Shown: positions 1-60,267 of the stretch, piece by piece
How positions within the stretch are numbered: the stretch's first letter is position 1
How the letters are laid out: every line of letters starts with the position of its first letter
Assembly (NCBI GenBank): GCA_038744685.1
Contig: JBCDMB010000020.1
Coordinates: forward strand, 1-60,267
Direction: 5' to 3'
DNA from: Verrucomicrobiota bacterium
Lineage (GTDB): Bacteria > Verrucomicrobiota > Verrucomicrobiia > Opitutales > Puniceicoccaceae
Length of the DNA stretch: 60,267 nucleotides
Notes under the pieces: model-generated
Told to the model about the DNA's origin: nothing
Database searches by the model: none
What the model saw: the letters and a program-made list of their open reading frames with translations, nothing else
Translations under genes and position numbers: made by a program

Positions 1-2
1 AA

Positions 3-113
3 TGCGCCATCGTTGCCGCTATGAGAAAAATCCTCATCTGTATGCAAAGCCTTCTCAACAAACCAGACTTTCTCCCTGACAATCTTTCGAAAAATGATCC
101 CATTTGCGCTTGA
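3..113 (+). CDS. C-terminal fragment of an IS110-family transposase (cut by window edge)
   Basis: An open frame enters from the left edge and stops at 111-113. Its 36 residues contain the segment VAAMRKILICMQSLL, which resembles the conserved C-terminal helix of IS110/IS1111-type DEDD transposases (AxMRKLLxxxNAxL). The DNA just after the stop (about 110-130, gatttaatcacagttgct) resembles the right ends I remember for IS110 elements. The catalytic part lies outside the window, so I cannot tell whether the element is intact. Function is inferred from one motif and the DNA after it. Confidence 0.5.
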   Translation, partial: CAIVAAMRKILICMQSLLNKPDFLPDNLSKNDPICA

Positions 114-131
114 TTTAATCACAGTTGCTTT

Positions 132-218
132 AGTCCGCATCGTCGGAGTGGTCAGAAGTTCAAAACCCTACATAGATATCTGACCTTCGCTAACGCACGG
201 ATGCGGACTGAAGTCCGC
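132..218. repeat. Nested palindromes flanking the transposase end
   Basis: Two structures are visible. First, agtccgcat at 132-140 is repeated inverted as atgcggact at 201-209. Second, gcggact (203-209) and agtccgc (212-218) form a near-continuous palindrome with a two-base centre. Together they can form a hairpin and a longer-range stem between the transposase end and plsC. They may be a REP-like dispersed sequence or part of the insertion boundary. The remaining bases of 114-246 show no gene. Confidence 0.5.
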
Positions 219-246
219 GGTCCAAATTGGTGCCCCAGCCCTTTTT

Positions 247-915
247 CTAAATCGCTACTGGCGGGAATGGGTCTTTGATCCTTCGGATGGAGGCCATGAT
301 CTTTTCGGCTGCTTGATCGAAACGATCTTTCGCCGAACGGCCAGGATCAAACTCTTCTGGCTGTAATAGCGGTCCGAAGCGGATTCGCAGCGGAACTCCG
401 AATCGGGGCTTCCTTCCTCGTCCAAGCGCTTCGAAGGTACCAAACAGGCGGGCTGGCAAGACTGGAACCCCACCTTTGCAGGCTAGGAGTCCGATGCCTC
501 GGCGGGGTTCAAGAAAATTGCCATCCGGTGATCGGGTGCCCTCGGGAAACACCAACAATCCCTCTCCTTCTTTTAGGACATCGAGCGCACGACGCATGGC
601 AGTGAGGTCGCTGCCACCGCGATTGTTGACCGGGACCGCATTTACACCACGGAGAATTCGATCCGCCGGGCCCCTGAACAGGGTATCGCGAGCAAAATAA
701 TGAATCGGCCGTCTGAACGAGACACCGATCGCAGGAGGATCAAGATAACTGATGTGATTGGCAGCGAGAAGAAACGGACCCCGCTCGGGAACATGATGAT
801 TCTCATAGTTCTCAATTCGAAAGAGAGAATCGAAAACCGCCATAGAGAGATTCCATCCGATACGGTAAAGGGGTTTGGTTGGGGTCTCCGGATACGTATT
901 TGATTCTGCTCCCAT
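247..915 (-). CDS. plsC: 1-acyl-sn-glycerol-3-phosphate acyltransferase
   Basis: Transfers an acyl chain to lysophosphatidic acid to make phosphatidic acid at the cytoplasmic membrane. The 222-residue protein has the family's catalytic NHxxxxD block (NHISYLD, residues about 53-59), a following arginine-rich substrate region, and the FPEGTR block at about 123-128. I start it at ATG 915, 16 bases after the cmk stop. An in-frame TTG at 972 would add 19 residues overlapping cmk, with no homology to support it. It is the last gene of the minus-strand run tyrA-aroA-cmk-plsC. Linkage of cmk and plsC is common in bacteria. A paralogue acting on another acyl acceptor cannot be excluded. Confidence 0.88.
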   Translation of the reverse strand: MGAESNTYPETPTKPLYRIGWNLSMAVFDSLFRIENYENHHVPERGPFLLAANHISYLDPPAIGVSFRRPIHYFARDTLFRGPADRILRGVNAVPVNNRGGSDLTAMRRALDVLKEGEGLLVFPEGTRSPDGNFLEPRRGIGLLACKGGVPVLPARLFGTFEALGRGRKPRFGVPLRIRFGPLLQPEEFDPGRSAKDRFDQAAEKIMASIRRIKDPFPPVAI

Positions 916-931
916 TAGCCTAAATGCAGAA

Positions 932-1639
932 TCAGCTGGCTGGATGATTGGTGGTGGAGACGCTGCCTTCAACGATGGAGCAGATCTTATCGATCACCTC
1001 TTCTAGCGAGAAAGTCACGGTGTTGATCCGAACCGCACCTTCCGGACACTGTAGTGGAGCGTTTTTTCGTCCGCTATCGGCTTTATCGCGAGCAGCGACA
1101 GAGTCCTGCTGACCCTCGTCGGAGCGACGCCGAATTCTTGTATCCGTATCTGCTTCAAGAAAAAACCGGAAGGGAGCCTTCGGAAAAACGACCGAACCTA
1201 TGTCCCGCCCCTCCATCACAATTCCGGCAAAACTTTCTTGGGCGGCGAGTTGAGTATGCCAGCGTTGGTAGTTCAGAAGCTTTCGTCGGACAGATTGAAT
1301 AGCCGAAAAGGCCGAAACGTTTTCATTCACGGTTTTACTCCGGAGAGTCTCTGAAGTGATTGATTCGTTGCTGGCTTCAAGAACGGCTAGATTGCCTTCG
1401 ACGTGTGCAGAGAGATCGAGTTCGGAAAGGGCGATGCTCATTTCCTCACTCTCTTCAGCTCTTATGTTCCTTTCGATCAGAAGATACGTGAGGGCTCGAT
1501 AGTGTGATCCGGTGTCGACGTGGAGAAAATTCAAGCGTGAGGAAACGCCACGAGCGGTCGAAGATTTTCCCGTGGCAGCACCGCCATCTATAGTGGTCAC
1601 AACAATTTCAGGAGAGGTCTCGTCTGAGAGTGCGGGCAT
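932..1639 (-). CDS. cmk: Cytidylate (CMP) kinase
   Basis: Phosphorylates CMP and dCMP with ATP in the cytoplasm. Visible features of the 235-residue protein are a P-loop (DGGAATGKSS, residues about 18-27), the nucleotide-binding DTGSHYRA block, the EGRDIGSVVFPKA block, and RIRRR in the lid region. The family block usually reads DTGAMYRA, so this copy is slightly divergent there. I start at ATG 1639, ten bases after the aroA stop. Longer in-frame starts would run into aroA. The length matches the usual 220-235 residues. Its place behind aroA is a common arrangement. Confidence 0.92.
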   Translation of the reverse strand: MPALSDETSPEIVVTTIDGGAATGKSSTARGVSSRLNFLHVDTGSHYRALTYLLIERNIRAEESEEMSIALSELDLSAHVEGNLAVLEASNESITSETLRSKTVNENVSAFSAIQSVRRKLLNYQRWHTQLAAQESFAGIVMEGRDIGSVVFPKAPFRFFLEADTDTRIRRRSDEGQQDSVAARDKADSGRKNAPLQCPEGAVRINTVTFSLEEVIDKICSIVEGSVSTTNHPAS

Positions 1640-1649
1640 AAGGGTTGAA

Positions 1650-2981
1650 TCAAGAGTTGGAGATTGATCGGAGACGAGCAAGCTCATCGAAAAAATTTGG
1701 AAATGTTTTCCGGCAACAGTCCGGGTCGTGGATTGAGATCCAGGGCCGCCCGTCACCGTGAAGGTCGTGGCTGGCTAGGATAGCAAAGCTCATCGCTATC
1801 CTGTGATCTTCATAGGTCTCAACCGTGAGTGGAGCCTCCTTTGTCCTCGCGGTTAGAGCGGAACGATCGGAAGTAATGGTCAGGCTGTCCATGTCCTCTT
1901 CTACGATCTGGCCCAGTTTGCGCAATTCATTGGCCATCGCAGAGACCCGATCTGTTTCCTGGTGGCGAGTGTGGGAGATGCCTCGGATCCGAGTGGTGCC
2001 TTCAATGAGCGGCGCGAGTGCAGCGAGCGTCAAAAAAGTATCCGAAAAGGCGTTGAAATCAGAATCGCTGGCAGAGGGTTGACCGATAAGGGTGGTGCTG
2101 ACCGTTTGATCTTGTCTGTTTACGGTGAAACCAATTCTTTCAAGCACCTTGAGAAACTCTAGATCGCCCTGAAGGGACTGTTCCGGAATGCAGTGGACCT
2201 GCGAAGTTCCACCCACCGCAAGCGGAAGGGCAAAGAAATAGGATGCGGCGGTGGCATCTGGTTCGATCTCATATTCCTCCTTCTCGGGACCGGGCAGGCC
2301 CGGGGTCACGTCGAAAAGGTTATCGTCCTGAACAGCACGCCCGCCGAATTGCTGTATCATACGGAGAGTCATTTGGACGAAAGGTTTGGATACCGTCTCT
2401 CCCGAAAGCTCGAATCGCATTGAATGCGGTGCACGGGTTCCGGAAAGGAGAAGGGCAGACAGGATTTGGCTACTTTGGGATGCATCGACAACGAGAGTTT
2501 TCTTGGACCATCCGTTTGCCCGAAGGATGAAAGGAAAGAATCCGCTTCTGCCTTTGAACTGAACGTCACTACCGAGCGATTGGAGGCTATCGAGTAATCC
2601 TACCATCGGTCGCTCTCGCATCGCATCAGATCCATCGAAGAAAAACTCTCCTCGAGGCAGAAGGGAGAGAACCGCCGGAAGAAACCGCGCCACAGTTCCG
2701 GCGTTTTCGACAAAAAGATTGGCTTCTTTCGACCGAACAGGTTCCGCACCTCCTTCAATGACAACTGTACCTTTGGAGGGTTCGGTAACAGAAACCCCCA
2801 ATTCACCGAAGCAATTCCGCATTACTTCTGTATCCTGACTGTGCAGGAGGTTTTTCAACGTGACCGTTTTCTCAGATAACAGGGCAAGAATCAGTGCCCG
2901 GTTTGAAATGCTTTTTGAACCGGGAACTCTTGCAACGGCGTTTACCGCCCTCCGAAACGGAATGACGGGGAGATCACTCAT
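1650..2981 (-). CDS. aroA: 3-phosphoshikimate 1-carboxyvinyltransferase (EPSP synthase)
   Basis: Condenses shikimate-3-phosphate with phosphoenolpyruvate, the sixth step to chorismate. The 443-residue protein starts with PGSKSISNRALILALL, the family's N-terminal signature. It also carries ENAGTVARF (family LxNAGTAxR), RERPMVGLL and EPDATAASYFFA. The family's LGNAGTA block here reads VENAGTVARF, so it differs from the Escherichia coli type. It begins inside the last eight bases of tyrA, suggesting translational coupling, and is followed by cmk after ten bases. Confidence 0.95.
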   Translation of the reverse strand: MSDLPVIPFRRAVNAVARVPGSKSISNRALILALLSEKTVTLKNLLHSQDTEVMRNCFGELGVSVTEPSKGTVVIEGGAEPVRSKEANLFVENAGTVARFLPAVLSLLPRGEFFFDGSDAMRERPMVGLLDSLQSLGSDVQFKGRSGFFPFILRANGWSKKTLVVDASQSSQILSALLLSGTRAPHSMRFELSGETVSKPFVQMTLRMIQQFGGRAVQDDNLFDVTPGLPGPEKEEYEIEPDATAASYFFALPLAVGGTSQVHCIPEQSLQGDLEFLKVLERIGFTVNRQDQTVSTTLIGQPSASDSDFNAFSDTFLTLAALAPLIEGTTRIRGISHTRHQETDRVSAMANELRKLGQIVEEDMDSLTITSDRSALTARTKEAPLTVETYEDHRIAMSFAILASHDLHGDGRPWISIHDPDCCRKTFPNFFDELARLRSISNS

Positions 2982-3849
2982 CCGTTTTTTCTATGCCTTC
3001 CAGTAATTTGCGGAACGACCTTCCATGCTTCAAAAATTCTACCAAACTATCGCGATCGGAATGTTCGAGCGCATCACGGAACTCATTGAGGACGGTTGAC
3101 GCTGATGAGATCGCACCAAGAACTGCCTCTCGGTTTTCAAGAAATATAGCACTCCACAGTTGTGGGTCTCCAGCAGCGATTCGCGTTGTGTCCTTGAGGC
3201 CTTCACCCGCACTTTCCAGCCATTTTCGCGGTGACGATTGTAGCGTCTTCGAAAGAGAGGCTGCAATTGCATGGGGTAGATGACTCATGTGTGCAACGAG
3301 TTGGTCATGTTCTTCCGGGGAGCATTGGAAAAGATTCATGCCGACCTGTTTCCAAAGAGACCCTATGGTTTCGGCGGCATCAAGGTGAGCTTCTCCTGGA
3401 GTTAGGATACAGGTCTTTCCCTGAAACAAATCCGCGGAGGCAAATCGAAGGCCGGATTTTTCTGAACCTGCCATTGGATGGGATCCAATAAATGTAGGCC
3501 CCGTTCCGGGCGGAAAAATTTTGTTTCCGGCTTCGCAGATCCGTTTTTTTGTGCTTCCGACATCAGTGATTAAACAGGTTTTTTTGCACGCCGAAGAAAC
3601 CTCCTCCATCAGTGGAGGAATCTGATCTACAGGTCCGCAGAGAAAGATGAGATCAGAAGCCTCACAGGCGCTCTTGGGATTGTCGAAGACATCGTCGCAC
3701 CAAGATGCGCTTTCGCAGGCCTCGCGGGTGGATGCACTCGGAGACCATGCGAAAATGGTTTCAGCGATGCGGTGTTTGCGGAGCGCCAAGCCAAGCGATC
3801 CTCCCAGAAGACCGACTCCCAAGACCGTCGCTGTGTCAAAGGTGCTCAT
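2974..3849 (-). CDS. tyrA: Prephenate/arogenate dehydrogenase
   Basis: NAD(P)-dependent oxidative decarboxylation of prephenate (or arogenate) toward tyrosine. The 291-residue protein opens with a Rossmann dinucleotide-binding motif (GVGLLGGSLGLAL, residues about 11-23). It has the family block GSHPMAGSEKSG (about 120-131) and a helical C-terminal dimerisation half. No fused chorismate mutase or ACT domain is visible. It is the first gene of the minus-strand aromatic run, divergent from the gene at 3968 with 118 bases between them. Whether it prefers prephenate or arogenate cannot be read from the sequence. Confidence 0.92.
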   Translation of the reverse strand: MSTFDTATVLGVGLLGGSLGLALRKHRIAETIFAWSPSASTREACESASWCDDVFDNPKSACEASDLIFLCGPVDQIPPLMEEVSSACKKTCLITDVGSTKKRICEAGNKIFPPGTGPTFIGSHPMAGSEKSGLRFASADLFQGKTCILTPGEAHLDAAETIGSLWKQVGMNLFQCSPEEHDQLVAHMSHLPHAIAASLSKTLQSSPRKWLESAGEGLKDTTRIAAGDPQLWSAIFLENREAVLGAISSASTVLNEFRDALEHSDRDSLVEFLKHGRSFRKLLEGIEKTDE

Positions 3850-3920
3850 TTACAGAACCTAGGATAGTGAAAAGGCTTTGGGCAATCCTGCGCTCGCAAA
3901 TTCTTCAGATCGGTAAAAGG

Positions 3921-3949
3921 TTGAATCCAATGCTCGGCTGTTAGTTAAT
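3921..3949 (+). promoter_or_regulatory. Candidate promoter for the gene at 3968
   Basis: TTGAAT (3921-3926) and GTTAAT (3944-3949) are separated by 17 bases in the divergent space between tyrA and the plus-strand gene. This would place transcription start roughly ten bases before the ATG. The match to a sigma-70 promoter is only fair. Confidence 0.3.
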
Positions 3950-3967
3950 GCGGGCAATTACCGTAAG

Positions 3968-5710
3968 ATGGCTCCTCACCGCAGACGTCCCTCCCCGACT
4001 CGTATCAATTGGCTAATTGTTTCAATTTTTGCGATCGTGATCATTGGTCTATTTTTCCTGCTGTCCAGCTTCGGACCGCGGCCAGCTGGAACGAATAGCA
4101 ATGAGCGAATTTCCGATCAGACATCACTGGCGATTCTTGAACGAAGCGAGGAGCTCGAGCGGGATTTCGACTCCCGGATCATTGAAGGCATAGTCGATGG
4201 GGAAGACATGGATGTACTCCAACGTTCAATTGATTTGCAGAAAGAGTTTATCGCTTCACTTCCAGCGAGGGACTTTTCTGCAGAAGGCCGTCTTGAACGA
4301 CTTGAAAGTAAGTTCAGCGAATACCAGGGAGAAATTTTAGCTGGCGAAGCGGAGCGGGTTGAGGCTGAAGCCAAGGCGGTTGAGGCAATTGATTCGGGAA
4401 GGGCTTTGGTTCTCTACCGGAGGGCTCTTGGCATTCGCGAGCAGCTAAGAGAGAATCATGGGACTAGTTCGTTCAACGATTTTGCACGTTTGTCTCGCCT
4501 GCAGCGCCTCGTTCAGCAGATGGATGTCCAGCCTCTCTACGAGAGGTCGGTTGAATTGGAGAGGGAAGGGGACGAATTCGAGGAACAGGGTGAGCTGGTG
4601 CTGGCGGTAGAGAAGTTTGCTGATGCAGCGGAAATACAGGAACAGATCAACCGGCTCTACCCCGGGCTTTCGTTGGCAAAACCACTACGAGCCAATCGCC
4701 TGCGAGAGAAAGAAGCGGAGGTCCTCTCCGGGAAGTTAAAGCGTGAAATTGATGACCTGATTGATGAGGGTGACGATCTGATTTTCGAGGGGTCCTACGA
4801 TGAAGCATCAACGGTTTTTGCGCGAGCTCGCGAATTGCAGCGGAGCCTAACGCTGGAGTTTCCGAAAAGTCCCTATGCCTCCCGGTCTCGCGAAGAGAGT
4901 CTCCGGATCCGAAAAGACAACGCTGCAGGTTTTCAGGCCTACCAAAGAATGAAACGCTTGGAAGCGGATCTGAACGAGGCGCTTAACGATGGTGATTATG
5001 GAGAGTCAGAGAGGATCATCGGCGAGCTTCAGGGTCAATTGGATCAGTTTCAACTGCGCTTCTCCTTGAGCACTTTACCGATTGAGCCGCTCGTTCTTCG
5101 AGTCGCCTACTTGAATCGTAAAAAGAGGGACCTTAGGCGCATCTCATCGGCGATTGAAACAGATCTGCTTCCGATCCCTGGGGAATCCGGATCCCTCATG
5201 TATGCTTCGGAAGTGCCTCAATTTCTCTATGAACTAGTCTCCGAGACGAATCCGAGTCGAAATGTTGGAGGCGATTTACCGGTAGAGAGCGTTTCATTGC
5301 CAGAGATTGAACTGTTTCTGAAAAGGGCTAGCTGGGTGACGGCCAAAACGGTGCGCTTGCCTACCCTGAATGAGTTCCTCTTGGTGGCCGAAAAATCTGC
5401 TGAAATGGAGGCGCTTACTGTTCTTTCATCGGAGGCTGGAGAAAGTAATACACGTCGGGTTCAGGCAAACGATCCAGACGAGGATGGTTTTTACCATTTG
5501 CTCGGGAATGTGTCGGAGATGGTCGTATCCACCGTGCCGGGAGAATCGATAGTTGAGATTGGGGGGAATCTACGAATGATGGAAACCCAGATACGGGAAC
5601 TAGAACCAGTTCCCCTCGATCGGGGTGAGCGGAATCGAATGGTGGGCTTTCGTTTCGTTGTCGACGAAGAGGGATTTCCTCTCAGCTTGGTTGAAGATCC
5701 CAGGATTTAG
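3968..5710 (+). CDS. Membrane-anchored coiled-coil protein with degenerate FGE-like C-terminal domain
   Basis: The 580-residue protein has a basic N-terminus, one membrane helix (about 14-33), then a long Glu/Arg-rich helical region to about residue 400 with TPR-like or coiled-coil periodicity. The last ~130 residues look like the formylglycine-generating enzyme/SUMF1 fold. RLPTLNEFLLVAE (about 463) matches the family's RLPTEAEWEYAA, HLLGNVSEMV (about 509) matches DLLGNVWEWV, and GFRFVVDE (about 559) matches the closing GFRVV. The region between is very short and has no cysteines, so oxidase activity is unlikely; binding or scaffolding is more plausible. It probably sits in the periplasm, tethered to the inner membrane. 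It is followed by the deaminase gene after 37 bases. The domain call is my own motif reading. Confidence 0.6.
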   Translation: MAPHRRRPSPTRINWLIVSIFAIVIIGLFFLLSSFGPRPAGTNSNERISDQTSLAILERSEELERDFDSRIIEGIVDGEDMDVLQRSIDLQKEFIASLPARDFSAEGRLERLESKFSEYQGEILAGEAERVEAEAKAVEAIDSGRALVLYRRALGIREQLRENHGTSSFNDFARLSRLQRLVQQMDVQPLYERSVELEREGDEFEEQGELVLAVEKFADAAEIQEQINRLYPGLSLAKPLRANRLREKEAEVLSGKLKREIDDLIDEGDDLIFEGSYDEASTVFARARELQRSLTLEFPKSPYASRSREESLRIRKDNAAGFQAYQRMKRLEADLNEALNDGDYGESERIIGELQGQLDQFQLRFSLSTLPIEPLVLRVAYLNRKKRDLRRISSAIETDLLPIPGESGSLMYASEVPQFLYELVSETNPSRNVGGDLPVESVSLPEIELFLKRASWVTAKTVRLPTLNEFLLVAEKSAEMEALTVLSSEAGESNTRRVQANDPDEDGFYHLLGNVSEMVVSTVPGESIVEIGGNLRMMETQIRELEPVPLDRGERNRMVGFRFVVDEEGFPLSLVEDPRI

Positions 5711-5747
5711 AGCAGAGGATTTCAGCCTGGCTAAAACAATTGCCCGC

Positions 5748-6755
5748 GTGACGGATACTTCGCTGAGAGAGTTTCTTCTTCTTCTGCCAAAGACAGAAAC
5801 CCATCTTCATCTCGAAGGAGCCGTTCCCTATTGGCTCTATCAAAAGTATGTGCCCGATTTGCCAAGGGGTGCGAATCCGGTTGAAGACCCTGAATTTCGA
5901 TACGCGGAGTTCGACGAATTTAACGAAAGACTTCTGTCTTGTGCGCTACCTTTCTTTGTGTCCCTCGAGCGCTACCGGGAGGCGGCACATGTTGTTTTTC
6001 GAGAGTGTCAGGCGCAGGGCGTCCGCTATCTGGAGGTGAGTTTCCACCTGGGAATCGTGATGGGAATCTCAAATTTGCACCCCGAAGAAGTGATTCAGGC
6101 AATTCTGGAAGAGGCACCTTCTGGGTTGGAGGTTAGGGTTTATGCGGGCCTCGCTCACAACGATTACAACAGCCCGCTCAAGGGCTGGATAGACGAGTCT
6201 CCAGAATGGAAGAGTCTTTTTGGTCTCGATCTCCACGGGCCTGAAACCTTGCCCTTTGAGGACTGGACGGCAGAAGTTTGGAGAGTAAACCGCGAACAGG
6301 GTAAGTCGAACCGGGCGCATGCGGGTGAGTTTCGAGGAGCCGATTTTGTTGAGACCGTGGTCCGGGATCTACAAGTGAAAAGGGTGGCACACGGAGTTCG
6401 CGCAATCGAGAATCCGGCGACCGTCGCTTTGGTGAAGGAGGAGGGTGTCACTTTCGACGTCTGCCCGATTAGCAACTGGAAACTGAGGGTTGGCTCGATC
6501 GAGCGAATGTCCGATCATCCAGTTCGGAAGCTATTCGACGAAGGAGTCCGGGTCACGATCAGCACCGACGACCCTACCTTTTTTGGAAATTGCTTAATCG
6601 ATGACTATGAAATGCTCTACAAGCATTGTGGGTTTTCGCGGAGTGAACTCGTTCAAATCGCCCGAAACGGCTTCGAAGTCGCTGACCTTTCGTTTTCTCA
6701 GAAAGCCTCATTCGAGCTTGAACTGGACAGAATTGAGGACGGGCTTGAAGGTTAG
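5748..6755 (+). CDS. Adenosine/adenine deaminase-family amidohydrolase
   Basis: A zinc-dependent purine deaminase of the ADA superfamily. Motifs are TETHLHLEG near the N-terminus (metal histidines), HAGEF at about residue 190 (third histidine region and catalytic glutamate), AHGVRAI, VCPISNWKL, and STDDPTFFG at about 271. The late block with FFG followed by a DDY resembles the adenine deaminase/6-aminodeoxyfutalosine branch (SDDPAYFGG) as much as true adenosine deaminase, so the substrate is left open. The frame is open from 5625, but that would overlap the previous gene by 86 bases. I chose GTG 5748, ten residues before PKTETHLH. No good ribosome-binding site is present, so the start is uncertain. 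Confidence 0.8.
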   Translation: MTDTSLREFLLLLPKTETHLHLEGAVPYWLYQKYVPDLPRGANPVEDPEFRYAEFDEFNERLLSCALPFFVSLERYREAAHVVFRECQAQGVRYLEVSFHLGIVMGISNLHPEEVIQAILEEAPSGLEVRVYAGLAHNDYNSPLKGWIDESPEWKSLFGLDLHGPETLPFEDWTAEVWRVNREQGKSNRAHAGEFRGADFVETVVRDLQVKRVAHGVRAIENPATVALVKEEGVTFDVCPISNWKLRVGSIERMSDHPVRKLFDEGVRVTISTDDPTFFGNCLIDDYEMLYKHCGFSRSELVQIARNGFEVADLSFSQKASFELELDRIEDGLEG

Positions 6756-6762
6756 ATCAAGA

Positions 6763-6794
6763 AGTGCGAGGAAGGGCGAGCAATCGCTCGCACT
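6763..6794. terminator. Hairpin between convergent genes (REP-like)
   Basis: agtgcgag (6763-6770) pairs perfectly with ctcgcact (6787-6794), and an inner gcgagc/gctcgc stem is also possible. It lies between the deaminase gene (plus) and aroQ (minus), a usual place for a bidirectional terminator, but there is no T run. Related bases recur at 8881-8900 and 42497-42508. Confidence 0.45.
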
Positions 6795-6804
6795 ATGGGA
6801 ACCG

Positions 6805-7251
6805 CTACTTCTGGATCTGAACGAGGAATCTTAGAGCGGCTAAATATCCTTCCGGACCCATGCCGGCCAGAACAGCGGAGCAGGCACCCGCCGTAACCGA
6901 GCGATGACGAAATTCTTCCCGGCTATGGATATTCGATAAGTGGACCTCAACCACGGAAAGTCCCGTGGATGCGATTGCGTCCCGAAGAGCAACGCTTGTA
7001 TGTGTAAACCCACCCGGATTGATGATAACTCCCGCGAAACCAGCATCTGTCCACCTCTCTAGTTGATCAATCAACTCTCCTTCGTGGTTGGATTGGAAAC
7101 ACTCAGCAGCGGCACCAAGCCTCTCGGCTTCGATTCGGAAAGCTTCTTCAATCCGGTCCAGAGTAATGCTTCCATAGACATCGGGTTCTCGAATTCCCAG
7201 CCGTCCGAGATTGGGACCGTTCATCAGCCCGATAGAGCACGAAGTTGCCAT
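6805..7251 (-). CDS. aroQ: Type II 3-dehydroquinate dehydratase
   Basis: Dehydrates 3-dehydroquinate to 3-dehydroshikimate, the third step of the shikimate pathway. The 148-residue length is exactly that of the dodecameric type II family. Motifs are NGPNLGRLG, catalytic tyrosine in DVYGS, NPGGFTHTSVALRDA, EVHLSNIHSREEFRHRS and AGMGPEGYLAAL. It stands alone about 3 kb from tyrA-aroA rather than inside that operon. The start ATG at 7251 leads directly into the conserved N-terminal strand. The 159 bases before it, up to the Nif3-like gene, hold no gene. Confidence 0.96.
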   Translation of the reverse strand: MATSCSIGLMNGPNLGRLGIREPDVYGSITLDRIEEAFRIEAERLGAAAECFQSNHEGELIDQLERWTDAGFAGVIINPGGFTHTSVALRDAIASTGLSVVEVHLSNIHSREEFRHRSVTAGACSAVLAGMGPEGYLAALRFLVQIQK

Positions 7252-7410
7252 GTGGAGAGTTAATGTTCCAAATTTTGATTAGACGAGCGGATTTTTAAGT
7301 CTTGGCGAGATGAGATTCAACGCTTCTCGAATTGTGTGAATCAAGCCAGCTTCGTGGTTCGATCCCTTTCGTTTTAACTGTCGACGAAGCAGATAGATCG
7401 AGCCGTTTTA

Positions 7411-8166
7411 TCAAATTGGGCAGTCGGTTTCGACAAACTCCCAGGGGAGGCCGAAGTATTCGGCGGCTTCCTCTGCTAGTGCCCTTACGCCGAAAGTCTC
7501 GGTTCGATAATGGCCACAGAGAAACAGATTGAGCCGTTCTTCCTGAGCGATGTTGAAGAAGTGTTGCTTCAATTCTCCGGTGATGAGCGTGTCGACGCCG
7601 ATCTCAGAAAGGTGCTCCACTGCGCTTGAGCCACTGCCGGTAAGGATAGCGACCTTCCCGGGATTCTCCGAACCTTCTTCTATCGCGATCACATGGCTTG
7701 GGAAGAGCTGTTCCAGCCTCGACCGCAGCTGTTGACGGCTTTCTGGGGAAGAGGCAACGAGCCCGATGGGTGTTCCTTCGTAAGGCAGAAACGTATCGAT
7801 TCGGGTAAGGCCTAGCGCTTTTGCGAGAAGAGCATTGTTTCCGATCTCGGGGTGGCAGTCTAGAGGAAGATGGCTTCCGTAGACCGCCAGATTGTTTTCG
7901 AGTGCGAGGCGGGTTTTACGATAGTGCGGCCCGGTAATAGGAATCGGTGCTACCCAGTACAGTCCGTGATGAACGATCAAGAAATCGATATTTCTCTCGG
8001 CTGCTAAGCGGAAGGGAACCTCTCCGGCGTCTACTGCAGCACCGATTTTTGTGACCGTGCCGTCATTCTCCAGTTGCAATCCGTTATGGGCAGGAGCGAA
8101 ATCAACAATGTCGCGGCGGCGGGTGCGCCGATCGCAAAAAGAGACGACTTCAGAGAGGCTTGCCAT
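7411..8166 (-). CDS. Nif3-like dinuclear metal-centre protein
   Basis: Member of the NIF3/YbgI family, toroidal hexamers with two metal ions per subunit; a GTP cyclohydrolase I type 2-like activity or a metal-chaperone role has been proposed, but function is unsettled. Seen here are HNGLQLEN near the N-terminus, FLIVHHGLYW (paired metal histidines), DCHPEIGNN, and the C-terminal LCGHYRTETFGV supplying a histidine and glutamate. This short form (about 251 residues) lacks the inserted PII-like domain of longer homologues. I start at ATG 8166; the frame stays open to a TTG at 8202, which would add 12 unlike-family residues. Confidence 0.88.
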   Translation of the reverse strand: MASLSEVVSFCDRRTRRRDIVDFAPAHNGLQLENDGTVTKIGAAVDAGEVPFRLAAERNIDFLIVHHGLYWVAPIPITGPHYRKTRLALENNLAVYGSHLPLDCHPEIGNNALLAKALGLTRIDTFLPYEGTPIGLVASSPESRQQLRSRLEQLFPSHVIAIEEGSENPGKVAILTGSGSSAVEHLSEIGVDTLITGELKQHFFNIAQEERLNLFLCGHYRTETFGVRALAEEAAEYFGLPWEFVETDCPI

Positions 8167-8260
8167 ACGTAAGGTGATTGCATGGAACCTTGTGGAAGGC
8201 AAGGAGGGGTATGGCTAAAGAGGGTTGGTGTTTCAGGCTAAACCTGCTACTTTCTCTCCC

Positions 8261-8539
8261 ATGAAAAGTGCCTACGAATTAGCGATGGAACGCCTGGAAA
8301 AAGACGAACCATCCACCGAAAAAGTCTCTGACAGCCAGAAGGCCGAGCTAGAGCAAATCTCTCAGACCTATCGTGCGAAGATAGCGGAGAGGGAGGTGTT
8401 CCTGCAGGGAAAGATTGTCGCAGCCCGCTCGAAAGGTGCCTTGGAAGAAGTCGAGTCTCTGGAGAGAGAACTTCGAGACGAAAAGAACCGCCTTGAAGCT
8501 GAGTGTGAGGAGAAAAAGGACGTAGTTCGGAAAGGTTAG
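8261..8539 (+). CDS. Small helical protein of unknown function
   Basis: A 92-residue, highly charged protein starting MKSAYELAMERL. Apart from that N-terminus it is almost entirely Glu/Lys/Arg/Ala-rich and predicted to be one or two long amphipathic helices (coiled coil, about residues 20-90). No signal peptide, membrane helix or cysteine pair is visible. The same opening words occur, as I recall, in uncharacterised proteins of Verrucomicrobia and relatives. I prefer ATG 8261 because the longer frame from 8225 adds a non-helical stretch. It lies 14 bases before the FmdB-like gene, so the two are probably co-transcribed. Confidence 0.7.
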   Translation: MKSAYELAMERLEKDEPSTEKVSDSQKAELEQISQTYRAKIAEREVFLQGKIVAARSKGALEEVESLERELRDEKNRLEAECEEKKDVVRKG

Positions 8540-8553
8540 ATTCCGTTTGATCC

Positions 8554-8859
8554 ATGCCTATCTATGCCTACGAGGTGCTCGATGAAAAAGGCGAGGTGGT
8601 CGAGATCTTTGAAGCAGAGCAACCCTTGGGTGCAGAACCGTTGAAGCTACATCCAGTCACTGGTGAGCTTTTGCGCAAGGTTTTCACCTCTCCGGGGATC
8701 AATACCACCTACGCTGACTGGGATGGAAAGTTGGAATCAGGGAAGTTAACGAAAGCGGGATTCACTAAATACGAGAGAGACAAAACTACAGGGCGTTACT
8801 TCAAGGCAAACGTCGGAAAAGGTCCGGAAGAACTCGATCCCCATGCGGGAGATGTGTAG
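8554..8859 (+). CDS. FmdB-like protein without zinc-ribbon cysteines
   Basis: The 101-residue product starts MPIYAYEVLD, the hallmark of FmdB/CxxC-CxxC regulatory zinc ribbons (MPIYEYRC). Its next part keeps the layout of that fold: a strand, FEAEQPLG, then LHPVTGELLRKVFTSPG where family members have CPxCGxxxxRxxS. All four zinc cysteines are gone; the protein contains no cysteine. The second half (KYERDKTTGRYFKANVG) is a separate, charged extension. Family function is poorly known; loss of metal ligands suggests a protein-protein role. Compare the second FmdB-like protein at 41933, which retains two of four cysteines. Confidence 0.65.
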   Translation: MPIYAYEVLDEKGEVVEIFEAEQPLGAEPLKLHPVTGELLRKVFTSPGINTTYADWDGKLESGKLTKAGFTKYERDKTTGRYFKANVGKGPEELDPHAGDV

Positions 8860-8969
8860 GAGTGGTCTCGCCCGAACTCCGATAGTGCGAGTCGATTCGC
8901 CTACATGCTTCTGTTTATTCCGTTACAAAGGAGAATCCGGAAAAGCTAGTGGTGTCGTTGCTTTTGAAA

Positions 8970-11114
8970 TCAAAAGGATGAAGCTCCTGTTTTTTCCCAT
9001 TTCCTGATTCTCTCCAAAAACAAAGGTAGTTCCTTCTCCACCTTCGCTGGCCCAATTCCCCTGATTCGAATTGCGGCCGTGACGTCTGGCGGCCTTTCCT
9101 TGGCAAGATGGATCAGGGTTTGATCATGAAAAATCGTAAAGGCGGGAACACCTCTTTCACTGGCAATTTGTCTTCGTAGATCACGGAGTTCTTCGAAAAG
9201 TGCCTGCGTTTCAGGGTCAGACGTTTCAACAATCTTATTGTTTTCGGAAGTCTTTTTTGGGCGCTTTTTACCTTTTGGCGTTGTGTCCCAGTCCAAATGG
9301 CAGGCTTGCCCGTCAAGAAGAACGGCGACCCCTCTATCGGTGAGATTGACGAGGGGATACAGGTCCGGCTTTTCCGTGCGGAGATAGTGACGTTTTTCCA
9401 GCTCGCGAATGATAGTTTGGATTCGTTTTTTTGGTTCATCAGTGAGGATTCCAAAGGTGGAGAGACCGCTGATGAAACTGGCGGTCGGACCTTCAGATTC
9501 GATTCCGAGCAAGCAATCGAGAATCTTTGCTTTACCGAATCTGGGTGCCCATGACCGGGGACCGGTGCGAAAGGACATGCGTGCGACGGCACTGAGGATT
9601 TGCCTCGCAACAAGTTGTTCTTCGGCGGACGGGGCGCGCAAGTCTGGATCCTCCCGGGAAGTGCAATAATCGCACTTTCCGCAAGGCAACAGGCTTTCTT
9701 CACCAAAATAATTGAGTATCCACTCCTGCCGACAGGTGCTCTGATCTTCGCAAAACCGGATAACCGACTCCAGTTTAAGCATGTCCCTTCTCCTCTTCTC
9801 GCGAAGCGCATTTTCGTCGAGAGGAATTTCCGAACCCTCTTTCTTTGGCTGGAGGATGCGGGTCCCCCTGAGTCTGCGTCCAGAAACATCGAAACGTTCG
9901 ATCCATCCGGTTCGTGCCAAAATTCCAATAGAGGTCGAAACTCCCATAGGGTTCTCCCGGTCTGGCAAGTGATCGACGAGATCGTCAATCGTGAGCAGAA
10001 CCTCATTTTTGGAGTCCGCTAGTGTGCGGAGGAGATCGTAGACTGCCCGTATCAGGTGAGCATCCGGATTGGCGCCTTCAATAAAAAATTCCTGGGTTCT
10101 GCGGTCTGCGTAGTTGTAGAGAAGTTCGCATTCAGCAGGGGCACCGTCGCGCCCGGCGCGTCCTGCCTCTTGGTAGTAGGCCTCTGGACTGCCTGGAAGC
10201 TCATGATGAATCACGAAGCGTACGTCCGCCCGATCAATTCCCATTCCAAAAGCATTTGTCGCGACGGCAACGTCGTATTCGCGGGCCATGAAACGGTTTT
10301 GCGCATCTTCGCGAGCACTACCATCCATTCCACCATGGTAGGAAATGACCGAAACTCCACGATCGGATAGAGTTTGAGAAACTTTCTCGACCTTCTTGCG
10401 AGTCGCACAGTAAATGATTCCCGTTTTCCATCTGCTAACTAAATTTCCGATAGCTTCCAGCTTCTCCTTTTCTCCGTTTACTCTCCGCACCCGGAAGGCG
10501 AGATTTGGTCGCGAAAAACCGGAGACGCGAATCACCGGATTGATCAGCCCAAGATGATCGGCGATGTCCTTGCGCACGATCGGTGTAGCGGTCGCAGTGA
10601 ATGCAGCCACAGGAGGACGGCCGAGTTGTGAGACAACATCTCCCAGCCGCAGATAATCCGGTCGGAAATCGTGGCCCCACTGAGAGAGGCAGTGAGCCTC
10701 ATCGATCGCAAATCGATCAATCTTGTGCGCTTTGAGAAGGTCTATGAATCCGTTGGCGCGGAAACGCTCGGGTGCGACATAAAGTAGGCGACATTCACCG
10801 GATTGGATCAGTTCGAGGGTTTCCCGCCGTTCCTCGTCTGATTGGAGGCTATGGAAGACGGCGACGGGCGCGCCTCGTGCTTTCAACACATCCACCTGAT
10901 CCTTCATGAGAGCGATCAAAGGAGATACGACCAGGGTCATGCCTCTCGAGAGGAGAGCGGGCAATTGGTAGCACAGAGATTTCCCCCCACCGGTAGGAAG
11001 AACCACCAAAACGTCCCGACCCTCGATCATATCTTGAACGATTTCCTCCTGTGGACCACGGAAATCGCTGAAGCCGAAGAGACGGTTCAGTTCATTTGAA
11101 AGAGATAGGTTCAT
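8970..11114 (-). CDS. recQ: ATP-dependent DNA helicase RecQ
   Basis: 3'-5' DNA helicase acting in recombination and fork repair. The 714-residue protein shows motif 0 (FGFSDFRGPQEEIV), Walker A (PTGGGKSLCYQLP, about 40-52), DEAH box (AIDEAHCLSQWGHDFR, about 137), motif VI (QEAGRAGRDG), the zinc cluster (CEDQSTCRQEW with CGKCDYC, about 378-405), a winged-helix RQC region, and an HRDC domain in the last ~80 residues. All blocks are intact and length is normal for a one-HRDC RecQ. It is single, with 110 bases to the convergent FmdB-like gene. Confidence 0.95.
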   Translation of the reverse strand: MNLSLSNELNRLFGFSDFRGPQEEIVQDMIEGRDVLVVLPTGGGKSLCYQLPALLSRGMTLVVSPLIALMKDQVDVLKARGAPVAVFHSLQSDEERRETLELIQSGECRLLYVAPERFRANGFIDLLKAHKIDRFAIDEAHCLSQWGHDFRPDYLRLGDVVSQLGRPPVAAFTATATPIVRKDIADHLGLINPVIRVSGFSRPNLAFRVRRVNGEKEKLEAIGNLVSRWKTGIIYCATRKKVEKVSQTLSDRGVSVISYHGGMDGSAREDAQNRFMAREYDVAVATNAFGMGIDRADVRFVIHHELPGSPEAYYQEAGRAGRDGAPAECELLYNYADRRTQEFFIEGANPDAHLIRAVYDLLRTLADSKNEVLLTIDDLVDHLPDRENPMGVSTSIGILARTGWIERFDVSGRRLRGTRILQPKKEGSEIPLDENALREKRRRDMLKLESVIRFCEDQSTCRQEWILNYFGEESLLPCGKCDYCTSREDPDLRAPSAEEQLVARQILSAVARMSFRTGPRSWAPRFGKAKILDCLLGIESEGPTASFISGLSTFGILTDEPKKRIQTIIRELEKRHYLRTEKPDLYPLVNLTDRGVAVLLDGQACHLDWDTTPKGKKRPKKTSENNKIVETSDPETQALFEELRDLRRQIASERGVPAFTIFHDQTLIHLAKERPPDVTAAIRIRGIGPAKVEKELPLFLERIRKWEKTGASSF

Positions 11115-11217
11115 CAGCGAATGAGAGAGGACGGAAACCAGTGAAAACTTGTATAGTTGTTTGGTGGGAGCAAGAATGAACCTTTACCGATTCACAGAAC
11201 GGTCATTTTCTTTTTGA

Positions 11218-11427
11218 GGCGCCCGCTACGATGACAATGAATACGCCCAATTCGGGTATAAGTATGAGGGATATCTTGTGGTAATTCGAAACCAGAATGG
11301 CGACGTGACTCATGTGAAAGGAAGCCGGCCATCCTGGGAAAAGAACTATGAAAAGGTTTTGGCCGCCAAGGCGAATACGAACCACAACCGGGATTTTACT
11401 CGAAGATATTCTGGAAGTGTCTACTGA
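11218..11427 (+). pseudogene. C-terminal remnant of a paralogue of the SHD1-like protein at 18153
   Basis: This frame begins right after a stop (TGA 11215-11217), has no usable start codon, and ends at TGA 11425-11427. Its ~69 residues align with the C-terminus of the protein encoded at 18153-18941: RYDDN versus RYDSN, GYKYEGYLVVIRNQNG versus GYKYEDYLIILYNREG, then an SR and YEK in matching places. The fragment therefore looks like the surviving 3' end of a duplicated gene whose front is gone. It occupies most of the 340-base gap between recQ and the dihydroorotate-dehydrogenase-like gene. The rest of that gap shows nothing. Confidence 0.65.
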
Positions 11428-11454
11428 TCGGGAAACTTTTGACGTGTCTTGGAA

Positions 11455-12453
11455 TCAGGGTTTCCAACTTTGCAGGATCTTCAGGTAATTTGCGCGTTCG
11501 ATCGCTTCTGGGTTGGGTGTTTTGCGGTAGCTCATGCTGCCTCTGGCATCGTCGACCGAGGCGTATTCGAATTCCTCAAACCATTCAGCCATTTCCCGCA
11601 GCACGGTAGCCAGAAATGAGGGACCGTTTCGCAAAAGGGCGCTGACCAGCTGAACGGTATCAGCACCCGCCATGATTGCTTTGATGGCATCAGAGGCACT
11701 GTGCACGCCGCCACTGCAGGAAAGATCGATCGGAAATCGGTCGCGTAAAATGGCAAGCCAGCGAAGGCGAAGCAGGAGTTCCTGGCTGTCGGAAAGGTGA
11801 AGGGTTGTAAGGGTTTCAAGATTCTCGATATCGATATCCGGTTGATAAAATCGGTTGAAGAGAACGACGCCTTTTGCTCCGGCATTCTCGAGTCGGCGGA
11901 TAAAGTGGGGGAGTGAGGAGAAGTAGGGAGAGAGCTTTACAGCGACCGGAATCGATATCCGGGCACAGACTTTTTCGACCGTTAGGGCCGCGTCTGCTTC
12001 CAGTGCTTCGGATGAGGTTTGTGCGTCCGTTGGCTGGAAGTAGAGATTGAGCTCCAGTGCATCGGCACCAGCCGCCTCGATATCGGCCGCGAATTCTGTC
12101 CATCCGGTTGGCGTTCGTCCATTGAGAGAACCGATTACTGGAACCGAAACCATCCGTTTGATTTCTGTGATTCTCTCAAGGTAATGATCGGGACCGAGGG
12201 TAAAATCGACATCACCGGGAAAATACGAAGTCGCTTCTGCAAAGGTCTCCTCATGACCATGCACGTGGGCATTCTCGCCTTCGATCCCAAAGGACAGCTG
12301 CTCCTCGAAGAGAGAATGCATCACGATTGCGGCTGCGCCAGCGTCCTCGAGCTCACGAACCTTGGAAGTGTAATCAACCAAAGGGGAAGCACCCGCAATC
12401 AGTGGGTGTTTTAGGGCGAGGCCGAGGTAGTTTGTCCGTAGTGTGGTTTCCAT
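11455..12453 (-). CDS. Dihydroorotate-dehydrogenase-like FMN protein
   Basis: A 332-residue TIM-barrel flavoprotein resembling class I dihydroorotate dehydrogenase. It opens LRTNYLGLALKHPLIAGASPL, has GSLNGRTPTGW, ALELNLYF, VAVKLSPYFS, the CSGGVHSASDAIKAIMAGADTVQLVSALL phosphate-binding end (shown in pieces), and a C-terminal helical tail. This branch often sits beside pyruvate:ferredoxin oxidoreductase and is annotated as a DHOD-like protein; the catalytic base block differs from true PyrD, so pyrimidine synthesis is not assured. The start ATG 12453 is ten bases after the nifJ stop; the longer open frame runs into nifJ. Co-transcription with nifJ suggests a redox link to ferredoxin. Confidence 0.82.
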   Translation of the reverse strand: METTLRTNYLGLALKHPLIAGASPLVDYTSKVRELEDAGAAAIVMHSLFEEQLSFGIEGENAHVHGHEETFAEATSYFPGDVDFTLGPDHYLERITEIKRMVSVPVIGSLNGRTPTGWTEFAADIEAAGADALELNLYFQPTDAQTSSEALEADAALTVEKVCARISIPVAVKLSPYFSSLPHFIRRLENAGAKGVVLFNRFYQPDIDIENLETLTTLHLSDSQELLLRLRWLAILRDRFPIDLSCSGGVHSASDAIKAIMAGADTVQLVSALLRNGPSFLATVLREMAEWFEEFEYASVDDARGSMSYRKTPNPEAIERANYLKILQSWKP

Positions 12454-12463
12454 TACAGTGCGA

Positions 12464-15400
12464 CTACTTGCAGGCCAAATGTTGGTAGTATCTGCGACGG
12501 CGAGAGAGATTTTTCTCTGCAGAAGAGTGGAGGTCCTTCGCTCGTTCCGGGTCTGATTGGAAGAGCATCCGGAACCGGACCTCGTTTTCGCTGTATTCAC
12601 GCAGGGAAATTCTCGGGTCGCCAGAGTCGAGTTGTAGCGGGTTCTCTCCTTCGTCCGCAAGTCGGGGATCGTAACGAAACAATGGCCAATAACCGGACTG
12701 GACGGCTTTTTTCTGTTGGTCCACCCCTTGGCTTAAGTTGTACCCGTGTCCGACGCAGTGACTGTAGGCGATGACGAGAGAAGGTCCTTCGTAAGAATCG
12801 GCTTCCCGAAATGCGTTCAAGGTTTGGCCGTCTTTGGCACCCATCGCAACGGAAGCGACGTAGATGTGCCCGTAGCTCATCGCAACCAGGCCAAGATCCT
12901 TCTTTCCGCAGTCCTTTCCGCCGGACGCGAATTTTGCTACGGCGCCAATCGGAGTAGACTTCGAGGCTTGGCCGCCTGTATTGGAATATACCTCGGTGTC
13001 GAGAACGAGAACGTTAATGTTCTTTCCACTGGCGAGGACGTGGTCGAGACCGCCGAAACCAATGTCGTAGGCCCATCCATCACCGCCAACGCACCAAACT
13101 GATTTCCGAACGAGGTAATCTGCAAGGTGTCGAAGGGCCTCGGCTCTCGGGTCGTTTAGATTGCGGAGAGCATTTTTCAGGTCGGAGACTCGCTCCCGTT
13201 GGATTTTGATATCGAGATCGGTCGTTTGTGGGGCAGCGAGGATCGAGCTCACACGTTCATCGCCAAGAGAACCCCCAAGCATCCCGAGAAACTCGCGAGC
13301 CATCGACGACTTTTTCTCGACGCCAAATCGAATCCCAAATCCGAATTCAGCATTATCCTCAAAGAGGGAGTTCGCCCACGCGGGACCGCGTCCGTTCTCG
13401 TCTACGGTGTAAGGAGTGGTTGGAAGGTTGCCTCCATAAATTGAAGAGCAACCAGTCGCATTGGCGATGATTAGGCGATCCCCAATCAGTTGGGTGAGTA
13501 GTTTGAGATAGGGCGTTTCCCCACACCCGGCACAGGCGCCTGAGTATTCGAACAGAGGCTTGCGCAGCTGACTGGTTTTCGGGTCGAGGGTGAGTGAAGT
13601 GGTATCGGGATCGGGGAGCTTGAGAAACTCGTCATAGTTCTTCCGCTCCTGCTCGATGACAGACTGAAGCGGAACCATGTTGATGGCTTTTCGGCCAGGA
13701 TTCTTTCGGTCTTTCGCCGGGCAGACGGTTACGCACAGGTTGCATCCCGTGCAGTCCTCGGGTGCGGTTTGGATCGTAAAGAGGAAGTCGTCGACTTCTT
13801 TTGACTTGTAAGCCGTCGACCGGAATTCGGGTGAGAGCTTTCCCGTGTATGATTGAGGATAAATCTTGGCGCGAATGGCAGCATGCGGACATACAAAGGC
13901 GCACTTCCCGCACTGAATGCAAAGATCGGATTCCCAGAGTGGAATTGATTGTGCGATCCCTCTTTTCTCCCATTGCGTCGTCCCGGTGGGCCAGGTGCCG
14001 TCAGGAGGAAATGCGGAAACGGGCAGGAGATCGCCCTTCCCTGCAAGCATGACACCAGTCACCCGCTTGACGAATTCTGGCGCTTCATTGGGAACGGGAG
14101 AAAGAATTCTCCTCTTCGAGGGTGTTGCATCCTGCGGAACGGCTACCTCATGCAGATTAGCAAGCGAACCGTCTACGGCAGCGAAGTTTTTCTCAACGAG
14201 AGGCCTTCCCTTCTTTCCGTAGGTCTTTTCAATCGCGGACTTGATCTTTCCGATTGCCTGCTCGCGCGGTAGAATGCCTGAGATCGCGAAGAAGCAAGTC
14301 TGCATGATGGTATTGATCCGGTCCCCCATCTTGGCTTCGCGGGCGACCTTGTAGGCGTCTACGACATAGACGCGGATCTTCCTCGCGAGGATGGTCTCTT
14401 GGGCCTCGATTGGGAGTCGGTCCCAAATGGATTCCGGGCCGTGGGGTGAATTCAGAAGGAAAATGGCACCGTCCCCTGCGTGAGCGAGAACGTCGTAGCG
14501 ATCAATAAATGAGAATTGATGGCACCCGACAAAACTCGCGTTTTTGATCAGATAAGGGGCGCGGATTGGATTGGGTCCGAAACGAAGGTGGGACACGGTC
14601 ATTGCACCGGACTTCTTGCTGTCGTAAACGAAGTAGGCCTGTGCAAAATTCTCGGTTTCGGAACCAATGATCTTAATCGTGTTCTTGTTGGCCCCGACGG
14701 TTCCATCGGATCCTAGTCCGACAAAGACTGCTTCAAAGCAATCGTCGTTGGTAAGGTCGAAATCTTGGTCCACCGGCAGGGACAGATGGGTCACGTCGTC
14801 TTCGATCCCGACGGTGAAATGGTTCTTCGGGTTTTCTGCGACGAGGTTGTCAAAGACAGCTCTCACCATTGCCGGGGTGAATTCTTTGGAACCGAGGCCG
14901 TAGCGACCCCCTACGACGAGTGGTTCCGAAACGCTTGAGTAGAGAGGGTTTTGTCGTCCTTCTGAGAGAGCGGATAAAATATCCTGATAAAGTGGTTCAC
15001 CGATGGCACCCGGTTCTTTCGTTCGATCAAGAACGGCGATTCTGCGAACGGTCGCTGGGAGGGCCTGAAGAAAGCGCTCCACGGAGAAGGGGCGGAACAG
15101 CCTCACTTTTAGGACTCCGGTTTTTCGGCCGTTTTGGTTGAGCCAGTTGGATGTTTCCCCAGCGGTCTCAGCGCCCGATCCCATGAGAATGACGACATCC
15201 TCTGCGTCTTGGGCACCGGTATATTCGAACAGATGGTAGGAGCGCCCCGTGATTCGGTGAAACTTTTCCATGGTATCTTCCACAATACCGGGAAAAGCGT
15301 GGTAAAAAGTATTCGCAGCTTCCCTGGCCTGAAAGAAGACATCCGGATTCTGCGCGGTTCCTCTAAGGACTGGAGCGTCTGGCGTTAATCCGCGGGAGCG

Positions 15401-16012
15401 GAAAGAAGTAATATCACGCAGTGGGATGAGCTCGCGAAGTTCGCTGTCGGAAAGAGTTTCGTAGGTGTTGATCTCGTGCGAGGTCCGGAAGCCGTCGAAG
15501 AAATGAAGAAAGGGTATGCGGGAAGAAAGGGTTGCCGCGTGTGAAATAGCAGCGAGGTCCTGTGCCTCCTGCACCGAATTTGATGCGAGCAGTGCAAACC
15601 CGGTTTGACGGCAAGCCATTACGTCCGAGTGATCACCGAAGATCGAAAGTGCGTGAGTCGCCAGACTACGCGCTGTTACGTGAAGGCAGAATGGAGTTAG
15701 TTCTCCCGCGATCTTATAAAGGTTGGGGATCATTAGGAGCAGACCCTGAGATGCGGTAAAGCTTGTCGACAGGGTTCCAGCCTGAAGGCTCCCGTGGATA
15801 GCACCAGCAACCCCGCCCTCGGACTGGAGCTGGGTGACTTCGGGAACGATTTGCCAGAGGTTGGGCACGGAAGCGTTTGACCACTCATCACAATGCTCTG
15901 CCATGGGAGAGGAGGGGGTTATCGGGTAGATCGCGATGGTTTCACTAAGACGGTAAGCAACGGAAGCCACGGCCTCGTTCCCATCGTGGATGGAGTGGGT
16001 CGGTTTTTTCAT
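12464..16012 (-). CDS. nifJ: Pyruvate:ferredoxin (flavodoxin) oxidoreductase
   Basis: Single-chain homodimeric PFOR converting pyruvate and CoA to acetyl-CoA and CO2 with reduced ferredoxin. The 1182 residues match the usual 1170-1200. Domains in order: pyrimidine-binding domain I (YPITPSSPMAE near residue 30), domain II with transketolase-like fold, domain III gamma region (VGLGSDGTVGANKNT), a two-cluster ferredoxin domain (CIQCGKCAFVCP about 697, CTGCNLCVTVCP about 751), and the TPP domain (GDGWAYDIGFGG about 977, TEVYSNTGGQASKSTP). The upstream space holds the palindrome cttataataag (16072-16082), a possible regulator site. Oxygen-sensitive, so anaerobic or microaerobic metabolism is implied. 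The DHOD-like gene follows it. Confidence 0.97.
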   Translation of the reverse strand: MKKPTHSIHDGNEAVASVAYRLSETIAIYPITPSSPMAEHCDEWSNASVPNLWQIVPEVTQLQSEGGVAGAIHGSLQAGTLSTSFTASQGLLLMIPNLYKIAGELTPFCLHVTARSLATHALSIFGDHSDVMACRQTGFALLASNSVQEAQDLAAISHAATLSSRIPFLHFFDGFRTSHEINTYETLSDSELRELIPLRDITSFRSRGLTPDAPVLRGTAQNPDVFFQAREAANTFYHAFPGIVEDTMEKFHRITGRSYHLFEYTGAQDAEDVVILMGSGAETAGETSNWLNQNGRKTGVLKVRLFRPFSVERFLQALPATVRRIAVLDRTKEPGAIGEPLYQDILSALSEGRQNPLYSSVSEPLVVGGRYGLGSKEFTPAMVRAVFDNLVAENPKNHFTVGIEDDVTHLSLPVDQDFDLTNDDCFEAVFVGLGSDGTVGANKNTIKIIGSETENFAQAYFVYDSKKSGAMTVSHLRFGPNPIRAPYLIKNASFVGCHQFSFIDRYDVLAHAGDGAIFLLNSPHGPESIWDRLPIEAQETILARKIRVYVVDAYKVAREAKMGDRINTIMQTCFFAISGILPREQAIGKIKSAIEKTYGKKGRPLVEKNFAAVDGSLANLHEVAVPQDATPSKRRILSPVPNEAPEFVKRVTGVMLAGKGDLLPVSAFPPDGTWPTGTTQWEKRGIAQSIPLWESDLCIQCGKCAFVCPHAAIRAKIYPQSYTGKLSPEFRSTAYKSKEVDDFLFTIQTAPEDCTGCNLCVTVCPAKDRKNPGRKAINMVPLQSVIEQERKNYDEFLKLPDPDTTSLTLDPKTSQLRKPLFEYSGACAGCGETPYLKLLTQLIGDRLIIANATGCSSIYGGNLPTTPYTVDENGRGPAWANSLFEDNAEFGFGIRFGVEKKSSMAREFLGMLGGSLGDERVSSILAAPQTTDLDIKIQRERVSDLKNALRNLNDPRAEALRHLADYLVRKSVWCVGGDGWAYDIGFGGLDHVLASGKNINVLVLDTEVYSNTGGQASKSTPIGAVAKFASGGKDCGKKDLGLVAMSYGHIYVASVAMGAKDGQTLNAFREADSYEGPSLVIAYSHCVGHGYNLSQGVDQQKKAVQSGYWPLFRYDPRLADEGENPLQLDSGDPRISLREYSENEVRFRMLFQSDPERAKDLHSSAEKNLSRRRRYYQHLACK

Positions 16013-16175
16013 GGGGTGTCGAAAAGGTGATTAGAAATTCTGAATAAAAAATAAATCTTTGACAAGAAAAACTTATAATAAGCGGCACTTTTTCTCCTCT
16101 TGCCGTTTCTAAGAAGCCGCGGCATCGAGCAACAACTTCTTGTCGAATTGGACGGATTGGCTTAGGAACCGAGCA

Positions 16176-16850
16176 ATGAAAAGGAAAGATTGGACGGTGC
16201 TTGTTTTGGCGGCTTCCCTTGGGGGAACAGGATGGATTTCGGCTAAAGAAATTCAGCCACGTGCAGAGGATGCGCGGTGGGATTTTACCGCTTATTACTT
16301 CGAGGACGGTAAACAGGTCTCTGGTGGGACTTCCCGAGAAACGGTGGTCGAAGTCAAGAAGCTCGAAGGTAAGACGATCTACCGCATAGAACTGCTAACC
16401 GACTGGAGGACCCTTTTTGAAAGGCTGATGGGTGCAGAGATCGACCCAGATAGCTACAGCTATTATTGGGAGTATCTATCGGACGAGGGGTCTTACAATT
16501 TTTGGGAAGATTGGGAAGATCCAGCGCCACCCAGTTCACTCTCGGACTTCGCACTCACTCTGCCTTTCCCGACGGAGGCAGGGCACGAGTATGAGGCAGA
16601 TGGTCTATCCTACGAAGTTCTTTCGGTTGATGAGGAGATTACGGTTCCGGCAGGCACGTTTGAAGCAGTTGTTTATCAAATGACCGACTTGGTCGAGGAC
16701 GACGCTGACGCATCGATGCGAGAGAGGTACTATATGGCTCCACACGTTGGTTTGATTCGCTACGAGTACGACTTCATGGACGGTTCCGGGGAATGGGTTA
16801 TCGATACCAGAGAGGACCTCTTTAGCTACTCGATGGCGGAGAACGAGTAA
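16176..16850 (+). CDS. Secreted protein of unknown function
   Basis: A 224-residue exported protein. A classic signal peptide is seen (MKRKDW, hydrophobic core, cleavage near WISA-KE, about residue 24). The mature part is acidic and aromatic, rich in Asp, Glu, Tyr and Trp. The phrase ITVPAGTFEAVVYQM followed by YYMAPHVGLIRYEYD matches a layout common in periplasmic beta-barrel-like DUF3108/TapB-type proteins, so it probably folds into a similar lipid-binding or sensor shape; this is inference. ATG 16176 is preceded by AGGA (16164-16167) at eight bases, a clear reason to prefer it over the open TTG at 16140. Confidence 0.72.
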   Translation: MKRKDWTVLVLAASLGGTGWISAKEIQPRAEDARWDFTAYYFEDGKQVSGGTSRETVVEVKKLEGKTIYRIELLTDWRTLFERLMGAEIDPDSYSYYWEYLSDEGSYNFWEDWEDPAPPSSLSDFALTLPFPTEAGHEYEADGLSYEVLSVDEEITVPAGTFEAVVYQMTDLVEDDADASMRERYYMAPHVGLIRYEYDFMDGSGEWVIDTREDLFSYSMAENE

Positions 16851-16986
16851 CGAGGTTTTCGATTGCGGTCGGAGAATGGTCAGTCGAGCAAATCGCAAGT
16901 TCACTTTGAGGGTGGTGAAATGACCGAGTGAAGACAGTGCCTCTTGGACCTTAGGAGGTCACTGGTCCGAATCCCTTTCCTTGATC

Positions 16987-17616
16987 ATGCTAAAAAAAGA
17001 GCGGGTTGAATTTATCCGTAAAAAGCTCGCGGAACTCTATCCAGAGACACCAGTGCCTTTGGACCACTCGGATCCGTTCACGCTACTGGTTGCTGTTTTA
17101 CTTTCGGCTCAGTGCACCGACAAAAGGGTGAATCAGGTGACTCCTGGGCTCTTTGCCAAGGCTTCGACTCCTCAGGAAATGGTCTTACTCAGAGTCGAAG
17201 AGATTCGAGAAATCATTCGCCCCTGCGGCCTTTCACCCACGAAAGCAAAAGCGATTGCCGGTCTTTCGAGAATCCTTCTTGAGGAATACGGTGGGAACGT
17301 TCCCGAGACCTTTGAAGAATTGGAGATGTTGCCCGGAGTGGGTCACAAGACCGCGTCGGTGGTGATGGCACAGGCTTTTGGCCAGCCGGCGTTTCCTGTC
17401 GACACTCACATCCATCGCCTTGCAAAACGCTGGAAACTGAGCTCAGGAAAAAACGTGGTGACCACGGAGAGCGATCTGAAGCGCCTTTTCCCTCGTGAGG
17501 AGTGGGGCCAACTACACTTGCGGATGATTTTTTTCGGGCGTGAGCACTGCAAAGCCCGCTCGTGCGTGAAAGAGCAGTGCCCGATTTGCGGAGTTTTGTT
17601 TCCGAAGAAGAAGTAG
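16987..17616 (+). CDS. nth: Endonuclease III (DNA glycosylase/AP lyase)
   Basis: Removes oxidised pyrimidines and cuts the abasic site. The helix-hairpin-helix block LPGVGHKTASVV (catalytic lysine about 120) and PVDTHIHRLAKR (catalytic aspartate about 138) are intact, as is LLSAQCTDKRVNQVTP. The C-terminal cysteines are spaced C-x4-C-x4-C-x2-C (CKARSC...CPIC) rather than the C-x6-C-x2-C-x5-C of the [4Fe-4S] form, so the cluster may be altered or absent. I chose ATG 16987; an in-frame TTG lies at 16981. AGGAGG occurs at 16953-16958 but too far upstream to serve either start directly. Confidence 0.9.
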   Translation: MLKKERVEFIRKKLAELYPETPVPLDHSDPFTLLVAVLLSAQCTDKRVNQVTPGLFAKASTPQEMVLLRVEEIREIIRPCGLSPTKAKAIAGLSRILLEEYGGNVPETFEELEMLPGVGHKTASVVMAQAFGQPAFPVDTHIHRLAKRWKLSSGKNVVTTESDLKRLFPREEWGQLHLRMIFFGREHCKARSCVKEQCPICGVLFPKKK

Positions 17617-17647
17617 TTCTTGGGGCCAGAACTCTCTGGTGTGAGGG

Positions 17648-17806
17648 TTATTCCTCGGGCTTAGTCTTTTTCAGACCGACCACGCGGTCGCCTGCCTTCC
17701 ACTCGCCGCGCTTGCGAAGGAGCTCTACGCGTTCAAAGCGGGAAAGAACGTTGCGCTTTTTGAGGCTGGCGGATCCACCAGCTTGAAAACTACGATGCTG
17801 TGACAT
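17648..17806 (-). CDS. Small basic protein of the Chlamydiae/Verrucomicrobia family
   Basis: A 52-residue protein starting MSQHRSFQAGGSASLKKRN and continuing with RFERVELLRKRGEW and GDRVVGLKKTKPE. This matches the tiny basic protein family (TIGR04137, as I recall) that is restricted to Chlamydiae, Verrucomicrobia and Planctomycetes. About a quarter of the residues are Lys or Arg, so nucleic-acid or ribosome binding is likely, but the role is unproven. It is a useful taxonomic marker here. It is convergent with nth, with 31 bases between the stops. Confidence 0.85.
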   Translation of the reverse strand: MSQHRSFQAGGSASLKKRNVLSRFERVELLRKRGEWKAGDRVVGLKKTKPEE

Positions 17807-17851
17807 GACAATTTAGGAAAAGGAGGGAGAATGCCCTGAAAAGACTTCTAA

Positions 17852-18097
17852 TCAAGCCTCTTTTTCGGCTTTGGAACGGCGCAGTTGGTCGGTCAAGGTT
17901 ACCCTGAACATCTGCGAGGCCAGCCAAAAGACACCGGTTAAAGGAAGAGCGGTAAAGGCCGCGAAGCCCCAGACGTAGAGAGGAGTCTGGGCGGGCACAA
18001 AGGGACGAAGCATCACGGTCATAAAAACGAAGAAAGCCCCTGTGAGTGCGAGATCGATGAGGATCGTGACTGGAGAAGTTAGTTTTTTTTCAGACAT
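17852..18097 (-). CDS. Small two-helix membrane protein
   Basis: An 81-residue protein with a short charged N-terminus (MSEKKLTSP), two hydrophobic segments (about residues 9-30 and 42-64) joined by a proline-rich turn, and a basic/acidic tail ending RRSKAEKEA. No catalytic motif or cysteine pair is present. I do not recognise the family beyond its resemblance to unnamed verrucomicrobial inner-membrane proteins. It lies between the small basic protein and the SHD1-like gene on the same strand, with 54 bases to the latter, so all three may share a transcript. Confidence 0.7.
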   Translation of the reverse strand: MSEKKLTSPVTILIDLALTGAFFVFMTVMLRPFVPAQTPLYVWGFAAFTALPLTGVFWLASQMFRVTLTDQLRRSKAEKEA

Positions 18098-18152
18098 AGC
18101 AGTGCGTCAAAGCAAGCGACAGGTCATCATTTTGGAGGAACTTTGACAATCG

Positions 18153-18941
18153 CTAAACTCGTGACTCCTCTACTTCTTCCGAAAAGTCCTCGTTGTAGCT
18201 CTTTTTTGGCGACGCTTTCATAATTTGGTCAGCGATTTTTTCATAGAAGTTTCTGGAGGAAGTGATGATAGCTGGTTCACCCTCTCGGTTGTAGAGTATG
18301 ATGAGATAATCCTCGTATTTGTAGCCATGTGCAGAACCATTTCTGGCATTGGAGTCGTAGCGATTGGTAAAAGGCTTGCCCTCCCAACGCACATTTTCTC
18401 TTGGCGGAATCGTCACGGTGAAATTTTGTCTATTGAGAACCTTCATCTCATCTCGGGTCAGGACGCTTTCCCCAATAACAATGACTGTTCCCTCGACGTT
18501 CTGATAGGTGATTTCGAAATTGTCGCTGTAGAAAACGATGCTTGGTTCTAACGTAACAACCCGATCATCAGGATCTCCATCTTCGTTCAGGTCGTCGTCC
18601 CGTCCTCTCGAGAAGCCAATCTTGATTTCGGAATCACTGTTTATGTCGGGAAAAAGCCGGGCGTCTTCAATAGACTTAAACCAATCGATGATTGCAGTGC
18701 GAGTATCGCCAGAAAATCTGTCCAGAGGGACAGCGTAGAATTCTCTTCCATCTTCCCTGCGGATCGTAACCGAATCTCTCCCCACCATTTCAACGAGCTC
18801 AGCTTTGATGGTTGATCCGTCGATGGAGATCAAATCATGAACCTTGCCTTCGGCGATGAAGCTCAGCGAAAGAAGCCCTGCCAGCGACAGGGCGACTCGC
18901 GCGACGTACCGGCGGAACAACCATAGCAATACAGCTGGCAT
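18153..18941 (-). CDS. Secreted protein with SHD1-like N-terminal domain
   Basis: A 262-residue exported protein. A signal peptide runs to about residue 31. The next ~55 residues (IDGSTIKAELVEM ... VTIRREDGREFYAVPLDRFS) look like the SLA1 homology domain 1 fold (SHD1), which planctomycete and verrucomicrobial secreted proteins often carry. A central Asp-rich stretch (GRDDDLNEDGDPDD) could bind calcium. The C-terminal part contains RYDSN, GYKYEDYLIILYN and SRNFYEKI, the segment duplicated in the remnant at 11218-11427. Function is unknown. The gene is divergent from the LpxH-like gene; the 148-base space between shows no recognisable site. Confidence 0.68.
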   Translation of the reverse strand: MPAVLLWLFRRYVARVALSLAGLLSLSFIAEGKVHDLISIDGSTIKAELVEMVGRDSVTIRREDGREFYAVPLDRFSGDTRTAIIDWFKSIEDARLFPDINSDSEIKIGFSRGRDDDLNEDGDPDDRVVTLEPSIVFYSDNFEITYQNVEGTVIVIGESVLTRDEMKVLNRQNFTVTIPPRENVRWEGKPFTNRYDSNARNGSAHGYKYEDYLIILYNREGEPAIITSSRNFYEKIADQIMKASPKKSYNEDFSEEVEESRV

Positions 18942-19089
18942 AGAGCAGAGGATAGACTAAATTTGGAGTTTGGGTCAACGTCTCTCGCTGCAGACGCTGG
19001 GCGTGTTCGTCACAATCCCGTTGCAAACGCACATCTTCGTTGACGTGGTCGTGGCTTAGGCTTTGGTGGGGGAAACCGGACAATAGCCT

Positions 19090-19974
19090 GTGAAAAGAGT
19101 CACTCTGAAGTTTAAGACAATTATTCTCTCAGATGTTCATCTCGGAACCCGCGACTGCAAGATCGACGAGGTGAACTTCTTTTTAAAACACTCTCACTCC
19201 GACCGGCTGATTCTCAATGGAGATATCATTGATGGGTGGAGCCTATCCCGCAAAGGAGGATGGACCAAACAACACACCCGTTTTATCCGGCTAATCTTGA
19301 AGAAACTGGAGAAGAAGGATACGGAGGTGGTTTACTTGCGGGGGAACCACGATGATATCTTGTATCGGTTCCTGCCGTTGGAGTTCGACCGCCTTCATAT
19401 TGTAAATGAGTTCATCCACTCAACGCCCCGAGGAGACTATCTGGTGGTACACGGCGATGGTTTTGATTCCATTACCACCAACCACAAATGGATCGCTATC
19501 TTAGGGGCGGTAGGATACCAGACCCTCCTTCGGATCAACCGGATTTACAACAAGTTCAGGTCATGGAGAGGGAAGCCCTACTATTCGCTGAGCAAGCAGA
19601 TCAAGGCGAAGGTTAAGGGTGCCGTCAGTTTTGTTGATAAGTTTGAAGACAAGCTTAGGGATTTGGCGCGGTCTAAAAACTGTTGCGGAGTGATTTGTGG
19701 ACATATCCACACGGCAGCAGACAAATTCGTCGAGGAAATCCATTACCTGAACAGTGGAGACTGGGTTGAATCCAGAACGGTTTTAGTGGAGCATTTTGAT
19801 GGGAGTTTTGAGATCTTCGATTTCAACGAGTTCGAACGTCGATTAGAGGAAAAGGCCATTCGAAATGAGAAGGACAACCGCGGGTCTGAGGAAGTAGAAC
19901 TTCCCCCTGTTGAAGAGGATCCGGTGTGGGAGAACGAGGCTTTTCTCAACGGAACTCCCTCGCCGCAACGTTGA
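19090..19974 (+). CDS. LpxH-like metallophosphoesterase
   Basis: A 294-residue calcineurin-type phosphoesterase. Metal-binding blocks are in order: LSDVHLG (about 12-18), GDIIDGW (about 45), GNHDD (about 85), VHGDGFD (about 120) and CGHIHTA (about 204). This arrangement matches the COG2908 group that includes UDP-2,3-diacylglucosamine pyrophosphatase of lipid A synthesis. The extra C-terminal tail after residue 250 is acidic and probably disordered. Membership is clear, the substrate is inferred; related proteins of this subgroup are not all lipid A enzymes. Translation begins at GTG 19090. Confidence 0.8.
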   Translation: MKRVTLKFKTIILSDVHLGTRDCKIDEVNFFLKHSHSDRLILNGDIIDGWSLSRKGGWTKQHTRFIRLILKKLEKKDTEVVYLRGNHDDILYRFLPLEFDRLHIVNEFIHSTPRGDYLVVHGDGFDSITTNHKWIAILGAVGYQTLLRINRIYNKFRSWRGKPYYSLSKQIKAKVKGAVSFVDKFEDKLRDLARSKNCCGVICGHIHTAADKFVEEIHYLNSGDWVESRTVLVEHFDGSFEIFDFNEFERRLEEKAIRNEKDNRGSEEVELPPVEEDPVWENEAFLNGTPSPQR

Positions 19975-20066
19975 CAGGAAATGCCTCTCAAGAATTTTCC
20001 TCGGGCCGTTCGAACAGTTGTGCACATCTGATTTGAAATATGGATTCCATCGTGGAATCGTAGATC

Positions 20067-20615
20067 ATGAAGGTGACACGATGGGTCCTCTCCGGTCTCT
20101 TGACCGGAGGTTCTTTGTTTGGTTACGAGCAGGCTTTTCCTCAGACACCGCCGGGAGAGATTCAGGTAAAGGAGCTGCCCGCAGGGGTTCTTTTGGAGAG
20201 CAATTCGGACGCTAGTTATTTTGCCTCTTCAGGGAAACTTTTCCGGCCACTCTTTGACTACATAGACAAAAGAGACATTGCGATGACGACCCCTGTAGAG
20301 GCAAAGGTGAATCCGGGGGAAATGTATTTTTGGGTTGCTGCAGACGAAGTGGACAAAGTGACGGGCGATACGGAGCAGGTGAGAGTGGTTGAAGTCCCAG
20401 AGCGCACCGTTGTGTCCGTAGGTGGTCGTGGTTCCTACAGCGAAAGCAATTACCGCGAAAAAGAAGAAGAACTCTTCGCCTGGCTAGCCGCCAATGAGCA
20501 ATGGAAGGTGGTCGGCGATCCTGTTGCGGTGTATTGGAATGGTCCCTTCACGCTCTGGTTTTTGAAAAAGTTTGAAGTGATGGTGGAGGTAGAACCCGTT
20601 GCGGTAGATTCCTGA
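20067..20615 (+). CDS. SOUL-family heme-binding-like protein
   Basis: A 182-residue protein with a signal peptide (MKVTRWVLSGLLTGGSLFG) and the SOUL/HBP fold. Family signatures are YFASSGKLFRPLFDYI, the near-invariant IAMTTPV, ERTVVSVGGRGSY and the C-terminal YWNGPFTLWFLKKFEVMV. Members bind heme or other hydrophobic ligands; bacterial exported versions are not well characterised. Here it is probably periplasmic. The gene sits alone between the phosphoesterase and GluQ synthetase genes, with 92 and 64 bases around it. Confidence 0.85.
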   Translation: MKVTRWVLSGLLTGGSLFGYEQAFPQTPPGEIQVKELPAGVLLESNSDASYFASSGKLFRPLFDYIDKRDIAMTTPVEAKVNPGEMYFWVAADEVDKVTGDTEQVRVVEVPERTVVSVGGRGSYSESNYREKEEELFAWLAANEQWKVVGDPVAVYWNGPFTLWFLKKFEVMVEVEPVAVDS

Positions 20616-20679
20616 CGAGAATGTAGTCGCCCACAGACGGCTAATCATGGGAGGTTTTTCTCTCTTGAGGTAGCAAACC

Positions 20680-21549
20680 ATGCAGAATGAAAGCTTCTAC
20701 AGGGGAAGAATCGCCCCCACTCCCTCAGGATGGCTGCATGCCGGGCACGCAAAGACGTTCTTTGAAGCATGGCGGCGTGCGAGGAGTAAGAAAGGGTCAT
20801 TGGTCCTTAGGATGGAAGATATTGATCGGGAGAGGTGTCGAAATGAGTTTGAAGGAGCTATTTTGGAAGATCTGGAGTGGCTTGGAATCGACTGGGATGA
20901 AGGGATAAATCCTGGAGGGCCGTATTCGCCTTACCGTCAGAGCGAGAGAATGGGGTACTACAGGTCGATTTGGCAAAGCCTGGCAGAAGATGGACTCATC
21001 TACCCTTGTTCCTACTCGCGCAGAGAATTGAGTCTAATGGGATTGGATAGAGAATCGGACGGGTCCTGGAAAATCCCCCCGTCGAAACGGGAAAGTGCAT
21101 TTGCCCGCGGAGACGCGATGGACGAAGAAGTGAACTGGAGATTCAAAGTGCCGGAGGGTTTAAAGATCACTTTTGAGGACGGGGTTCAGGGCGTTCAGCA
21201 TTTTGTCGCAGGGGAGGATTTTGGGGACTTTCTTGTTTGGCGTAAAACAGGTGAGCCTTCCTATGAGTTGGCGGTTGTAGTGGATGACATCGCAATGGAG
21301 ATCACAGAAGTCGTACGGGGAGAAGATTTGCTTCTTTCGACCGCGCGCCAGATTCTTCTTTATCAGGCTTTGGGCAAGGAGCCGCCCTCGTTTCGCCACC
21401 TCCCTTTAGTTTACGACGAGAAAGGGAATCGGCTCTCAAAGTCGGAACGCTCTTTGGCGGTTCGCGAGATGAGAGCCTCCGGGATGACGCAGAAGGAGGT
21501 CTTGGAGTGGCAACCTTCTGGTCAACGTAGCCACTCAGAAAGATCCTAA
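20680..21549 (+). CDS. gluQ: Glutamyl-Q tRNA(Asp) synthetase
   Basis: A truncated class I glutamyl-tRNA synthetase paralogue (289 residues) lacking the anticodon-binding domain. Such proteins glutamylate queuosine at position 34 of tRNA(Asp). It has RIAPTPSGWLHAGHA (HIGH box), LRMEDIDRERC, WRFKVP, and GNRLSKSERS (KMSKS-type loop). The zinc-binding CxC...YxxxC region of E. coli YadB is reduced to a single cysteine (YPCSYSRREL), so zinc is probably not bound. Its stop overlaps that of the convergent DUF2059 gene by four bases. Confidence 0.86.
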   Translation: MQNESFYRGRIAPTPSGWLHAGHAKTFFEAWRRARSKKGSLVLRMEDIDRERCRNEFEGAILEDLEWLGIDWDEGINPGGPYSPYRQSERMGYYRSIWQSLAEDGLIYPCSYSRRELSLMGLDRESDGSWKIPPSKRESAFARGDAMDEEVNWRFKVPEGLKITFEDGVQGVQHFVAGEDFGDFLVWRKTGEPSYELAVVVDDIAMEITEVVRGEDLLLSTARQILLYQALGKEPPSFRHLPLVYDEKGNRLSKSERSLAVREMRASGMTQKEVLEWQPSGQRSHSERS

Positions 21550-22040
21550 AGACTTTCAGTAAGTTTGGTTTGAAAACGTTCCATCATCGGTCCGATTTCA
21601 CTCTGATACTTCTGAAGGAAGCTGTTCATAAGCTCGGGCTGCTTGCGAATCAACATCTGGCCGACTGGACCTGAAAAAAACTCAATCAACTGATCCACCT
21701 CAACCTGAGTGAATGTCTCCCGATACGAGGGCACGTAGAGTTCGATAAGGAAGTCGTAGCTGAGCTCTTCTTCAAGCCACTCCATCATGACTTCCCTCAC
21801 TTTTTCGGCTTCCTCGAAATCCTTTTTGCTGGCGCCACTGGTGGCGAGTGACTGACTGATCGCCATTTCCATCATGCTCTCCATGCTCTGGATGGTTTGA
21901 TCGAGGATTTGTTCCACCTCCATCAGCTCCATTAGCTCCAGAATCGACTCGTCGGATGGTGCGGACTCGACGGTTTCAGCGAATGTGCCGGAGGTGACGG
22001 ACAAGAACAGCGGGAGGGCAACAAAGAATGATATTTTCAT
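21546..22040 (-). CDS. Secreted DUF2059 protein
   Basis: A 164-residue exported helical protein. The start ATG 22040 gives a clean signal peptide (MKISFFVALPLFLSVTSGTFA); the longer frame is not hydrophobic. The C-terminal block FTQVEVDQLIEFFSGPVGQMLIRKQPELM is the DUF2059 signature (FTxxELxxLIxFYxSPxGxxxxxKxP), written here in part. The N-terminal half is rich in Met and Glu (MELMEVEQIL, MESMMEMAI). Function is unknown across the family. It is divergent from gadB with 145 bases between. Confidence 0.82.
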   Translation of the reverse strand: MKISFFVALPLFLSVTSGTFAETVESAPSDESILELMELMEVEQILDQTIQSMESMMEMAISQSLATSGASKKDFEEAEKVREVMMEWLEEELSYDFLIELYVPSYRETFTQVEVDQLIEFFSGPVGQMLIRKQPELMNSFLQKYQSEIGPMMERFQTKLTESL

Positions 22041-22185
22041 GCACCGAAGGGTACTTGCTCTGGGGGAGGGGTCGAGTGAATTCGTCGACTTACCCTTCTG
22101 GGTAAATCGAGGTCTTTTCTGATTTGGTTTTGCAACACGGCTTTGTCCTGCCTTGAATCGAGCTCGAACCTCTAGCTGACAGATC

Positions 22186-23586
22186 ATGTTACACAAGAAA
22201 GCGAGCCCCGATTCTTTAGACCAAACCTTAAACCCTACGTTTGGGTCGCGTTACATTTCCAAGGAAATTCCTCGATACCGGATGCCGGATGAAGAAATGC
22301 CGCCAAAGACGGCCGCGCAAATCATTCACGACGAGCTGATGCTTGATGGCAATGCGAGGCTCAATTTGGCAACCTTCGTAACCACTTGGATGGAGCCCGA
22401 GGCAAAAGAACTCATGCAGCTCACCTTCGAGAAAAACATGGTCGACAAGGATGAGTATCCACAAACGGCTGAAATCGAAATGCGGTGCGTCAACATCATG
22501 TCGGAGCTGTATAACGCGCCGGAGGACGAGAAACCGTGCGGCTGTTCCACGATCGGTTCCAGCGAAGCTGCCATGCTCGGCGGAATGGCCTTGAAGTGGA
22601 TGTGGCGCAAAAGGCGTGAAGCGGCAGGGAAACCCGCCGACAAACCGAACCTGATCCTGGGGATCGATGTTCAGGTGTGCTGGGAAAAGTTTTGTCGGTA
22701 TTGGGAGATCGAGCCCCGTTACATTCCGATTGAGAGGGGTCGCTACATGGTGAACTCGGAAGAGGTGATCAAGCGATGTGATGAGAACACGATCGGAGTG
22801 GTCGGGATATTGGGCACCACTTTTACCGGTCAATACGAGCCTATCAAAGAGATCAACGACGCTCTTGATGAACTAAACGCCAAGACTGGCTGGGATGTGC
22901 CCCTCCATGTGGACGCAGCCAGCGGGGGTTTTGTCGCGCCGTTTCTCCAGCCGGATTTGGAATGGGATTTTCGCTTGAAGTGGGTCAAATCAATCAACGT
23001 CTCGGGGCACAAGTATGGGCTGGTATATCCGGGGGTTGGTTGGATTATTTGGAGGGACGAGGATGAGCTCCCAGAGGAGTTGGTCTTTAAGGTCAACTAT
23101 CTTGGGGGTGACATGCCGACGTTTGCATTGAATTTCTCCCGACCGGGGAATCAGGTGATTGCGCAGTACTATAATTTTATCCGTTTGGGTCGGGACGGTT
23201 ATCGGAGGGTGATGGAAACCTCGCGGGACACGGCTCGCTTCCTCACGCAGAAGCTACCGGATATCGGGCCGTTTGAAATTCTGGGTCCGGGTGAAGATAT
23301 TCCCGTTCTGGCCTTTCGCATTCGTGAGGATGCAGACGTGAACTACACGGTTTTTGATATCTCGGAACATATTCGACACCGCGGGTGGCTGATACCTGCC
23401 TACACACTGCCTGAAAATGCTGAAGATATTGCGGTGCTGAGGATCGTAGTGAAAGAAGACTTTAGTCGCGATATGGCGACTCTCCTGCTAGAGGATATGA
23501 CAAGAGTGATTGCGGATTACGCTAGTCAGCCAGACCGGATAGCGGCTCAGGATTCGTCCACCGACAAGCATCGTCCGAAGTGCTAA
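22186..23586 (+). CDS. gadB: Glutamate decarboxylase
   Basis: PLP enzyme converting glutamate to 4-aminobutyrate while consuming a proton. The 466 residues equal the length of E. coli GadB, and the PLP lysine (SGHKYG, residue 276) falls at the same number. Other blocks are DEYPQTAEIEMRCVN, CSTIGSSEAAMLGG and HVDAASGGFVAPF. No glutamate/GABA antiporter gene is adjacent, so it may serve internal pH control or a GABA shunt, or use a transporter elsewhere. The C-terminal tail (about 450-466) differs from the E. coli one. The stop overlaps trhO by four bases tail-to-tail. Confidence 0.93.
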   Translation: MLHKKASPDSLDQTLNPTFGSRYISKEIPRYRMPDEEMPPKTAAQIIHDELMLDGNARLNLATFVTTWMEPEAKELMQLTFEKNMVDKDEYPQTAEIEMRCVNIMSELYNAPEDEKPCGCSTIGSSEAAMLGGMALKWMWRKRREAAGKPADKPNLILGIDVQVCWEKFCRYWEIEPRYIPIERGRYMVNSEEVIKRCDENTIGVVGILGTTFTGQYEPIKEINDALDELNAKTGWDVPLHVDAASGGFVAPFLQPDLEWDFRLKWVKSINVSGHKYGLVYPGVGWIIWRDEDELPEELVFKVNYLGGDMPTFALNFSRPGNQVIAQYYNFIRLGRDGYRRVMETSRDTARFLTQKLPDIGPFEILGPGEDIPVLAFRIREDADVNYTVFDISEHIRHRGWLIPAYTLPENAEDIAVLRIVVKEDFSRDMATLLLEDMTRVIADYASQPDRIAAQDSSTDKHRPKC

Positions 23587-24449
23587 AGCACCGTTTGGTT
23601 GATGCTCTTGCTGGGACGCTTCAGTTCCTGGCAGTTACACTGATCCAGCTCGGTCCTCAAAACGGGTAACTGGCATCCCTCGCAAATGGTGTATGCGCCT
23701 TGTTCGAGGTTTGGGTCGACAGAGACGCGATCATCGAAAACAAAACAATCGCCCTCCCACAGGCTCTCTTCTGAAGGAGTTTCTTCAAGGTAGCGGAGGA
23801 TGCCCCCTTTCAGGTGGTAAACCTCCTTGAACCCCTTTTGCAAAAGAAGGCTGGTCGCTTTTTCGCAGCGAATCCCGCCGGTGCAATACATGGCAACCTT
23901 GGGACTCATGTTCGGATCGAGGTGGGTCTCCACCCATCGGGGAAAGTCTCGAAAGTTCTCTGTCGCAGGATCAACGGCGTGTGCGAACTTTCCGATCCGG
24001 GTTTCGTAATGGTTCCGGGTGTCTACAACGGTTACGTCCCCACCTTTGAGCATCTCGTTCCATTCGTCGGGTTCGAGATACTTGCCGACCTGCTTGGTTG
24101 GGCTCACTCCTTCTACGCCAAGGGTGACAATCTCTTTTTTTAGGCGCACCTTCCACCTCTGAAAGGGAAACTCTTTGCAGCGGCTTTCTCTTATCGGAAT
24201 GTCCGTGATGCCTTCCTCTGTTTCAAGGTAACTCAGAAATCGCTCAACCTCCTCTTCTATTCCGACAATGGTCCCGTTGATTCCCTCTGGAGCGACAAGA
24301 ATAGTTCCCTTCAAGCCCCTTTCGACACCAGCATCGTATATCCGCTGACGAAGCGCAGGCGGATCCACAACTTCAATGAAGCGGTAGAGTGAAGTGACCA
24401 GTAGGGAATCTTCCTTGGACATCGGGAGGATTCCAGACGATCCGGCCAT
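23583..24449 (-). CDS. trhO: tRNA uridine(34) hydroxylase (rhodanese family)
   Basis: Member of the TrhO/YceA family that hydroxylates uridine 34 of tRNA toward 5-methoxyuridine. It has an N-terminal acylphosphatase-like domain (GLKGTILVAPEGINGTIVG, residues about 30-48) and a rhodanese domain with VVDTRNHYETRIGKF and active cysteine in YCTGGIRCEK (about 189). The C-terminal cysteine region (CEGCQLPV ... CNCQELKRP) is shorter than usual but keeps paired cysteines. Starts at 24449 and 24422 are both possible; the first has GGAG close by. Confidence 0.88.
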   Translation of the reverse strand: MAGSSGILPMSKEDSLLVTSLYRFIEVVDPPALRQRIYDAGVERGLKGTILVAPEGINGTIVGIEEEVERFLSYLETEEGITDIPIRESRCKEFPFQRWKVRLKKEIVTLGVEGVSPTKQVGKYLEPDEWNEMLKGGDVTVVDTRNHYETRIGKFAHAVDPATENFRDFPRWVETHLDPNMSPKVAMYCTGGIRCEKATSLLLQKGFKEVYHLKGGILRYLEETPSEESLWEGDCFVFDDRVSVDPNLEQGAYTICEGCQLPVLRTELDQCNCQELKRPSKSINQTVL

Positions 24450-24513
24450 GCTCCGTCAATCCTTGGGTGAAGGCATGCGAGGCAGGAGCGGTTTGCTACA
24501 GGACTACATGAAA

Positions 24514-24543
24514 CAAAATAAACCAGGTTTAATTTATTTGACA
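24514..24543. promoter_or_regulatory. Shared promoter-region element, copy 1
   Basis: The 16 bases CAAAATAAACCAGGTT (24514-24529) are followed, 24 bases from their first base, by TTGACA (24538-24543). The same 16 bases with the same spacing to TTGACG occur at 35089-35118. Both copies sit between divergent genes: here trhO (minus) and hisA (plus, ATG 71 bases past the TTGACA). AT-rich DNA before a -35-like TTGACA suits an UP element, but no convincing -10 box follows at the right distance. A regulator site is an alternative. Confidence 0.45.
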
Positions 24544-24613
24544 GAAACGGGGCCCTTAAAGTCGCTGGGGGATTGGGGTTGAGTCTTTCGCGGGCTCACT
24601 CCATCACCGGAAC

Positions 24614-25357
24614 ATGTTTACAATCTATCCAGCGATTGACCTGAAAGGGGGCCGTTGTGTTCGCCTCCTGCATGGCCGTGCGGACAAGGAAACCGTCTAT
24701 TTCGAAGATCCTATGGAGGCCGCGGACATGTGGATGGAACAGGGGGCCGAATGGTTACATGTGGTCGATTTGGATGGTGCGTTCACCGGAGAGCTTACCC
24801 ACTTGGATCTCATCCGAAGGATTGCGGCTTTAGGCATGAAGGTCGAAATGGGTGGTGGCCTCCGAGATGAGGAATCGATTTCGCGGGCTCTGGAGGCGGG
24901 TGCGTCCCGGGCTGTGGTTGGAACATCCGCAGTCGAAAAACCGGATTTCCCCCGGAAGATCGTTGAGGCGTTCGGATCTGATGCGGTGGCTATTGGGTTG
25001 GACGCAAAGGATGGGAAATTGTCCCTTCAGGGTTGGGTCAAGGACTCGGGTATCGAGACGGTGGAATTCGGTAGGCGGTTGCAAGGAGACGGAATTACGA
25101 CAGTGATCCACACGGACATCTCAACAGACGGCGCCTTGACGGGTCCGAATCTTCTACGACAAGCGGAGCTTTGCGAATCGTGCCCGGATTTGTCCGTAAT
25201 CGCGTCTGGAGGAGTCGCTAGTCTTGCCGATGTACAGGCCCTGAACGAGTTGTCCCACACTCACAAAAACCTCACTGGCGTTATAGTCGGTCGGGCGATT
25301 TACGAAGATCGCGTCTCAGTGAAAGAGATGATTGATACTGTTTCGGCGAAAGAGTAG
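24614..25357 (+). CDS. hisA: Phosphoribosylformimino-AICAR ribotide isomerase
   Basis: Isomerises ProFAR to PRFAR in histidine synthesis. The 247-residue TIM barrel opens with IYPAIDLKGGRCVRL (catalytic aspartate at residue 8), and has VDLDGAF, VEMGGGLRDEESI, HTDISTDGALTGPN (second catalytic aspartate) and the phosphate-binding IASGGVASLADV and VIVGRAIYE. It stands outside any his operon. TrpF activity (PriA type) cannot be excluded but nothing here calls for it. Preceded by the shared element at 24514. Confidence 0.93.
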   Translation: MFTIYPAIDLKGGRCVRLLHGRADKETVYFEDPMEAADMWMEQGAEWLHVVDLDGAFTGELTHLDLIRRIAALGMKVEMGGGLRDEESISRALEAGASRAVVGTSAVEKPDFPRKIVEAFGSDAVAIGLDAKDGKLSLQGWVKDSGIETVEFGRRLQGDGITTVIHTDISTDGALTGPNLLRQAELCESCPDLSVIASGGVASLADVQALNELSHTHKNLTGVIVGRAIYEDRVSVKEMIDTVSAKE

Positions 25358-25414
25358 GCGCTGGATCGGGTTAATAGCTTGTTTCCTCGCTACTTCCTTA
25401 CCTAGGGTCGAGGG

Positions 25415-27202
25415 ATGTCGGGGCAAAAGGAAAGCTGGAACTCGAGGTTGGGAATCATCCTTGCGGTATCCGGCAGTGCGGTAGGCCTCGGAAACTTTCT
25501 CCGCTTTCCAGGGCAGGTTGCCGAATTCGGTGGAGGCGCGTTCATGATCGCCTATTTCCTGGCCTTCCTTTTGATTGGACTGCCGGTCTGCTGGGTAGAG
25601 TGGACGATGGGACGCGCTGGTGGTCGCTTTGGCTATAATAGTGCGCCGGGTATTTTTGGGGCGATCACGAAAATGATGGGTGCCCGATATCTTGGGGTAG
25701 TCGCATTTGTGATCCCTGTATCGATCTACATGTATTACGTGGTCATCGAGGCATGGTGTTTGGCTTACGCGGTGAACTACCTGAGGGGAGAAATGAATTT
25801 CCAGGCACCAGAGGAGGCCAGTGGATTCTTTGCCAGTTTGGTCGGATCCGGCGGTAATGGAGCGGCGTTCAAGATCAGTCTCGAGCACGTGGGCCTCTAT
25901 TTTCTCCTGGTATTCCTACTCAATTACGTCCTGATCTACCGCGGAATTGCGAAAGGAATAGAGCTGTTTTGCCGGTATGCCATGCCGACTCTTGTCCTTA
26001 TCGCTCTGATTATTTTGGTCCGTGTTCTCACTCTCGGGACACCCAACCCAGAGTATCCGGATCGAAACATTGATACCGGTTTGGGTTTTATGTGGAATCC
26101 CTCAAAGACGTTCCTCCTCGAGCGGGAGGTCGATGCTGAAGGAGCACCTCTTTCGAACGAGCAAGGTGAGCCGGTGTGGAACGAAGACAAGACGCTGGAC
26201 GTTGTGGCCGAAAAAACACTGGTGGAGGCTCAGCAGCTTGTGGCTCAGAATCCAGAGATGTTTGCTCTTGAGGAGCGATCGGTGTGGGAAGAGCTAGCCA
26301 ACCCGGATTTGTGGTTGGCCGCGGCAGGCCAGATATTTTTCACACTCTCAGTAGGGTTCGGCGTGATTATTACTTACGCCAGCTATTTGAGACGTCGTGA
26401 CGACGTGGTTCTAAGCTCCTTGTCAGCTTCCAGTGCAAACGAGTTTTGTGAGGTTGCATTGGGTGGCTTGATCAGTATCCCGGCGGGCGTTGCTTTTTTT
26501 GGTGTGGCGGGCCTTGCTTCGATGGGGCTGAGCACTTTTGGAGTAGGCTTTACGGCTTTGCCGATGGTTTTTGCGGAGATGCCCGCGGGACAATTCTTTG
26601 GTTTCGCCTTCTTTTTCCTTCTTTTCCTCGCAGCGGTTACGAGCTCACTCTCAATGCTCCAACCTGGAATAGCCTATCTAGAGGATTCGCTTCAAATCAA
26701 TCGGCGCCAGTCGGTTTCTGTTTTAGGATTTGTAACGGGTATTGGTGGGGTCCTGGTCATCTACTTTAGTGCGGGCCTCAAGTTGTTGGACACGTTGGAC
26801 TTTTGGATTACAAACCTTCTTATGGTCCTGCTGGCGTTTATTCAGGTGGTCCTTTTCGGATGGGTGATTGGGATCAAGAAAGGTCTTCGAGAAGCGCACC
26901 TTGGTGCTACGATCCGCATTCCCGGTGTTTTTAAGAGCGTGATTCAATTTGTTACACCGGCTCTTCTCTTTGTGATCTTTGGCAGTTGGATCTACAAAAG
27001 TGTCCTTGGTTTAGGATCAGGATCTGGAAAACCTGAATATAGTGACAACGTTGTCGATCTATTCATCCATCCGAATCCAGCTGCTTGGATTGGCGTAATC
27101 ATGGTGGTCCTCCTCTTTCTATTCGGTATATTGAACGTGCCACGGAAAAAGGAAATCAGAGCCTGTATTGAGGAAACTGAAAAGAGAGGAGATGGGTTAT
27201 GA
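25415..27202 (+). CDS. Sodium-dependent amino-acid symporter (NSS/SNF family), large subunit
   Basis: A 595-residue LeuT-fold transporter with about 12 membrane helices. The first two helices carry the family's sodium/substrate signature [23 protein letters not shown] and [10 protein letters not shown] (shown in part). Between helices 5 and 6 lies an unusually long hydrophilic loop (residues about 205-297: [29 protein letters not shown], and so on), much longer than in LeuT. The stop codon overlaps the start of a 49-residue MetS-like subunit (ATGA), so this is a two-part importer like MetPS of Corynebacterium, which carries methionine and alanine; the substrate here is unknown. Confidence 0.9.
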
Positions 27203-27348
27203 CCGTGGGAGGCTGGCTAGTAATGATTCTCTCGGTAGGCGGTGTGACGATTCTTTTCGCCTGGTGCATTTGGAAAGTGATTTCGACAAAAGGAGAGACG
27301 GAGCGAGTCCACGGATTCGAAGTAGAGACTCCAGACGAAAAGGAATAG
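27199..27348 (+). CDS. MetS-like small subunit of the NSS transporter
   Basis: A 49-residue protein with one membrane helix (about residues 6-28, [20 protein letters not shown]) and a short charged tail ending ETPDEKE. It begins in the ATGA that overlaps the transporter's stop, indicating coupled translation. Single-helix subunits of this size following an NSS symporter are known from MetP-MetS. The helix and tail resemble that family, although identity of such short proteins is hard to prove by eye. Confidence 0.75.
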
Positions 27349-27422
27349 TTGCCAGGGAAGGCAATTGGCTCGGTTAGCATTGCTTACGCGCCATTCTGTT
27401 GTTTCCTTCTCTTTCCCGAAAC

Positions 27423-28352
27423 ATGCTCTACGACCGCCCATACATGCGAGAGTCCTATCCAGGTCGGAGTCAGATTCCGATGTATGGTTGGATTATGATC
27501 ATTACGGCGGCTGTCTACATACTCCAGAATGTTTTGGTCCTCTTCTTTGGAGTGGATGGGCTTGTGGGTACCCGCCAGACCGGGGGCGGAACCTTTCTGA
27601 TCGATTGGGTGGCTCTTACCGAGACGAATATATCTCAGCTAAAGATCTGGACCCTTCTGACCTACGGATTGCTTCATGGCGGCTTGTTTCACCTCATTGC
27701 GAACTTCCTAATCATTTTTTTCATGGGTCGAATTGTTGAGTCGATGATAGGCCCGCAGAACCTCCTCAAACTCTACATTTTTTCGGTTCTTGGAGGAGGT
27801 ATTGTTTGGACGCTCATCCACTTGGGAGGTTCCGGTGGTTTGGTTATTGGTGCCTCGGCAGGAGCTCTTGGGCTGCTGATCTATTTTTGCCTCCGCAACC
27901 CCAACGAACCTATTACTTTACTTCTTTTCTTCGTATTGCCCGTTACCGTTTTGCCGAAGTGGGTAGGATGGGGGATTACCGGTATCACCGTGTTTGGTCT
28001 GGCTTTCAACGAGTTGGGCCCTCAAACGGACCGTATCGCTCATTCGGCGCATCTGGGAGGTATTTTTGCAGGATTCATTTTCTTTCGCTACGAATCGTGG
28101 TTTCGGGGGATTTCGGTCCCTCGCGTCCGCTTGGGGAGCGCTTCCAAGGCGAAGAAGCTGGAGCCCCGCTACAAAGTGAATGTCTCAAAACCCCGCAAAC
28201 AAAATTCCCAACCAAGTGGTGCGAACGGGTCCAAGAATCTGCGGGAGGAAGTCGATCGAATTCTCGACAAGATCAACTCCTCCGGCTTTGGGTCGTTGAC
28301 CGAGAGCGAGAAAGAAACCTTGAACCGCGCCAAAGAACTACTCGGAAAGTAG
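27423..28352 (+). CDS. Rhomboid-family intramembrane serine protease
   Basis: Cuts transmembrane segments within the bilayer. A six-helix core is seen, with GASAGALG (catalytic serine about residue 146), HSAHLGG (catalytic histidine about 209) and FHLIANFLIIFFMG (the conserved His/Asn of helix 2). The C-terminal ~90 residues are a soluble basic linker followed by a short helical domain (EEVDRILDKINSSGFGSLTESEKETLNRA, quoted in part), typical of rhomboids in Bacteroidetes and Verrucomicrobia. I prefer ATG 27423; 27399 adds eight unlike residues. It is eight bases from the convergent subtilase gene. Confidence 0.87.
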   Translation: MLYDRPYMRESYPGRSQIPMYGWIMIITAAVYILQNVLVLFFGVDGLVGTRQTGGGTFLIDWVALTETNISQLKIWTLLTYGLLHGGLFHLIANFLIIFFMGRIVESMIGPQNLLKLYIFSVLGGGIVWTLIHLGGSGGLVIGASAGALGLLIYFCLRNPNEPITLLLFFVLPVTVLPKWVGWGITGITVFGLAFNELGPQTDRIAHSAHLGGIFAGFIFFRYESWFRGISVPRVRLGSASKAKKLEPRYKVNVSKPRKQNSQPSGANGSKNLREEVDRILDKINSSGFGSLTESEKETLNRAKELLGK

Positions 28353-28360
28353 TTAGCAAG

Positions 28361-31300
28361 TTATTCGGTCAGCTGTAAGCGGTAGAAACGGTTGGTTTCA
28401 GAACCTTCCTCCGAAAGTATGATGGAAACGGTTTTTGTTCCATCGCCTTCAACGGTCTCGGTAATGGAGTAGCCTGTCTCAGGCTCAAGCACAGTCCACG
28501 TTGTTAAATTTTCGGAAGCAAGAACCGATAGTAAAGAGCTGGGAACATCCTCGCGCATCGTAAGATCGAAGGAAAGGTCTCCGTCCGACTGCATCACCAA
28601 CTCGGGGCTTCCGTCCGGGTCTGCCAAGGCAAAATCGATTAGGTTTGGTAGGCCGTCGTTGTCGAGATCGGGTGCGATTGGATCACTAATCGTCAAGATG
28701 GCGTCGCCAGTCTGTTCCCGAAGCCATTGCTGATAGCTTGCGACAGGGAAACCAGTTGTCGAACCGCCGGTAACAATCATTGAAACAGGGACAACGATTT
28801 CAGGATTAATGGGGTCAGCTGTTGTAACGGTAATCTCTGCAGTAAGTGTTCCAGTATCCGTCGAAGCTGGAGAAAAAGTGAGAGTTAAATCGATAACATC
28901 CTCAGACGGGACTATTCCTGAGACAGGGTCCACACTGAGCCATGAGGGAAACGCAAGGAGTGGATCAATAGAAGGGGTGCCTTCTGGTAAGGTAGAGATG
29001 CCTGTCACGTCTCCCGTGACAGCAAAGAAAGTTTCAGCAAAACCCACATTTCCAATACTAACAGTTTCCATTGATGTGTCTCCAGCAGGGACCGAAGCAC
29101 TTATCGTATCTGGAAGCACTGTTATGAAAGGGACGTCCACAAGGAGTTCAACTCCCGATGCTCCCGAAGAGGCGTTAATGGAGAATGGATTGTCGTCCTC
29201 AAATCCTCCTATCGTTGCGGAAATTGTGTAGGTATCTCCGATTGCCCGTACAGAAAAATTTCCATTCGCATCAGAAGTCGTTGTGTAGTTTGCAGCATTT
29301 CCTTCTAGGGTCACTGTAGCGTCCGCCAACGGAACCCCGCCGGGGAAGGTCAACACAGTTCCAGAGATACGAACAGAATTTCCAACGCCTGCGGTAAATG
29401 TAAAGCTCTGCGCGGACCGGGCGTTTGGCAAACCCGATTCCAGGGTGATCGTGTAAGAACCTGTAAACGGAACAGGCGTATTTCCATAGCAGAAGAGGCG
29501 GAGATTTGAATCAGTGACCGAACGCCCGGGTGCGAGGCTGCCGATTGCCCGATTTCCAAAACTGAGACTGTCAAACCCGATTCGGATACCGGGGAACAAC
29601 TCTGAAAAAGTCGCCTCAATATCACTCCAGATTACGTGGACCGTTTCGTCGGAAATGTTGGTAATAGTATAGCTCATGGCCATTAGCTCACCCGGGTTGA
29701 ATATGCCGTCGCCATTATTGTGCGGCGAAACAGCGAGCGTGTCAGAGGTGACCATGGAGGACACAGCTAGGCTGGTCCCTATGGAAGGCGGCGTTCCTCC
29801 GGAATCGCCGGATGCGCGGAGCAGTGCCTGAAGATCCAGCCTTCCGCCCGAGGCCACCTCTCCACTCAGAGAGGAGAGTCTTTCAGCACTACTCAAAAGC
29901 CTCGATTTAGCGACTTGACCGGAAATTGCCGGTTCAGTTGCTTTTAAAAGGGCGAGAGCACCAGCAACATGAGGTGAAGCCATGGAAGTTCCGCTGAAGA
30001 ACGAATAGTTATTTCCCGGCACCGTGCTCAAAATGAAGTCCCCTGGAGCTGCTATATCTACGCTGACGGCACCCGTGTTGGAAAACGAAGCAATTTCGTC
30101 ATTCCAGTCAGTTGCAGCGACAGATACTATATTAGAAAGGGTATAGGAGGCGGGATACTGCGGGATCGAATCATTGTCGCTGGCGTCATTTCCTGACGCA
30201 GCCACGAAAAGGATATCGGCGTTCCCGGCAGCTCGTATCGCATCTTCAAAAAGGATCGGAGGATTTCGGTCCTCGGGACGTAGCACTCCTCCATAACTAT
30301 TGTTCATTACGTCAACCCCCTGAGCCACGGCATAGTTGGTGGCCTCGATAGCAGCAGAGAATGATACCGCTCGACCTGCTCCTCCGATTTTCAACGGGAT
30401 AATGGAGACAGCCCAATTCACTCCTGTCACCCCAGTAGCGTTATTCCCAACCGCTCCCACAGTTCCAGCGACATGGGTTCCATGGCCATTCTGGTCGGTT
30501 GGATCGTTATCCGGGTTGAGGGAGTCTCCGGCATCCCAAGCATCTCCCACGAAGTCGAACCCGTTTACGTCGTCGATGAAGCCGTTGTTATCGTCGTCAA
30601 TCCCGTTGTCGGGAATTTCAAACTGGTTCGTCCAAAGGTTTCCTGCAAGGTCCGGGTGATTTAGTTGCATGCCACTGTCGATGACGGCGACGATTACGTC
30701 AGAGGAACCCGTACCAGCGTTCCAGCCGATGGTAGCTTCAATATCTGCTCCTGGGGTGCTGTCGATAAATTGGCCCGTGTTTTCAAGGGACCACTGTAGA
30801 TTGAAGTCGATATCGTCTGGGGTGGCGGTAAAAAAGGCGAGGTGGTCTGCTTCTGCTACGCCTCGGAGATCCCAATCTTCCTGCTCTTTCAAAAACGTCT
30901 GCTGAAAGGAAGAGATGACGTTATCGACAGCCCGCACGGAAACCTCATCAGTGGCCACGATGTAGATCGGAGCCGTTTCCAACTGAGATCGCAGGCGGAA
31001 TCCGTTGTCTTCTATCCATTCGGTTAACTCGGGTTCTGTTGCCTCTTTCGGCAAGCGTATCATGGCGTGGTCACCCACGATCGCGCTGATTCCGGCACTT
31101 TGAAACTGGTCTGGACCCGTTTCCTCAAAGACTTCTTCGACAAGAACGCTGCGGTAATGGAAGTTGGCATCACCGTAGAGGGTTCTGCGGATAAACCTGC
31201 CTGCACTGTTAGGCTGGGAGTCTTCCGTAACTTTAACAGTTGCGCCTTTTACGAGTTGTTCAATTGAGGAGCGGGTGGTGTTGGGGGGGAGGTCCGGAAA

Positions 31301-31495
31301 AGGAGCGTCTTCGCGGGAGAGTTGAACGGGGGGCTGAGGAGGAACGCCGGTTACGGGCTCCGAGATCTCGGCGGTATGGGTAGAATCCGGGTCGCTGGGG
31401 ACAGGCTTTTCACTTATGGTTTTCCCTGTGAATATTAGGAGGGCTAAAACAGTGAGGAGAAAACCGGAGGCGACTAGAGCAAATAGCTTTTTCAT
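28361..31495 (-). CDS. Large cell-surface subtilisin-like protease
   Basis: A 1044-residue exported S8 serine protease. Order: N-terminal membrane helix or signal (about 5-25), a propeptide-like region (about 80-230), a peptidase domain with Asp in AVIDSGMQLNHPDLAG (about 268), His in NGHGTHVAGT (about 336), the oxyanion block and Ser in SGTSMASPHVAGALALL (about 501). Then come a beta domain, a carboxypeptidase-regulatory-like domain (GTVLTFPGGVPLADATVTLEG), an Ig-like domain (ISASVPAGDTSMETVSIGNVG in part), a linker with DPIAPDLDNDGLPNLIDF, and a C-terminal sorting-like end. A calcium site is likely in DNGIDDDNNGFIDDVNGFD. It is probably secreted or surface-anchored; the substrate is unknown. 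Confidence 0.92.
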   Translation of the reverse strand: MKKLFALVASGFLLTVLALLIFTGKTISEKPVPSDPDSTHTAEISEPVTGVPPQPPVQLSREDAPFPDLPPNTTRSSIEQLVKGATVKVTEDSQPNSAGRFIRRTLYGDANFHYRSVLVEEVFEETGPDQFQSAGISAIVGDHAMIRLPKEATEPELTEWIEDNGFRLRSQLETAPIYIVATDEVSVRAVDNVISSFQQTFLKEQEDWDLRGVAEADHLAFFTATPDDIDFNLQWSLENTGQFIDSTPGADIEATIGWNAGTGSSDVIVAVIDSGMQLNHPDLAGNLWTNQFEIPDNGIDDDNNGFIDDVNGFDFVGDAWDAGDSLNPDNDPTDQNGHGTHVAGTVGAVGNNATGVTGVNWAVSIIPLKIGGAGRAVSFSAAIEATNYAVAQGVDVMNNSYGGVLRPEDRNPPILFEDAIRAAGNADILFVAASGNDASDNDSIPQYPASYTLSNIVSVAATDWNDEIASFSNTGAVSVDIAAPGDFILSTVPGNNYSFFSGTSMASPHVAGALALLKATEPAISGQVAKSRLLSSAERLSSLSGEVASGGRLDLQALLRASGDSGGTPPSIGTSLAVSSMVTSDTLAVSPHNNGDGIFNPGELMAMSYTITNISDETVHVIWSDIEATFSELFPGIRIGFDSLSFGNRAIGSLAPGRSVTDSNLRLFCYGNTPVPFTGSYTITLESGLPNARSAQSFTFTAGVGNSVRISGTVLTFPGGVPLADATVTLEGNAANYTTTSDANGNFSVRAIGDTYTISATIGGFEDDNPFSINASSGASGVELLVDVPFITVLPDTISASVPAGDTSMETVSIGNVGFAETFFAVTGDVTGISTLPEGTPSIDPLLAFPSWLSVDPVSGIVPSEDVIDLTLTFSPASTDTGTLTAEITVTTADPINPEIVVPVSMIVTGGSTTGFPVASYQQWLREQTGDAILTISDPIAPDLDNDGLPNLIDFALADPDGSPELVMQSDGDLSFDLTMREDVPSSLLSVLASENLTTWTVLEPETGYSITETVEGDGTKTVSIILSEEGSETNRFYRLQLTE

Positions 31496-31651
31496 GAGAG
31501 GAATCTTAAAGAAATAGACAAAGGAGAATTTTGGCGAGTAAAATCGGATGTCGATCGGTTACGGCTGAACATGTTTGGAATGGCTGTGATTTATAGCAAA
31601 AGACGAAGTTTCAACTTCCGATGGAGAGGTTTTCGATTAGCTTTTATTCCC

Positions 31652-33373
31652 ATGAAAACGGTCTGTATATTTTCGGTAGGGTGGATACCTTCTGTACTAG
31701 CGTTGTCTTCAGCGACTTTGTTTGGGCAGAACGAGAGTGAGAGCCTTTCCAGCGCAAGTCCGGCCGCGGTCGTCGAAGTGACGGAGTTGACCGAAGAAGA
31801 GTCGGCTCGACAGCGAATGGTCTCCGTGCTGATGGCTCAGTTGGAGGCGTTGCACATCAAGAGAGATGATGTTGCCGAGTTGGAGAATCAGCTCGGATTA
31901 GAGACCAATGAGATCAGTCGAGCGGACGTCTTGGAGAAGCTGCAAAAGGCAACTGATGAGTTGAGGGTCCTCGAGATGAAGTTTCGCGAGACAGCTTCAG
32001 GTGTAGACCTTGGAATGTTTGAGGAGGAGGTAAAGGAGCCATTCTCCCTGGAAAACGAGTTTGGTAAAGTGGCGGAACCTTTCTTTGCAGAGTTGCGGGA
32101 GGCAACGTCCCAGTCGCGAAAGATGACCGAGCTTCGCGACGATGTCGAACGGTTCTCCGCTCAAGCTGAGGATGCCCGTACTGCGATTGCAGCGATTGAA
32201 GGATTACTCGGCGTAGGAGGAACCGCAGAACTACAAACAGCGCTTTCCGAGCAGTTGGAGCATTGGCAGGAAGTGGAGAGTCTCGCCAGTAGTCAGGAAG
32301 AATCAGCGAGGCTCCAATTGGAAAATTTGGAAGCGCAACGGGAGGGATTTGTTGAAGGATCAACGAAGTATGTGCGGAACTTTGTCCAGAAGCGGGGACT
32401 GAATCTTGTCCTTGGCATTGGAGCTGCGCTGGCGGTCTTTTTCTTTGTGCGGGGAATTCTCTTTGTCGCGCGAAAGTTTCGGAAGACCGATAACCCGAAG
32501 AACTTCGGGAGTCGTGTATTTGTTTTGGCTGCCAATCTATTGAGTGTCCTTGGCGGCTTGGCGGCCATGATGGCGGTCTTCAGCGTCACCGGGGACGTCT
32601 TTCTTTTCAGCTTTGTTCTCCTCTTCTTGCTCGGAGTAGCCTGGAGCGGACTCAAAGTTCTGCCTCAATTCGTCGATTCACTAAAGCTGATCCTCAACAT
32701 AGGAATGGTGAAAGAGGGCGAGCGGATCGTTTTCGACGATATCCCGTGGAACGTGGAATCGCTCGGATTTACCTCGAAATTGGCCAACTCGAAACTGGAC
32801 TCGGCGTACCAATTATTGCCCGTCCGTCATCTTGTAGGTTATCATTCGCGGCCGTGGTGTGAAGGGGAAGAAGAGTTCCCTTGCAAGCGTGGAGACTGGG
32901 TGCAGCTTTCGGATGGTCGAATGGGAAAAACGGTGGCTCAGAACCCTGGCCATGTTGTCCTTGAGGAGCTGGGTGGGGCGCAGGTTTCGGTGACTACCCC
33001 GGATTTTCTGGCTCTCTCCCCTCGGAATCTTTCGTTGGAAGGCTTCCGGGTCGAGACCCGTTTCGGAGTGGATTACAAACACCAGGCGGAGTGCACAACT
33101 TCGATCCCACAGGCTATGGAGAAGTCCTTGAGTGCAGGACTTAGGGAGGTAGTCGGTGCAGAGGCGATCCAAAACGTCCAGGTGCAGTTTGCCTCCGCGG
33201 GAGCGAGTTCGCTCGACTACGAGATTGAGGTCGATTTGGCGGGTTCAGCTGCTGCTGACTTTGAAAAGGTGCAGTATGCCTTGCAAAGGATTTTGGTGGA
33301 TTGCTGCAATGAGAATGGCTGGGAGATTCCGTTTCAACAAATTACGGTTCACCGCGCACCGTCTTCGGATTAG
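31652..33373 (+). CDS. MscS-like membrane protein with long periplasmic coiled coil
   Basis: About 573 residues from ATG 31652, where a signal peptide (MKTVCIFSVGWIPSVLALSS) begins; the frame is open from 31571. The exported N-terminal ~230 residues are Glu-rich coiled coil. Membrane segments lie at about 251-273, 288-316 and 318-335. They are followed by a beta domain (MVKEGERIVFDDIPW, about 351) and an alpha/beta tail ending WEIPFQQITVH (about 557). The IPFxQ ending is typical of MscS channels. The pore helix lacks an obvious Gly/Ala pattern, and the beta domain is longer than usual, so a mechanosensitive role is inferred only. Tail-to-tail with comEC, six bases apart. Confidence 0.7.
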   Translation: MKTVCIFSVGWIPSVLALSSATLFGQNESESLSSASPAAVVEVTELTEEESARQRMVSVLMAQLEALHIKRDDVAELENQLGLETNEISRADVLEKLQKATDELRVLEMKFRETASGVDLGMFEEEVKEPFSLENEFGKVAEPFFAELREATSQSRKMTELRDDVERFSAQAEDARTAIAAIEGLLGVGGTAELQTALSEQLEHWQEVESLASSQEESARLQLENLEAQREGFVEGSTKYVRNFVQKRGLNLVLGIGAALAVFFFVRGILFVARKFRKTDNPKNFGSRVFVLAANLLSVLGGLAAMMAVFSVTGDVFLFSFVLLFLLGVAWSGLKVLPQFVDSLKLILNIGMVKEGERIVFDDIPWNVESLGFTSKLANSKLDSAYQLLPVRHLVGYHSRPWCEGEEEFPCKRGDWVQLSDGRMGKTVAQNPGHVVLEELGGAQVSVTTPDFLALSPRNLSLEGFRVETRFGVDYKHQAECTTSIPQAMEKSLSAGLREVVGAEAIQNVQVQFASAGASSLDYEIEVDLAGSAAADFEKVQYALQRILVDCCNENGWEIPFQQITVHRAPSSD

Positions 33374-33379
33374 TCTCTA

Positions 33380-35002
33380 TTAAAGGTAGCCGATCCCAAG
33401 GGACAGTAGCAGCGAGAGAAAAGGGAAAAGAAGGTATCGGTAGCGAAACTCTTTTTGAAAAGATACCCAGAGAGCCGAGAGAACGATCATAAGAACGCCG
33501 GCCGTTCCGGCCCAGTCGTTGTTCCAAGAGATTGGCAAGGCGGCGAGGGGACTTTTTGCCGTAAAGGCAACAATAGCCGTCATCAATTCGGTAATCGGTA
33601 GTGCCACCTCGTTTAAGAGGGTGGCGATCCAATCGAGTCCGAGTAGACCAAAGAGGAGAGCGATAAAACCGGTGAAGAGGACCGCGGTTGCGAGTGGAAT
33701 CAGAATGATATTGAGGGGAATGGAAGCAAGTGGAAGGACACCGAAGTTGCTCATGACAAGAGGGCTGCTCCCGAGAAACGCTGATAGGCTGATCGCGAAA
33801 CTACCCAAAAGCCACTTGCGGGAGCGGTGAAAGGGCGAGCCGGAATCTCCGGGCAACCAGTATTCGGGGTCGGTTTGTTCCATGAGTCTGGAAGCGAGGG
33901 GAATTCCAAACACGAGAATTGAAAACACGACTAGGTAGGATAGTTGGAACCCCAAGGTAAACAGTTGGCGAGGATCGAACAAGAGAACCACAAAGGCAGA
34001 CGCCATCAAAGCGGAAGAGGGGCGATAACCTCGAGCGAACGCCTTTGCGGAAACGAGGAAAGCTATCATAAGGAAAGCACGGACAGCGGATGGGGTCGAA
34101 CCTGTGAGTAAAACGTAGAAAAGCAGGATAGAGAGTGTGCAGCTGACGCGAACGGGTTGACCAATCGGAGCCTTCCCGAATAGCCAGAAGAGAAGCATGC
34201 CGATCAACCCAATATGAAGGCCGGAGATTGCGAACAGATGTGCGGTTCCCGTATCGCGAAAGACTTGTTTCTGCTGGGTGTCGAGGGCGGTTCTCTGGCC
34301 TAAAACGATAGCCTTGTAAACTCTCGTGGCCGGTTCAGTTAGAGAGCTTCCGAGAGAAAGAGAACTCTTTGCCCGCTCCAGAAGTATTGCAAAGAGTGCC
34401 TTGGCTGGGCGAGTGACGGCGATCGTTTGGGCCGGTTCAAAAGATCGAAGACGACCAGAAACTCCTCGGGACAGGAGAAATTCTGTAAAACTTTCAGCCT
34501 CCATTTCTTCGGAGAGGGGACGCTCCACGCCAACGACCTCATAGGAAAAACCTTCGAGAAGAATGGTCCCCTGGAGCGATGGAACCGAGTAATACAACAA
34601 AGTGTCTCTCCCAGATACATTCGCTAGTCCGACTTGATCCGGTGCGTATGGCGGAGAGGTGAAGGTCTGGGTGGGCTCAATCTCGAAAAGTGCTTCCCGA
34701 ATAGGTTTAAATGAGGGCTGTGGGAGATTGGGAGGTGCGGCGAAAGAAGTGCCGTAGAAATTTCCCAGTGCGACAACGAAAAGTGGAAACGCCAAGTTCC
34801 ATCCGTATGGGCGGTCTAGGCGATGTATCGACAGAAGGCACAAAGTGAGGAGGAAAGTGAAAACCAGAAAGAGAGAGGTCCCTAGTGTAAAGTCGTTCGG
34901 TAGTATTCGGCTGGTCGCCAGACCGCAGGCGAATGGTAAGACCAGCAAGGCCAACGGAGACCGGAGAGGTTCCGGCGATTGAGCTCGGTTTTTAGTCGGC
35001 AC
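33380..35002 (-). CDS. comEC: ComEC/Rec2-family DNA uptake channel without nuclease domain
   Basis: Inner-membrane channel that passes single-stranded DNA during natural transformation. The 540-residue protein has N-terminal helices, an OB-like exported domain (about 100-215), and the competence core with GTAHLFAISGLHIGLIGMLL (about 257) and a further 7-8 helices. It ends right after the last helix (about residue 540), so the metallo-beta-lactamase-like nuclease domain of long ComEC proteins is absent. Such short forms occur in several phyla. No other competence gene is adjacent. The start is divergent from DUF2256-rarA across 165 bases. Confidence 0.87.
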   Translation of the reverse strand: MPTKNRAQSPEPLRSPLALLVLPFACGLATSRILPNDFTLGTSLFLVFTFLLTLCLLSIHRLDRPYGWNLAFPLFVVALGNFYGTSFAAPPNLPQPSFKPIREALFEIEPTQTFTSPPYAPDQVGLANVSGRDTLLYYSVPSLQGTILLEGFSYEVVGVERPLSEEMEAESFTEFLLSRGVSGRLRSFEPAQTIAVTRPAKALFAILLERAKSSLSLGSSLTEPATRVYKAIVLGQRTALDTQQKQVFRDTGTAHLFAISGLHIGLIGMLLFWLFGKAPIGQPVRVSCTLSILLFYVLLTGSTPSAVRAFLMIAFLVSAKAFARGYRPSSALMASAFVVLLFDPRQLFTLGFQLSYLVVFSILVFGIPLASRLMEQTDPEYWLPGDSGSPFHRSRKWLLGSFAISLSAFLGSSPLVMSNFGVLPLASIPLNIILIPLATAVLFTGFIALLFGLLGLDWIATLLNEVALPITELMTAIVAFTAKSPLAALPISWNNDWAGTAGVLMIVLSALWVSFQKEFRYRYLLFPFLSLLLSLGIGYL

Positions 35003-35088
35003 AGCAATTCGGACGAACTGCGTCCACTACCGGTTGTATCTTTCAGGGAGGCAAGCGGATAGCGATCTGGATGCTGGTCAAAATAGGT

Positions 35089-35118
35089 CAAAATAAACCA
35101 GGTTAAAAATAATTGACG
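35089..35118. promoter_or_regulatory. Shared promoter-region element, copy 2
   Basis: CAAAATAAACCAGGTT (35089-35104), then TTGACG at 35113-35118, 24 bases from the first base of the motif, exactly as at 24514-24543. It lies between comEC (minus) and DUF2256-rarA (plus). A partial direct repeat (caaaatagg / caaaataaa) precedes it at 35079-35097. Confidence 0.45.
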
Positions 35119-35173
35119 GAGTTTTTGAGGATTTTTCTTCGCTCTACTTGAGGGTGGGAGGTAGGGGTTGGGG

Positions 35174-35326
35174 GTGAAAAAGTCGGAACTTCCTCAGAAG
35201 GTGTGCCCGGTGTGCGGGAGGCCGTTCTCGTGGCGGAAGAAGTGGAAGAAGGATTGGAATCGTGTTCGGTATTGTTCAGAGCGATGTCGGCGTAACCGGA
35301 AGAGGAGTGAGGGACTGGATGAGTGA
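35174..35326 (+). CDS. DUF2256 zinc-finger-like small protein
   Basis: A 50-residue basic protein beginning [17 protein letters not shown] and containing CPVC and CSERC, so a treble-clef-like zinc-binding pair is likely. The family's middle [10 protein letters not shown] is present and the C-terminus is [12 protein letters not shown]. The start could be GTG 35174 or TTG 35168; GGGAGGT at 35156-35162 lies 5 bases from the TTG and 11 from the GTG. The last bases, ATGAGTGA, overlap the rarA start, implying translational coupling. The function of DUF2256 is unknown; it is often found beside DNA-metabolism genes. Confidence 0.82.
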
Positions 35327-36635
35327 ACAGCAGGATTGGTTTTCTGAACAACCCTCCGAGCCGTTGCATCGTCCTCTCGCGGCTCGAATGAGGCCTAGGG
35401 AGTTATCGGGGGTTGTTGGGCAAAACCATTTGGTTGGGCCCGATGCGCTGCTGGCGCGACTGGTTCGTGAGAATGCTTTTGGCAGTCTACTCCTTTATGG
35501 TCCTCCAGGGTGCGGGAAAACGACTTTGGCCGAAGTGATCGCCACAGAAACGAACTGTCGGTTTGTGCGCGTCAATGCGGTTGCTTCAAACGTTGCTGAG
35601 TTACGCCAACACTTGGCAAATGCCAAGAACACTGGAGATCGAGCCACGATTCTCTTCATCGACGAGCTTCATCGCTTCAACAAAGCGCAGCAGGACTTGC
35701 TGCTGCCGGATGTCGAAGAAGGCTGGGTAAGGTTGATTGGTGCGACTACCTACAATCCGGGATTTTACGTAATACCTGCATTGTTGAGCCGGAGCCAGTT
35801 GTTTCACCTCGAGCCGGTAGGGCCGGATAGCGTTGAGGAGGTACTTCAGCGTGCATTGACCGAGGATCCTCAGATGGAAGCTGCTCGGGTGGTCGTCGAA
35901 CCGGATGTAATGACACGCTTGGCTCGGATTGCGGACGGGGATTTGCGTCGCGGATTGAATTACCTCGAGACTTTGGTTCTCAGCCAGCCCGTTGGCTCGG
36001 CAGTTGGCCCGGGAGAATTGGAGCAGTTTCTCAAGGAGCGCCAGATCCGGTATGATTCGGGAGAGGACGAGCATTACGATACGATTTCAGCATTCATCAA
36101 ATCAGTTCGCGGTGGCGATCCGGATGCCTCAGTCTACTGGTTGGCGAAGATGTTGGTCGGAGGCGAAGATCCCAGGTTCATCGCTCGCAGACTAGTCATC
36201 CTTGCCTCGGAGGATATTGGGTTGGCCGATTCACGGGCACTACCGCTTGCTGTTGCTGCCTATCAGGCCTGCGAGGTGATTGGGCTCCCGGAGTGCGAAC
36301 TGAACTTGGCACACGCGACCTTGTTTCTCGCAACGGCACCCAAGAGTAATTCAGCCTGTCTGGCGATTGGTGAGGCCAAGCGGGATATTCGGCGCAATGG
36401 AGTTCAATCCGTTCCGCTCTGGCTGCGCGACTCGCACTCCAAGGTTTCCAAGGAAGCCGGACATGGAGAGGGTTATCTCTACAGTCATGATTTTACCGAA
36501 GCGATCAGTGGACAGGAGTACATGATTGAACCTCGGGCCTTCTACGAACCGAAAGACAACGGTTCAGAAAAAGCAATCCGTGAAAGGGTTGAACGATGGA
36601 AGGAGATGAAGAGTAAATTCGAGAGAGATGAGTGA
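35319..36635 (+). CDS. rarA: Replication-associated recombination protein A (AAA+ ATPase)
   Basis: Acts at stalled replication forks, related to MgsA/WRNIP1. The ~438-residue protein begins [11 protein letters not shown] at ATG 35319, eight bases before the end of the DUF2256 gene. It has Walker A ([12 protein letters not shown], about 62-73), Walker B ([16 protein letters not shown]), sensor 1 ([20 protein letters not shown]), [10 protein letters not shown] and the C-terminal MgsA-type domain ([28 protein letters not shown]). Residues and length are all normal. A longer frame from 35262 overlaps DUF2256 heavily and is rejected. Confidence 0.94.
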
Positions 36636-36656
36636 AAATCAGCTCTCTTGTCTGTG

Positions 36657-36681
36657 TGATCTCAGTGTTTGAGTGAGATCA
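36657..36681. terminator. Perfect hairpin after rarA
   Basis: tgatctca (36657-36664) pairs with tgagatca (36674-36681) around a nine-base loop, 21 bases after the rarA stop. The downstream T tract is missing, so it may be a bidirectional transcript-end stem or an RNA-stability element for the convergent genes. Confidence 0.5.
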
Positions 36682-36773
36682 TGGGGTCCCGAATCGGCGA
36701 CTTAAGTCAGCCGCTCCTTGCACAGAGCTGTTGGAGCAGGGTAGGGACGGTCGCTCATCCAGAGCGAAAGCAA

Positions 36774-36869
36774 TTAGATGACCCGCTTTTTATGCCGGTT
36801 GGCCCGAAGGCGCTTGCGGCGTTTGTGCTGGTTCATTTTGAGACGGCGTTTCTTGCGTAGATTACCCAT
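36774..36869 (-). CDS. AURKAIP1/COX24-type tiny ribosome-associated protein
   Basis: A 31-residue, extremely basic protein ([20 protein letters not shown] and continuing with [11 protein letters not shown]). This is the AURKAIP1/COX24 (DUF1713) family; members are constituents of small ribosomal subunits in mitochondria and bacteria. More than half of its residues are Lys or Arg. It follows the rpsT-linked gene on the minus strand after 90 bases, consistent with a ribosomal role. Confidence 0.87.
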
Positions 36870-36959
36870 GAGTGTGGAGCGGTCTGGAATTGAGAAAAAG
36901 ATGGAGAAAATGTGGTTTATGGTGGCTTGTAAACCCTTTTCTTCGTGGTGCTGGGTGCC

Positions 36960-37754
36960 TCAAAGCTCTTGGCTCACCTCCAAGTCGACCAGCCCAGCCT
37001 GTGAATCGATCCATTTCTGAATCGGTTTGGAAGGGCGTCCATGGAAGGCAATGGGACTCAGTGATGGAATAAAAAGGTGGAGAAGGTGAATCGCCGGTCC
37101 TGCAACGAGGACGAACCCCTTACCTCCGGGGTGGCGCTGCCCTGGAAGGTCTTCCCGGGTCAATGGTTCAACGGATCCGTAGATCGACTCCCCGGCAATC
37201 TCCAGTCCGCATTCCGCAGCGTGTAGTCGGATTTGGTCTGGCCTGAGAAATGAGGTCTGCGCTAACCAAAGAGAGAGAGTGCTCTCGTCATGAACTCGTT
37301 TGAACACCGTCTTGGCCTGTTTCCCAGTCTTATGCGAAATGAGCGAGCGGGTGCCATCCCTGTGCAAAGCGACTGGAAGATCGCAAGAAAGGAAATCTTT
37401 CTGAGGTCCTTTTCGAACCAAGAGTAAAAAATGCAGGGACCATTGTTCGGACCCGTATTCCTCTCGGAGAGTTGAGTAGGTCTCCCGGTCGCCGGCAAAG
37501 ACCACAGGACCCGGGCAGGGAAGGGAGAAAATGGCCGATGCGCCGGTCCAATTTGAAGCAAAAGGCGGAGGTTGTCTCTCAGAGATCCTCTGGCGGAGCA
37601 CCGTTTGAAGAGTGGTCGTTGCCTGATCAGCCGTGCTTTCCGGATTTGGCTCCGGCTGCACCAAGACGGCCGCCCGCTCCTTGGCGAGTAAGACCTCAAC
37701 TTTTCTCGACTTTTCTCCCCACTCCCCAGGGCGGAGATAAAAGGGCTGACTCAA
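36960..37754 (-). CDS. Pseudouridine-synthase-like protein lacking the catalytic motif
   Basis: A 264-residue protein coupled to rpsT: its TTG start shares bases with the rpsT stop (TTGA). No internal Met is present, which supports the TTG. Its second half resembles RluA-type pseudouridine synthases. VVFAGDRETYSTL corresponds to the LLLFAKTRExxxxL block, ISHKTGKQAKTVFKRV to the GKxAxTxYxV block, and LRPDQIRLHAAECGLEIAGESIYG to RTHQIRxHxxxxGxPIxGDxxYG (given in part). The HRLDxxTSG segment carrying the catalytic aspartate is not found; in its place the sequence reads IFSLPCPGP. So it is probably an RNA-binding pseudoenzyme. The assignment is by eye and should be tested with structural alignment. 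Confidence 0.6.
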   Translation of the reverse strand: MSQPFYLRPGEWGEKSRKVEVLLAKERAAVLVQPEPNPESTADQATTTLQTVLRQRISERQPPPFASNWTGASAIFSLPCPGPVVFAGDRETYSTLREEYGSEQWSLHFLLLVRKGPQKDFLSCDLPVALHRDGTRSLISHKTGKQAKTVFKRVHDESTLSLWLAQTSFLRPDQIRLHAAECGLEIAGESIYGSVEPLTREDLPGQRHPGGKGFVLVAGPAIHLLHLFIPSLSPIAFHGRPSKPIQKWIDSQAGLVDLEVSQEL

Positions 37755-38005
37755 TTGGTAAGATCAGCCACCGAAGCTTTGTGCCGGTTGGCTTTGTTCG
37801 GATGGATGATCGACGACTTTGCTGCCTTGTCGCTTGCAGCGACGTATTCCCGAGCAACGCTTTTCGCTGCTTCATCATTGCCTGCTTCCCGCGCAGCTTT
37901 CACCTTCCGCGCAAGAGTTTTCAGGCGGGTTCGAATGTGCTTGTTGTGTTCGGTCCGCTTTTCAATCTGCCGGATGTCTTTGAGAGATGCTTTGGTGTTG
38001 GCCAT
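37751..38005 (-). CDS. rpsT: 30S ribosomal protein S20
   Basis: Small-subunit protein binding 16S rRNA. The 84-residue sequence is clear: MANTKASLKDIRQIEKRTEHN, KHIRTRLKTLARKVKAA and the C-terminal IIHPNKANRHKASVADL, all in the family order. Its stop overlaps the start of the pseudouridine-synthase-like gene. It diverges from yajC. On its own strand, TTGACT (about 60 bases upstream) resembles a -35 box, but the -10 region (TTTCCT) is poor. Confidence 0.96.
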   Translation of the reverse strand: MANTKASLKDIRQIEKRTEHNKHIRTRLKTLARKVKAAREAGNDEAAKSVAREYVAASDKAAKSSIIHPNKANRHKASVADLTN

Positions 38006-38142
38006 CGATGTTTTGGAAAAAAGGGATGAGGAAAAACGCGAAGGGTAAGCAAGTCAATCTCTTTTCAGCCTTGCCAACCTTGCGCCACCGACCTTTTGTC
38101 GAGGGTTTCTTACTTTTTACAGACCAAAACCCTCTCCCTTCC

Positions 38143-38454
38143 ATGGACTCCTTTTTCATCCTCGCGCAGCAGCCAGCTCCTCCTCCCGGTGGAGGGCTGA
38201 CACCGATTATATTTTTTATCCTTCTTTTCGCGGGGATGTGGTTTCTCATCATTGCGCCGCAGCGGAAAAGACAGAAGCAGCAGGAGGCGATGATCAAGGC
38301 GTTGAAAACGGGTGATAAGATCATCACTTCCGGAGGCCTCTACGGTGAGATCACCAACGTCAAGGACGATCGTTTGGTGGTAAAGGTGAGCGACAACGTA
38401 AAGGTTGAGGTCGGTCGGACGTTTGTCGCAACTAAGGTAGACGACGCTTCCTAG
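38143..38454 (+). CDS. yajC: Preprotein translocase subunit YajC
   Basis: Accessory subunit of the SecDF-YajC complex in the inner membrane. The 103-residue protein starts at ATG 38143, giving a short hydrophilic Pro-rich N-terminus and one membrane helix (about 20-40, IIFFILLFAGMWFLIIAPQRKRQKQ). The cytoplasmic part has the family's LKTGDKIITSGGLYGEI and VKVSDNVKVEV. A longer frame upstream is not supported. secDF follows after 27 bases; this pairing is widespread. Confidence 0.94.
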   Translation: MDSFFILAQQPAPPPGGGLTPIIFFILLFAGMWFLIIAPQRKRQKQQEAMIKALKTGDKIITSGGLYGEITNVKDDRLVVKVSDNVKVEVGRTFVATKVDDAS

Positions 38455-38481
38455 GGGAGGCAGTCGGATCTGGGGGTAGTG

Positions 38482-41016
38482 ATGTCCGGGGGAATTCTCT
38501 GGAAGGCAGCTCTTTCGGTTGCCATCGTTGCATGGGCTTTCCTCAACCTTGTCCCTCTCGAGGACAGGGATTTTGACTCGTTTGTCATTGAAAGGGCGAA
38601 CCAGGAAGAGTTTTTGGGTTTGGTTGATCGGGCTCGGGAAGGGGTATCCGAAAACGTCTACCCTTCAGTCTACATTGGCCTGCGGGAGATCGCGAATGGT
38701 GAGGGAATCGATTTGGCTCAGTATTTTCCGGATCTACAGTTGGTCGATATTCGCAATCAGGAAAGACGGAATGAGGTCCTGCTGAGGGAGCTTTTGAACC
38801 AATCCAAGAGCAATTTAAGGCTGGGCCTGGATCTCGAGGGCGGGGTTTCTTTTACCCTCAGACTCGATGACTCTGCAGTCGAAGACGTCGGGCGATTTCA
38901 GCGCGAAGAGCAGCTAAAGCAGGTTGTCGAGGTGATGGAGAGGCGCGCAAACGCGCTTGGGTTAACGGAACCGTCCATCCGGCCGGTTTCCGATGATAGC
39001 GTTCAGATTCAACTTCCGGGAGTCTCGCTAGTCGAGGATCCGGAAGGTATCGAAGTTTTCAAAGCGCCAGCACGCCTCGAGTTTAGACTTGTCAACCGAA
39101 GCGTATTCCCAGGGGAGGGAACGCCAACCCCGCTCAACTATGAGCCGCTCTTTATGGAGCGGGAGAATGACGACGGTGAGCTAGAAGAGGTAGGCTACTT
39201 TGTGAAACGAGTCGCTGAGGCTACTGGGGCGATCGTTTCACGGGCCGGTGCCATGCCGAACGAGACCGGCGGGTTTGAGGTCTTTATGGACTTTACTTCG
39301 GATGGTAGCGACCGATTCGCTTCGGCGACGGAGAAGATTGTTGAAGCCAATCTGCAGGAGGGGGGAGTTGGCCAGTTGGCGATCGTTCTTGATGGAGAAC
39401 TGAAGAGTGCCCCAACGGTGCGGGAGGTGATCCGGGGAGGTGCGCGCATTTCGGGCCGGTTTTCCCAAAGGGAGGCGATCGAATTGGCGAACATCCTGAA
39501 CAACCCTCTCGAGTACGAGCTGACCGTCGATGAGATGAGCGAGGTTGGGCCTTCTCTAGCTGAGGATTCAAGGGCGAAGAGTGTTCTGGCCGCACAGATT
39601 GGGGCCGGTCTTGTGATCGCTTTCATGATTTTCTGGTATGGACTGGGCGGTATCGTTGCAGTGCTTTCTATTGGCGCGAATGTGCTTATTGTGTTGGGTG
39701 TTCTTGCGAGTCTGGGAGCTACCCTGACGCTTCCGGGGGTTGCCGCTTTAGTACTCACGGTCGGCATGGCAGTCGACGCGAACATTTTGATTTTTGAACG
39801 AGTTCGGGAAGAGTTGAGACTCGGGAAAAGTCCGAAAAACGCGTTGATCGGAGGTTATGACAAAGCGTTTTCGACCATTGTAGATGCAAACGTAACGACT
39901 TTGATCACCGCTGCGATTCTCATTTGGTTGGGAACGGGTCCCGTGAAAGGTTTCGGGGTCACGCTGGCGATCGGCATTTGTGCCTCTGTATTTTGTGCTT
40001 TAGTGGTCAGCCGTTTTCTTCTGGAGACTCTCGTTTTCAAGGCAGGTGTGAAGAAGATTCTCGGATGGGGGTTGCCGGGGCCATTTTCGGTGGACTTCCT
40101 GCGCTTTCGTAAGCCTGCGTTCCTCATCTCATGGATCATCGTCGGTTGCGGTGTGTTCGCCATTTGGTCTCACTGGGATCGTCTTTTCGGGATCGACTTT
40201 GTGGGCGGAGACGAGATTACGGTGGCTTTTGAAGAACGCCTTCCAGTCACGGGAATTGAGGGGGTGGCATCCGATGGTGGATTTGGTGAAGTTTCGTCGG
40301 TCTATCAAGTGAGCTTGGCTGACGGATCTGAGACCCTTGCAATACAGACGGAGGTCGGCAAAGGAATGGAGTTTTACGAAGCACTTGAGACCGCTTTTCC
40401 GGATTCAGGACTCTCATTCGAAGGACAGACGAGCATCGGTGCTGCAGTGAGTGAGCAGATCCAGAGGAATGCGATTATCTCGGTCGTGGTGGCTTTGGTT
40501 GGGATCTTGCTCTACATCGCGTTGCGCTTTGAGGTGGGCTACGGAGTCGGTGCGGTAGTCGCGACGATTCACGACGTGCTGATGACGATAGGAATTTTCG
40601 TCCTTGCAGATGGTCAATTCACCGCACCGATGATTGCTGCCATCCTCATGATCGTGGGATATTCCATCAACGATACGATTGTAGTGTTTGATAGAATCCG
40701 CGAAGAGTTGGACCTGAATCCGACCCACACCTTGAAGCGGGTGGTCAATCTTGCGATCAACCTCACTCTCGGCCGCTCGATTCTTACAAGTGTGACTACC
40801 TTTATGGCAGCTCTTGCGCTCTACATCGCCGGAGCAGGGATCATCGTTGACTTTGCATTCGTTTTCCTGATCGGAATCGTGACCGGAACCTTTTCGTCAA
40901 TCTACATCGCAAGCCCGATCTTCTTCTGGTGGCACAAAGGCGACCGGAAACATGTGGAAGACCGAGAACTAACGCCTAAGTACGACTGGCAGACTGGAGC
41001 TTCGGAGAAAACGTAG
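38482..41016 (+). CDS. secDF: Fused protein-export membrane protein SecD-SecF
   Basis: Single 844-residue chain joining SecD and SecF. The SecD half has an N-terminal helix, the P1 domain beginning near LRLGLDLEGGVSFTLRL (about 112-128), and six helices ending near residue 525. The SecF half starts with another helix and FGIDFVGGDEITV (about 570), and continues to a C-terminal helical bundle. Proton-driven pulling on translocating proteins is its known role. A GTG lies directly before the ATG (38479). It forms an operon with yajC. Fused SecDF occurs in many Bacteroidetes and Verrucomicrobia. Confidence 0.94.
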   Translation: MSGGILWKAALSVAIVAWAFLNLVPLEDRDFDSFVIERANQEEFLGLVDRAREGVSENVYPSVYIGLREIANGEGIDLAQYFPDLQLVDIRNQERRNEVLLRELLNQSKSNLRLGLDLEGGVSFTLRLDDSAVEDVGRFQREEQLKQVVEVMERRANALGLTEPSIRPVSDDSVQIQLPGVSLVEDPEGIEVFKAPARLEFRLVNRSVFPGEGTPTPLNYEPLFMERENDDGELEEVGYFVKRVAEATGAIVSRAGAMPNETGGFEVFMDFTSDGSDRFASATEKIVEANLQEGGVGQLAIVLDGELKSAPTVREVIRGGARISGRFSQREAIELANILNNPLEYELTVDEMSEVGPSLAEDSRAKSVLAAQIGAGLVIAFMIFWYGLGGIVAVLSIGANVLIVLGVLASLGATLTLPGVAALVLTVGMAVDANILIFERVREELRLGKSPKNALIGGYDKAFSTIVDANVTTLITAAILIWLGTGPVKGFGVTLAIGICASVFCALVVSRFLLETLVFKAGVKKILGWGLPGPFSVDFLRFRKPAFLISWIIVGCGVFAIWSHWDRLFGIDFVGGDEITVAFEERLPVTGIEGVASDGGFGEVSSVYQVSLADGSETLAIQTEVGKGMEFYEALETAFPDSGLSFEGQTSIGAAVSEQIQRNAIISVVVALVGILLYIALRFEVGYGVGAVVATIHDVLMTIGIFVLADGQFTAPMIAAILMIVGYSINDTIVVFDRIREELDLNPTHTLKRVVNLAINLTLGRSILTSVTTFMAALALYIAGAGIIVDFAFVFLIGIVTGTFSSIYIASPIFFWWHKGDRKHVEDRELTPKYDWQTGASEKT

Positions 41017-41019
41017 TCT

Positions 41020-41820
41020 TTATTGCTCTTGGGTCAGTCCTGGTTCGGGTATTTCAAATTTCATGAAGACCGGACGGTGGTCGCTGACGTAGCTGCGCAC
41101 CGTTTGGCAGGCGTTGCACTCCATTGGCTGAGGAAGAAAAATGAAGTCAATGCACTTCACGGGACTGTGAGCAGGAAAGGAGCGGGCTTTCTTGGGGTAG
41201 AGCTCATACTCATGGTGGCTCTTCATGTAGCCAAAAAGCTGAGCAACCGCGTCGCGTCTCATGGCTGCTCTGGAATTAAAATCACCGCAGATGATTGGGC
41301 GATGGATGAGCGGATCTCCTGGGGAATCGAGCTCTTTGTGCAAGAACCGGATCACCTGCTCCACCTGTTCCAATCGTTTCACACGGGACCGGAAATCCAA
41401 ATGCAGGTTGAGGACAGAGACTAGACCCTCTGGAAACTCTATTCTCGCAAAGACAAAACCTTTCTCGCCAAGCTTTTGTTTTCCAAATGGCACCGTCTTT
41501 GCCTCTCGAATAGGATACCGTGACAAGATTGCGTTGCCATAGGCCAGTTGCTTCGAGCCTTCACGGCGATTGTGGACACCGAGGTAAGAGTAAGGAAGGG
41601 ATTCCTTGTTCTGTATCTCTTGAAGAAGATTGATGTTTCCGTTCCAATACGACGCCTCGTCGACCTCTTGCAGGCAGACAATATCAGGATGGAAGCGGGA
41701 GAGGAGGCGGGTGATTCTCTCTAATTGTCTAAGTATACCCGTTGGCGAATGAAATCCCTGATAGAGAGAAAGACCACGCCCGTGGGCGATGTTGAAAGTG
41801 ATCAGTTTGCGTTCGGACAT
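41020..41820 (-). CDS. Endonuclease/exonuclease/phosphatase family protein
   Basis: A 266-residue EEP-fold hydrolase. Motifs: ITFNIAHGRG, LQEVDEASYW (metal glutamate), NLHLDFRSR, CGDFNSRAA (catalytic Asp/Asn), CIDFIFL and SDHRPVFMKF (general base histidine). These are the standard active-site residues of Mg-dependent DNases and phosphodiesterases such as Nocturnin, ExoIII and sphingomyelinases. There is no signal peptide, so a cytosolic DNA, RNA or inositol-phosphate enzyme is possible; the substrate is not deducible. Its stop is three bases from the secDF stop. Confidence 0.88.
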   Translation of the reverse strand: MSERKLITFNIAHGRGLSLYQGFHSPTGILRQLERITRLLSRFHPDIVCLQEVDEASYWNGNINLLQEIQNKESLPYSYLGVHNRREGSKQLAYGNAILSRYPIREAKTVPFGKQKLGEKGFVFARIEFPEGLVSVLNLHLDFRSRVKRLEQVEQVIRFLHKELDSPGDPLIHRPIICGDFNSRAAMRRDAVAQLFGYMKSHHEYELYPKKARSFPAHSPVKCIDFIFLPQPMECNACQTVRSYVSDHRPVFMKFEIPEPGLTQEQ

Positions 41821-41932
41821 TCAGGGATAGGGCGAAGTAGGGAGGAAAAGTAAATGATGCCCTACGCTCAAGGATAGAGCGGAAAAGATTGACGGGATCA
41901 GGTTCAATTCATGTATGAAGAGAGAATTCAAC

Positions 41933-42478
41933 ATGCCCATCTACGAGTTCTATTGTCCAAAAAACAACACCGTTTACAGTTTCCTGAGTCAGCGATCTAT
42001 TTCCGGTGAAGAAATCCCGCGTTGTCCTGCGGATTCCCGTTTCAAGATGGAGCGACTGGTCTCGGGTTTTTCGGTGACGGGTCGCCACGCTGAGAAGGAG
42101 GCCGGCGATGGTCTCGGGGATATGGACGACTCGCGCATGGAAGCGGCGATGGCGGAGCTGGAGTCCGAGATGTCGGGTATGGATGAGGAAAATCCCGATC
42201 CACGGCAGATGGGGCGGCTGATGAGGAGGATGTCCGAGCTTACAGGAGAGTCTCTGGATGGGCAGATGGAAGAGATGGTCCGCAAAATGGAAGAGGGTCA
42301 GGACATGGAGGCTCTGGAGGAAGAGTTTGGCGATGCGATGGATGATGAAGAGGTCGGCGCTGAAGAAGGCGGCGACGAGCCGAGTGGGAATGATGCCTTG
42401 CGCAAGCTTATGAGAAATTACCGTGACCGTGGTCCCCGCAAAGATCCAGTTTTATACGACTGGCGGGACTACACTTGA
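41933..42478 (+). CDS. FmdB-like protein with partial zinc ribbon
   Basis: A 181-residue protein beginning MPIYEFYCPKNNTVYSFLSQ, continuing with EIPRCPADSRFKMERLVSGFS. It is FmdB-like at the N-terminus, but only the first cysteine of each CxxC pair is kept (CPKN, CPAD), so zinc binding by four cysteines is lost. The rest is very acidic and Met/Glu-rich (about residues 50-155), predicted helical and largely disordered. ATG 41933 gives the true family N-terminus; 41915 adds six residues. TTGACG at 41888-41893 might belong to its promoter. Unknown role; compare the cysteine-free homologue at 8554. Confidence 0.7.
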   Translation: MPIYEFYCPKNNTVYSFLSQRSISGEEIPRCPADSRFKMERLVSGFSVTGRHAEKEAGDGLGDMDDSRMEAAMAELESEMSGMDEENPDPRQMGRLMRRMSELTGESLDGQMEEMVRKMEEGQDMEALEEEFGDAMDDEEVGAEEGGDEPSGNDALRKLMRNYRDRGPRKDPVLYDWRDYT

Positions 42479-42496
42479 GGTCGGACTTTCTCTTGG

Positions 42497-42542
42497 AGTG
42501 CGAGCGACAATCATCTCTGAAAGGGAAGTCGCTGCGAGCACT
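42497..42542. terminator. Hairpin between convergent FmdB-like and transglutaminase genes
   Basis: agtgc (42497-42501) pairs with gcact (42538-42542) and agcgac (42503-42508) with gtcgct (42528-42533), with a 19-base loop. The left arm shares agtgcgagcga with the 6763 hairpin region (as its complement). No T tract. Likely a bidirectional end stem or a member of a repeat family. Confidence 0.4.
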
Positions 42543-42572
42543 TTTCAGAAAGCGGAAGAACCGTGAAGTGCT

Positions 42573-43427
42573 TTACACTTTCGCTACATTGACTTCGACG
42601 GAGAGAGTTGGACTGGCGTAAGAAGTCCCGGTGAATCCACCGGATACAGGAGGAACGGATTCGGGGTGCCGGTGAACTGCAGTGGCGATGTGCGCTGATC
42701 CCGTAACAAGACCGCTGGTGTTGTCAAACCCGATCCAGCCGGCTCCGGGAAGGTATATTTCGGACCATGCGTGAGTAGCGCCGTGCTGCTCAGCGCCGGG
42801 GTTATAGAGGTAGCCACTCACGAAGCGGGCAGCTAGACCAAGGTAGCGACAGGCTTCAATAAATAGCGCGGCAAAGTCACGGCAGCTCCCCGATCCCCGG
42901 GTGAGTGTGGTTGCCGGTGACTGAACTCCGGGCTCCTCTCTCATTTCGTAAGAGAAGGCAGCGACTATTTCTTTAGCCATCTGGTCCAGCAGGACATAGG
43001 TCTCGATGGCTTGTCCTGGTATCCAAAATTGGGATACCCAGGGCTTCAGGTGTTTGCTATCATTGGGCCAGGTATGAGTCCGGTAGGCGAGCAGGTCCAA
43101 TCTCTCTTCTGGCTCGAAGGCAAATGGGAAGGTAACCGCTCGATCATCGACAACAAAATCCAGCGGTTGGGTCGCGTAGTGTTCGATGACTACTTCGCTT
43201 TCGATCCGTAAACAATCTGTAGGCTCGAGTTCGGAAAGAACGCCAGTGGAGTTTCCGTAGATGTCGCGGTACCACTTTACCGTGTGGTTCGGAGTTACCC
43301 GCAGTTGAGAGGACTCGATCCGAATATCATGACCCTCACGGGGACGAAGAAGCAGGGTGTGTTCGGAAAGCTGGACCGATTCGTTGAAATGGTACTCGGT
43401 TAGGTGGAAGATTCGGATTCTGTCCAT
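42573..43427 (-). CDS. Transglutaminase-like cysteine protease family protein
   Basis: A 284-residue protein of the transglutaminase/protease-like superfamily (bacterial two-domain type). The N-terminal half is a beta domain (FHLTEYHFNESV, LLLRPREGHD, NHTVKWYRDIYGNS) and the C-terminal half holds the catalytic triad: Cys in GSGSCRDFA (about residue 180), His in ATHAWSEIYLPGAGW and Asp in FDNTSG. These proteins may crosslink or cleave peptides; the substrate is unknown. It appears complete and cytosolic; related genes are often beside circularly permuted ATP-grasp proteins, but not here. Confidence 0.9.
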   Translation of the reverse strand: MDRIRIFHLTEYHFNESVQLSEHTLLLRPREGHDIRIESSQLRVTPNHTVKWYRDIYGNSTGVLSELEPTDCLRIESEVVIEHYATQPLDFVVDDRAVTFPFAFEPEERLDLLAYRTHTWPNDSKHLKPWVSQFWIPGQAIETYVLLDQMAKEIVAAFSYEMREEPGVQSPATTLTRGSGSCRDFAALFIEACRYLGLAARFVSGYLYNPGAEQHGATHAWSEIYLPGAGWIGFDNTSGLVTGSAHIATAVHRHPESVPPVSGGFTGTSYASPTLSVEVNVAKV

Positions 43428-43468
43428 AATAGGTAAGGGCTGATGGTTAGATGAGATTCGTTGATCGT

Positions 43469-43690
43469 CTATTCGTAGAGGTGATGCGCTTCCGTGTTTC
43501 GCTGATAGCGGACAGCATAAGGGCAGACCACGATAATGCTAAGAAGAGAACCTGGAAAGAAGAACTTGGTGGCGATTAAGTAAAGAGAGAGAAAGTCTAG
43601 TTTCGAAAGAACGATGAAATTGATCGCAAGTCCAAGCAATGAACCAGCGCGAACGCTGGCGAAAATGGACTTAGATTGACTTGCAAAATA
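43469..43690 (-). pseudogene. Decayed small membrane-protein gene (candidate)
   Basis: On the minus strand, two frames joined by one frameshift near 43585 read like one small membrane protein: first SIFASVRAGSLLGLAINFIV, then YLIATKFFFPGSLLSIIVVC and PYAVRYQRNTEAHHLYE before a stop at 43469-43471. No start codon precedes the first part. The hydrophobic then basic pattern is protein-like, so this may be a recently broken gene, or chance. It fills most of the 431-base gap 43428-43858; the rest holds a strong hairpin (43707-43740) and no other gene. Confidence 0.35.
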
Positions 43691-43706
43691 GCAGTAGCGA
43701 GGTTGT

Positions 43707-43740
43707 GGAGTGTTAGCGAGGGCTACTTCGTTAACACTCC
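43707..43740. repeat. Strong hairpin upstream of the pilus-like locus
   Basis: ggagtgttagcgag (43707-43720) pairs with ttcgttaacactcc (43727-43740) over 14 positions, two of them G-T, around the six-base loop ggctac. It lies 119 bases before the first gene of the secretin locus. It may end transcripts, be a leader structure for the locus, or be a REP-like element; there is no T run on either side. Confidence 0.6.
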
Positions 43741-43858
43741 GATACAGAAGATCGGGTGGAGATCGGATCGTCAGGACCGTTTTCCTTGAGAAAATGGTTT
43801 TGCAGGAGAGCAGGAAAAGTCTTGCACCACTGGCTTCGGTTGTTCGTTATTAGAGCAG

Positions 43859-44482
43859 ATGTCCCGTGCATTAACCCCTCTAGCCCTCTTCCTTCTACTC
43901 TCATCATTTCCGGCATTCCTGTCTGCGCAGGAGGCACCTGAAATCAAGGTCACGAACGTTCGGTTTGATCGAGTTGGCAACGATTGGATTGTTCCAACGA
44001 TCCAAATTGAAGCTGGTAAGAATCCTTCGCCTGACGCGAGAGACCGCGATTTTTTGGACGACGTTCTTTTTACGATATACGTCTGCTTTGAAGTCGATGC
44101 TCCCGAAGGCGGTAACCAATACTCGTTTTATCGCTCCACGGTGCGTATCATTTCCCTGGAAAGCTCAAAGCGTTACTCCATGAAGTTCTATCTTCCAGGG
44201 GTGGTGCGGGATCGTGACGACCTGAAAGTGGATCCGTTCGCATGGTTGATAGAGATGGAAGCAGGGGGCCAGAAGGTGGCTCCGGCAGCCGACCAAGCTG
44301 GCGGGAATATCCAAGTCTCACCGGAAGGCTTTGCAAACTTTCTCTCGAAAGCGAATTCCGAAGGCGCGGTTAATGATGGAATACTTCTACCTATCTATCT
44401 CGCGCCGATTTTTATCGTCAACGAGTCGAGGCCAAACCTTCGGGACGTGCCTTCTTTCTACCGATTCGAGCCTGATAATTGA
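43859..44482 (+). CDS. Amuc_1102-like pilus-system protein
   Basis: A 207-residue exported protein and first gene of the secretin locus. Signal peptide to about residue 23 (MSRALTPLALFLLL ... LSAQ). The mature part is all-beta: APEIKVTNVRFDRVGNDW, TIYVCFEVDA, RSTVRIISLESSKRYSMKFYLPG. Position and fold impression match Amuc_1102 of Akkermansia, an immunoglobulin-like protein encoded with a PilM/secretin set. I identify it by context and general sequence character, not by alignment. The next gene begins after 60 bases. Confidence 0.7.
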   Translation: MSRALTPLALFLLLSSFPAFLSAQEAPEIKVTNVRFDRVGNDWIVPTIQIEAGKNPSPDARDRDFLDDVLFTIYVCFEVDAPEGGNQYSFYRSTVRIISLESSKRYSMKFYLPGVVRDRDDLKVDPFAWLIEMEAGGQKVAPAADQAGGNIQVSPEGFANFLSKANSEGAVNDGILLPIYLAPIFIVNESRPNLRDVPSFYRFEPDN

Positions 44483-44542
44483 ACCGGGTAATTCGATCCT
44501 TGATCCACAGTATTCGGTAGTCCTATATCGACGGTTCCCTGT

Positions 44543-46213
44543 ATGAGTTCTTCCCAAATTACCATCCTTAACTGCGGGGCAAGCCAGTTCGCGTTCGGCG
44601 TTTTTTCCTTAGATGGAAACGCCCCCACGTTGGAGCGAATGGTCACCCGGGATTTGTCTTATGACTTTTCTGAAGAAGATCAGTGGCTGAGTGCCACCCT
44701 CGGTGCACTGCGGGAAGCAACCAGTGAAGACAAGATTTCTGGAGAAGTTCAGGTTATTCTTCCTGGGTTTCTGCTCCTCACAAAGACGTTGCGGATTGCG
44801 CATGTAGAGGGAGGAAAGCAGGCACAGATGATTGCCTACGAAGCGCAGCAGAGCATTCCCTACCAATTGTCCGACCTCAACTGGAGTTTCCAGGTTCTTT
44901 CTGACGATGGGATTGAGACTGAGGTTCTATTCATTGGGATCCGGTCAGAGATCTGCCAGCGATTCTGCGACGAGATTTCCAAACTGGGATTTCAGACAGT
45001 ATCGGTAAACGCGTCTACCATTCTAGACTACAACGCGTTTCAGCTGGCCTATCCTGACGAATCGGAAAATGCACTGGTGATCAACATTGGTGCCCGCGCC
45101 TCCAATTTAACGTTCGTTCAAGAGTCAGGTTTCTTCGTAAGAAATATCAATCTCGGAGGAAACGCTCTGACTCAGGGCCTTGCAGACGGATTGGGTAAGA
45201 GCTTCGCTGAGGCTGAGAAAATAAAGGTCAACTACTTCGTCTCCGAGCACACGGACCATTCGTCGACCGAGATCATTGACTCAGCTTCGATGACTTTTAT
45301 GCGGAAGTTGTCCCAAGAGGTGACGCGTTCTATCGTAAACTTCCGGCAACAAAAGAAGGGTGGTGCACCTAAGAAGATCTATCTTACGGGCCGGTCAGCT
45401 CTGATTCCGGGACTGACAGAGTTCCTTACAGAATCACAGCGGGTTGAGGTCGCGTTTTTCCAGCCCGGACATCAGATCGAGCTTGGTGCAGAGGCGAATC
45501 TGGCCGCAGATTCGATGGAGATTTTCCAAGCGTCAGAGCTCATCGGAGAGGCTGCTAAGGAAAAGGTTGAGAATGGCGTGGGAGTCGATCTCCTCCCCGA
45601 GGAGCTCCGGAAGGAGATTAGCTTCAAGAAAAAGCGCCCGTGGATCGTTGCAGCTGCAGCTCTACTGGCAGTATCCCCCCTGCCGTTTATTGTGCAGGCG
45701 AAACAGGAGTATGCGGTTTACAACGATGCTGCAGAACGGGTTCGGAGTCAGTTGCCCGCGCGGCAGGGAGAGTTGGCTAAGATCGAAGCTTTGATCGAAG
45801 AGATCGACGCTGCTAAGGTAGAGGTGGATCGATTCGATGATTTGGTAAACTCTAAATCGAACTGGATCCTGTTCTTTTCCGAGCTGCAATCGGCTCTTTT
45901 TGACATCGGTGACGTGTGGCTGGACGAGCTTGTCGTCAACCGAACCGGGAGTGGAAACAACATTCAGTTCGAGTTGACCGTTGACGGTCGACTGCTTGTT
46001 CGCGATCCGGACTCTGATCGCGTGGTCGGAATGGCCGAGATTGATGAGACTCTTCTTTCCGAACGGATACGAACGCTCTCCGACGTGTTCCTGGCGTCTC
46101 CTTTTATCTCTGAACGTTTATCCCTCCGGATCGATTTCCAATCAATTCAGGAAGGACAGCCGCTGCTTCCATTCGAGTTTACCTTTGCGATTGAGCCCCA
46201 ACGGGCCTTGTAG
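44543..46213 (+). CDS. PilM-like ATPase fused to PilN-like part (Amuc_1101-like)
   Basis: A 556-residue protein with an actin-like PilM/FtsA-fold N-terminal region (about 1-345: LNCGASQFAFGVF, FIGIRSEICQRFC, VINIGARASNLTFV, NLGGNALTQGLADGLG, IYLTGRSALIPGL), one membrane helix (about 365-387, RPWIVAAAALLAVSPLPFIV), and a periplasmic PilN-like coiled-coil and ferredoxin-like tail. In classical type IV pili these are separate proteins; here they are one chain, as in Akkermansia Amuc_1101. It would link the cytosolic side of the machine to the periplasmic subunits encoded next. Confidence 0.82.
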   Translation: MSSSQITILNCGASQFAFGVFSLDGNAPTLERMVTRDLSYDFSEEDQWLSATLGALREATSEDKISGEVQVILPGFLLLTKTLRIAHVEGGKQAQMIAYEAQQSIPYQLSDLNWSFQVLSDDGIETEVLFIGIRSEICQRFCDEISKLGFQTVSVNASTILDYNAFQLAYPDESENALVINIGARASNLTFVQESGFFVRNINLGGNALTQGLADGLGKSFAEAEKIKVNYFVSEHTDHSSTEIIDSASMTFMRKLSQEVTRSIVNFRQQKKGGAPKKIYLTGRSALIPGLTEFLTESQRVEVAFFQPGHQIELGAEANLAADSMEIFQASELIGEAAKEKVENGVGVDLLPEELRKEISFKKKRPWIVAAAALLAVSPLPFIVQAKQEYAVYNDAAERVRSQLPARQGELAKIEALIEEIDAAKVEVDRFDDLVNSKSNWILFFSELQSALFDIGDVWLDELVVNRTGSGNNIQFELTVDGRLLVRDPDSDRVVGMAEIDETLLSERIRTLSDVFLASPFISERLSLRIDFQSIQEGQPLLPFEFTFAIEPQRAL

Positions 46214-46215
46214 AT

Positions 46216-47247
46216 ATGGCCTTCTTTAAACGATACCCGATCTTCTGCATCACCTTGTTGGTTTTGCTTCTCGTTTTTGGCTGCGGGATCTATCTGGCCA
46301 TTGGTGAAAGTGGCAAGCTTGCTCAGGCTATGGACAGGTATGATTCTGACGTGCGACAGATTGAACAAGTCTCTCGCGGAGCGTTGTATGATGAGGAAAC
46401 TGGGGCGCGGATAACACCCACCTCTGACAATACGGCGATACTCGAGGCAAGGCTCTTCGAAGTAAACGAGGATTTGGTTCAGATTCGCGACGACATGCTG
46501 GCCCGGTCTGAAAACATTTTGGTGCCACCTGCAGACGAGTTCACTTTTTTGCCGCGACTCCAGTCCTACATCTCAAGAATGAGGTCTCTCGCCGAAGATG
46601 ATGTAGGACTGCAGCCGGACGAGGCGTTTGGCTTTGCGCGATACGCACGGATCGGGGATCAGCCACCAATCGACAAGATCCCTCTTCTTGATCATCAGCG
46701 TCAGGTTCTGGAGTACATTCTTAGGCAGCTAATAGCCTCCCAGCCGGAAGCCATTTTATCCGTGGAGCGTGAAGAGGTTGAGCGGGTTCAGCCGGTGGAC
46801 GGCTCGCAGGCAAATCAAGGGAATCAGGATCCCGAAGATGATGTTTTTACGATCGAAGAACTGGTCACTGCACGATACAACGAGTTTATCGACACCTTTG
46901 CATTTCGCCTCGTCTTCACGGGTCAAACCGACGTGCTGAGGAATTTTATCAATCGGCTAGCCGATTTTGAGTTACCGCTCATTGTAAGAAGTATCGAGGT
47001 CCGCCCTGCTGAAGAAGACGATGTCCCAGAAGAGGAAGAAGCGGCGAATGAAGATGATAATGATCCGCTTGCAGCATTGTTCGGAACCTCTTTTGCCGAA
47101 GAGGAGGAAGAGGAAGTAGAAGAGTCAGTGCCCGAAGATGATCGGGAGCCCGTCATCACCGAAACGCGGTCTAAATTTACGATTGTAATCGAGTTCGTTG
47201 AGCTGGAAATCGACATGGACGACGACGAAACGGAGGCCGGAGCGTGA
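46216..47247 (+). CDS. Amuc_1100-like pilus-system membrane protein
   Basis: A 343-residue protein with a short N-terminus, one membrane helix (about 8-29) and a periplasmic region. The layout is coiled coil (about 35-125), a PilO-like alpha/beta segment (VTARYNEFIDTFAFRLVFTG), then acidic insertions (EEDDVPEEEEAANEDDND; EEEEEEVEESVPEDD) before the final strand KFTIVIEFVELEI. Its place, directly after the PilM-PilN fusion (two bases between genes), matches Amuc_1100 of Akkermansia. The acidic stretches are an unusual addition. The GTGA overlap with the next gene couples their translation. Confidence 0.78.
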   Translation: MAFFKRYPIFCITLLVLLLVFGCGIYLAIGESGKLAQAMDRYDSDVRQIEQVSRGALYDEETGARITPTSDNTAILEARLFEVNEDLVQIRDDMLARSENILVPPADEFTFLPRLQSYISRMRSLAEDDVGLQPDEAFGFARYARIGDQPPIDKIPLLDHQRQVLEYILRQLIASQPEAILSVEREEVERVQPVDGSQANQGNQDPEDDVFTIEELVTARYNEFIDTFAFRLVFTGQTDVLRNFINRLADFELPLIVRSIEVRPAEEDDVPEEEEAANEDDNDPLAALFGTSFAEEEEEEVEESVPEDDREPVITETRSKFTIVIEFVELEIDMDDDETEAGA

Positions 47248-48164
47248 AGTATCTGGAGAAAATAGTCTTCTTTATTGTTCTCCTGCTGGTCGCTGGGGTT
47301 GCTGCTTGGGTCTTTATTGGTGGCCCAGGAGAACGACCCAGTGAGGGAGACGTTCCAGCCATCAATAGGGGTTTTGAGTTAAAAGCTTATCAGAGAATGT
47401 TTATCCCTGATGATGCAGAGTGGCCTGAACCTGAATTCCAAGATGCGGAGGGCAAATGGCTCTATCGCGTATTTACGCCACCAAAGCTTTACATTGTAGA
47501 CGGAGCGTTCGATCCAGAGCTTCCGTTCGTTGGGCCACCTCCACCGGAGCCCGATCCCCCACCACCATTTGGTGTTCGTCTGGTGGAGATCGACCGAAAG
47601 CTTTATCGGCTTCAGCTCTCCGCTGTTTTTGAGCAAGACATGGACAACATTGATTCTGCCATTCTTAGCTTCGAAAATGTGTACGCGACGGAGACTCAGC
47701 TTCCAACGATCAGGGCAAGAAAAGAGGAGGTGAATGAAGAATTTAATTTCCGGGTTGATGATATTGAGAGAATTGAAATCCGTGCGGAAAACGGAGGCCT
47801 CGAAATCGTCCACACTGTAACCGTGACGGATCTTGATAGCGGGAGAATCGTCCTCTTGTCAGATAGCGAGCCACTTTTTGAGGAGGGAGTGACCCTGATA
47901 TTTGCTTCAACTGTAGACACTGGAGAAGAGGCAATTGTTCGTAATGTAGGGGAGACGTTCGTGATGAACGATGCAACCTACACGGTATCAGAGATTAACC
48001 TTGAACGCTCAACGGTGGAGCTAGTAAAAGAGGCTGAATATCTCGATGTTCCCGAACGCGAAACTCTCAACCCTCAACCCACTTCTCCAGTCACTGTAGA
48101 GCCTGCTCCTGAGCCAACCCCGTCAGAAGATGAGGGTTCGGGGATCGACTTCTTCTTCAACTAA
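47244..48164 (+). CDS. Amuc_1099-like pilus-system protein (PilP-like position)
   Basis: A 306-residue protein with an N-terminal membrane helix (about 5-27), and a periplasmic part with a conspicuous proline stretch (VGPPPPEPDPPPPFGVRLV, about 96-112). A beta-rich middle follows (LYRLQLSAVF, GLEIVHTVTVTDLDSGRIVLL) and a Pro/Glu-rich tail. It begins with GTG in the overlap GTGA with the previous gene. The position before the secretin is that of PilP, which links the inner-membrane complex to the secretin; here it matches Amuc_1099. Sequence resemblance to PilP itself is not obvious. Confidence 0.72.
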   Translation: MKYLEKIVFFIVLLLVAGVAAWVFIGGPGERPSEGDVPAINRGFELKAYQRMFIPDDAEWPEPEFQDAEGKWLYRVFTPPKLYIVDGAFDPELPFVGPPPPEPDPPPPFGVRLVEIDRKLYRLQLSAVFEQDMDNIDSAILSFENVYATETQLPTIRARKEEVNEEFNFRVDDIERIEIRAENGGLEIVHTVTVTDLDSGRIVLLSDSEPLFEEGVTLIFASTVDTGEEAIVRNVGETFVMNDATYTVSEINLERSTVELVKEAEYLDVPERETLNPQPTSPVTVEPAPEPTPSEDEGSGIDFFFN

Positions 48165-48210
48165 CCAGACTATCCTCCCTGAATCCACATCCCTGAGACA
48201 AATTTTATTG

Positions 48211-51200
48211 ATGAAAACCCTGCATAGCCTTCCTCGAATAATTATTACGTCTGTTGCCTTGTCTGTTGGGGCATTGAGTCTTCCTTCCGCCGCATTAAGT
48301 GCGGAAGTGAATCCTTCCGAAAAGGTCGGGTTAATGGCCTCGGCACTTCGGCTCAAGGATCAGGGCGAGTACGCTCAGGCTTTCGAGAGGGTGATGATTC
48401 TGCGGGAAGTTTCTCCGGAAGATCCGTCGGTGAATCGCCTCTACGAGGAACTAGTCGATTTGATGGATGCAGAAGGTATCCCTTTTGCAGTGATTGACAC
48501 CGATATGGAGGACTCCATGGAGGAGTCTCCGGGAACTGACTCGGTCGGGGATGATGTATTGGTCAACGTTCCCGAACCGGAGGGAATGAATTCCGCAGCG
48601 ACGATTGAAGATGCTAAGGACCTTGCCGCTGCAGGAGAATACCTTCAAGCCATTGCCCTATTAAATAATGTCCAGGCAGAGAGTGACGATCCTGGTGCTC
48701 AAGCTGAGGCTGGAGATTTGATCGCTGCCTACATCATCGAGCAAGAGGCAGGAACCTTGGAAACAGCGATGGAGAATTCCGAGGATGACATGGAGAGAGC
48801 GGAAGATTTGGCATCCGAAGGACGTTACGCCGCTGCCTACAGCCTTTTGGATGCGGCAATCACGCGCCTTCCGCTAAACACCGGCACGGAGGACTTGATC
48901 GAAAAACTGGAGGATACGCGGCGAGAAATTCTCTTAGATCAAGCTGAGGAGCTGGCAGACAAAGGGGAAGGAAACGAGGCCCTTGAAGCATTTCAGCGCT
49001 ACCAAAGAGACCCAAGCAGTAGAAAGTCTCTTCAGAATAAGGCGAAAGAGGTCGAGGTAATGGTCCAGAATCCATACGCGTACAACATCCGTGATCTAAG
49101 CCCTGGTTTTGTCGCCGAGTTTCAGCGCGTTCAGGATTTGCTGGTTCGGGGGAGAGCTCAGTTTGTGAATGGGGATATTGATGGGGCACGGCAGACTTTT
49201 GCGCTCGTCGAAACGATCAGCCCGGAAAACGTCGAAGCCAAAGCGTTTCTGTATGAAATCGCAAAACGGGCGAATGAAGAGGGTTACCTAGACCGGACTA
49301 AGACCAGAGAGGAAATGCTGAACCAGGTGAGCCGTGGATGGCAGCAGCCTAGAGTTTATATCGAGGATGTTGAACCGGGACCGGGACCGGGAGAAGGAAA
49401 TCTAGTTCTAGAGAAACTGGAGGCAATCATCATACCGCGGGTCACCTTCCGCGACACTAGTCTTCCTCGCGCGGTTCAGTCTCTGTCGGAAATGTCTGAA
49501 GAGTTTGACAGGTCGGCAAGTGCAGACGGAACCCGCGGAGTGAACATGGTTGTGACTGGAACTGGGGGGACCGACAGCTTGGTGAATTTTTCGGTTCGCA
49601 ACCTCTCGCTTCTTCGCATTCTAGACATCGTCGCTGACCAAACCGGGTTCCAGTGGGATGTTGTGGATCAGGTAGTGGTGTTCAATCCAAGCGAAGCGGC
49701 TGGTGGAAACAACCGCCTTCAACGGGCCATCATTCCGATCTCCAAGGGAACTTTGGACCTTATTCTGGACATTCAATCCGCGGCTGGCGGTGGCGGTGGC
49801 GGTGGAATCGCTGATGATCCGTTCGCTGCGCCTACGGGTCCAACCGGCCCGGCAACGGATGACCGTCAAGATGCGCTAGTGAATTTCTTCGAAGCTTCTG
49901 GTATCAACTTCCGTGATATTCAAGGTGCCAGTATTGTAAACCGAGGCTCGCGGCTGCTTGTCAACCAGACCTCTCGTAATATTGAGGAGATTCGCCAGAC
50001 CTTGCGCGAACTCGACATTACCGACCAAGTTGAGATTGAAGCGAAATTTATGGAGGTTCTTCAAGGGAACTTGGACGAACTAGCGTTTCAATGGGATATC
50101 GCGAACCAGGGACAGGCCCAGATCAATCGGACGCAGGCGACGACGACCAGTTCTACCTTCGGCGACAATAGGGATTTTACTAGCACCACTACTAACGACT
50201 TTAATGAGACTACTGTTGGTCCGCCTGCGACCTCCAGTTTTACGAACCTTTTCGGCACCAATTCTTCTTCCACGGTTGGCAATAACTCTTCAAGCACTTC
50301 GACGACTACGTCCACTGTATCACCGGTTTTTGATTCGTTTGGAAATCCGGCGACCACGCCAAGCCGAGGATTCGAAAATAACGCAACATCACTCGCGACG
50401 ATCTTCGGAACCAATTCTCAAACTGCAATTGGAACCATAACGACAGGAGGTGTTCCTGAGAACTTTAATGTTTCACCGGGTGATCCTCCAAACGCCCTTG
50501 ATCTCGGAGCTGATATTATCAGCAACTTTTTTACAAGTGGGGTGATCGGGAACTTTGATATCAATCTCTTGGTTCGTGCGGTCTCCCGGCTGGAGGGGTC
50601 CGATCTCCTTTCAGCCCCGCGTGTGACCGTTATGTCAGGAAAATCAGCAAATATCGTGGTTGCTCAGGAGTTTATCTACCCAACTTCATACGGCGAGCCG
50701 ACGGTTACTGCGGACTCTGGAGGAGGTAGCTCCATAACCGGTGGCGGCGGTGGCGCTGTTGCGGTCGCATCAGGTGTGCCGGAAGATTTTGAAACTCGTA
50801 ACTTAGGGGTTGAATTAACCGTTACTCCCACAGTCGAACCTAATGATAAGATCAATTTGGCGCTCCAACCTCGAGTTACTGAGTTCGAAGGATACGTATC
50901 CTATGGAGGTCCGAACATCGCGCTCACCAGTTTTTCGTCAGTCCAATCTCCTTCTGGTTATTTTCAACCTATTTTCTCAACCCGCACGGTGGAGACGGAA
51001 GTAACTGTTTTTGACGGCGCTACAGTTGTTCTCGGCGGTCTTACGAGAGAAGAGGTGAAGGAGTACAACGAAAAGATCCCGGTTCTTGGGGATATTCCTT
51101 TGATCGGCAGAATTTTCCGTTCGGAAGGTGAAACGAATCAAAAACTCAACTTGATCATCTTTGTCACAGCAAATCTGATCAGCCCAGGGGGTTCGCCGGC

Positions 51201-51309
51201 GGCACAGTCTTTCGCTGGCACAGAATCCAACTCGCTCTTCCAGAACCCAACTCTGATCAGCCCCGGAGGAATCTTGTCAAGAGACAAGTCTACCGCTACA
51301 GAGGACTAA
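48211..51309 (+). CDS. Type IV pilus/type II secretion secretin (Amuc_1098-like)
   Basis: Outer-membrane ring of the locus, about 1032 residues. ATG 48211 gives the signal peptide (MKTLHSLPRIIITSVALSVG). Order: a long TPR-rich part (about 40-400: EYAQAFERVMILREVSPEDP, AEDLASEGRYAAAYSLLDAA), N domains (VTFRDTSLPRAVQSLSEMS; NIEEIRQTLRELDITDQVEIEAKFMEV), a Ser/Thr/Asn-rich insert (about 645-745), and the secretin barrel (SDLLSAPRVTVMSGKSANIV about 795, then GATVVLGGLTREEVKEYNEKIPVLGDIPLIGRIFR in pieces, near 945). A Gly tract (AAGGGGGGGIADDP) lies at about 525. The frame from 48130 overlaps the previous gene and is rejected. Confidence 0.9.
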   Translation: MKTLHSLPRIIITSVALSVGALSLPSAALSAEVNPSEKVGLMASALRLKDQGEYAQAFERVMILREVSPEDPSVNRLYEELVDLMDAEGIPFAVIDTDMEDSMEESPGTDSVGDDVLVNVPEPEGMNSAATIEDAKDLAAAGEYLQAIALLNNVQAESDDPGAQAEAGDLIAAYIIEQEAGTLETAMENSEDDMERAEDLASEGRYAAAYSLLDAAITRLPLNTGTEDLIEKLEDTRREILLDQAEELADKGEGNEALEAFQRYQRDPSSRKSLQNKAKEVEVMVQNPYAYNIRDLSPGFVAEFQRVQDLLVRGRAQFVNGDIDGARQTFALVETISPENVEAKAFLYEIAKRANEEGYLDRTKTREEMLNQVSRGWQQPRVYIEDVEPGPGPGEGNLVLEKLEAIIIPRVTFRDTSLPRAVQSLSEMSEEFDRSASADGTRGVNMVVTGTGGTDSLVNFSVRNLSLLRILDIVADQTGFQWDVVDQVVVFNPSEAAGGNNRLQRAIIPISKGTLDLILDIQSAAGGGGGGGIADDPFAAPTGPTGPATDDRQDALVNFFEASGINFRDIQGASIVNRGSRLLVNQTSRNIEEIRQTLRELDITDQVEIEAKFMEVLQGNLDELAFQWDIANQGQAQINRTQATTTSSTFGDNRDFTSTTTNDFNETTVGPPATSSFTNLFGTNSSSTVGNNSSSTSTTTSTVSPVFDSFGNPATTPSRGFENNATSLATIFGTNSQTAIGTITTGGVPENFNVSPGDPPNALDLGADIISNFFTSGVIGNFDINLLVRAVSRLEGSDLLSAPRVTVMSGKSANIVVAQEFIYPTSYGEPTVTADSGGGSSITGGGGGAVAVASGVPEDFETRNLGVELTVTPTVEPNDKINLALQPRVTEFEGYVSYGGPNIALTSFSSVQSPSGYFQPIFSTRTVETEVTVFDGATVVLGGLTREEVKEYNEKIPVLGDIPLIGRIFRSEGETNQKLNLIIFVTANLISPGGSPAAQSFAGTESNSLFQNPTLISPGGILSRDKSTATED

Positions 51310-51486
51310 AATCCTCATCCTCAATACCTCTTGGGTCTAGTTGCTTAGTGAGCATGTTGAGGGAAAGAGAGTCCCCGAGAGAGAATACGAGAATCGTTCG
51401 GTCGTAAGACTTAAGGTTAGCCAGCTCTCTGCGGTTGAGGCACTTTGCGGTCGACCAACTAAGGGTGCCTTTGGTAATCTTTTAGG

Positions 51487-52815
51487 ATGAAGGTGGGCCG
51501 CAGGCTGTATTTTTATTTATCCGGTTGGCTTGCCAGTTTACTGGCTGCCTTTGGGGCGGGCTACTGGATGACCTCTACTCCGACGAGAACCGCAGATGAA
51601 TCGGTTATGAAACCTGGTGCTGTTCTGCAAGAGGATTGGGAACTTACGGGTTCAAAAGAGAGTTTTGAGGGTATGGATTCAGAAGAGCTACAAGCTCCCG
51701 TTGTGGTTGATTCTTTAGGTTCAGAAACCAATAGCTTGCAGGCAGTTTTAGCGGGAGCGGGAGCCCCTCTGGTATGGGAACAGGCGAGTTTGGAAGCCGG
51801 GCTACTGTCTTCGGAGGAGGCTAGGTCTTGGGTTGAGGCACTCCTCGAAACTCCTCAGGGTCCGCGCCGCGATGACCTCCTCCTTACACTCCTAGGAAGA
51901 GTAGCTTTAAAAGATCCACAGGTGGCAATGGCTTTGGCGAGTCAAATCACTTCCGTTACTTCAGAAGAACAGGCAAGGAGACGCATACTAGAGGTTTGGG
52001 GTGGGCACGATCCTGCGGCAGCACAGATGTGGCTCGAGGAGAATTCAGTTGGACTTCCAGGGCGCGTTCGTTCTGAAAGGCTTGAAGCTTGGATAGAGGG
52101 TTACGCCCGTTCGAACCCTAGTGCCGCTTTTGCTTATGCCAGTGCTCTTCCAGAGGGAAGCTCTCTGGAAACCCGCCTCAAACGGGAACTTGTCGAAGAA
52201 GTGATATCTTCTCAGGTCGCGAACGGTGACCTTGAACAAGTGGAGATTTGGCTTCAAACCCTCCCGGAAGGGCCGGTCCGCAGAGAAGCTCTGGAAGAGT
52301 TTTACTCAGAGTGGGCAGAGCAAGACCCTGTTCAGGCATCAGAACATTTTTTGCAGAACCGATCAGGAGATAGTGAACGGGTGGCTGCGGGGATTGTTCG
52401 TAACTGGGCAGAGTCTGATCCTGAAGCTGCATCGGATTTCGTTGCTGCTCTGGATACTTCTGATCCAGCTTTCGAAGTAGCGGTTTCCTCGTTAATCGAA
52501 AGATGGTCTCGATACGATCTGGAGGGTCCTGCTGAATGGTTGAATGAGCTCCCGCCCTCGCCAGAGATTGATCGTGCGGTAGCAGTCTATTCTGTCCGAG
52601 CGTCAAGGGAAGATCCCGCAGGAGCGATGTCATGGGCGGAGTCAATTGCTACTGAGCAGACCCGAAACCGGGTCATGCAGAGGGTGGCGTCTAGCTGGCA
52701 GGAAACAGATCCCTCTGGATTGGAAACTTACCTGCAACAGAGTGGCTTGGACGAATCAACGGCGAACCGTCTTCGTGAAGGAAGTAATGGAAACGATAGG
52801 AGGTTTCGTAATTGA
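51487..52815 (+). CDS. Membrane-anchored Trp/Asp-Pro helical-repeat protein
   Basis: A 442-residue protein with one N-terminal membrane helix (about 8-28) and a linker to about 75. Then about eight repeats of roughly 33-40 residues follow, each carrying W and DP plus small residues, as in VWGGHDPAAAQMWLEEN, WAEQDPVQASEHFLQN, WAESDPEAASDFVAAL and WQETDPSGLETYLQQ. Such repeats form helical solenoids, and similar proteins are abundant in Verrucomicrobia with unknown roles. It probably projects into the periplasm. Its last four bases overlap the tatC start (TTGA), so the two are co-translated. The 177 bases before it hold no recognisable gene. Confidence 0.75.
   Translation: MKVGRRLYFYLSGWLASLLAAFGAGYWMTSTPTRTADESVMKPGAVLQEDWELTGSKESFEGMDSEELQAPVVVDSLGSETNSLQAVLAGAGAPLVWEQASLEAGLLSSEEARSWVEALLETPQGPRRDDLLLTLLGRVALKDPQVAMALASQITSVTSEEQARRRILEVWGGHDPAAAQMWLEENSVGLPGRVRSERLEAWIEGYARSNPSAAFAYASALPEGSSLETRLKRELVEEVISSQVANGDLEQVEIWLQTLPEGPVRREALEEFYSEWAEQDPVQASEHFLQNRSGDSERVAAGIVRNWAESDPEAASDFVAALDTSDPAFEVAVSSLIERWSRYDLEGPAEWLNELPPSPEIDRAVAVYSVRASREDPAGAMSWAESIATEQTRNRVMQRVASSWQETDPSGLETYLQQSGLDESTANRLREGSNGNDRRFRN
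52798..52804 (+). promoter_or_regulatory. Strong ribosome-binding site of tatC
   Basis: AGGAGGT lies seven bases before the TTG at 52812-52814, inside the end of the preceding gene. It is one of the few near-consensus Shine-Dalgarno sequences in the window and decides the TTG start. Confidence 0.75.
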
Positions 52816-53675
52816 ACTCTTCCGAGGATAAGGAAGAGGAATCCGAAGAACGGCCATCTAGAAATATCATTCGCGGGGATGACGAGATGACTTTCCTCGA
52901 GCATCTCGAGGAACTGCGGTTCACCCTGGCACGCTGCATCGGAGCCTTCGCTGTAGGAGTAATCATCCTTGCATTTTTTCTTCCTTCGTTGACCGATTTT
53001 CTACGAATGCCCTTTGTTTGGGCTCAGGGTGCTAGCGATCCGGATATGCTGGAAGGGCTTTTCTCCCGCCGCCCAATGGGGGTATTTACTGTGATGTTGC
53101 AGGTGCTCTTCCTCGGAGGGCTTTCCTGTTCGTTGCCATTTATGCTATTCGCCCTCGCGCAGTTTGTAGCACCTGCCTTGACCGAAAAGGAGAAGGAAGT
53201 CCTCGTCCCAGCTTTAACAGTGGGGTTTTTCCTCTTTCTCCTCGGCGTTGCCTTCGCCTTCTTTGTCATTCTCCCCGCGGCTTTTCGGGTGTCGATCGCT
53301 CTCAACTCAATGTTGGGTCTCGAGCTTCTGTGGAGCGCATCCGAATACTACAGTTTAGTGGTCTGGCTTTGTGTATTGATGGGGGCGCTCTTTGAGTTTC
53401 CTGTAGTCTTGGTTCTCCTCGTTCACCTTGGGATTTTGACACCAGAAGCATTACGAGGCCAGCGGAAGCTGGTTTTCATCGGAATCCTGGTTCTTTCGGC
53501 GATTATCACCCCGACCGGAGACCCCATCACTCTCATGATCATGACCGGACCTCTCTACGGCCTCTATGAGATTGCAATATGGGTAGGATCCAAGTGGAAG
53601 AAAAAGCGGTCCAGCGATCTTGAAGAAGAAGAGGAGTTTGATGAGGACTATTTCGGCGAAGACGATCTCGATTAA
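52812..53675 (+). CDS. tatC: Sec-independent protein translocase subunit TatC
   Basis: Receptor subunit of the twin-arginine pathway. The 287-residue protein has an acidic N-terminus, then MTFLEHLEELRFTLARCIGAF (family N-terminal signature, about 26-46), six membrane helices, and the conserved FELPLVLVLL-like block (here FEFPVVLVLLVHLG, about 196), IITPTGDPITLMIMTGPLYGLYEI (about 236-258, in part). The C-terminus is acidic (LEEEEEFDEDYFGEDDLD). The start is TTG, with AGGAGGT 7 bases upstream. No tatA/tatB is adjacent. A 5-base stem with a three-base loop (53676-53688) follows. Confidence 0.93.
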   Translation: MNSSEDKEEESEERPSRNIIRGDDEMTFLEHLEELRFTLARCIGAFAVGVIILAFFLPSLTDFLRMPFVWAQGASDPDMLEGLFSRRPMGVFTVMLQVLFLGGLSCSLPFMLFALAQFVAPALTEKEKEVLVPALTVGFFLFLLGVAFAFFVILPAAFRVSIALNSMLGLELLWSASEYYSLVVWLCVLMGALFEFPVVLVLLVHLGILTPEALRGQRKLVFIGILVLSAIITPTGDPITLMIMTGPLYGLYEIAIWVGSKWKKKRSSDLEEEEEFDEDYFGEDDLD

Positions 53676-53734
53676 CCGTTTGGAACGGGGTTCGTATCAG
53701 AGAGTGGATTAGGCAAGACTTAACCCGAAGGGTA

Positions 53735-54265
53735 TTACGAACCATCTTCGTCCGGTGGCGGGTGCGGATGGATGTGTCCGTTGAAAATAGCTCGGTAGAT
53801 GTCGTTTTTAGGCTCGGGCAATTGTTCAATCTGGTAGCCGGCGTCCTTCACTGCATTTGGTCCGTATCGATAGGCCGCCGCTAAAAGTGGATAGTTGAAT
53901 GATTCTGCCTCAGTGAGAAGCTCTCTGCAGTGCACTAGATAAAGCATTGCGGTATTGAGGTTGGTTCTCCAGTCCCAAGCGCGGTTGAAAGAGATGTCGG
54001 TAACCGTCTCCCAAGCCATACCACTCATTTGGGTAATCCCTCGCGCTTTTCCGCTGTCCGCGTAGGCGTTAAACGAACTCTCTGCGAAGGCGATTGAGAA
54101 AACGAAACCGGGATCAAGCTGGTGATCAGCGGCACGATCCTGAACAAAGTCCCATACATTACCTGCCGGAATCATCTTTTTCTCAGGGCGTGAACACCCA
54201 GCTATAAACAAGAGGGCTAGAGAGAAAAGCAGAGATTTGTGTAGAGCGGATTGCGGATCATTCAT
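53735..54265 (-). CDS. Lytic transglycosylase lipoprotein
   Basis: A 176-residue putative lipoprotein. The signal peptide ends with the lipobox LLFIAGC (about 20-26). The SLT-type goose-lysozyme fold is recognised by FSIAFAESSFNAYADSGKARGITQMS (catalytic glutamate in FAESSFN), NLNTAMLYLV and LLAAAYRYGPNAV. It cuts glycan strands of peptidoglycan. ATG 54265 is chosen because longer frames lack a lipobox. It follows the AsmA-like gene by 37 bases on the same strand. A role in placing an envelope machine such as the secretin above is possible but unproven. Confidence 0.85.
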   Translation of the reverse strand: MNDPQSALHKSLLFSLALLFIAGCSRPEKKMIPAGNVWDFVQDRAADHQLDPGFVFSIAFAESSFNAYADSGKARGITQMSGMAWETVTDISFNRAWDWRTNLNTAMLYLVHCRELLTEAESFNYPLLAAAYRYGPNAVKDAGYQIEQLPEPKNDIYRAIFNGHIHPHPPPDEDGS

Positions 54266-54302
54266 TGCAGTTGCGTCGGCTAGTACAAACCTTTCTAGAT
54301 TC

Positions 54303-55451
54303 TTAAAAGGATAGGCTCTCAGCGAGTCCGAAAATCCCAGGAAGATGAAATGGTTCGTAGGATGTGCGGATTGTCTCTGCGGGGGTGAAGACAAGTCCTC
54401 CGGCCTTATCCACTCGTAGACGGCCTGGAATCTCTCGTTCGTTTTCATCCAGAATCATTCTTGCAGAAGCGTCATCGACCCATGCGCTGGCTTCGACTCG
54501 GAACAGTTTGGATTCGTTCACGGATACATCGATACGAATCGGTCCATCTGCACGGCGGTTGATCTCGATTTGGAAGAATGTCGTCTCATCTGCGAGAAGG
54601 CCTTCGAGGATCGCGCGATTCTCTCGATGAGAGGAGTTGGGAAAGACAGTAGCACCGGAAAAAGCGAGCTCCCGTAGCTCTTCTCCTCCAAAATCAGCAC
54701 TCTGCTGCGCCGCGGTGATCAGCCGGATCCCCTCACTGAACCGCCACGACGAATCAAGGACAAAGCTACCTTCAAACTGAATTTGCCGAAACGGACGAAG
54801 TAGAGATCGAAATGGCTCTTCTCCAAAGAATGCAAAGAAGAAGGGATTGTCCTGCCTGAGGTAGGTACCGTCGAACGATCCACCGCTTTCGAGAGAGTCC
54901 CATCCGAGGCGGCAAAACCCTTCAAGGGTAAGCCCGCCTCCCTCAACGTGGGCAGTTGATTCGAGTGCGCCTGCTCGGTTCCGAATAGCAGATACGTCCA
55001 GCTCAAGAGTGGCTGGAAAGATGGGAATCTTTAGTTTGGCATTTGGAAAATCGAGCTTGTCGACGGGTAGTCGGTCAGGGCGTAGTTGTTCGCTCCATCT
55101 GGAAAAGTCTATCTCCTGAAAACGATCCGGAGGGTCCGCAAATTCGATTCGGGCATCGACGATTCGGAGGAGATTGATCGTTCCGTCTGCGAGAAGATCT
55201 AGCCACGGGCTTTCTGCTCGCGCAATTGGTGCGATGAGAGTGAGGGGACCGTCACTGATTCGGAGAGGCTGAATGCGAACTGAGTCCGAGCGCAGGTCCC
55301 AACTAGCCTCGCTCCCGGCAAGTGGAGAAAGAACTCTCCAGGGAAGCGAACAACGCCAGATTGCAAGACCGATAAGGCCAACGAGGAGGACGGCTGAAAC
55401 GTAAAGGAGTGTGGAGGCTCCTTGTTGATTAGCTTTCGCACCGTTCACCAT
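54303..55451 (-). CDS. Membrane-anchored AsmA-like envelope protein (tentative)
   Basis: A 382-residue protein with one N-terminal membrane helix (about 15-37) and a periplasmic part dominated by beta strands of alternating polar/hydrophobic residues (IRISDG, LTLIAPIARA, NLLRIVDARIEFADPP, LELDVSAIRN, HVEGGGLTLEGF). It resembles AsmA-type proteins in overall pattern, including DARIEFADPPDRF near residue 100, but no diagnostic domain is certain. It leads into the lytic transglycosylase gene. A perfect 16-base palindrome lies ten bases before its start. Confidence 0.6.
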   Translation of the reverse strand: MVNGAKANQQGASTLLYVSAVLLVGLIGLAIWRCSLPWRVLSPLAGSEASWDLRSDSVRIQPLRISDGPLTLIAPIARAESPWLDLLADGTINLLRIVDARIEFADPPDRFQEIDFSRWSEQLRPDRLPVDKLDFPNAKLKIPIFPATLELDVSAIRNRAGALESTAHVEGGGLTLEGFCRLGWDSLESGGSFDGTYLRQDNPFFFAFFGEEPFRSLLRPFRQIQFEGSFVLDSSWRFSEGIRLITAAQQSADFGGEELRELAFSGATVFPNSSHRENRAILEGLLADETTFFQIEINRRADGPIRIDVSVNESKLFRVEASAWVDDASARMILDENEREIPGRLRVDKAGGLVFTPAETIRTSYEPFHLPGIFGLAESLSF

Positions 55452-55460
55452 GGGTTTGTA

Positions 55461-55476
55461 ATACCGAATTCGGTAT
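55461..55476. promoter_or_regulatory. Perfect 16-base palindrome before the AsmA-like gene
   Basis: ATACCGAATTCGGTAT is fully palindromic and lies ten bases upstream of the start at 55451, where an operator would be expected. A perfect 16-mer is expected about once by chance in 60 kb, so location is the only support. Confidence 0.35.
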
Positions 55477-55563
55477 AACTACGGTGGTGAAAGGCAGAAG
55501 ACTCGTCGAACAATAACGGAAGGGTAAGAGCAATGAAACCGCCCTTGTTCCCGGAAAGACGGT

Positions 55564-58563
55564 TTACGCTACTATGGGTGCTTCAATTTCGGAGAGTGAC
55601 TTCAGTTCGTCTACGATCGCCTCAACAGGTCTCTGGATCAGGCTTACTGAGGTGCGGCCGATCTTAGGAATCGGTGGTAGCTCTTGAACAGACTCTCGGA
55701 GAATCGGAGTCCGATTCGCAGCAACTTCGTCAAAGCGTCTAGTGGGAGAGAAATGAGGTCCATCCCGGATAATCTCCGGATGATTGATGACGAGATCGCC
55801 GATGGCCTTTGCGGTTTCGGCGAGTCGATCCAACTCAGCTTTGGTGTAACTTTCGGTTGGTTCGAACATCAATCCCAAAGCCTCTGGGAACGCGACGGTT
55901 GGTGCGTGGTATCCGAAGTCGAGGAACATTTTGCCAAAGGAGGGGATGGCTTGCTGGCGGGATACGCCGATGGACTCCAGTGCCGCAAACTGCGCCTCGG
56001 TCAGCGTCAGGATGAACTCATGCATTCTTGGAGCTTTTTCTGTTCCTGCTGGCAGCAAGGGAAAGTTGTCCTGAAGGGAGGTCTGGAGATAGCGGGCCGC
56101 AAGAACTGCAGTTCCACTCATGCGGGGAATTCCCTCATTCCCCAAGCGCAGGAGGTAGGCATAGCAGCGCACCTTGTGAGCGAAATTTCCAAAGTTGCGG
56201 TGAAACGTGCCAATAGAACGGGTAGGTGTGACTGAAGTAAACCTACCGTCTTTTCGAATGATTTGCTTTCCGGGGAGAAAGTCGAGGAGTCTCTCGCTAA
56301 CGGCCACGATTCCGTCTCCCGGGCCTCCTCCGCCGTGGGGAATGGTCCATGTCTTGTGGAGGTTGCTGTGCACCGCATCGACGCCCATCGCACCCAGATC
56401 AATCCAACCAGCGATAGCGTTTAGATTTGCCCCGTCAAGGTAGACCAGGCCACCGGCGTTGTGGATTTTCTCGGCAATCTCGGCGAACGCGGTTTCGAAG
56501 ATGCCTCCGGTGTTCGGGTTCGTGATCATGATTCCAGCGATTCGTGATCCGAACTCCTCGATTTTTGCATCAAGATCTTCGGGATCGATACAGCCGGTCG
56601 AGTCTGCTTTCAAAAGGGCAATCCCTGTTCCTGCCGGGTAACCAGCCATCGCGGCTGAGGCAAAGTTGGTTCCGTGGGCAGAACTCGGAATGAGCATGAC
56701 ATCGCGCCGAAGATCATTCCGGGCTCGATGATAGGCCTGAAACATTTTTAGGCCGACGAGTTCTCCCTGTGCTCCGGCAACAGGTTGAGTCGTCACCCCC
56801 GCGAGACCTGTAAGGCCGCGAAACCATTCCTGAATTTCGAACAGCACCTCGAGCGAACCTTGGGCGCAGCTTTCCGGAACCGATGGATGGATACGGGTGA
56901 ATCCTTCCAGACCCGCAGCCCATTCGTTCAAATAAGGGTTGTATTTCATCGTGCACGATCCGAGAGGGTAAGGGCCTTCCTCGGGTGCAGCGTTTAAGGC
57001 ATCAAGGCGTGTGTAATAATGGTAGATCTCATCCTCGGAAAATCGGGGAATCGCCGGTCCGCTTGCGCGATGCTGGTCGGCGGTCGGTGAGGGTGGTGCA
57101 GTGAACGTGAAACTGGATTCGGTCTCCAATTCTTTAAAGAGGGCAAGCACTTGCTCGACCTCGCGGCGGCTCGTTCTGTCCGTAAAAGTGAGCTTGATAA
57201 GGTTGCGCTTTTCGCCAGGAAGGCGGTCTCCCACAGCCGTACCTACCAACAGGTTTTCGGAAAGACCCGATTCAATAAACTCATCAACTGAGTATTCGGT
57301 CTCAAGGGTGACGGAGAGGAAGGCAGGGCTTTCGGGGAAGGCGTTGCGAACGCCTTGGATCTTCTCTAGCTCCTTGAGGAAGTAAGCTCGATCTGCCTTT
57401 GCTGAATTGACCGCCTCTTCAAGGCCCTCGGCTCCACGAGTGAGCAGCGATGCCCCTACAAGGGTGGCGAGGAACGCTTGATTGGAGCAGATGTTCGACG
57501 TCGCTTTTTCCTTTCTAATGTGTTGTTCGCGAGTGGAGAGAACCATGACTTTTCCATTGTTGCCGGCTCGATCCCTTGCACCTCCGACGAAACGTCCAGG
57601 AGCGTTGCGAATCTCGTTGCGATGGGCCTTGTCGAAGCGAATCGCGAATAGACCAAGCCCGGGTCCTCCAAAGTTGGGCTCCAGCGCGAGATGCTGGCCT
57701 TCTCCTATCGCGATGTCAGCACCCTCAGTTCCAAATTCGATCGGAGGCTTCAGACCTCCGGGCCCTAGGAGGAACGGATCAATCACTGCGACACTTCGAA
57801 TGTCTAGTTCCCGGCAGAGGTCAGTCAGGGAATCGACATCTTCGAGGAGGCCAAAAGTGTTGGTCTGTGGGAATGCAAAGGCAGCGATTGAATCCGCTCG
57901 TTCGCGAAGCAGCTCGCGTGCAACTGAAGGATCGATTCTCCCGGTTGCTGGATCACAATCTACCGAAACGAACGAAAAGGTGGTGTCTGCGAGGTGGGTG
58001 CGGAGAACTGCGAGATCGGACGGCTCCAAAGTGCTGGCAACAGCGATCAGGGACGATTTCTTCTTGAGGCGAAAACAACAAAAAGCGGCTTCGACCAGTG
58101 CGGTTGAGCGATCGTAGAGGGATGAATTGACTGCCTCGAATCCAGTGAGTTCGGAAAGAAGGCATTGATAAATCCAGTGAGCGGTCAGCGTGCCTTGACT
58201 CCGCTCCGGTTGATACGGCGTGTAGCTCGTTGCCAAGCGTCTCAGTGCGGCAACCTTACCAACTATGTCCAGTTGTTTCCAGTCGGGTAAGCCATCGGAC
58301 GCAAATCCTGTCAGAGGACGATTTCTTGCGGAAAGGTTTGAAAGGTATTCTCGGGTCTCTGTTTCATCTTTTTCGTCAGGAACCGGAAGGGCTGATTGAA
58401 ACCGAATCGATTCCGGGATGTGGGAATAAAGGTCGTCGAGAGAACGAAGTCCGACGGATTCCAAGAGCTCATCTGAGTCGGCATCAGTCAGAGGGATGTA
58501 GTGCCGAGCGTGCTCTCTAAAGTTATCAGTCAGGCGAGGTGGAAAAGTCGGATCGTCAGACAT
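55564..58563 (-). CDS. gcvP: Glycine dehydrogenase (decarboxylating), fused P1-P2 protein
   Basis: P-protein of the glycine cleavage system: a PLP enzyme that decarboxylates glycine and loads the aminomethyl group on GcvH. The ~999-residue chain has the P1 half (YTPYQPERSQGTL, YDRSTALVEAAF, ERADSIAAFAFPQTNTFGLLE) and the P2 half starting near residue 490 (RFSEDEIYHYYTRLDALN, YPLGSCTMKYNP, SAHGTNFASAAMAG, ITNPNTGGIFE, PLP lysine in SNLHKTWTIPHGGGGPGDG at about 737). Both halves resemble the separate GcvPA and GcvPB of two-subunit organisms more than E. coli GcvP. The start ATG 58563 gives MSDDPTFPPRLT. No gcvT/gcvH is adjacent. Confidence 0.93.
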   Translation of the reverse strand: MSDDPTFPPRLTDNFREHARHYIPLTDADSDELLESVGLRSLDDLYSHIPESIRFQSALPVPDEKDETETREYLSNLSARNRPLTGFASDGLPDWKQLDIVGKVAALRRLATSYTPYQPERSQGTLTAHWIYQCLLSELTGFEAVNSSLYDRSTALVEAAFCCFRLKKKSSLIAVASTLEPSDLAVLRTHLADTTFSFVSVDCDPATGRIDPSVARELLRERADSIAAFAFPQTNTFGLLEDVDSLTDLCRELDIRSVAVIDPFLLGPGGLKPPIEFGTEGADIAIGEGQHLALEPNFGGPGLGLFAIRFDKAHRNEIRNAPGRFVGGARDRAGNNGKVMVLSTREQHIRKEKATSNICSNQAFLATLVGASLLTRGAEGLEEAVNSAKADRAYFLKELEKIQGVRNAFPESPAFLSVTLETEYSVDEFIESGLSENLLVGTAVGDRLPGEKRNLIKLTFTDRTSRREVEQVLALFKELETESSFTFTAPPSPTADQHRASGPAIPRFSEDEIYHYYTRLDALNAAPEEGPYPLGSCTMKYNPYLNEWAAGLEGFTRIHPSVPESCAQGSLEVLFEIQEWFRGLTGLAGVTTQPVAGAQGELVGLKMFQAYHRARNDLRRDVMLIPSSAHGTNFASAAMAGYPAGTGIALLKADSTGCIDPEDLDAKIEEFGSRIAGIMITNPNTGGIFETAFAEIAEKIHNAGGLVYLDGANLNAIAGWIDLGAMGVDAVHSNLHKTWTIPHGGGGPGDGIVAVSERLLDFLPGKQIIRKDGRFTSVTPTRSIGTFHRNFGNFAHKVRCYAYLLRLGNEGIPRMSGTAVLAARYLQTSLQDNFPLLPAGTEKAPRMHEFILTLTEAQFAALESIGVSRQQAIPSFGKMFLDFGYHAPTVAFPEALGLMFEPTESYTKAELDRLAETAKAIGDLVINHPEIIRDGPHFSPTRRFDEVAANRTPILRESVQELPPIPKIGRTSVSLIQRPVEAIVDELKSLSEIEAPIVA

Positions 58564-58687
58564 TCCGGAGAGAGTAGGAAGAGCATGAGTGTTGTGCAAG
58601 CCGGAGGTGTTTTTAATCGTTGGAAATGCTCGGTTTCGGAGTGGGCGCGTTCTTGACCGGGAGTGGTTTCACGACCAACCTGCGTGA

Positions 58688-59287
58688 GTGCTTCTCCTCC
58701 TCGATAATTACGACTCATTCACCTACAACCTTGTCCAGTACTTTGGAGAGTTGGGGGTGTTGCCGGAAGTCTTTCGTAACGACCAGCTGACCGCAGAGGC
58801 CGCAGATGCGATGGAGCCCGCCGCGGTAGTCATTTCTCCGGGCCCCTGCTCACCCAATGAGGCGGGAGAGAGCCTGTCGTGGATTGAGCGCTTCGGTGGG
58901 AAGGTGCCGCTTTTTGGCGTTTGCCTTGGTCACCAGTGTATCGGCCAGTATTTTGAGGGAAATGTGGTCCGGGCGGAACGATTGATGCATGGAAAGACTT
59001 CTCCAATCCACCACAACGGAGAAGGCTTATTCAAAGGTCTACCGAATCCCTTCGATGCTACTCGCTATCATTCGCTGATTGTCGAGAGAGAGACTTTTCC
59101 GGAAGTCCTGGAGATCACTGCGGAAACCGAGGAAGGTGAAATCATGGGCCTCCGACACAGGGACTACGAGATTCATGGTGTCCAATTTCATCCAGAGTCG
59201 CTGGCGACCATTGAAGGAAAGACGATTTTGGAGAATTTTCTTCGGATCAGTGGACTTGAAGTTAAGGAGAGTCAGCCTGTCGGCTGA
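58688..59287 (+). CDS. Class I glutamine amidotransferase (PabA/TrpG type)
   Basis: Small subunit supplying ammonia for aminodeoxychorismate or anthranilate synthase. The 199-residue protein has [34 protein letters not shown], catalytic Cys in [12 protein letters not shown] (about 79), [13 protein letters not shown] and the catalytic His/Glu in [14 protein letters not shown]. PabA and TrpG cannot be told apart from sequence alone; the partner gene is not in the window. Translation starts at GTG 58688. The gene is divergent from gcvP; I saw no glycine riboswitch in the shared 124 bases. Confidence 0.92.
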
Positions 59288-59293
59288 TTCGCT

Positions 59294-59668
59294 CTAGATC
59301 AGCGCGTCGGTCCTCGCTGCGAGGATAAAGTCGTTTAAGTGCAGTCCACCCATTTCGTGTGACCACCAGGAAACCGTACACCTCCCCCACTCGGTGATCA
59401 GAAGAGGGTGGTGCCCGGCTTCTTCGGCTATTTCGGCGACTTGGTTCGTAAATGTAAGGGCACCGGCAAAGTCGGGAAAAGAGAAAACACGGGTGAGTCG
59501 GTCGACACCATCAACCACTTCAATCTTCCAAGACGGAATTTCCTTAAGAAACCGCACCCGTTCCTCATCGGTCGCCGGAGGAGCATCAGCCCTACAGGCT
59601 TCACATTTTTTTTCTTTTAGAGAGGTCATATTTAGTTGGTTGCGAGCAAGTTCTGCTGGGTCAAACAC
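59294..59668 (-). CDS. Pterin-4a-carbinolamine dehydratase
   Basis: Dehydrates 4a-hydroxytetrahydrobiopterin, recycling the pterin cofactor of aromatic amino-acid hydroxylases. The family core is WKIEVVDGVDRLTRVFSF, FTNQVAEIAEEAGHHPLLITEWGRCTVSWWSHEMGGLHLNDFILA (quoted in part), with the catalytic histidines in GHHP and the WxTHxxGGLxxxD block (here WWSHEMGGLHLND). A CEAC pair near residue 22-25 is an addition at the N-terminus. Starts at GTG 59668 (GGAG eight bases upstream) and ATG 59629 are both possible; I prefer the first for its ribosome-binding site. It begins two bases after the XRE stop. Confidence 0.87.
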   Translation of the reverse strand: MFDPAELARNQLNMTSLKEKKCEACRADAPPATDEERVRFLKEIPSWKIEVVDGVDRLTRVFSFPDFAGALTFTNQVAEIAEEAGHHPLLITEWGRCTVSWWSHEMGGLHLNDFILAARTDALI

Positions 59669-59670
59669 CG

Positions 59671-59913
59671 TTAAAGCTCCATATCCCGAAGGATATCGGA
59701 GGGGTTCAAGCCGAGAGCCCTCGCGACCTGAAATAGTTTATAAACAGTGATATTCTGTCCGCCTCTCTCAATGGTGCCCATGTAAGCTCTGTGGATTTCA
59801 GCACGCCATGCAAGTTCGTCCTGACTCAATTCTGCCTCCTCGCGTCGCGAGCGAATGGCCTGCCCCAGACGAATAGCGATCTTGTTTGCGGCCTTGTCTT
59901 TCGCTGCTCCCAT
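59671..59913 (-). CDS. XRE-family helix-turn-helix transcriptional regulator
   Basis: An 80-residue single-domain DNA-binding protein. The HTH is easy to see: IRLGQAIRSRREEAELSQDELAWRAEIHRAYMGTIERGGQNITVYKLFQVARALGL (given in pieces; recognition helix around HRAYMGTIERG). It is followed after two bases by the carbinolamine dehydratase gene, so it probably regulates that operon. An inverted repeat, TATAAC-GACTG-GTTATA at 59947-59963, lies 34 bases upstream of its start and is a candidate operator. Confidence 0.87.
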   Translation of the reverse strand: MGAAKDKAANKIAIRLGQAIRSRREEAELSQDELAWRAEIHRAYMGTIERGGQNITVYKLFQVARALGLNPSDILRDMEL

Positions 59914-59946
59914 CTCGTGGAGTGCATGATATTCTCTTGAGGGGCA

Positions 59947-59963
59947 TATAACGACTGGTTATA
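59947..59963. promoter_or_regulatory. Candidate operator of the XRE regulator
   Basis: TATAAC (59947-59952) and GTTATA (59958-59963) are inverted repeats separated by five bases in the space between the XRE gene (minus) and the truncated gene at 60037 (plus). XRE proteins usually bind such short inverted repeats near their own promoter. Confidence 0.45.
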
Positions 59964-60036
59964 AATAGCATTTTTTTGATCTTTCAGCGAATAGTTCATT
60001 GACCACCGTGTGTGTTTGCCAGAAGTTGATTGCGGG

Positions 60037-60267
60037 ATGTTAAGGATCTTGGCCGCTTTGCTCGCTTTAGGACCCGCTATACTCCTCGGATCGGAGGAGA
60101 AGCAGGGGACCTTATCCACAGTTGAGGCTGAAAACAAAGTCGAGCAGGAGATGGCGGCACGGGAGGCAAAGAAAGCCTCCGAACGTTCGGAGCTTCTCGC
60201 AGTAGCAGCTACCACAGAGACAGAGCAACCCCTCCCGAACGGCAAAAAGCTCATTCTGCGCAGGGTG
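60037..60267 (+). CDS. N-terminal part of a secreted protein (cut by window edge)
   Basis: An open frame from ATG 60037 continues to the right edge without a stop (77 codons). A signal peptide is visible (MLRILAALLALGPAILLGSE), followed by a charged helical stretch (EAENKVEQEMAAREAKKASERSELLAV in part) and NGKKLILRRV at the edge. No family is recognisable from this fragment. It is divergent from the XRE-dehydratase genes across 123 bases. Confidence 0.6.
   Translation, partial: MLRILAALLALGPAILLGSEEKQGTLSTVEAENKVEQEMAAREAKKASERSELLAVAATTETEQPLPNGKKLILRRV

Follow-up and report, generated by a model that had tools for sequence, protein, structure and literature searches.

The closest described system to the locus reported here is a gene cluster of Akkermansia, Amuc_1102-1101-1100-1099-1098. 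Amuc_1098-1102 has been classed as a type IV pili cluster in a 2023 review, which identifies Amuc_1098 as PilQ (PMC10688800), and Amuc_1100 has been reported at the surface or pilus (PMC5332112, PMC10688800). Under the name MUL2, the locus and its synteny were described in 2026 in aquatic Akkermansiaceae, and it is often conserved in Verrucomicrobiales (PMC13174399); the Opitutales are not mentioned in the main text of that paper. Passages of the same paper that cite Davey 2023 link MUL2 in Akkermansiaceae to the use of mucin and to glycan capture, a role known only from this family. The view of the first-pass annotation, that the function of such a locus outside Akkermansia is undescribed, is outdated by this work. 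The cited Akkermansia papers treat one 'pili-like' cluster and make no mention of a motor.

The window analyzed here, a 60,267-nucleotide stretch of DNA from a member of the Opitutales (contig C20), contains a related locus. Five open reading frames, all on the + strand, lie between positions 43859 and 51309. The intergenic spacing is 60 bases, then 2 bases, followed by overlaps, which agrees with the single direction and the short gaps or overlaps noted for the five genes earlier. Very probably, these genes supply the organism's type IVa pilus with its alignment complex and outer-membrane pore, and the motor is encoded on another contig.

In Pfam, the second product (PilM) and the fifth (the secretin) match far above chance, and products 1, 3, and 4 have no family. 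The NCBIfam Amuc models are built on Akkermansia proteins. Products 2, 3, and 5 all match them below the family cut-offs, and are thus divergent relatives, not close members, of the Amuc families.

Several other export genes are found around the secretin locus. YajC and a SecD-SecF fusion (37987-41016) lie upstream, and TatC (52812-53675) lies downstream. TatC and the gene at 51487 still adjoin the locus in the same genus (L112, L113).

The first gene (43859-44482, 207 aa) encodes an exported beta-sandwich protein of the Amuc_1102 type. Its AlphaFold model, built from 44 relatives, has a pLDDT of 91.5, and the top Foldseek match of the model is the crystal structure of Amuc_1102 (7dsz, E 3.4e-6). 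VIA aligned 162 residues of the two at Z 15.3 and an rmsd of 3.3 A, the next row having Z 7.9. The product carries a cleavable Sec signal that ends LSAQ. Because this signal peptide is of the ordinary kind and none of the 44 relatives has a prepilin motif, the sequences suggest that the protein probably serves as an exported accessory of the pilus pore and not as its fibre.

The second gene (44543-46213, 556 aa) encodes a fusion of PilM and PilN. Its product matches PilM (PF11104, 4e-20), a protein with FtsA/actin kinship, and the Amuc_1101 family (NF045709, 3.9e-80). Against the PDB, the family profile finds PilM of 3jc8 (8.8e-45) and, with its second part, PilN (3jc8_Na, 6e-4). An actin-like PilM at about aa 1-340 is followed by VDLLP at about aa 348-352, a membrane helix, and a periplasmic PilN. 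The five residues at the joint correspond to an INLLP-like PilN motif, which reads VDLLP or VNLLP among relatives, with L and P invariant or nearly so. This gene is the sole PilM found in profile searches of the genome's contigs.

The third gene (46216-47247, 343 aa) encodes a bitopic inner-membrane protein in the position of PilO. It belongs with the Amuc_1100 family (NF038287, 9.9e-18), and its own family profile matches the solved structure of Amuc_1100 (6lad, 2.3e-9). The Pfam PilO model is not among the hits listed for this family, and a search across all members returned scattered weak hits only. If Amuc_1100 is a PilO, it is expected in the inner membrane, which conflicts with the reports of a surface or pilus location (PMC5332112, PMC10688800). 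Whether Amuc_1100 is a surface pilus protein or an inner-membrane PilO is now directly testable.

The fourth gene (47244-48164, 306 aa) stands in the position of PilP and of Amuc_1099. Its product combines a membrane helix at the N terminus with a Pro-rich linker and beta domains (AlphaFold pLDDT 87.4). In VIA the model comes closest to the PilP protein (3jc8_Pa) of the type IVa pilus machine from Myxococcus, with 70 residues aligned at 24% identity and a next row of Z 4.6. Since the Z of 6.9 is below the caution level of 8, the model makes its identity as PilP likely but not proven. PilP comes first in VIA only; with Foldseek by itself, no match reached E < 0.001. A profile of this position found nothing meaningful among PDB sequences, and the Pfam and sequence-family search of the product gave no match, with scattered weak hits only in a family-wide scan.

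The fifth gene (48130-51309, 1059 aa) encodes a PilQ-type secretin with N-terminal TPR repeats. It matches PF00263 (2.5e-35), and its best NCBIfam family is that of Amuc_1098 (NF042912, 1.2e-115), with GspD second. The best PDB match of the family profile is the type IV pilus PilQ 6w6m (1.9e-34). TPR repeats are found in 23 of 28 relatives and an STN domain in 17; the families listed for these 28 include no AMIN domain. The true start of the secretin is probably about 27 codons downstream, near 48211 (MKTLHSLPRIIITSVALSVGALSLPSAALSA, a signal peptide), and this would leave a gap of about 46 bases before the gene in place of the overlap. In three lineages, two tandem secretin genes follow the gene in the 1099 position (L071, L075, L077).

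Taken over all five frames, the family and structure matches bear out the proposed Akkermansia order. Homology to the individual Amuc proteins holds by sequence for 1101, 1100, and 1098 and by predicted fold for 1102. For 1099 the correspondence is one of position and length only.

The locus was also said to be conserved in Verrucomicrobiota, and it is. A strong Amuc_1101-family match occurs in about 259 of 289 genomes sampled across the phylum (about 90%); this is our own count of strong matches, since the 279 genomes counted at E 0.001 include FtsA cross-hits. The five-gene order appears at nearly all of 40 loci read (20 from Opitutales and 20 others), within the limits of gene calling, and likewise at most of 80 named loci. 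The named related loci come from Opitutales or relatives (Coraliomargarita, Cerasicoccus, Puniceicoccaceae, and Opitutaceae), the nearest having a PilM-N that is 76% identical. The range of the locus, so far Akkermansiaceae and Verrucomicrobiales, now takes in Opitutales and most of the phylum as well. At one locus in the window's own family (L242, in G314) the halves are divergent, with 1102-PilMN on one strand and PilO-1099-secretin on the other.

No PilB/PilT, PilC, or pilin gene is found in the window, as the first-pass annotation stated. Being without motor or pilins is, however, not a property of the machine, because such genes are found on other contigs. A genome-wide profile search of the contigs recovered 9 PilB/PilT-type ATPases, 3 PilC/GspF proteins, 3 secretins, 1 PilM, 23 N-methyl (pilin-like) genes, and a prepilin peptidase A24 on contig C11. 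Contig C39 carries the genome's single type IVa motor operon, coaE-rho-pilB-pilT-pilB-pilC. Its PilT scores above the curated PilT/PilU family cut-off (437.6 vs 319.1). On the other hand, GspF models score its PilC slightly higher than PilC models do, and for its two PilB proteins the PilB and GspE scores are about the same, which counts against the pilus reading. Also against it, no pilin gene lies beside the motor in this genome to mark one of the 23 pilin-like genes as the major pilin. Neither a secretin nor a PilM was found on C39, so that the motor operon has no PilMNOPQ of its own. As the only PilM is in the window, the window locus is the sole PilMNOPQ set found for that motor.

Further ties between the two halves can be found across the phylum. 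Outside the Opitutales, a coaE-rho pair (coaE or rho found) lies 3' of the secretin in 13 of 20 loci. One of these is in a genome of 2,664,102 bases, the size of that of A. muciniphila MucT. In Opitutales, each of the 12 motor loci read has rho ahead of the motor operon (pilB), and in these bacteria the pair is never found 3' of the secretin. Of 48 genomes with PilM-N, 47 have an orthologous PilC (at least 340 bits); of 40 genomes lacking PilM-N, 5 do (Fisher p ~5e-18, with kinship ignored and six ambiguous genomes excluded). Five families (f3, f5, f24, f70, f72) each have members with both PilC and PilM-N and members with neither. The exceptions are one genome with PilM-N and no orthologous PilC (G295) and genomes with PilC in which no PilM-N was found, such as G108, G133, G197, and G248; most of these exceptions are fragmented assemblies.

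Three genomes without PilM-N show clear damage to the motor operon. In G310 (L238, 9891-14297, on one contig), coaE-rho-pilB is fused to the last quarter of pilC, forming a deletion scar; pilT and the second pilB are missing, and a frame break occurs close to the beginning of pilB. In G281, pilC is split into fragments that lie in different frames. In G121 (L241, 2739-9498), pilB carries two insertions, one of about 1 kb and one of about 1.2 kb, and the second pilB is broken. Frame breaks alone may be sequencing errors; the G310 deletion and the G121 insertions are less easily explained in this way.

The shared coaE-rho neighbour, the joint presence of PilC and PilM-N, and the decay of the motor where PilM-N is missing argue that the two halves form one machine. 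In none of the genomes examined do motor and alignment genes adjoin one another, which makes the link between them indirect, and no single run of pilM-pilQ, coaE-rho, and motor was found in the loci read. Such a cluster may have been the ancestral arrangement. The motor operon itself varies: pilT is missing from it in Verrucomicrobiales (L138, L141, L144, L145, L149) and is kept in most Opitutales (L023).

The A. muciniphila-sized genome also contains a motor. Two pilB genes and pilC are in one operon, and the gene directly after pilC encodes a prepilin signal of the classical kind (GFTLMEILVVMVIIVV). Paired PilT-type genes (L244) lie elsewhere, and the genome also has a prepilin peptidase and seven N-methyl genes.

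A static channel or scaffold has to be weighed against the pilus. Such a pilus-derived complex would serve glycan capture or uptake without motor or pilins, the latter as in the first-pass annotation, and in part this is how MUL2 has been read. The lack of motor genes beside the locus fits a static complex, as does the link of MUL2 to mucin and glycans in the passages noted above (PMC13174399, citing Davey 2023). We consider it unlikely, however, because the same genome has a type IVa motor without PilMNOPQ that is gained or lost together with the locus, and because pilB, pilC, a pilin, pilT, and a prepilin peptidase occur in the A. muciniphila-sized genome as well. Even less credible is a locus that makes its own filament from the Amuc_1102-type protein as an archaeal-type-pilin-like fibre subunit. 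The ordinary cleavable signal of that protein and the missing prepilin motif led to its rejection as a pilin, and the classical pilin of the A. muciniphila-sized genome directly follows pilC.

Secretins are common to type IV pili and type II secretion, and the rank of GspD among the secretin families could suggest that the genes are a type II secretion operon under unusual names. This is highly improbable, as the locus has PilM-N and not GspL, and its secretin is closest to Amuc_1098 by family and to PilQ by structure. No GspE or GspF is found in the window; each sits with its own secretin on contigs C22 and C23, in GspD-E-F-type operons that also have pseudopilin-like genes. The presence of PilM and these separate operons led to the rejection of type II secretion, in line with the first-pass annotation. 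The operon on C23 (L025, G000:C23:40001-55828) is unusual for a secretion operon, having pilin-like genes and a PilT-like ATPase along with GspE, GspF, and a secretin.

In the type IVa pilus proposed here, the PilM half of the fusion would sit on the cytoplasmic side of the inner membrane with its own PilN attached. PilN, the Amuc_1100-type PilO, and the Amuc_1099-type PilP would bridge the periplasm, docking on the PilQ secretin, which bears the TPR repeats. The protein of the Amuc_1102 type would act as an exported accessory and not as the pilin. The C39 motor (PilB, PilT, PilB, PilC) would power the pilus, with prepilin peptidase and pilins encoded on other contigs, and the pilus would extend and retract. 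Its most likely use is attachment to particles and glycans. The fibre may serve attachment, glycan capture, DNA uptake, or movement, with glycan capture preferred solely on the analogy with MUL2.

A further, tentative and rather doubtful idea is a phylum-specific build of the type IVa pilus that hauls glycans towards the cell for uptake, with a fused PilM-N, the TPR repeats as a built-in pilotin, and the Amuc_1102-type accessory. If it is true, Amuc_1100 would be an inner-membrane PilO and not a surface fibre protein.

The locus is real, well conserved, and ordinary in kind. What is new is the joining of the two halves of the machine, with a likely motor and a pilin named, and the extension to Opitutales. 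Whether MUL2 is a static capture device or a dynamic pilus can now be tested directly.

Compared with known systems, the window locus shares a secretin and bitopic inner-membrane proteins with the type II secretion system, but it has no GspL, and a separate, complete-looking system is present on C22. With the type IVa PilMNOPQ of Myxococcus and Pseudomonas it shares the order PilM, PilN, O-, P-, and Q-position genes, the INLLP-like motif, and motor genes that lie separately. It differs from these in having PilM and PilN fused, an extra Amuc_1102-type gene, a secretin with TPR repeats and no AMIN match seen, and a PilO and PilP recognised only through position, fold, or Amuc family. Relative to MUL2 of A. 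muciniphila and aquatic Akkermansiaceae, the window proteins are divergent, falling below the NCBIfam cut-offs, and the locus has TPR and TatC genes as its neighbours and not coaE-rho, which precedes the motor operon instead. Nevertheless, the five genes are the same and stand in identical order, with family matches for 1101, 1100, and 1098 and a fold match for 1102.
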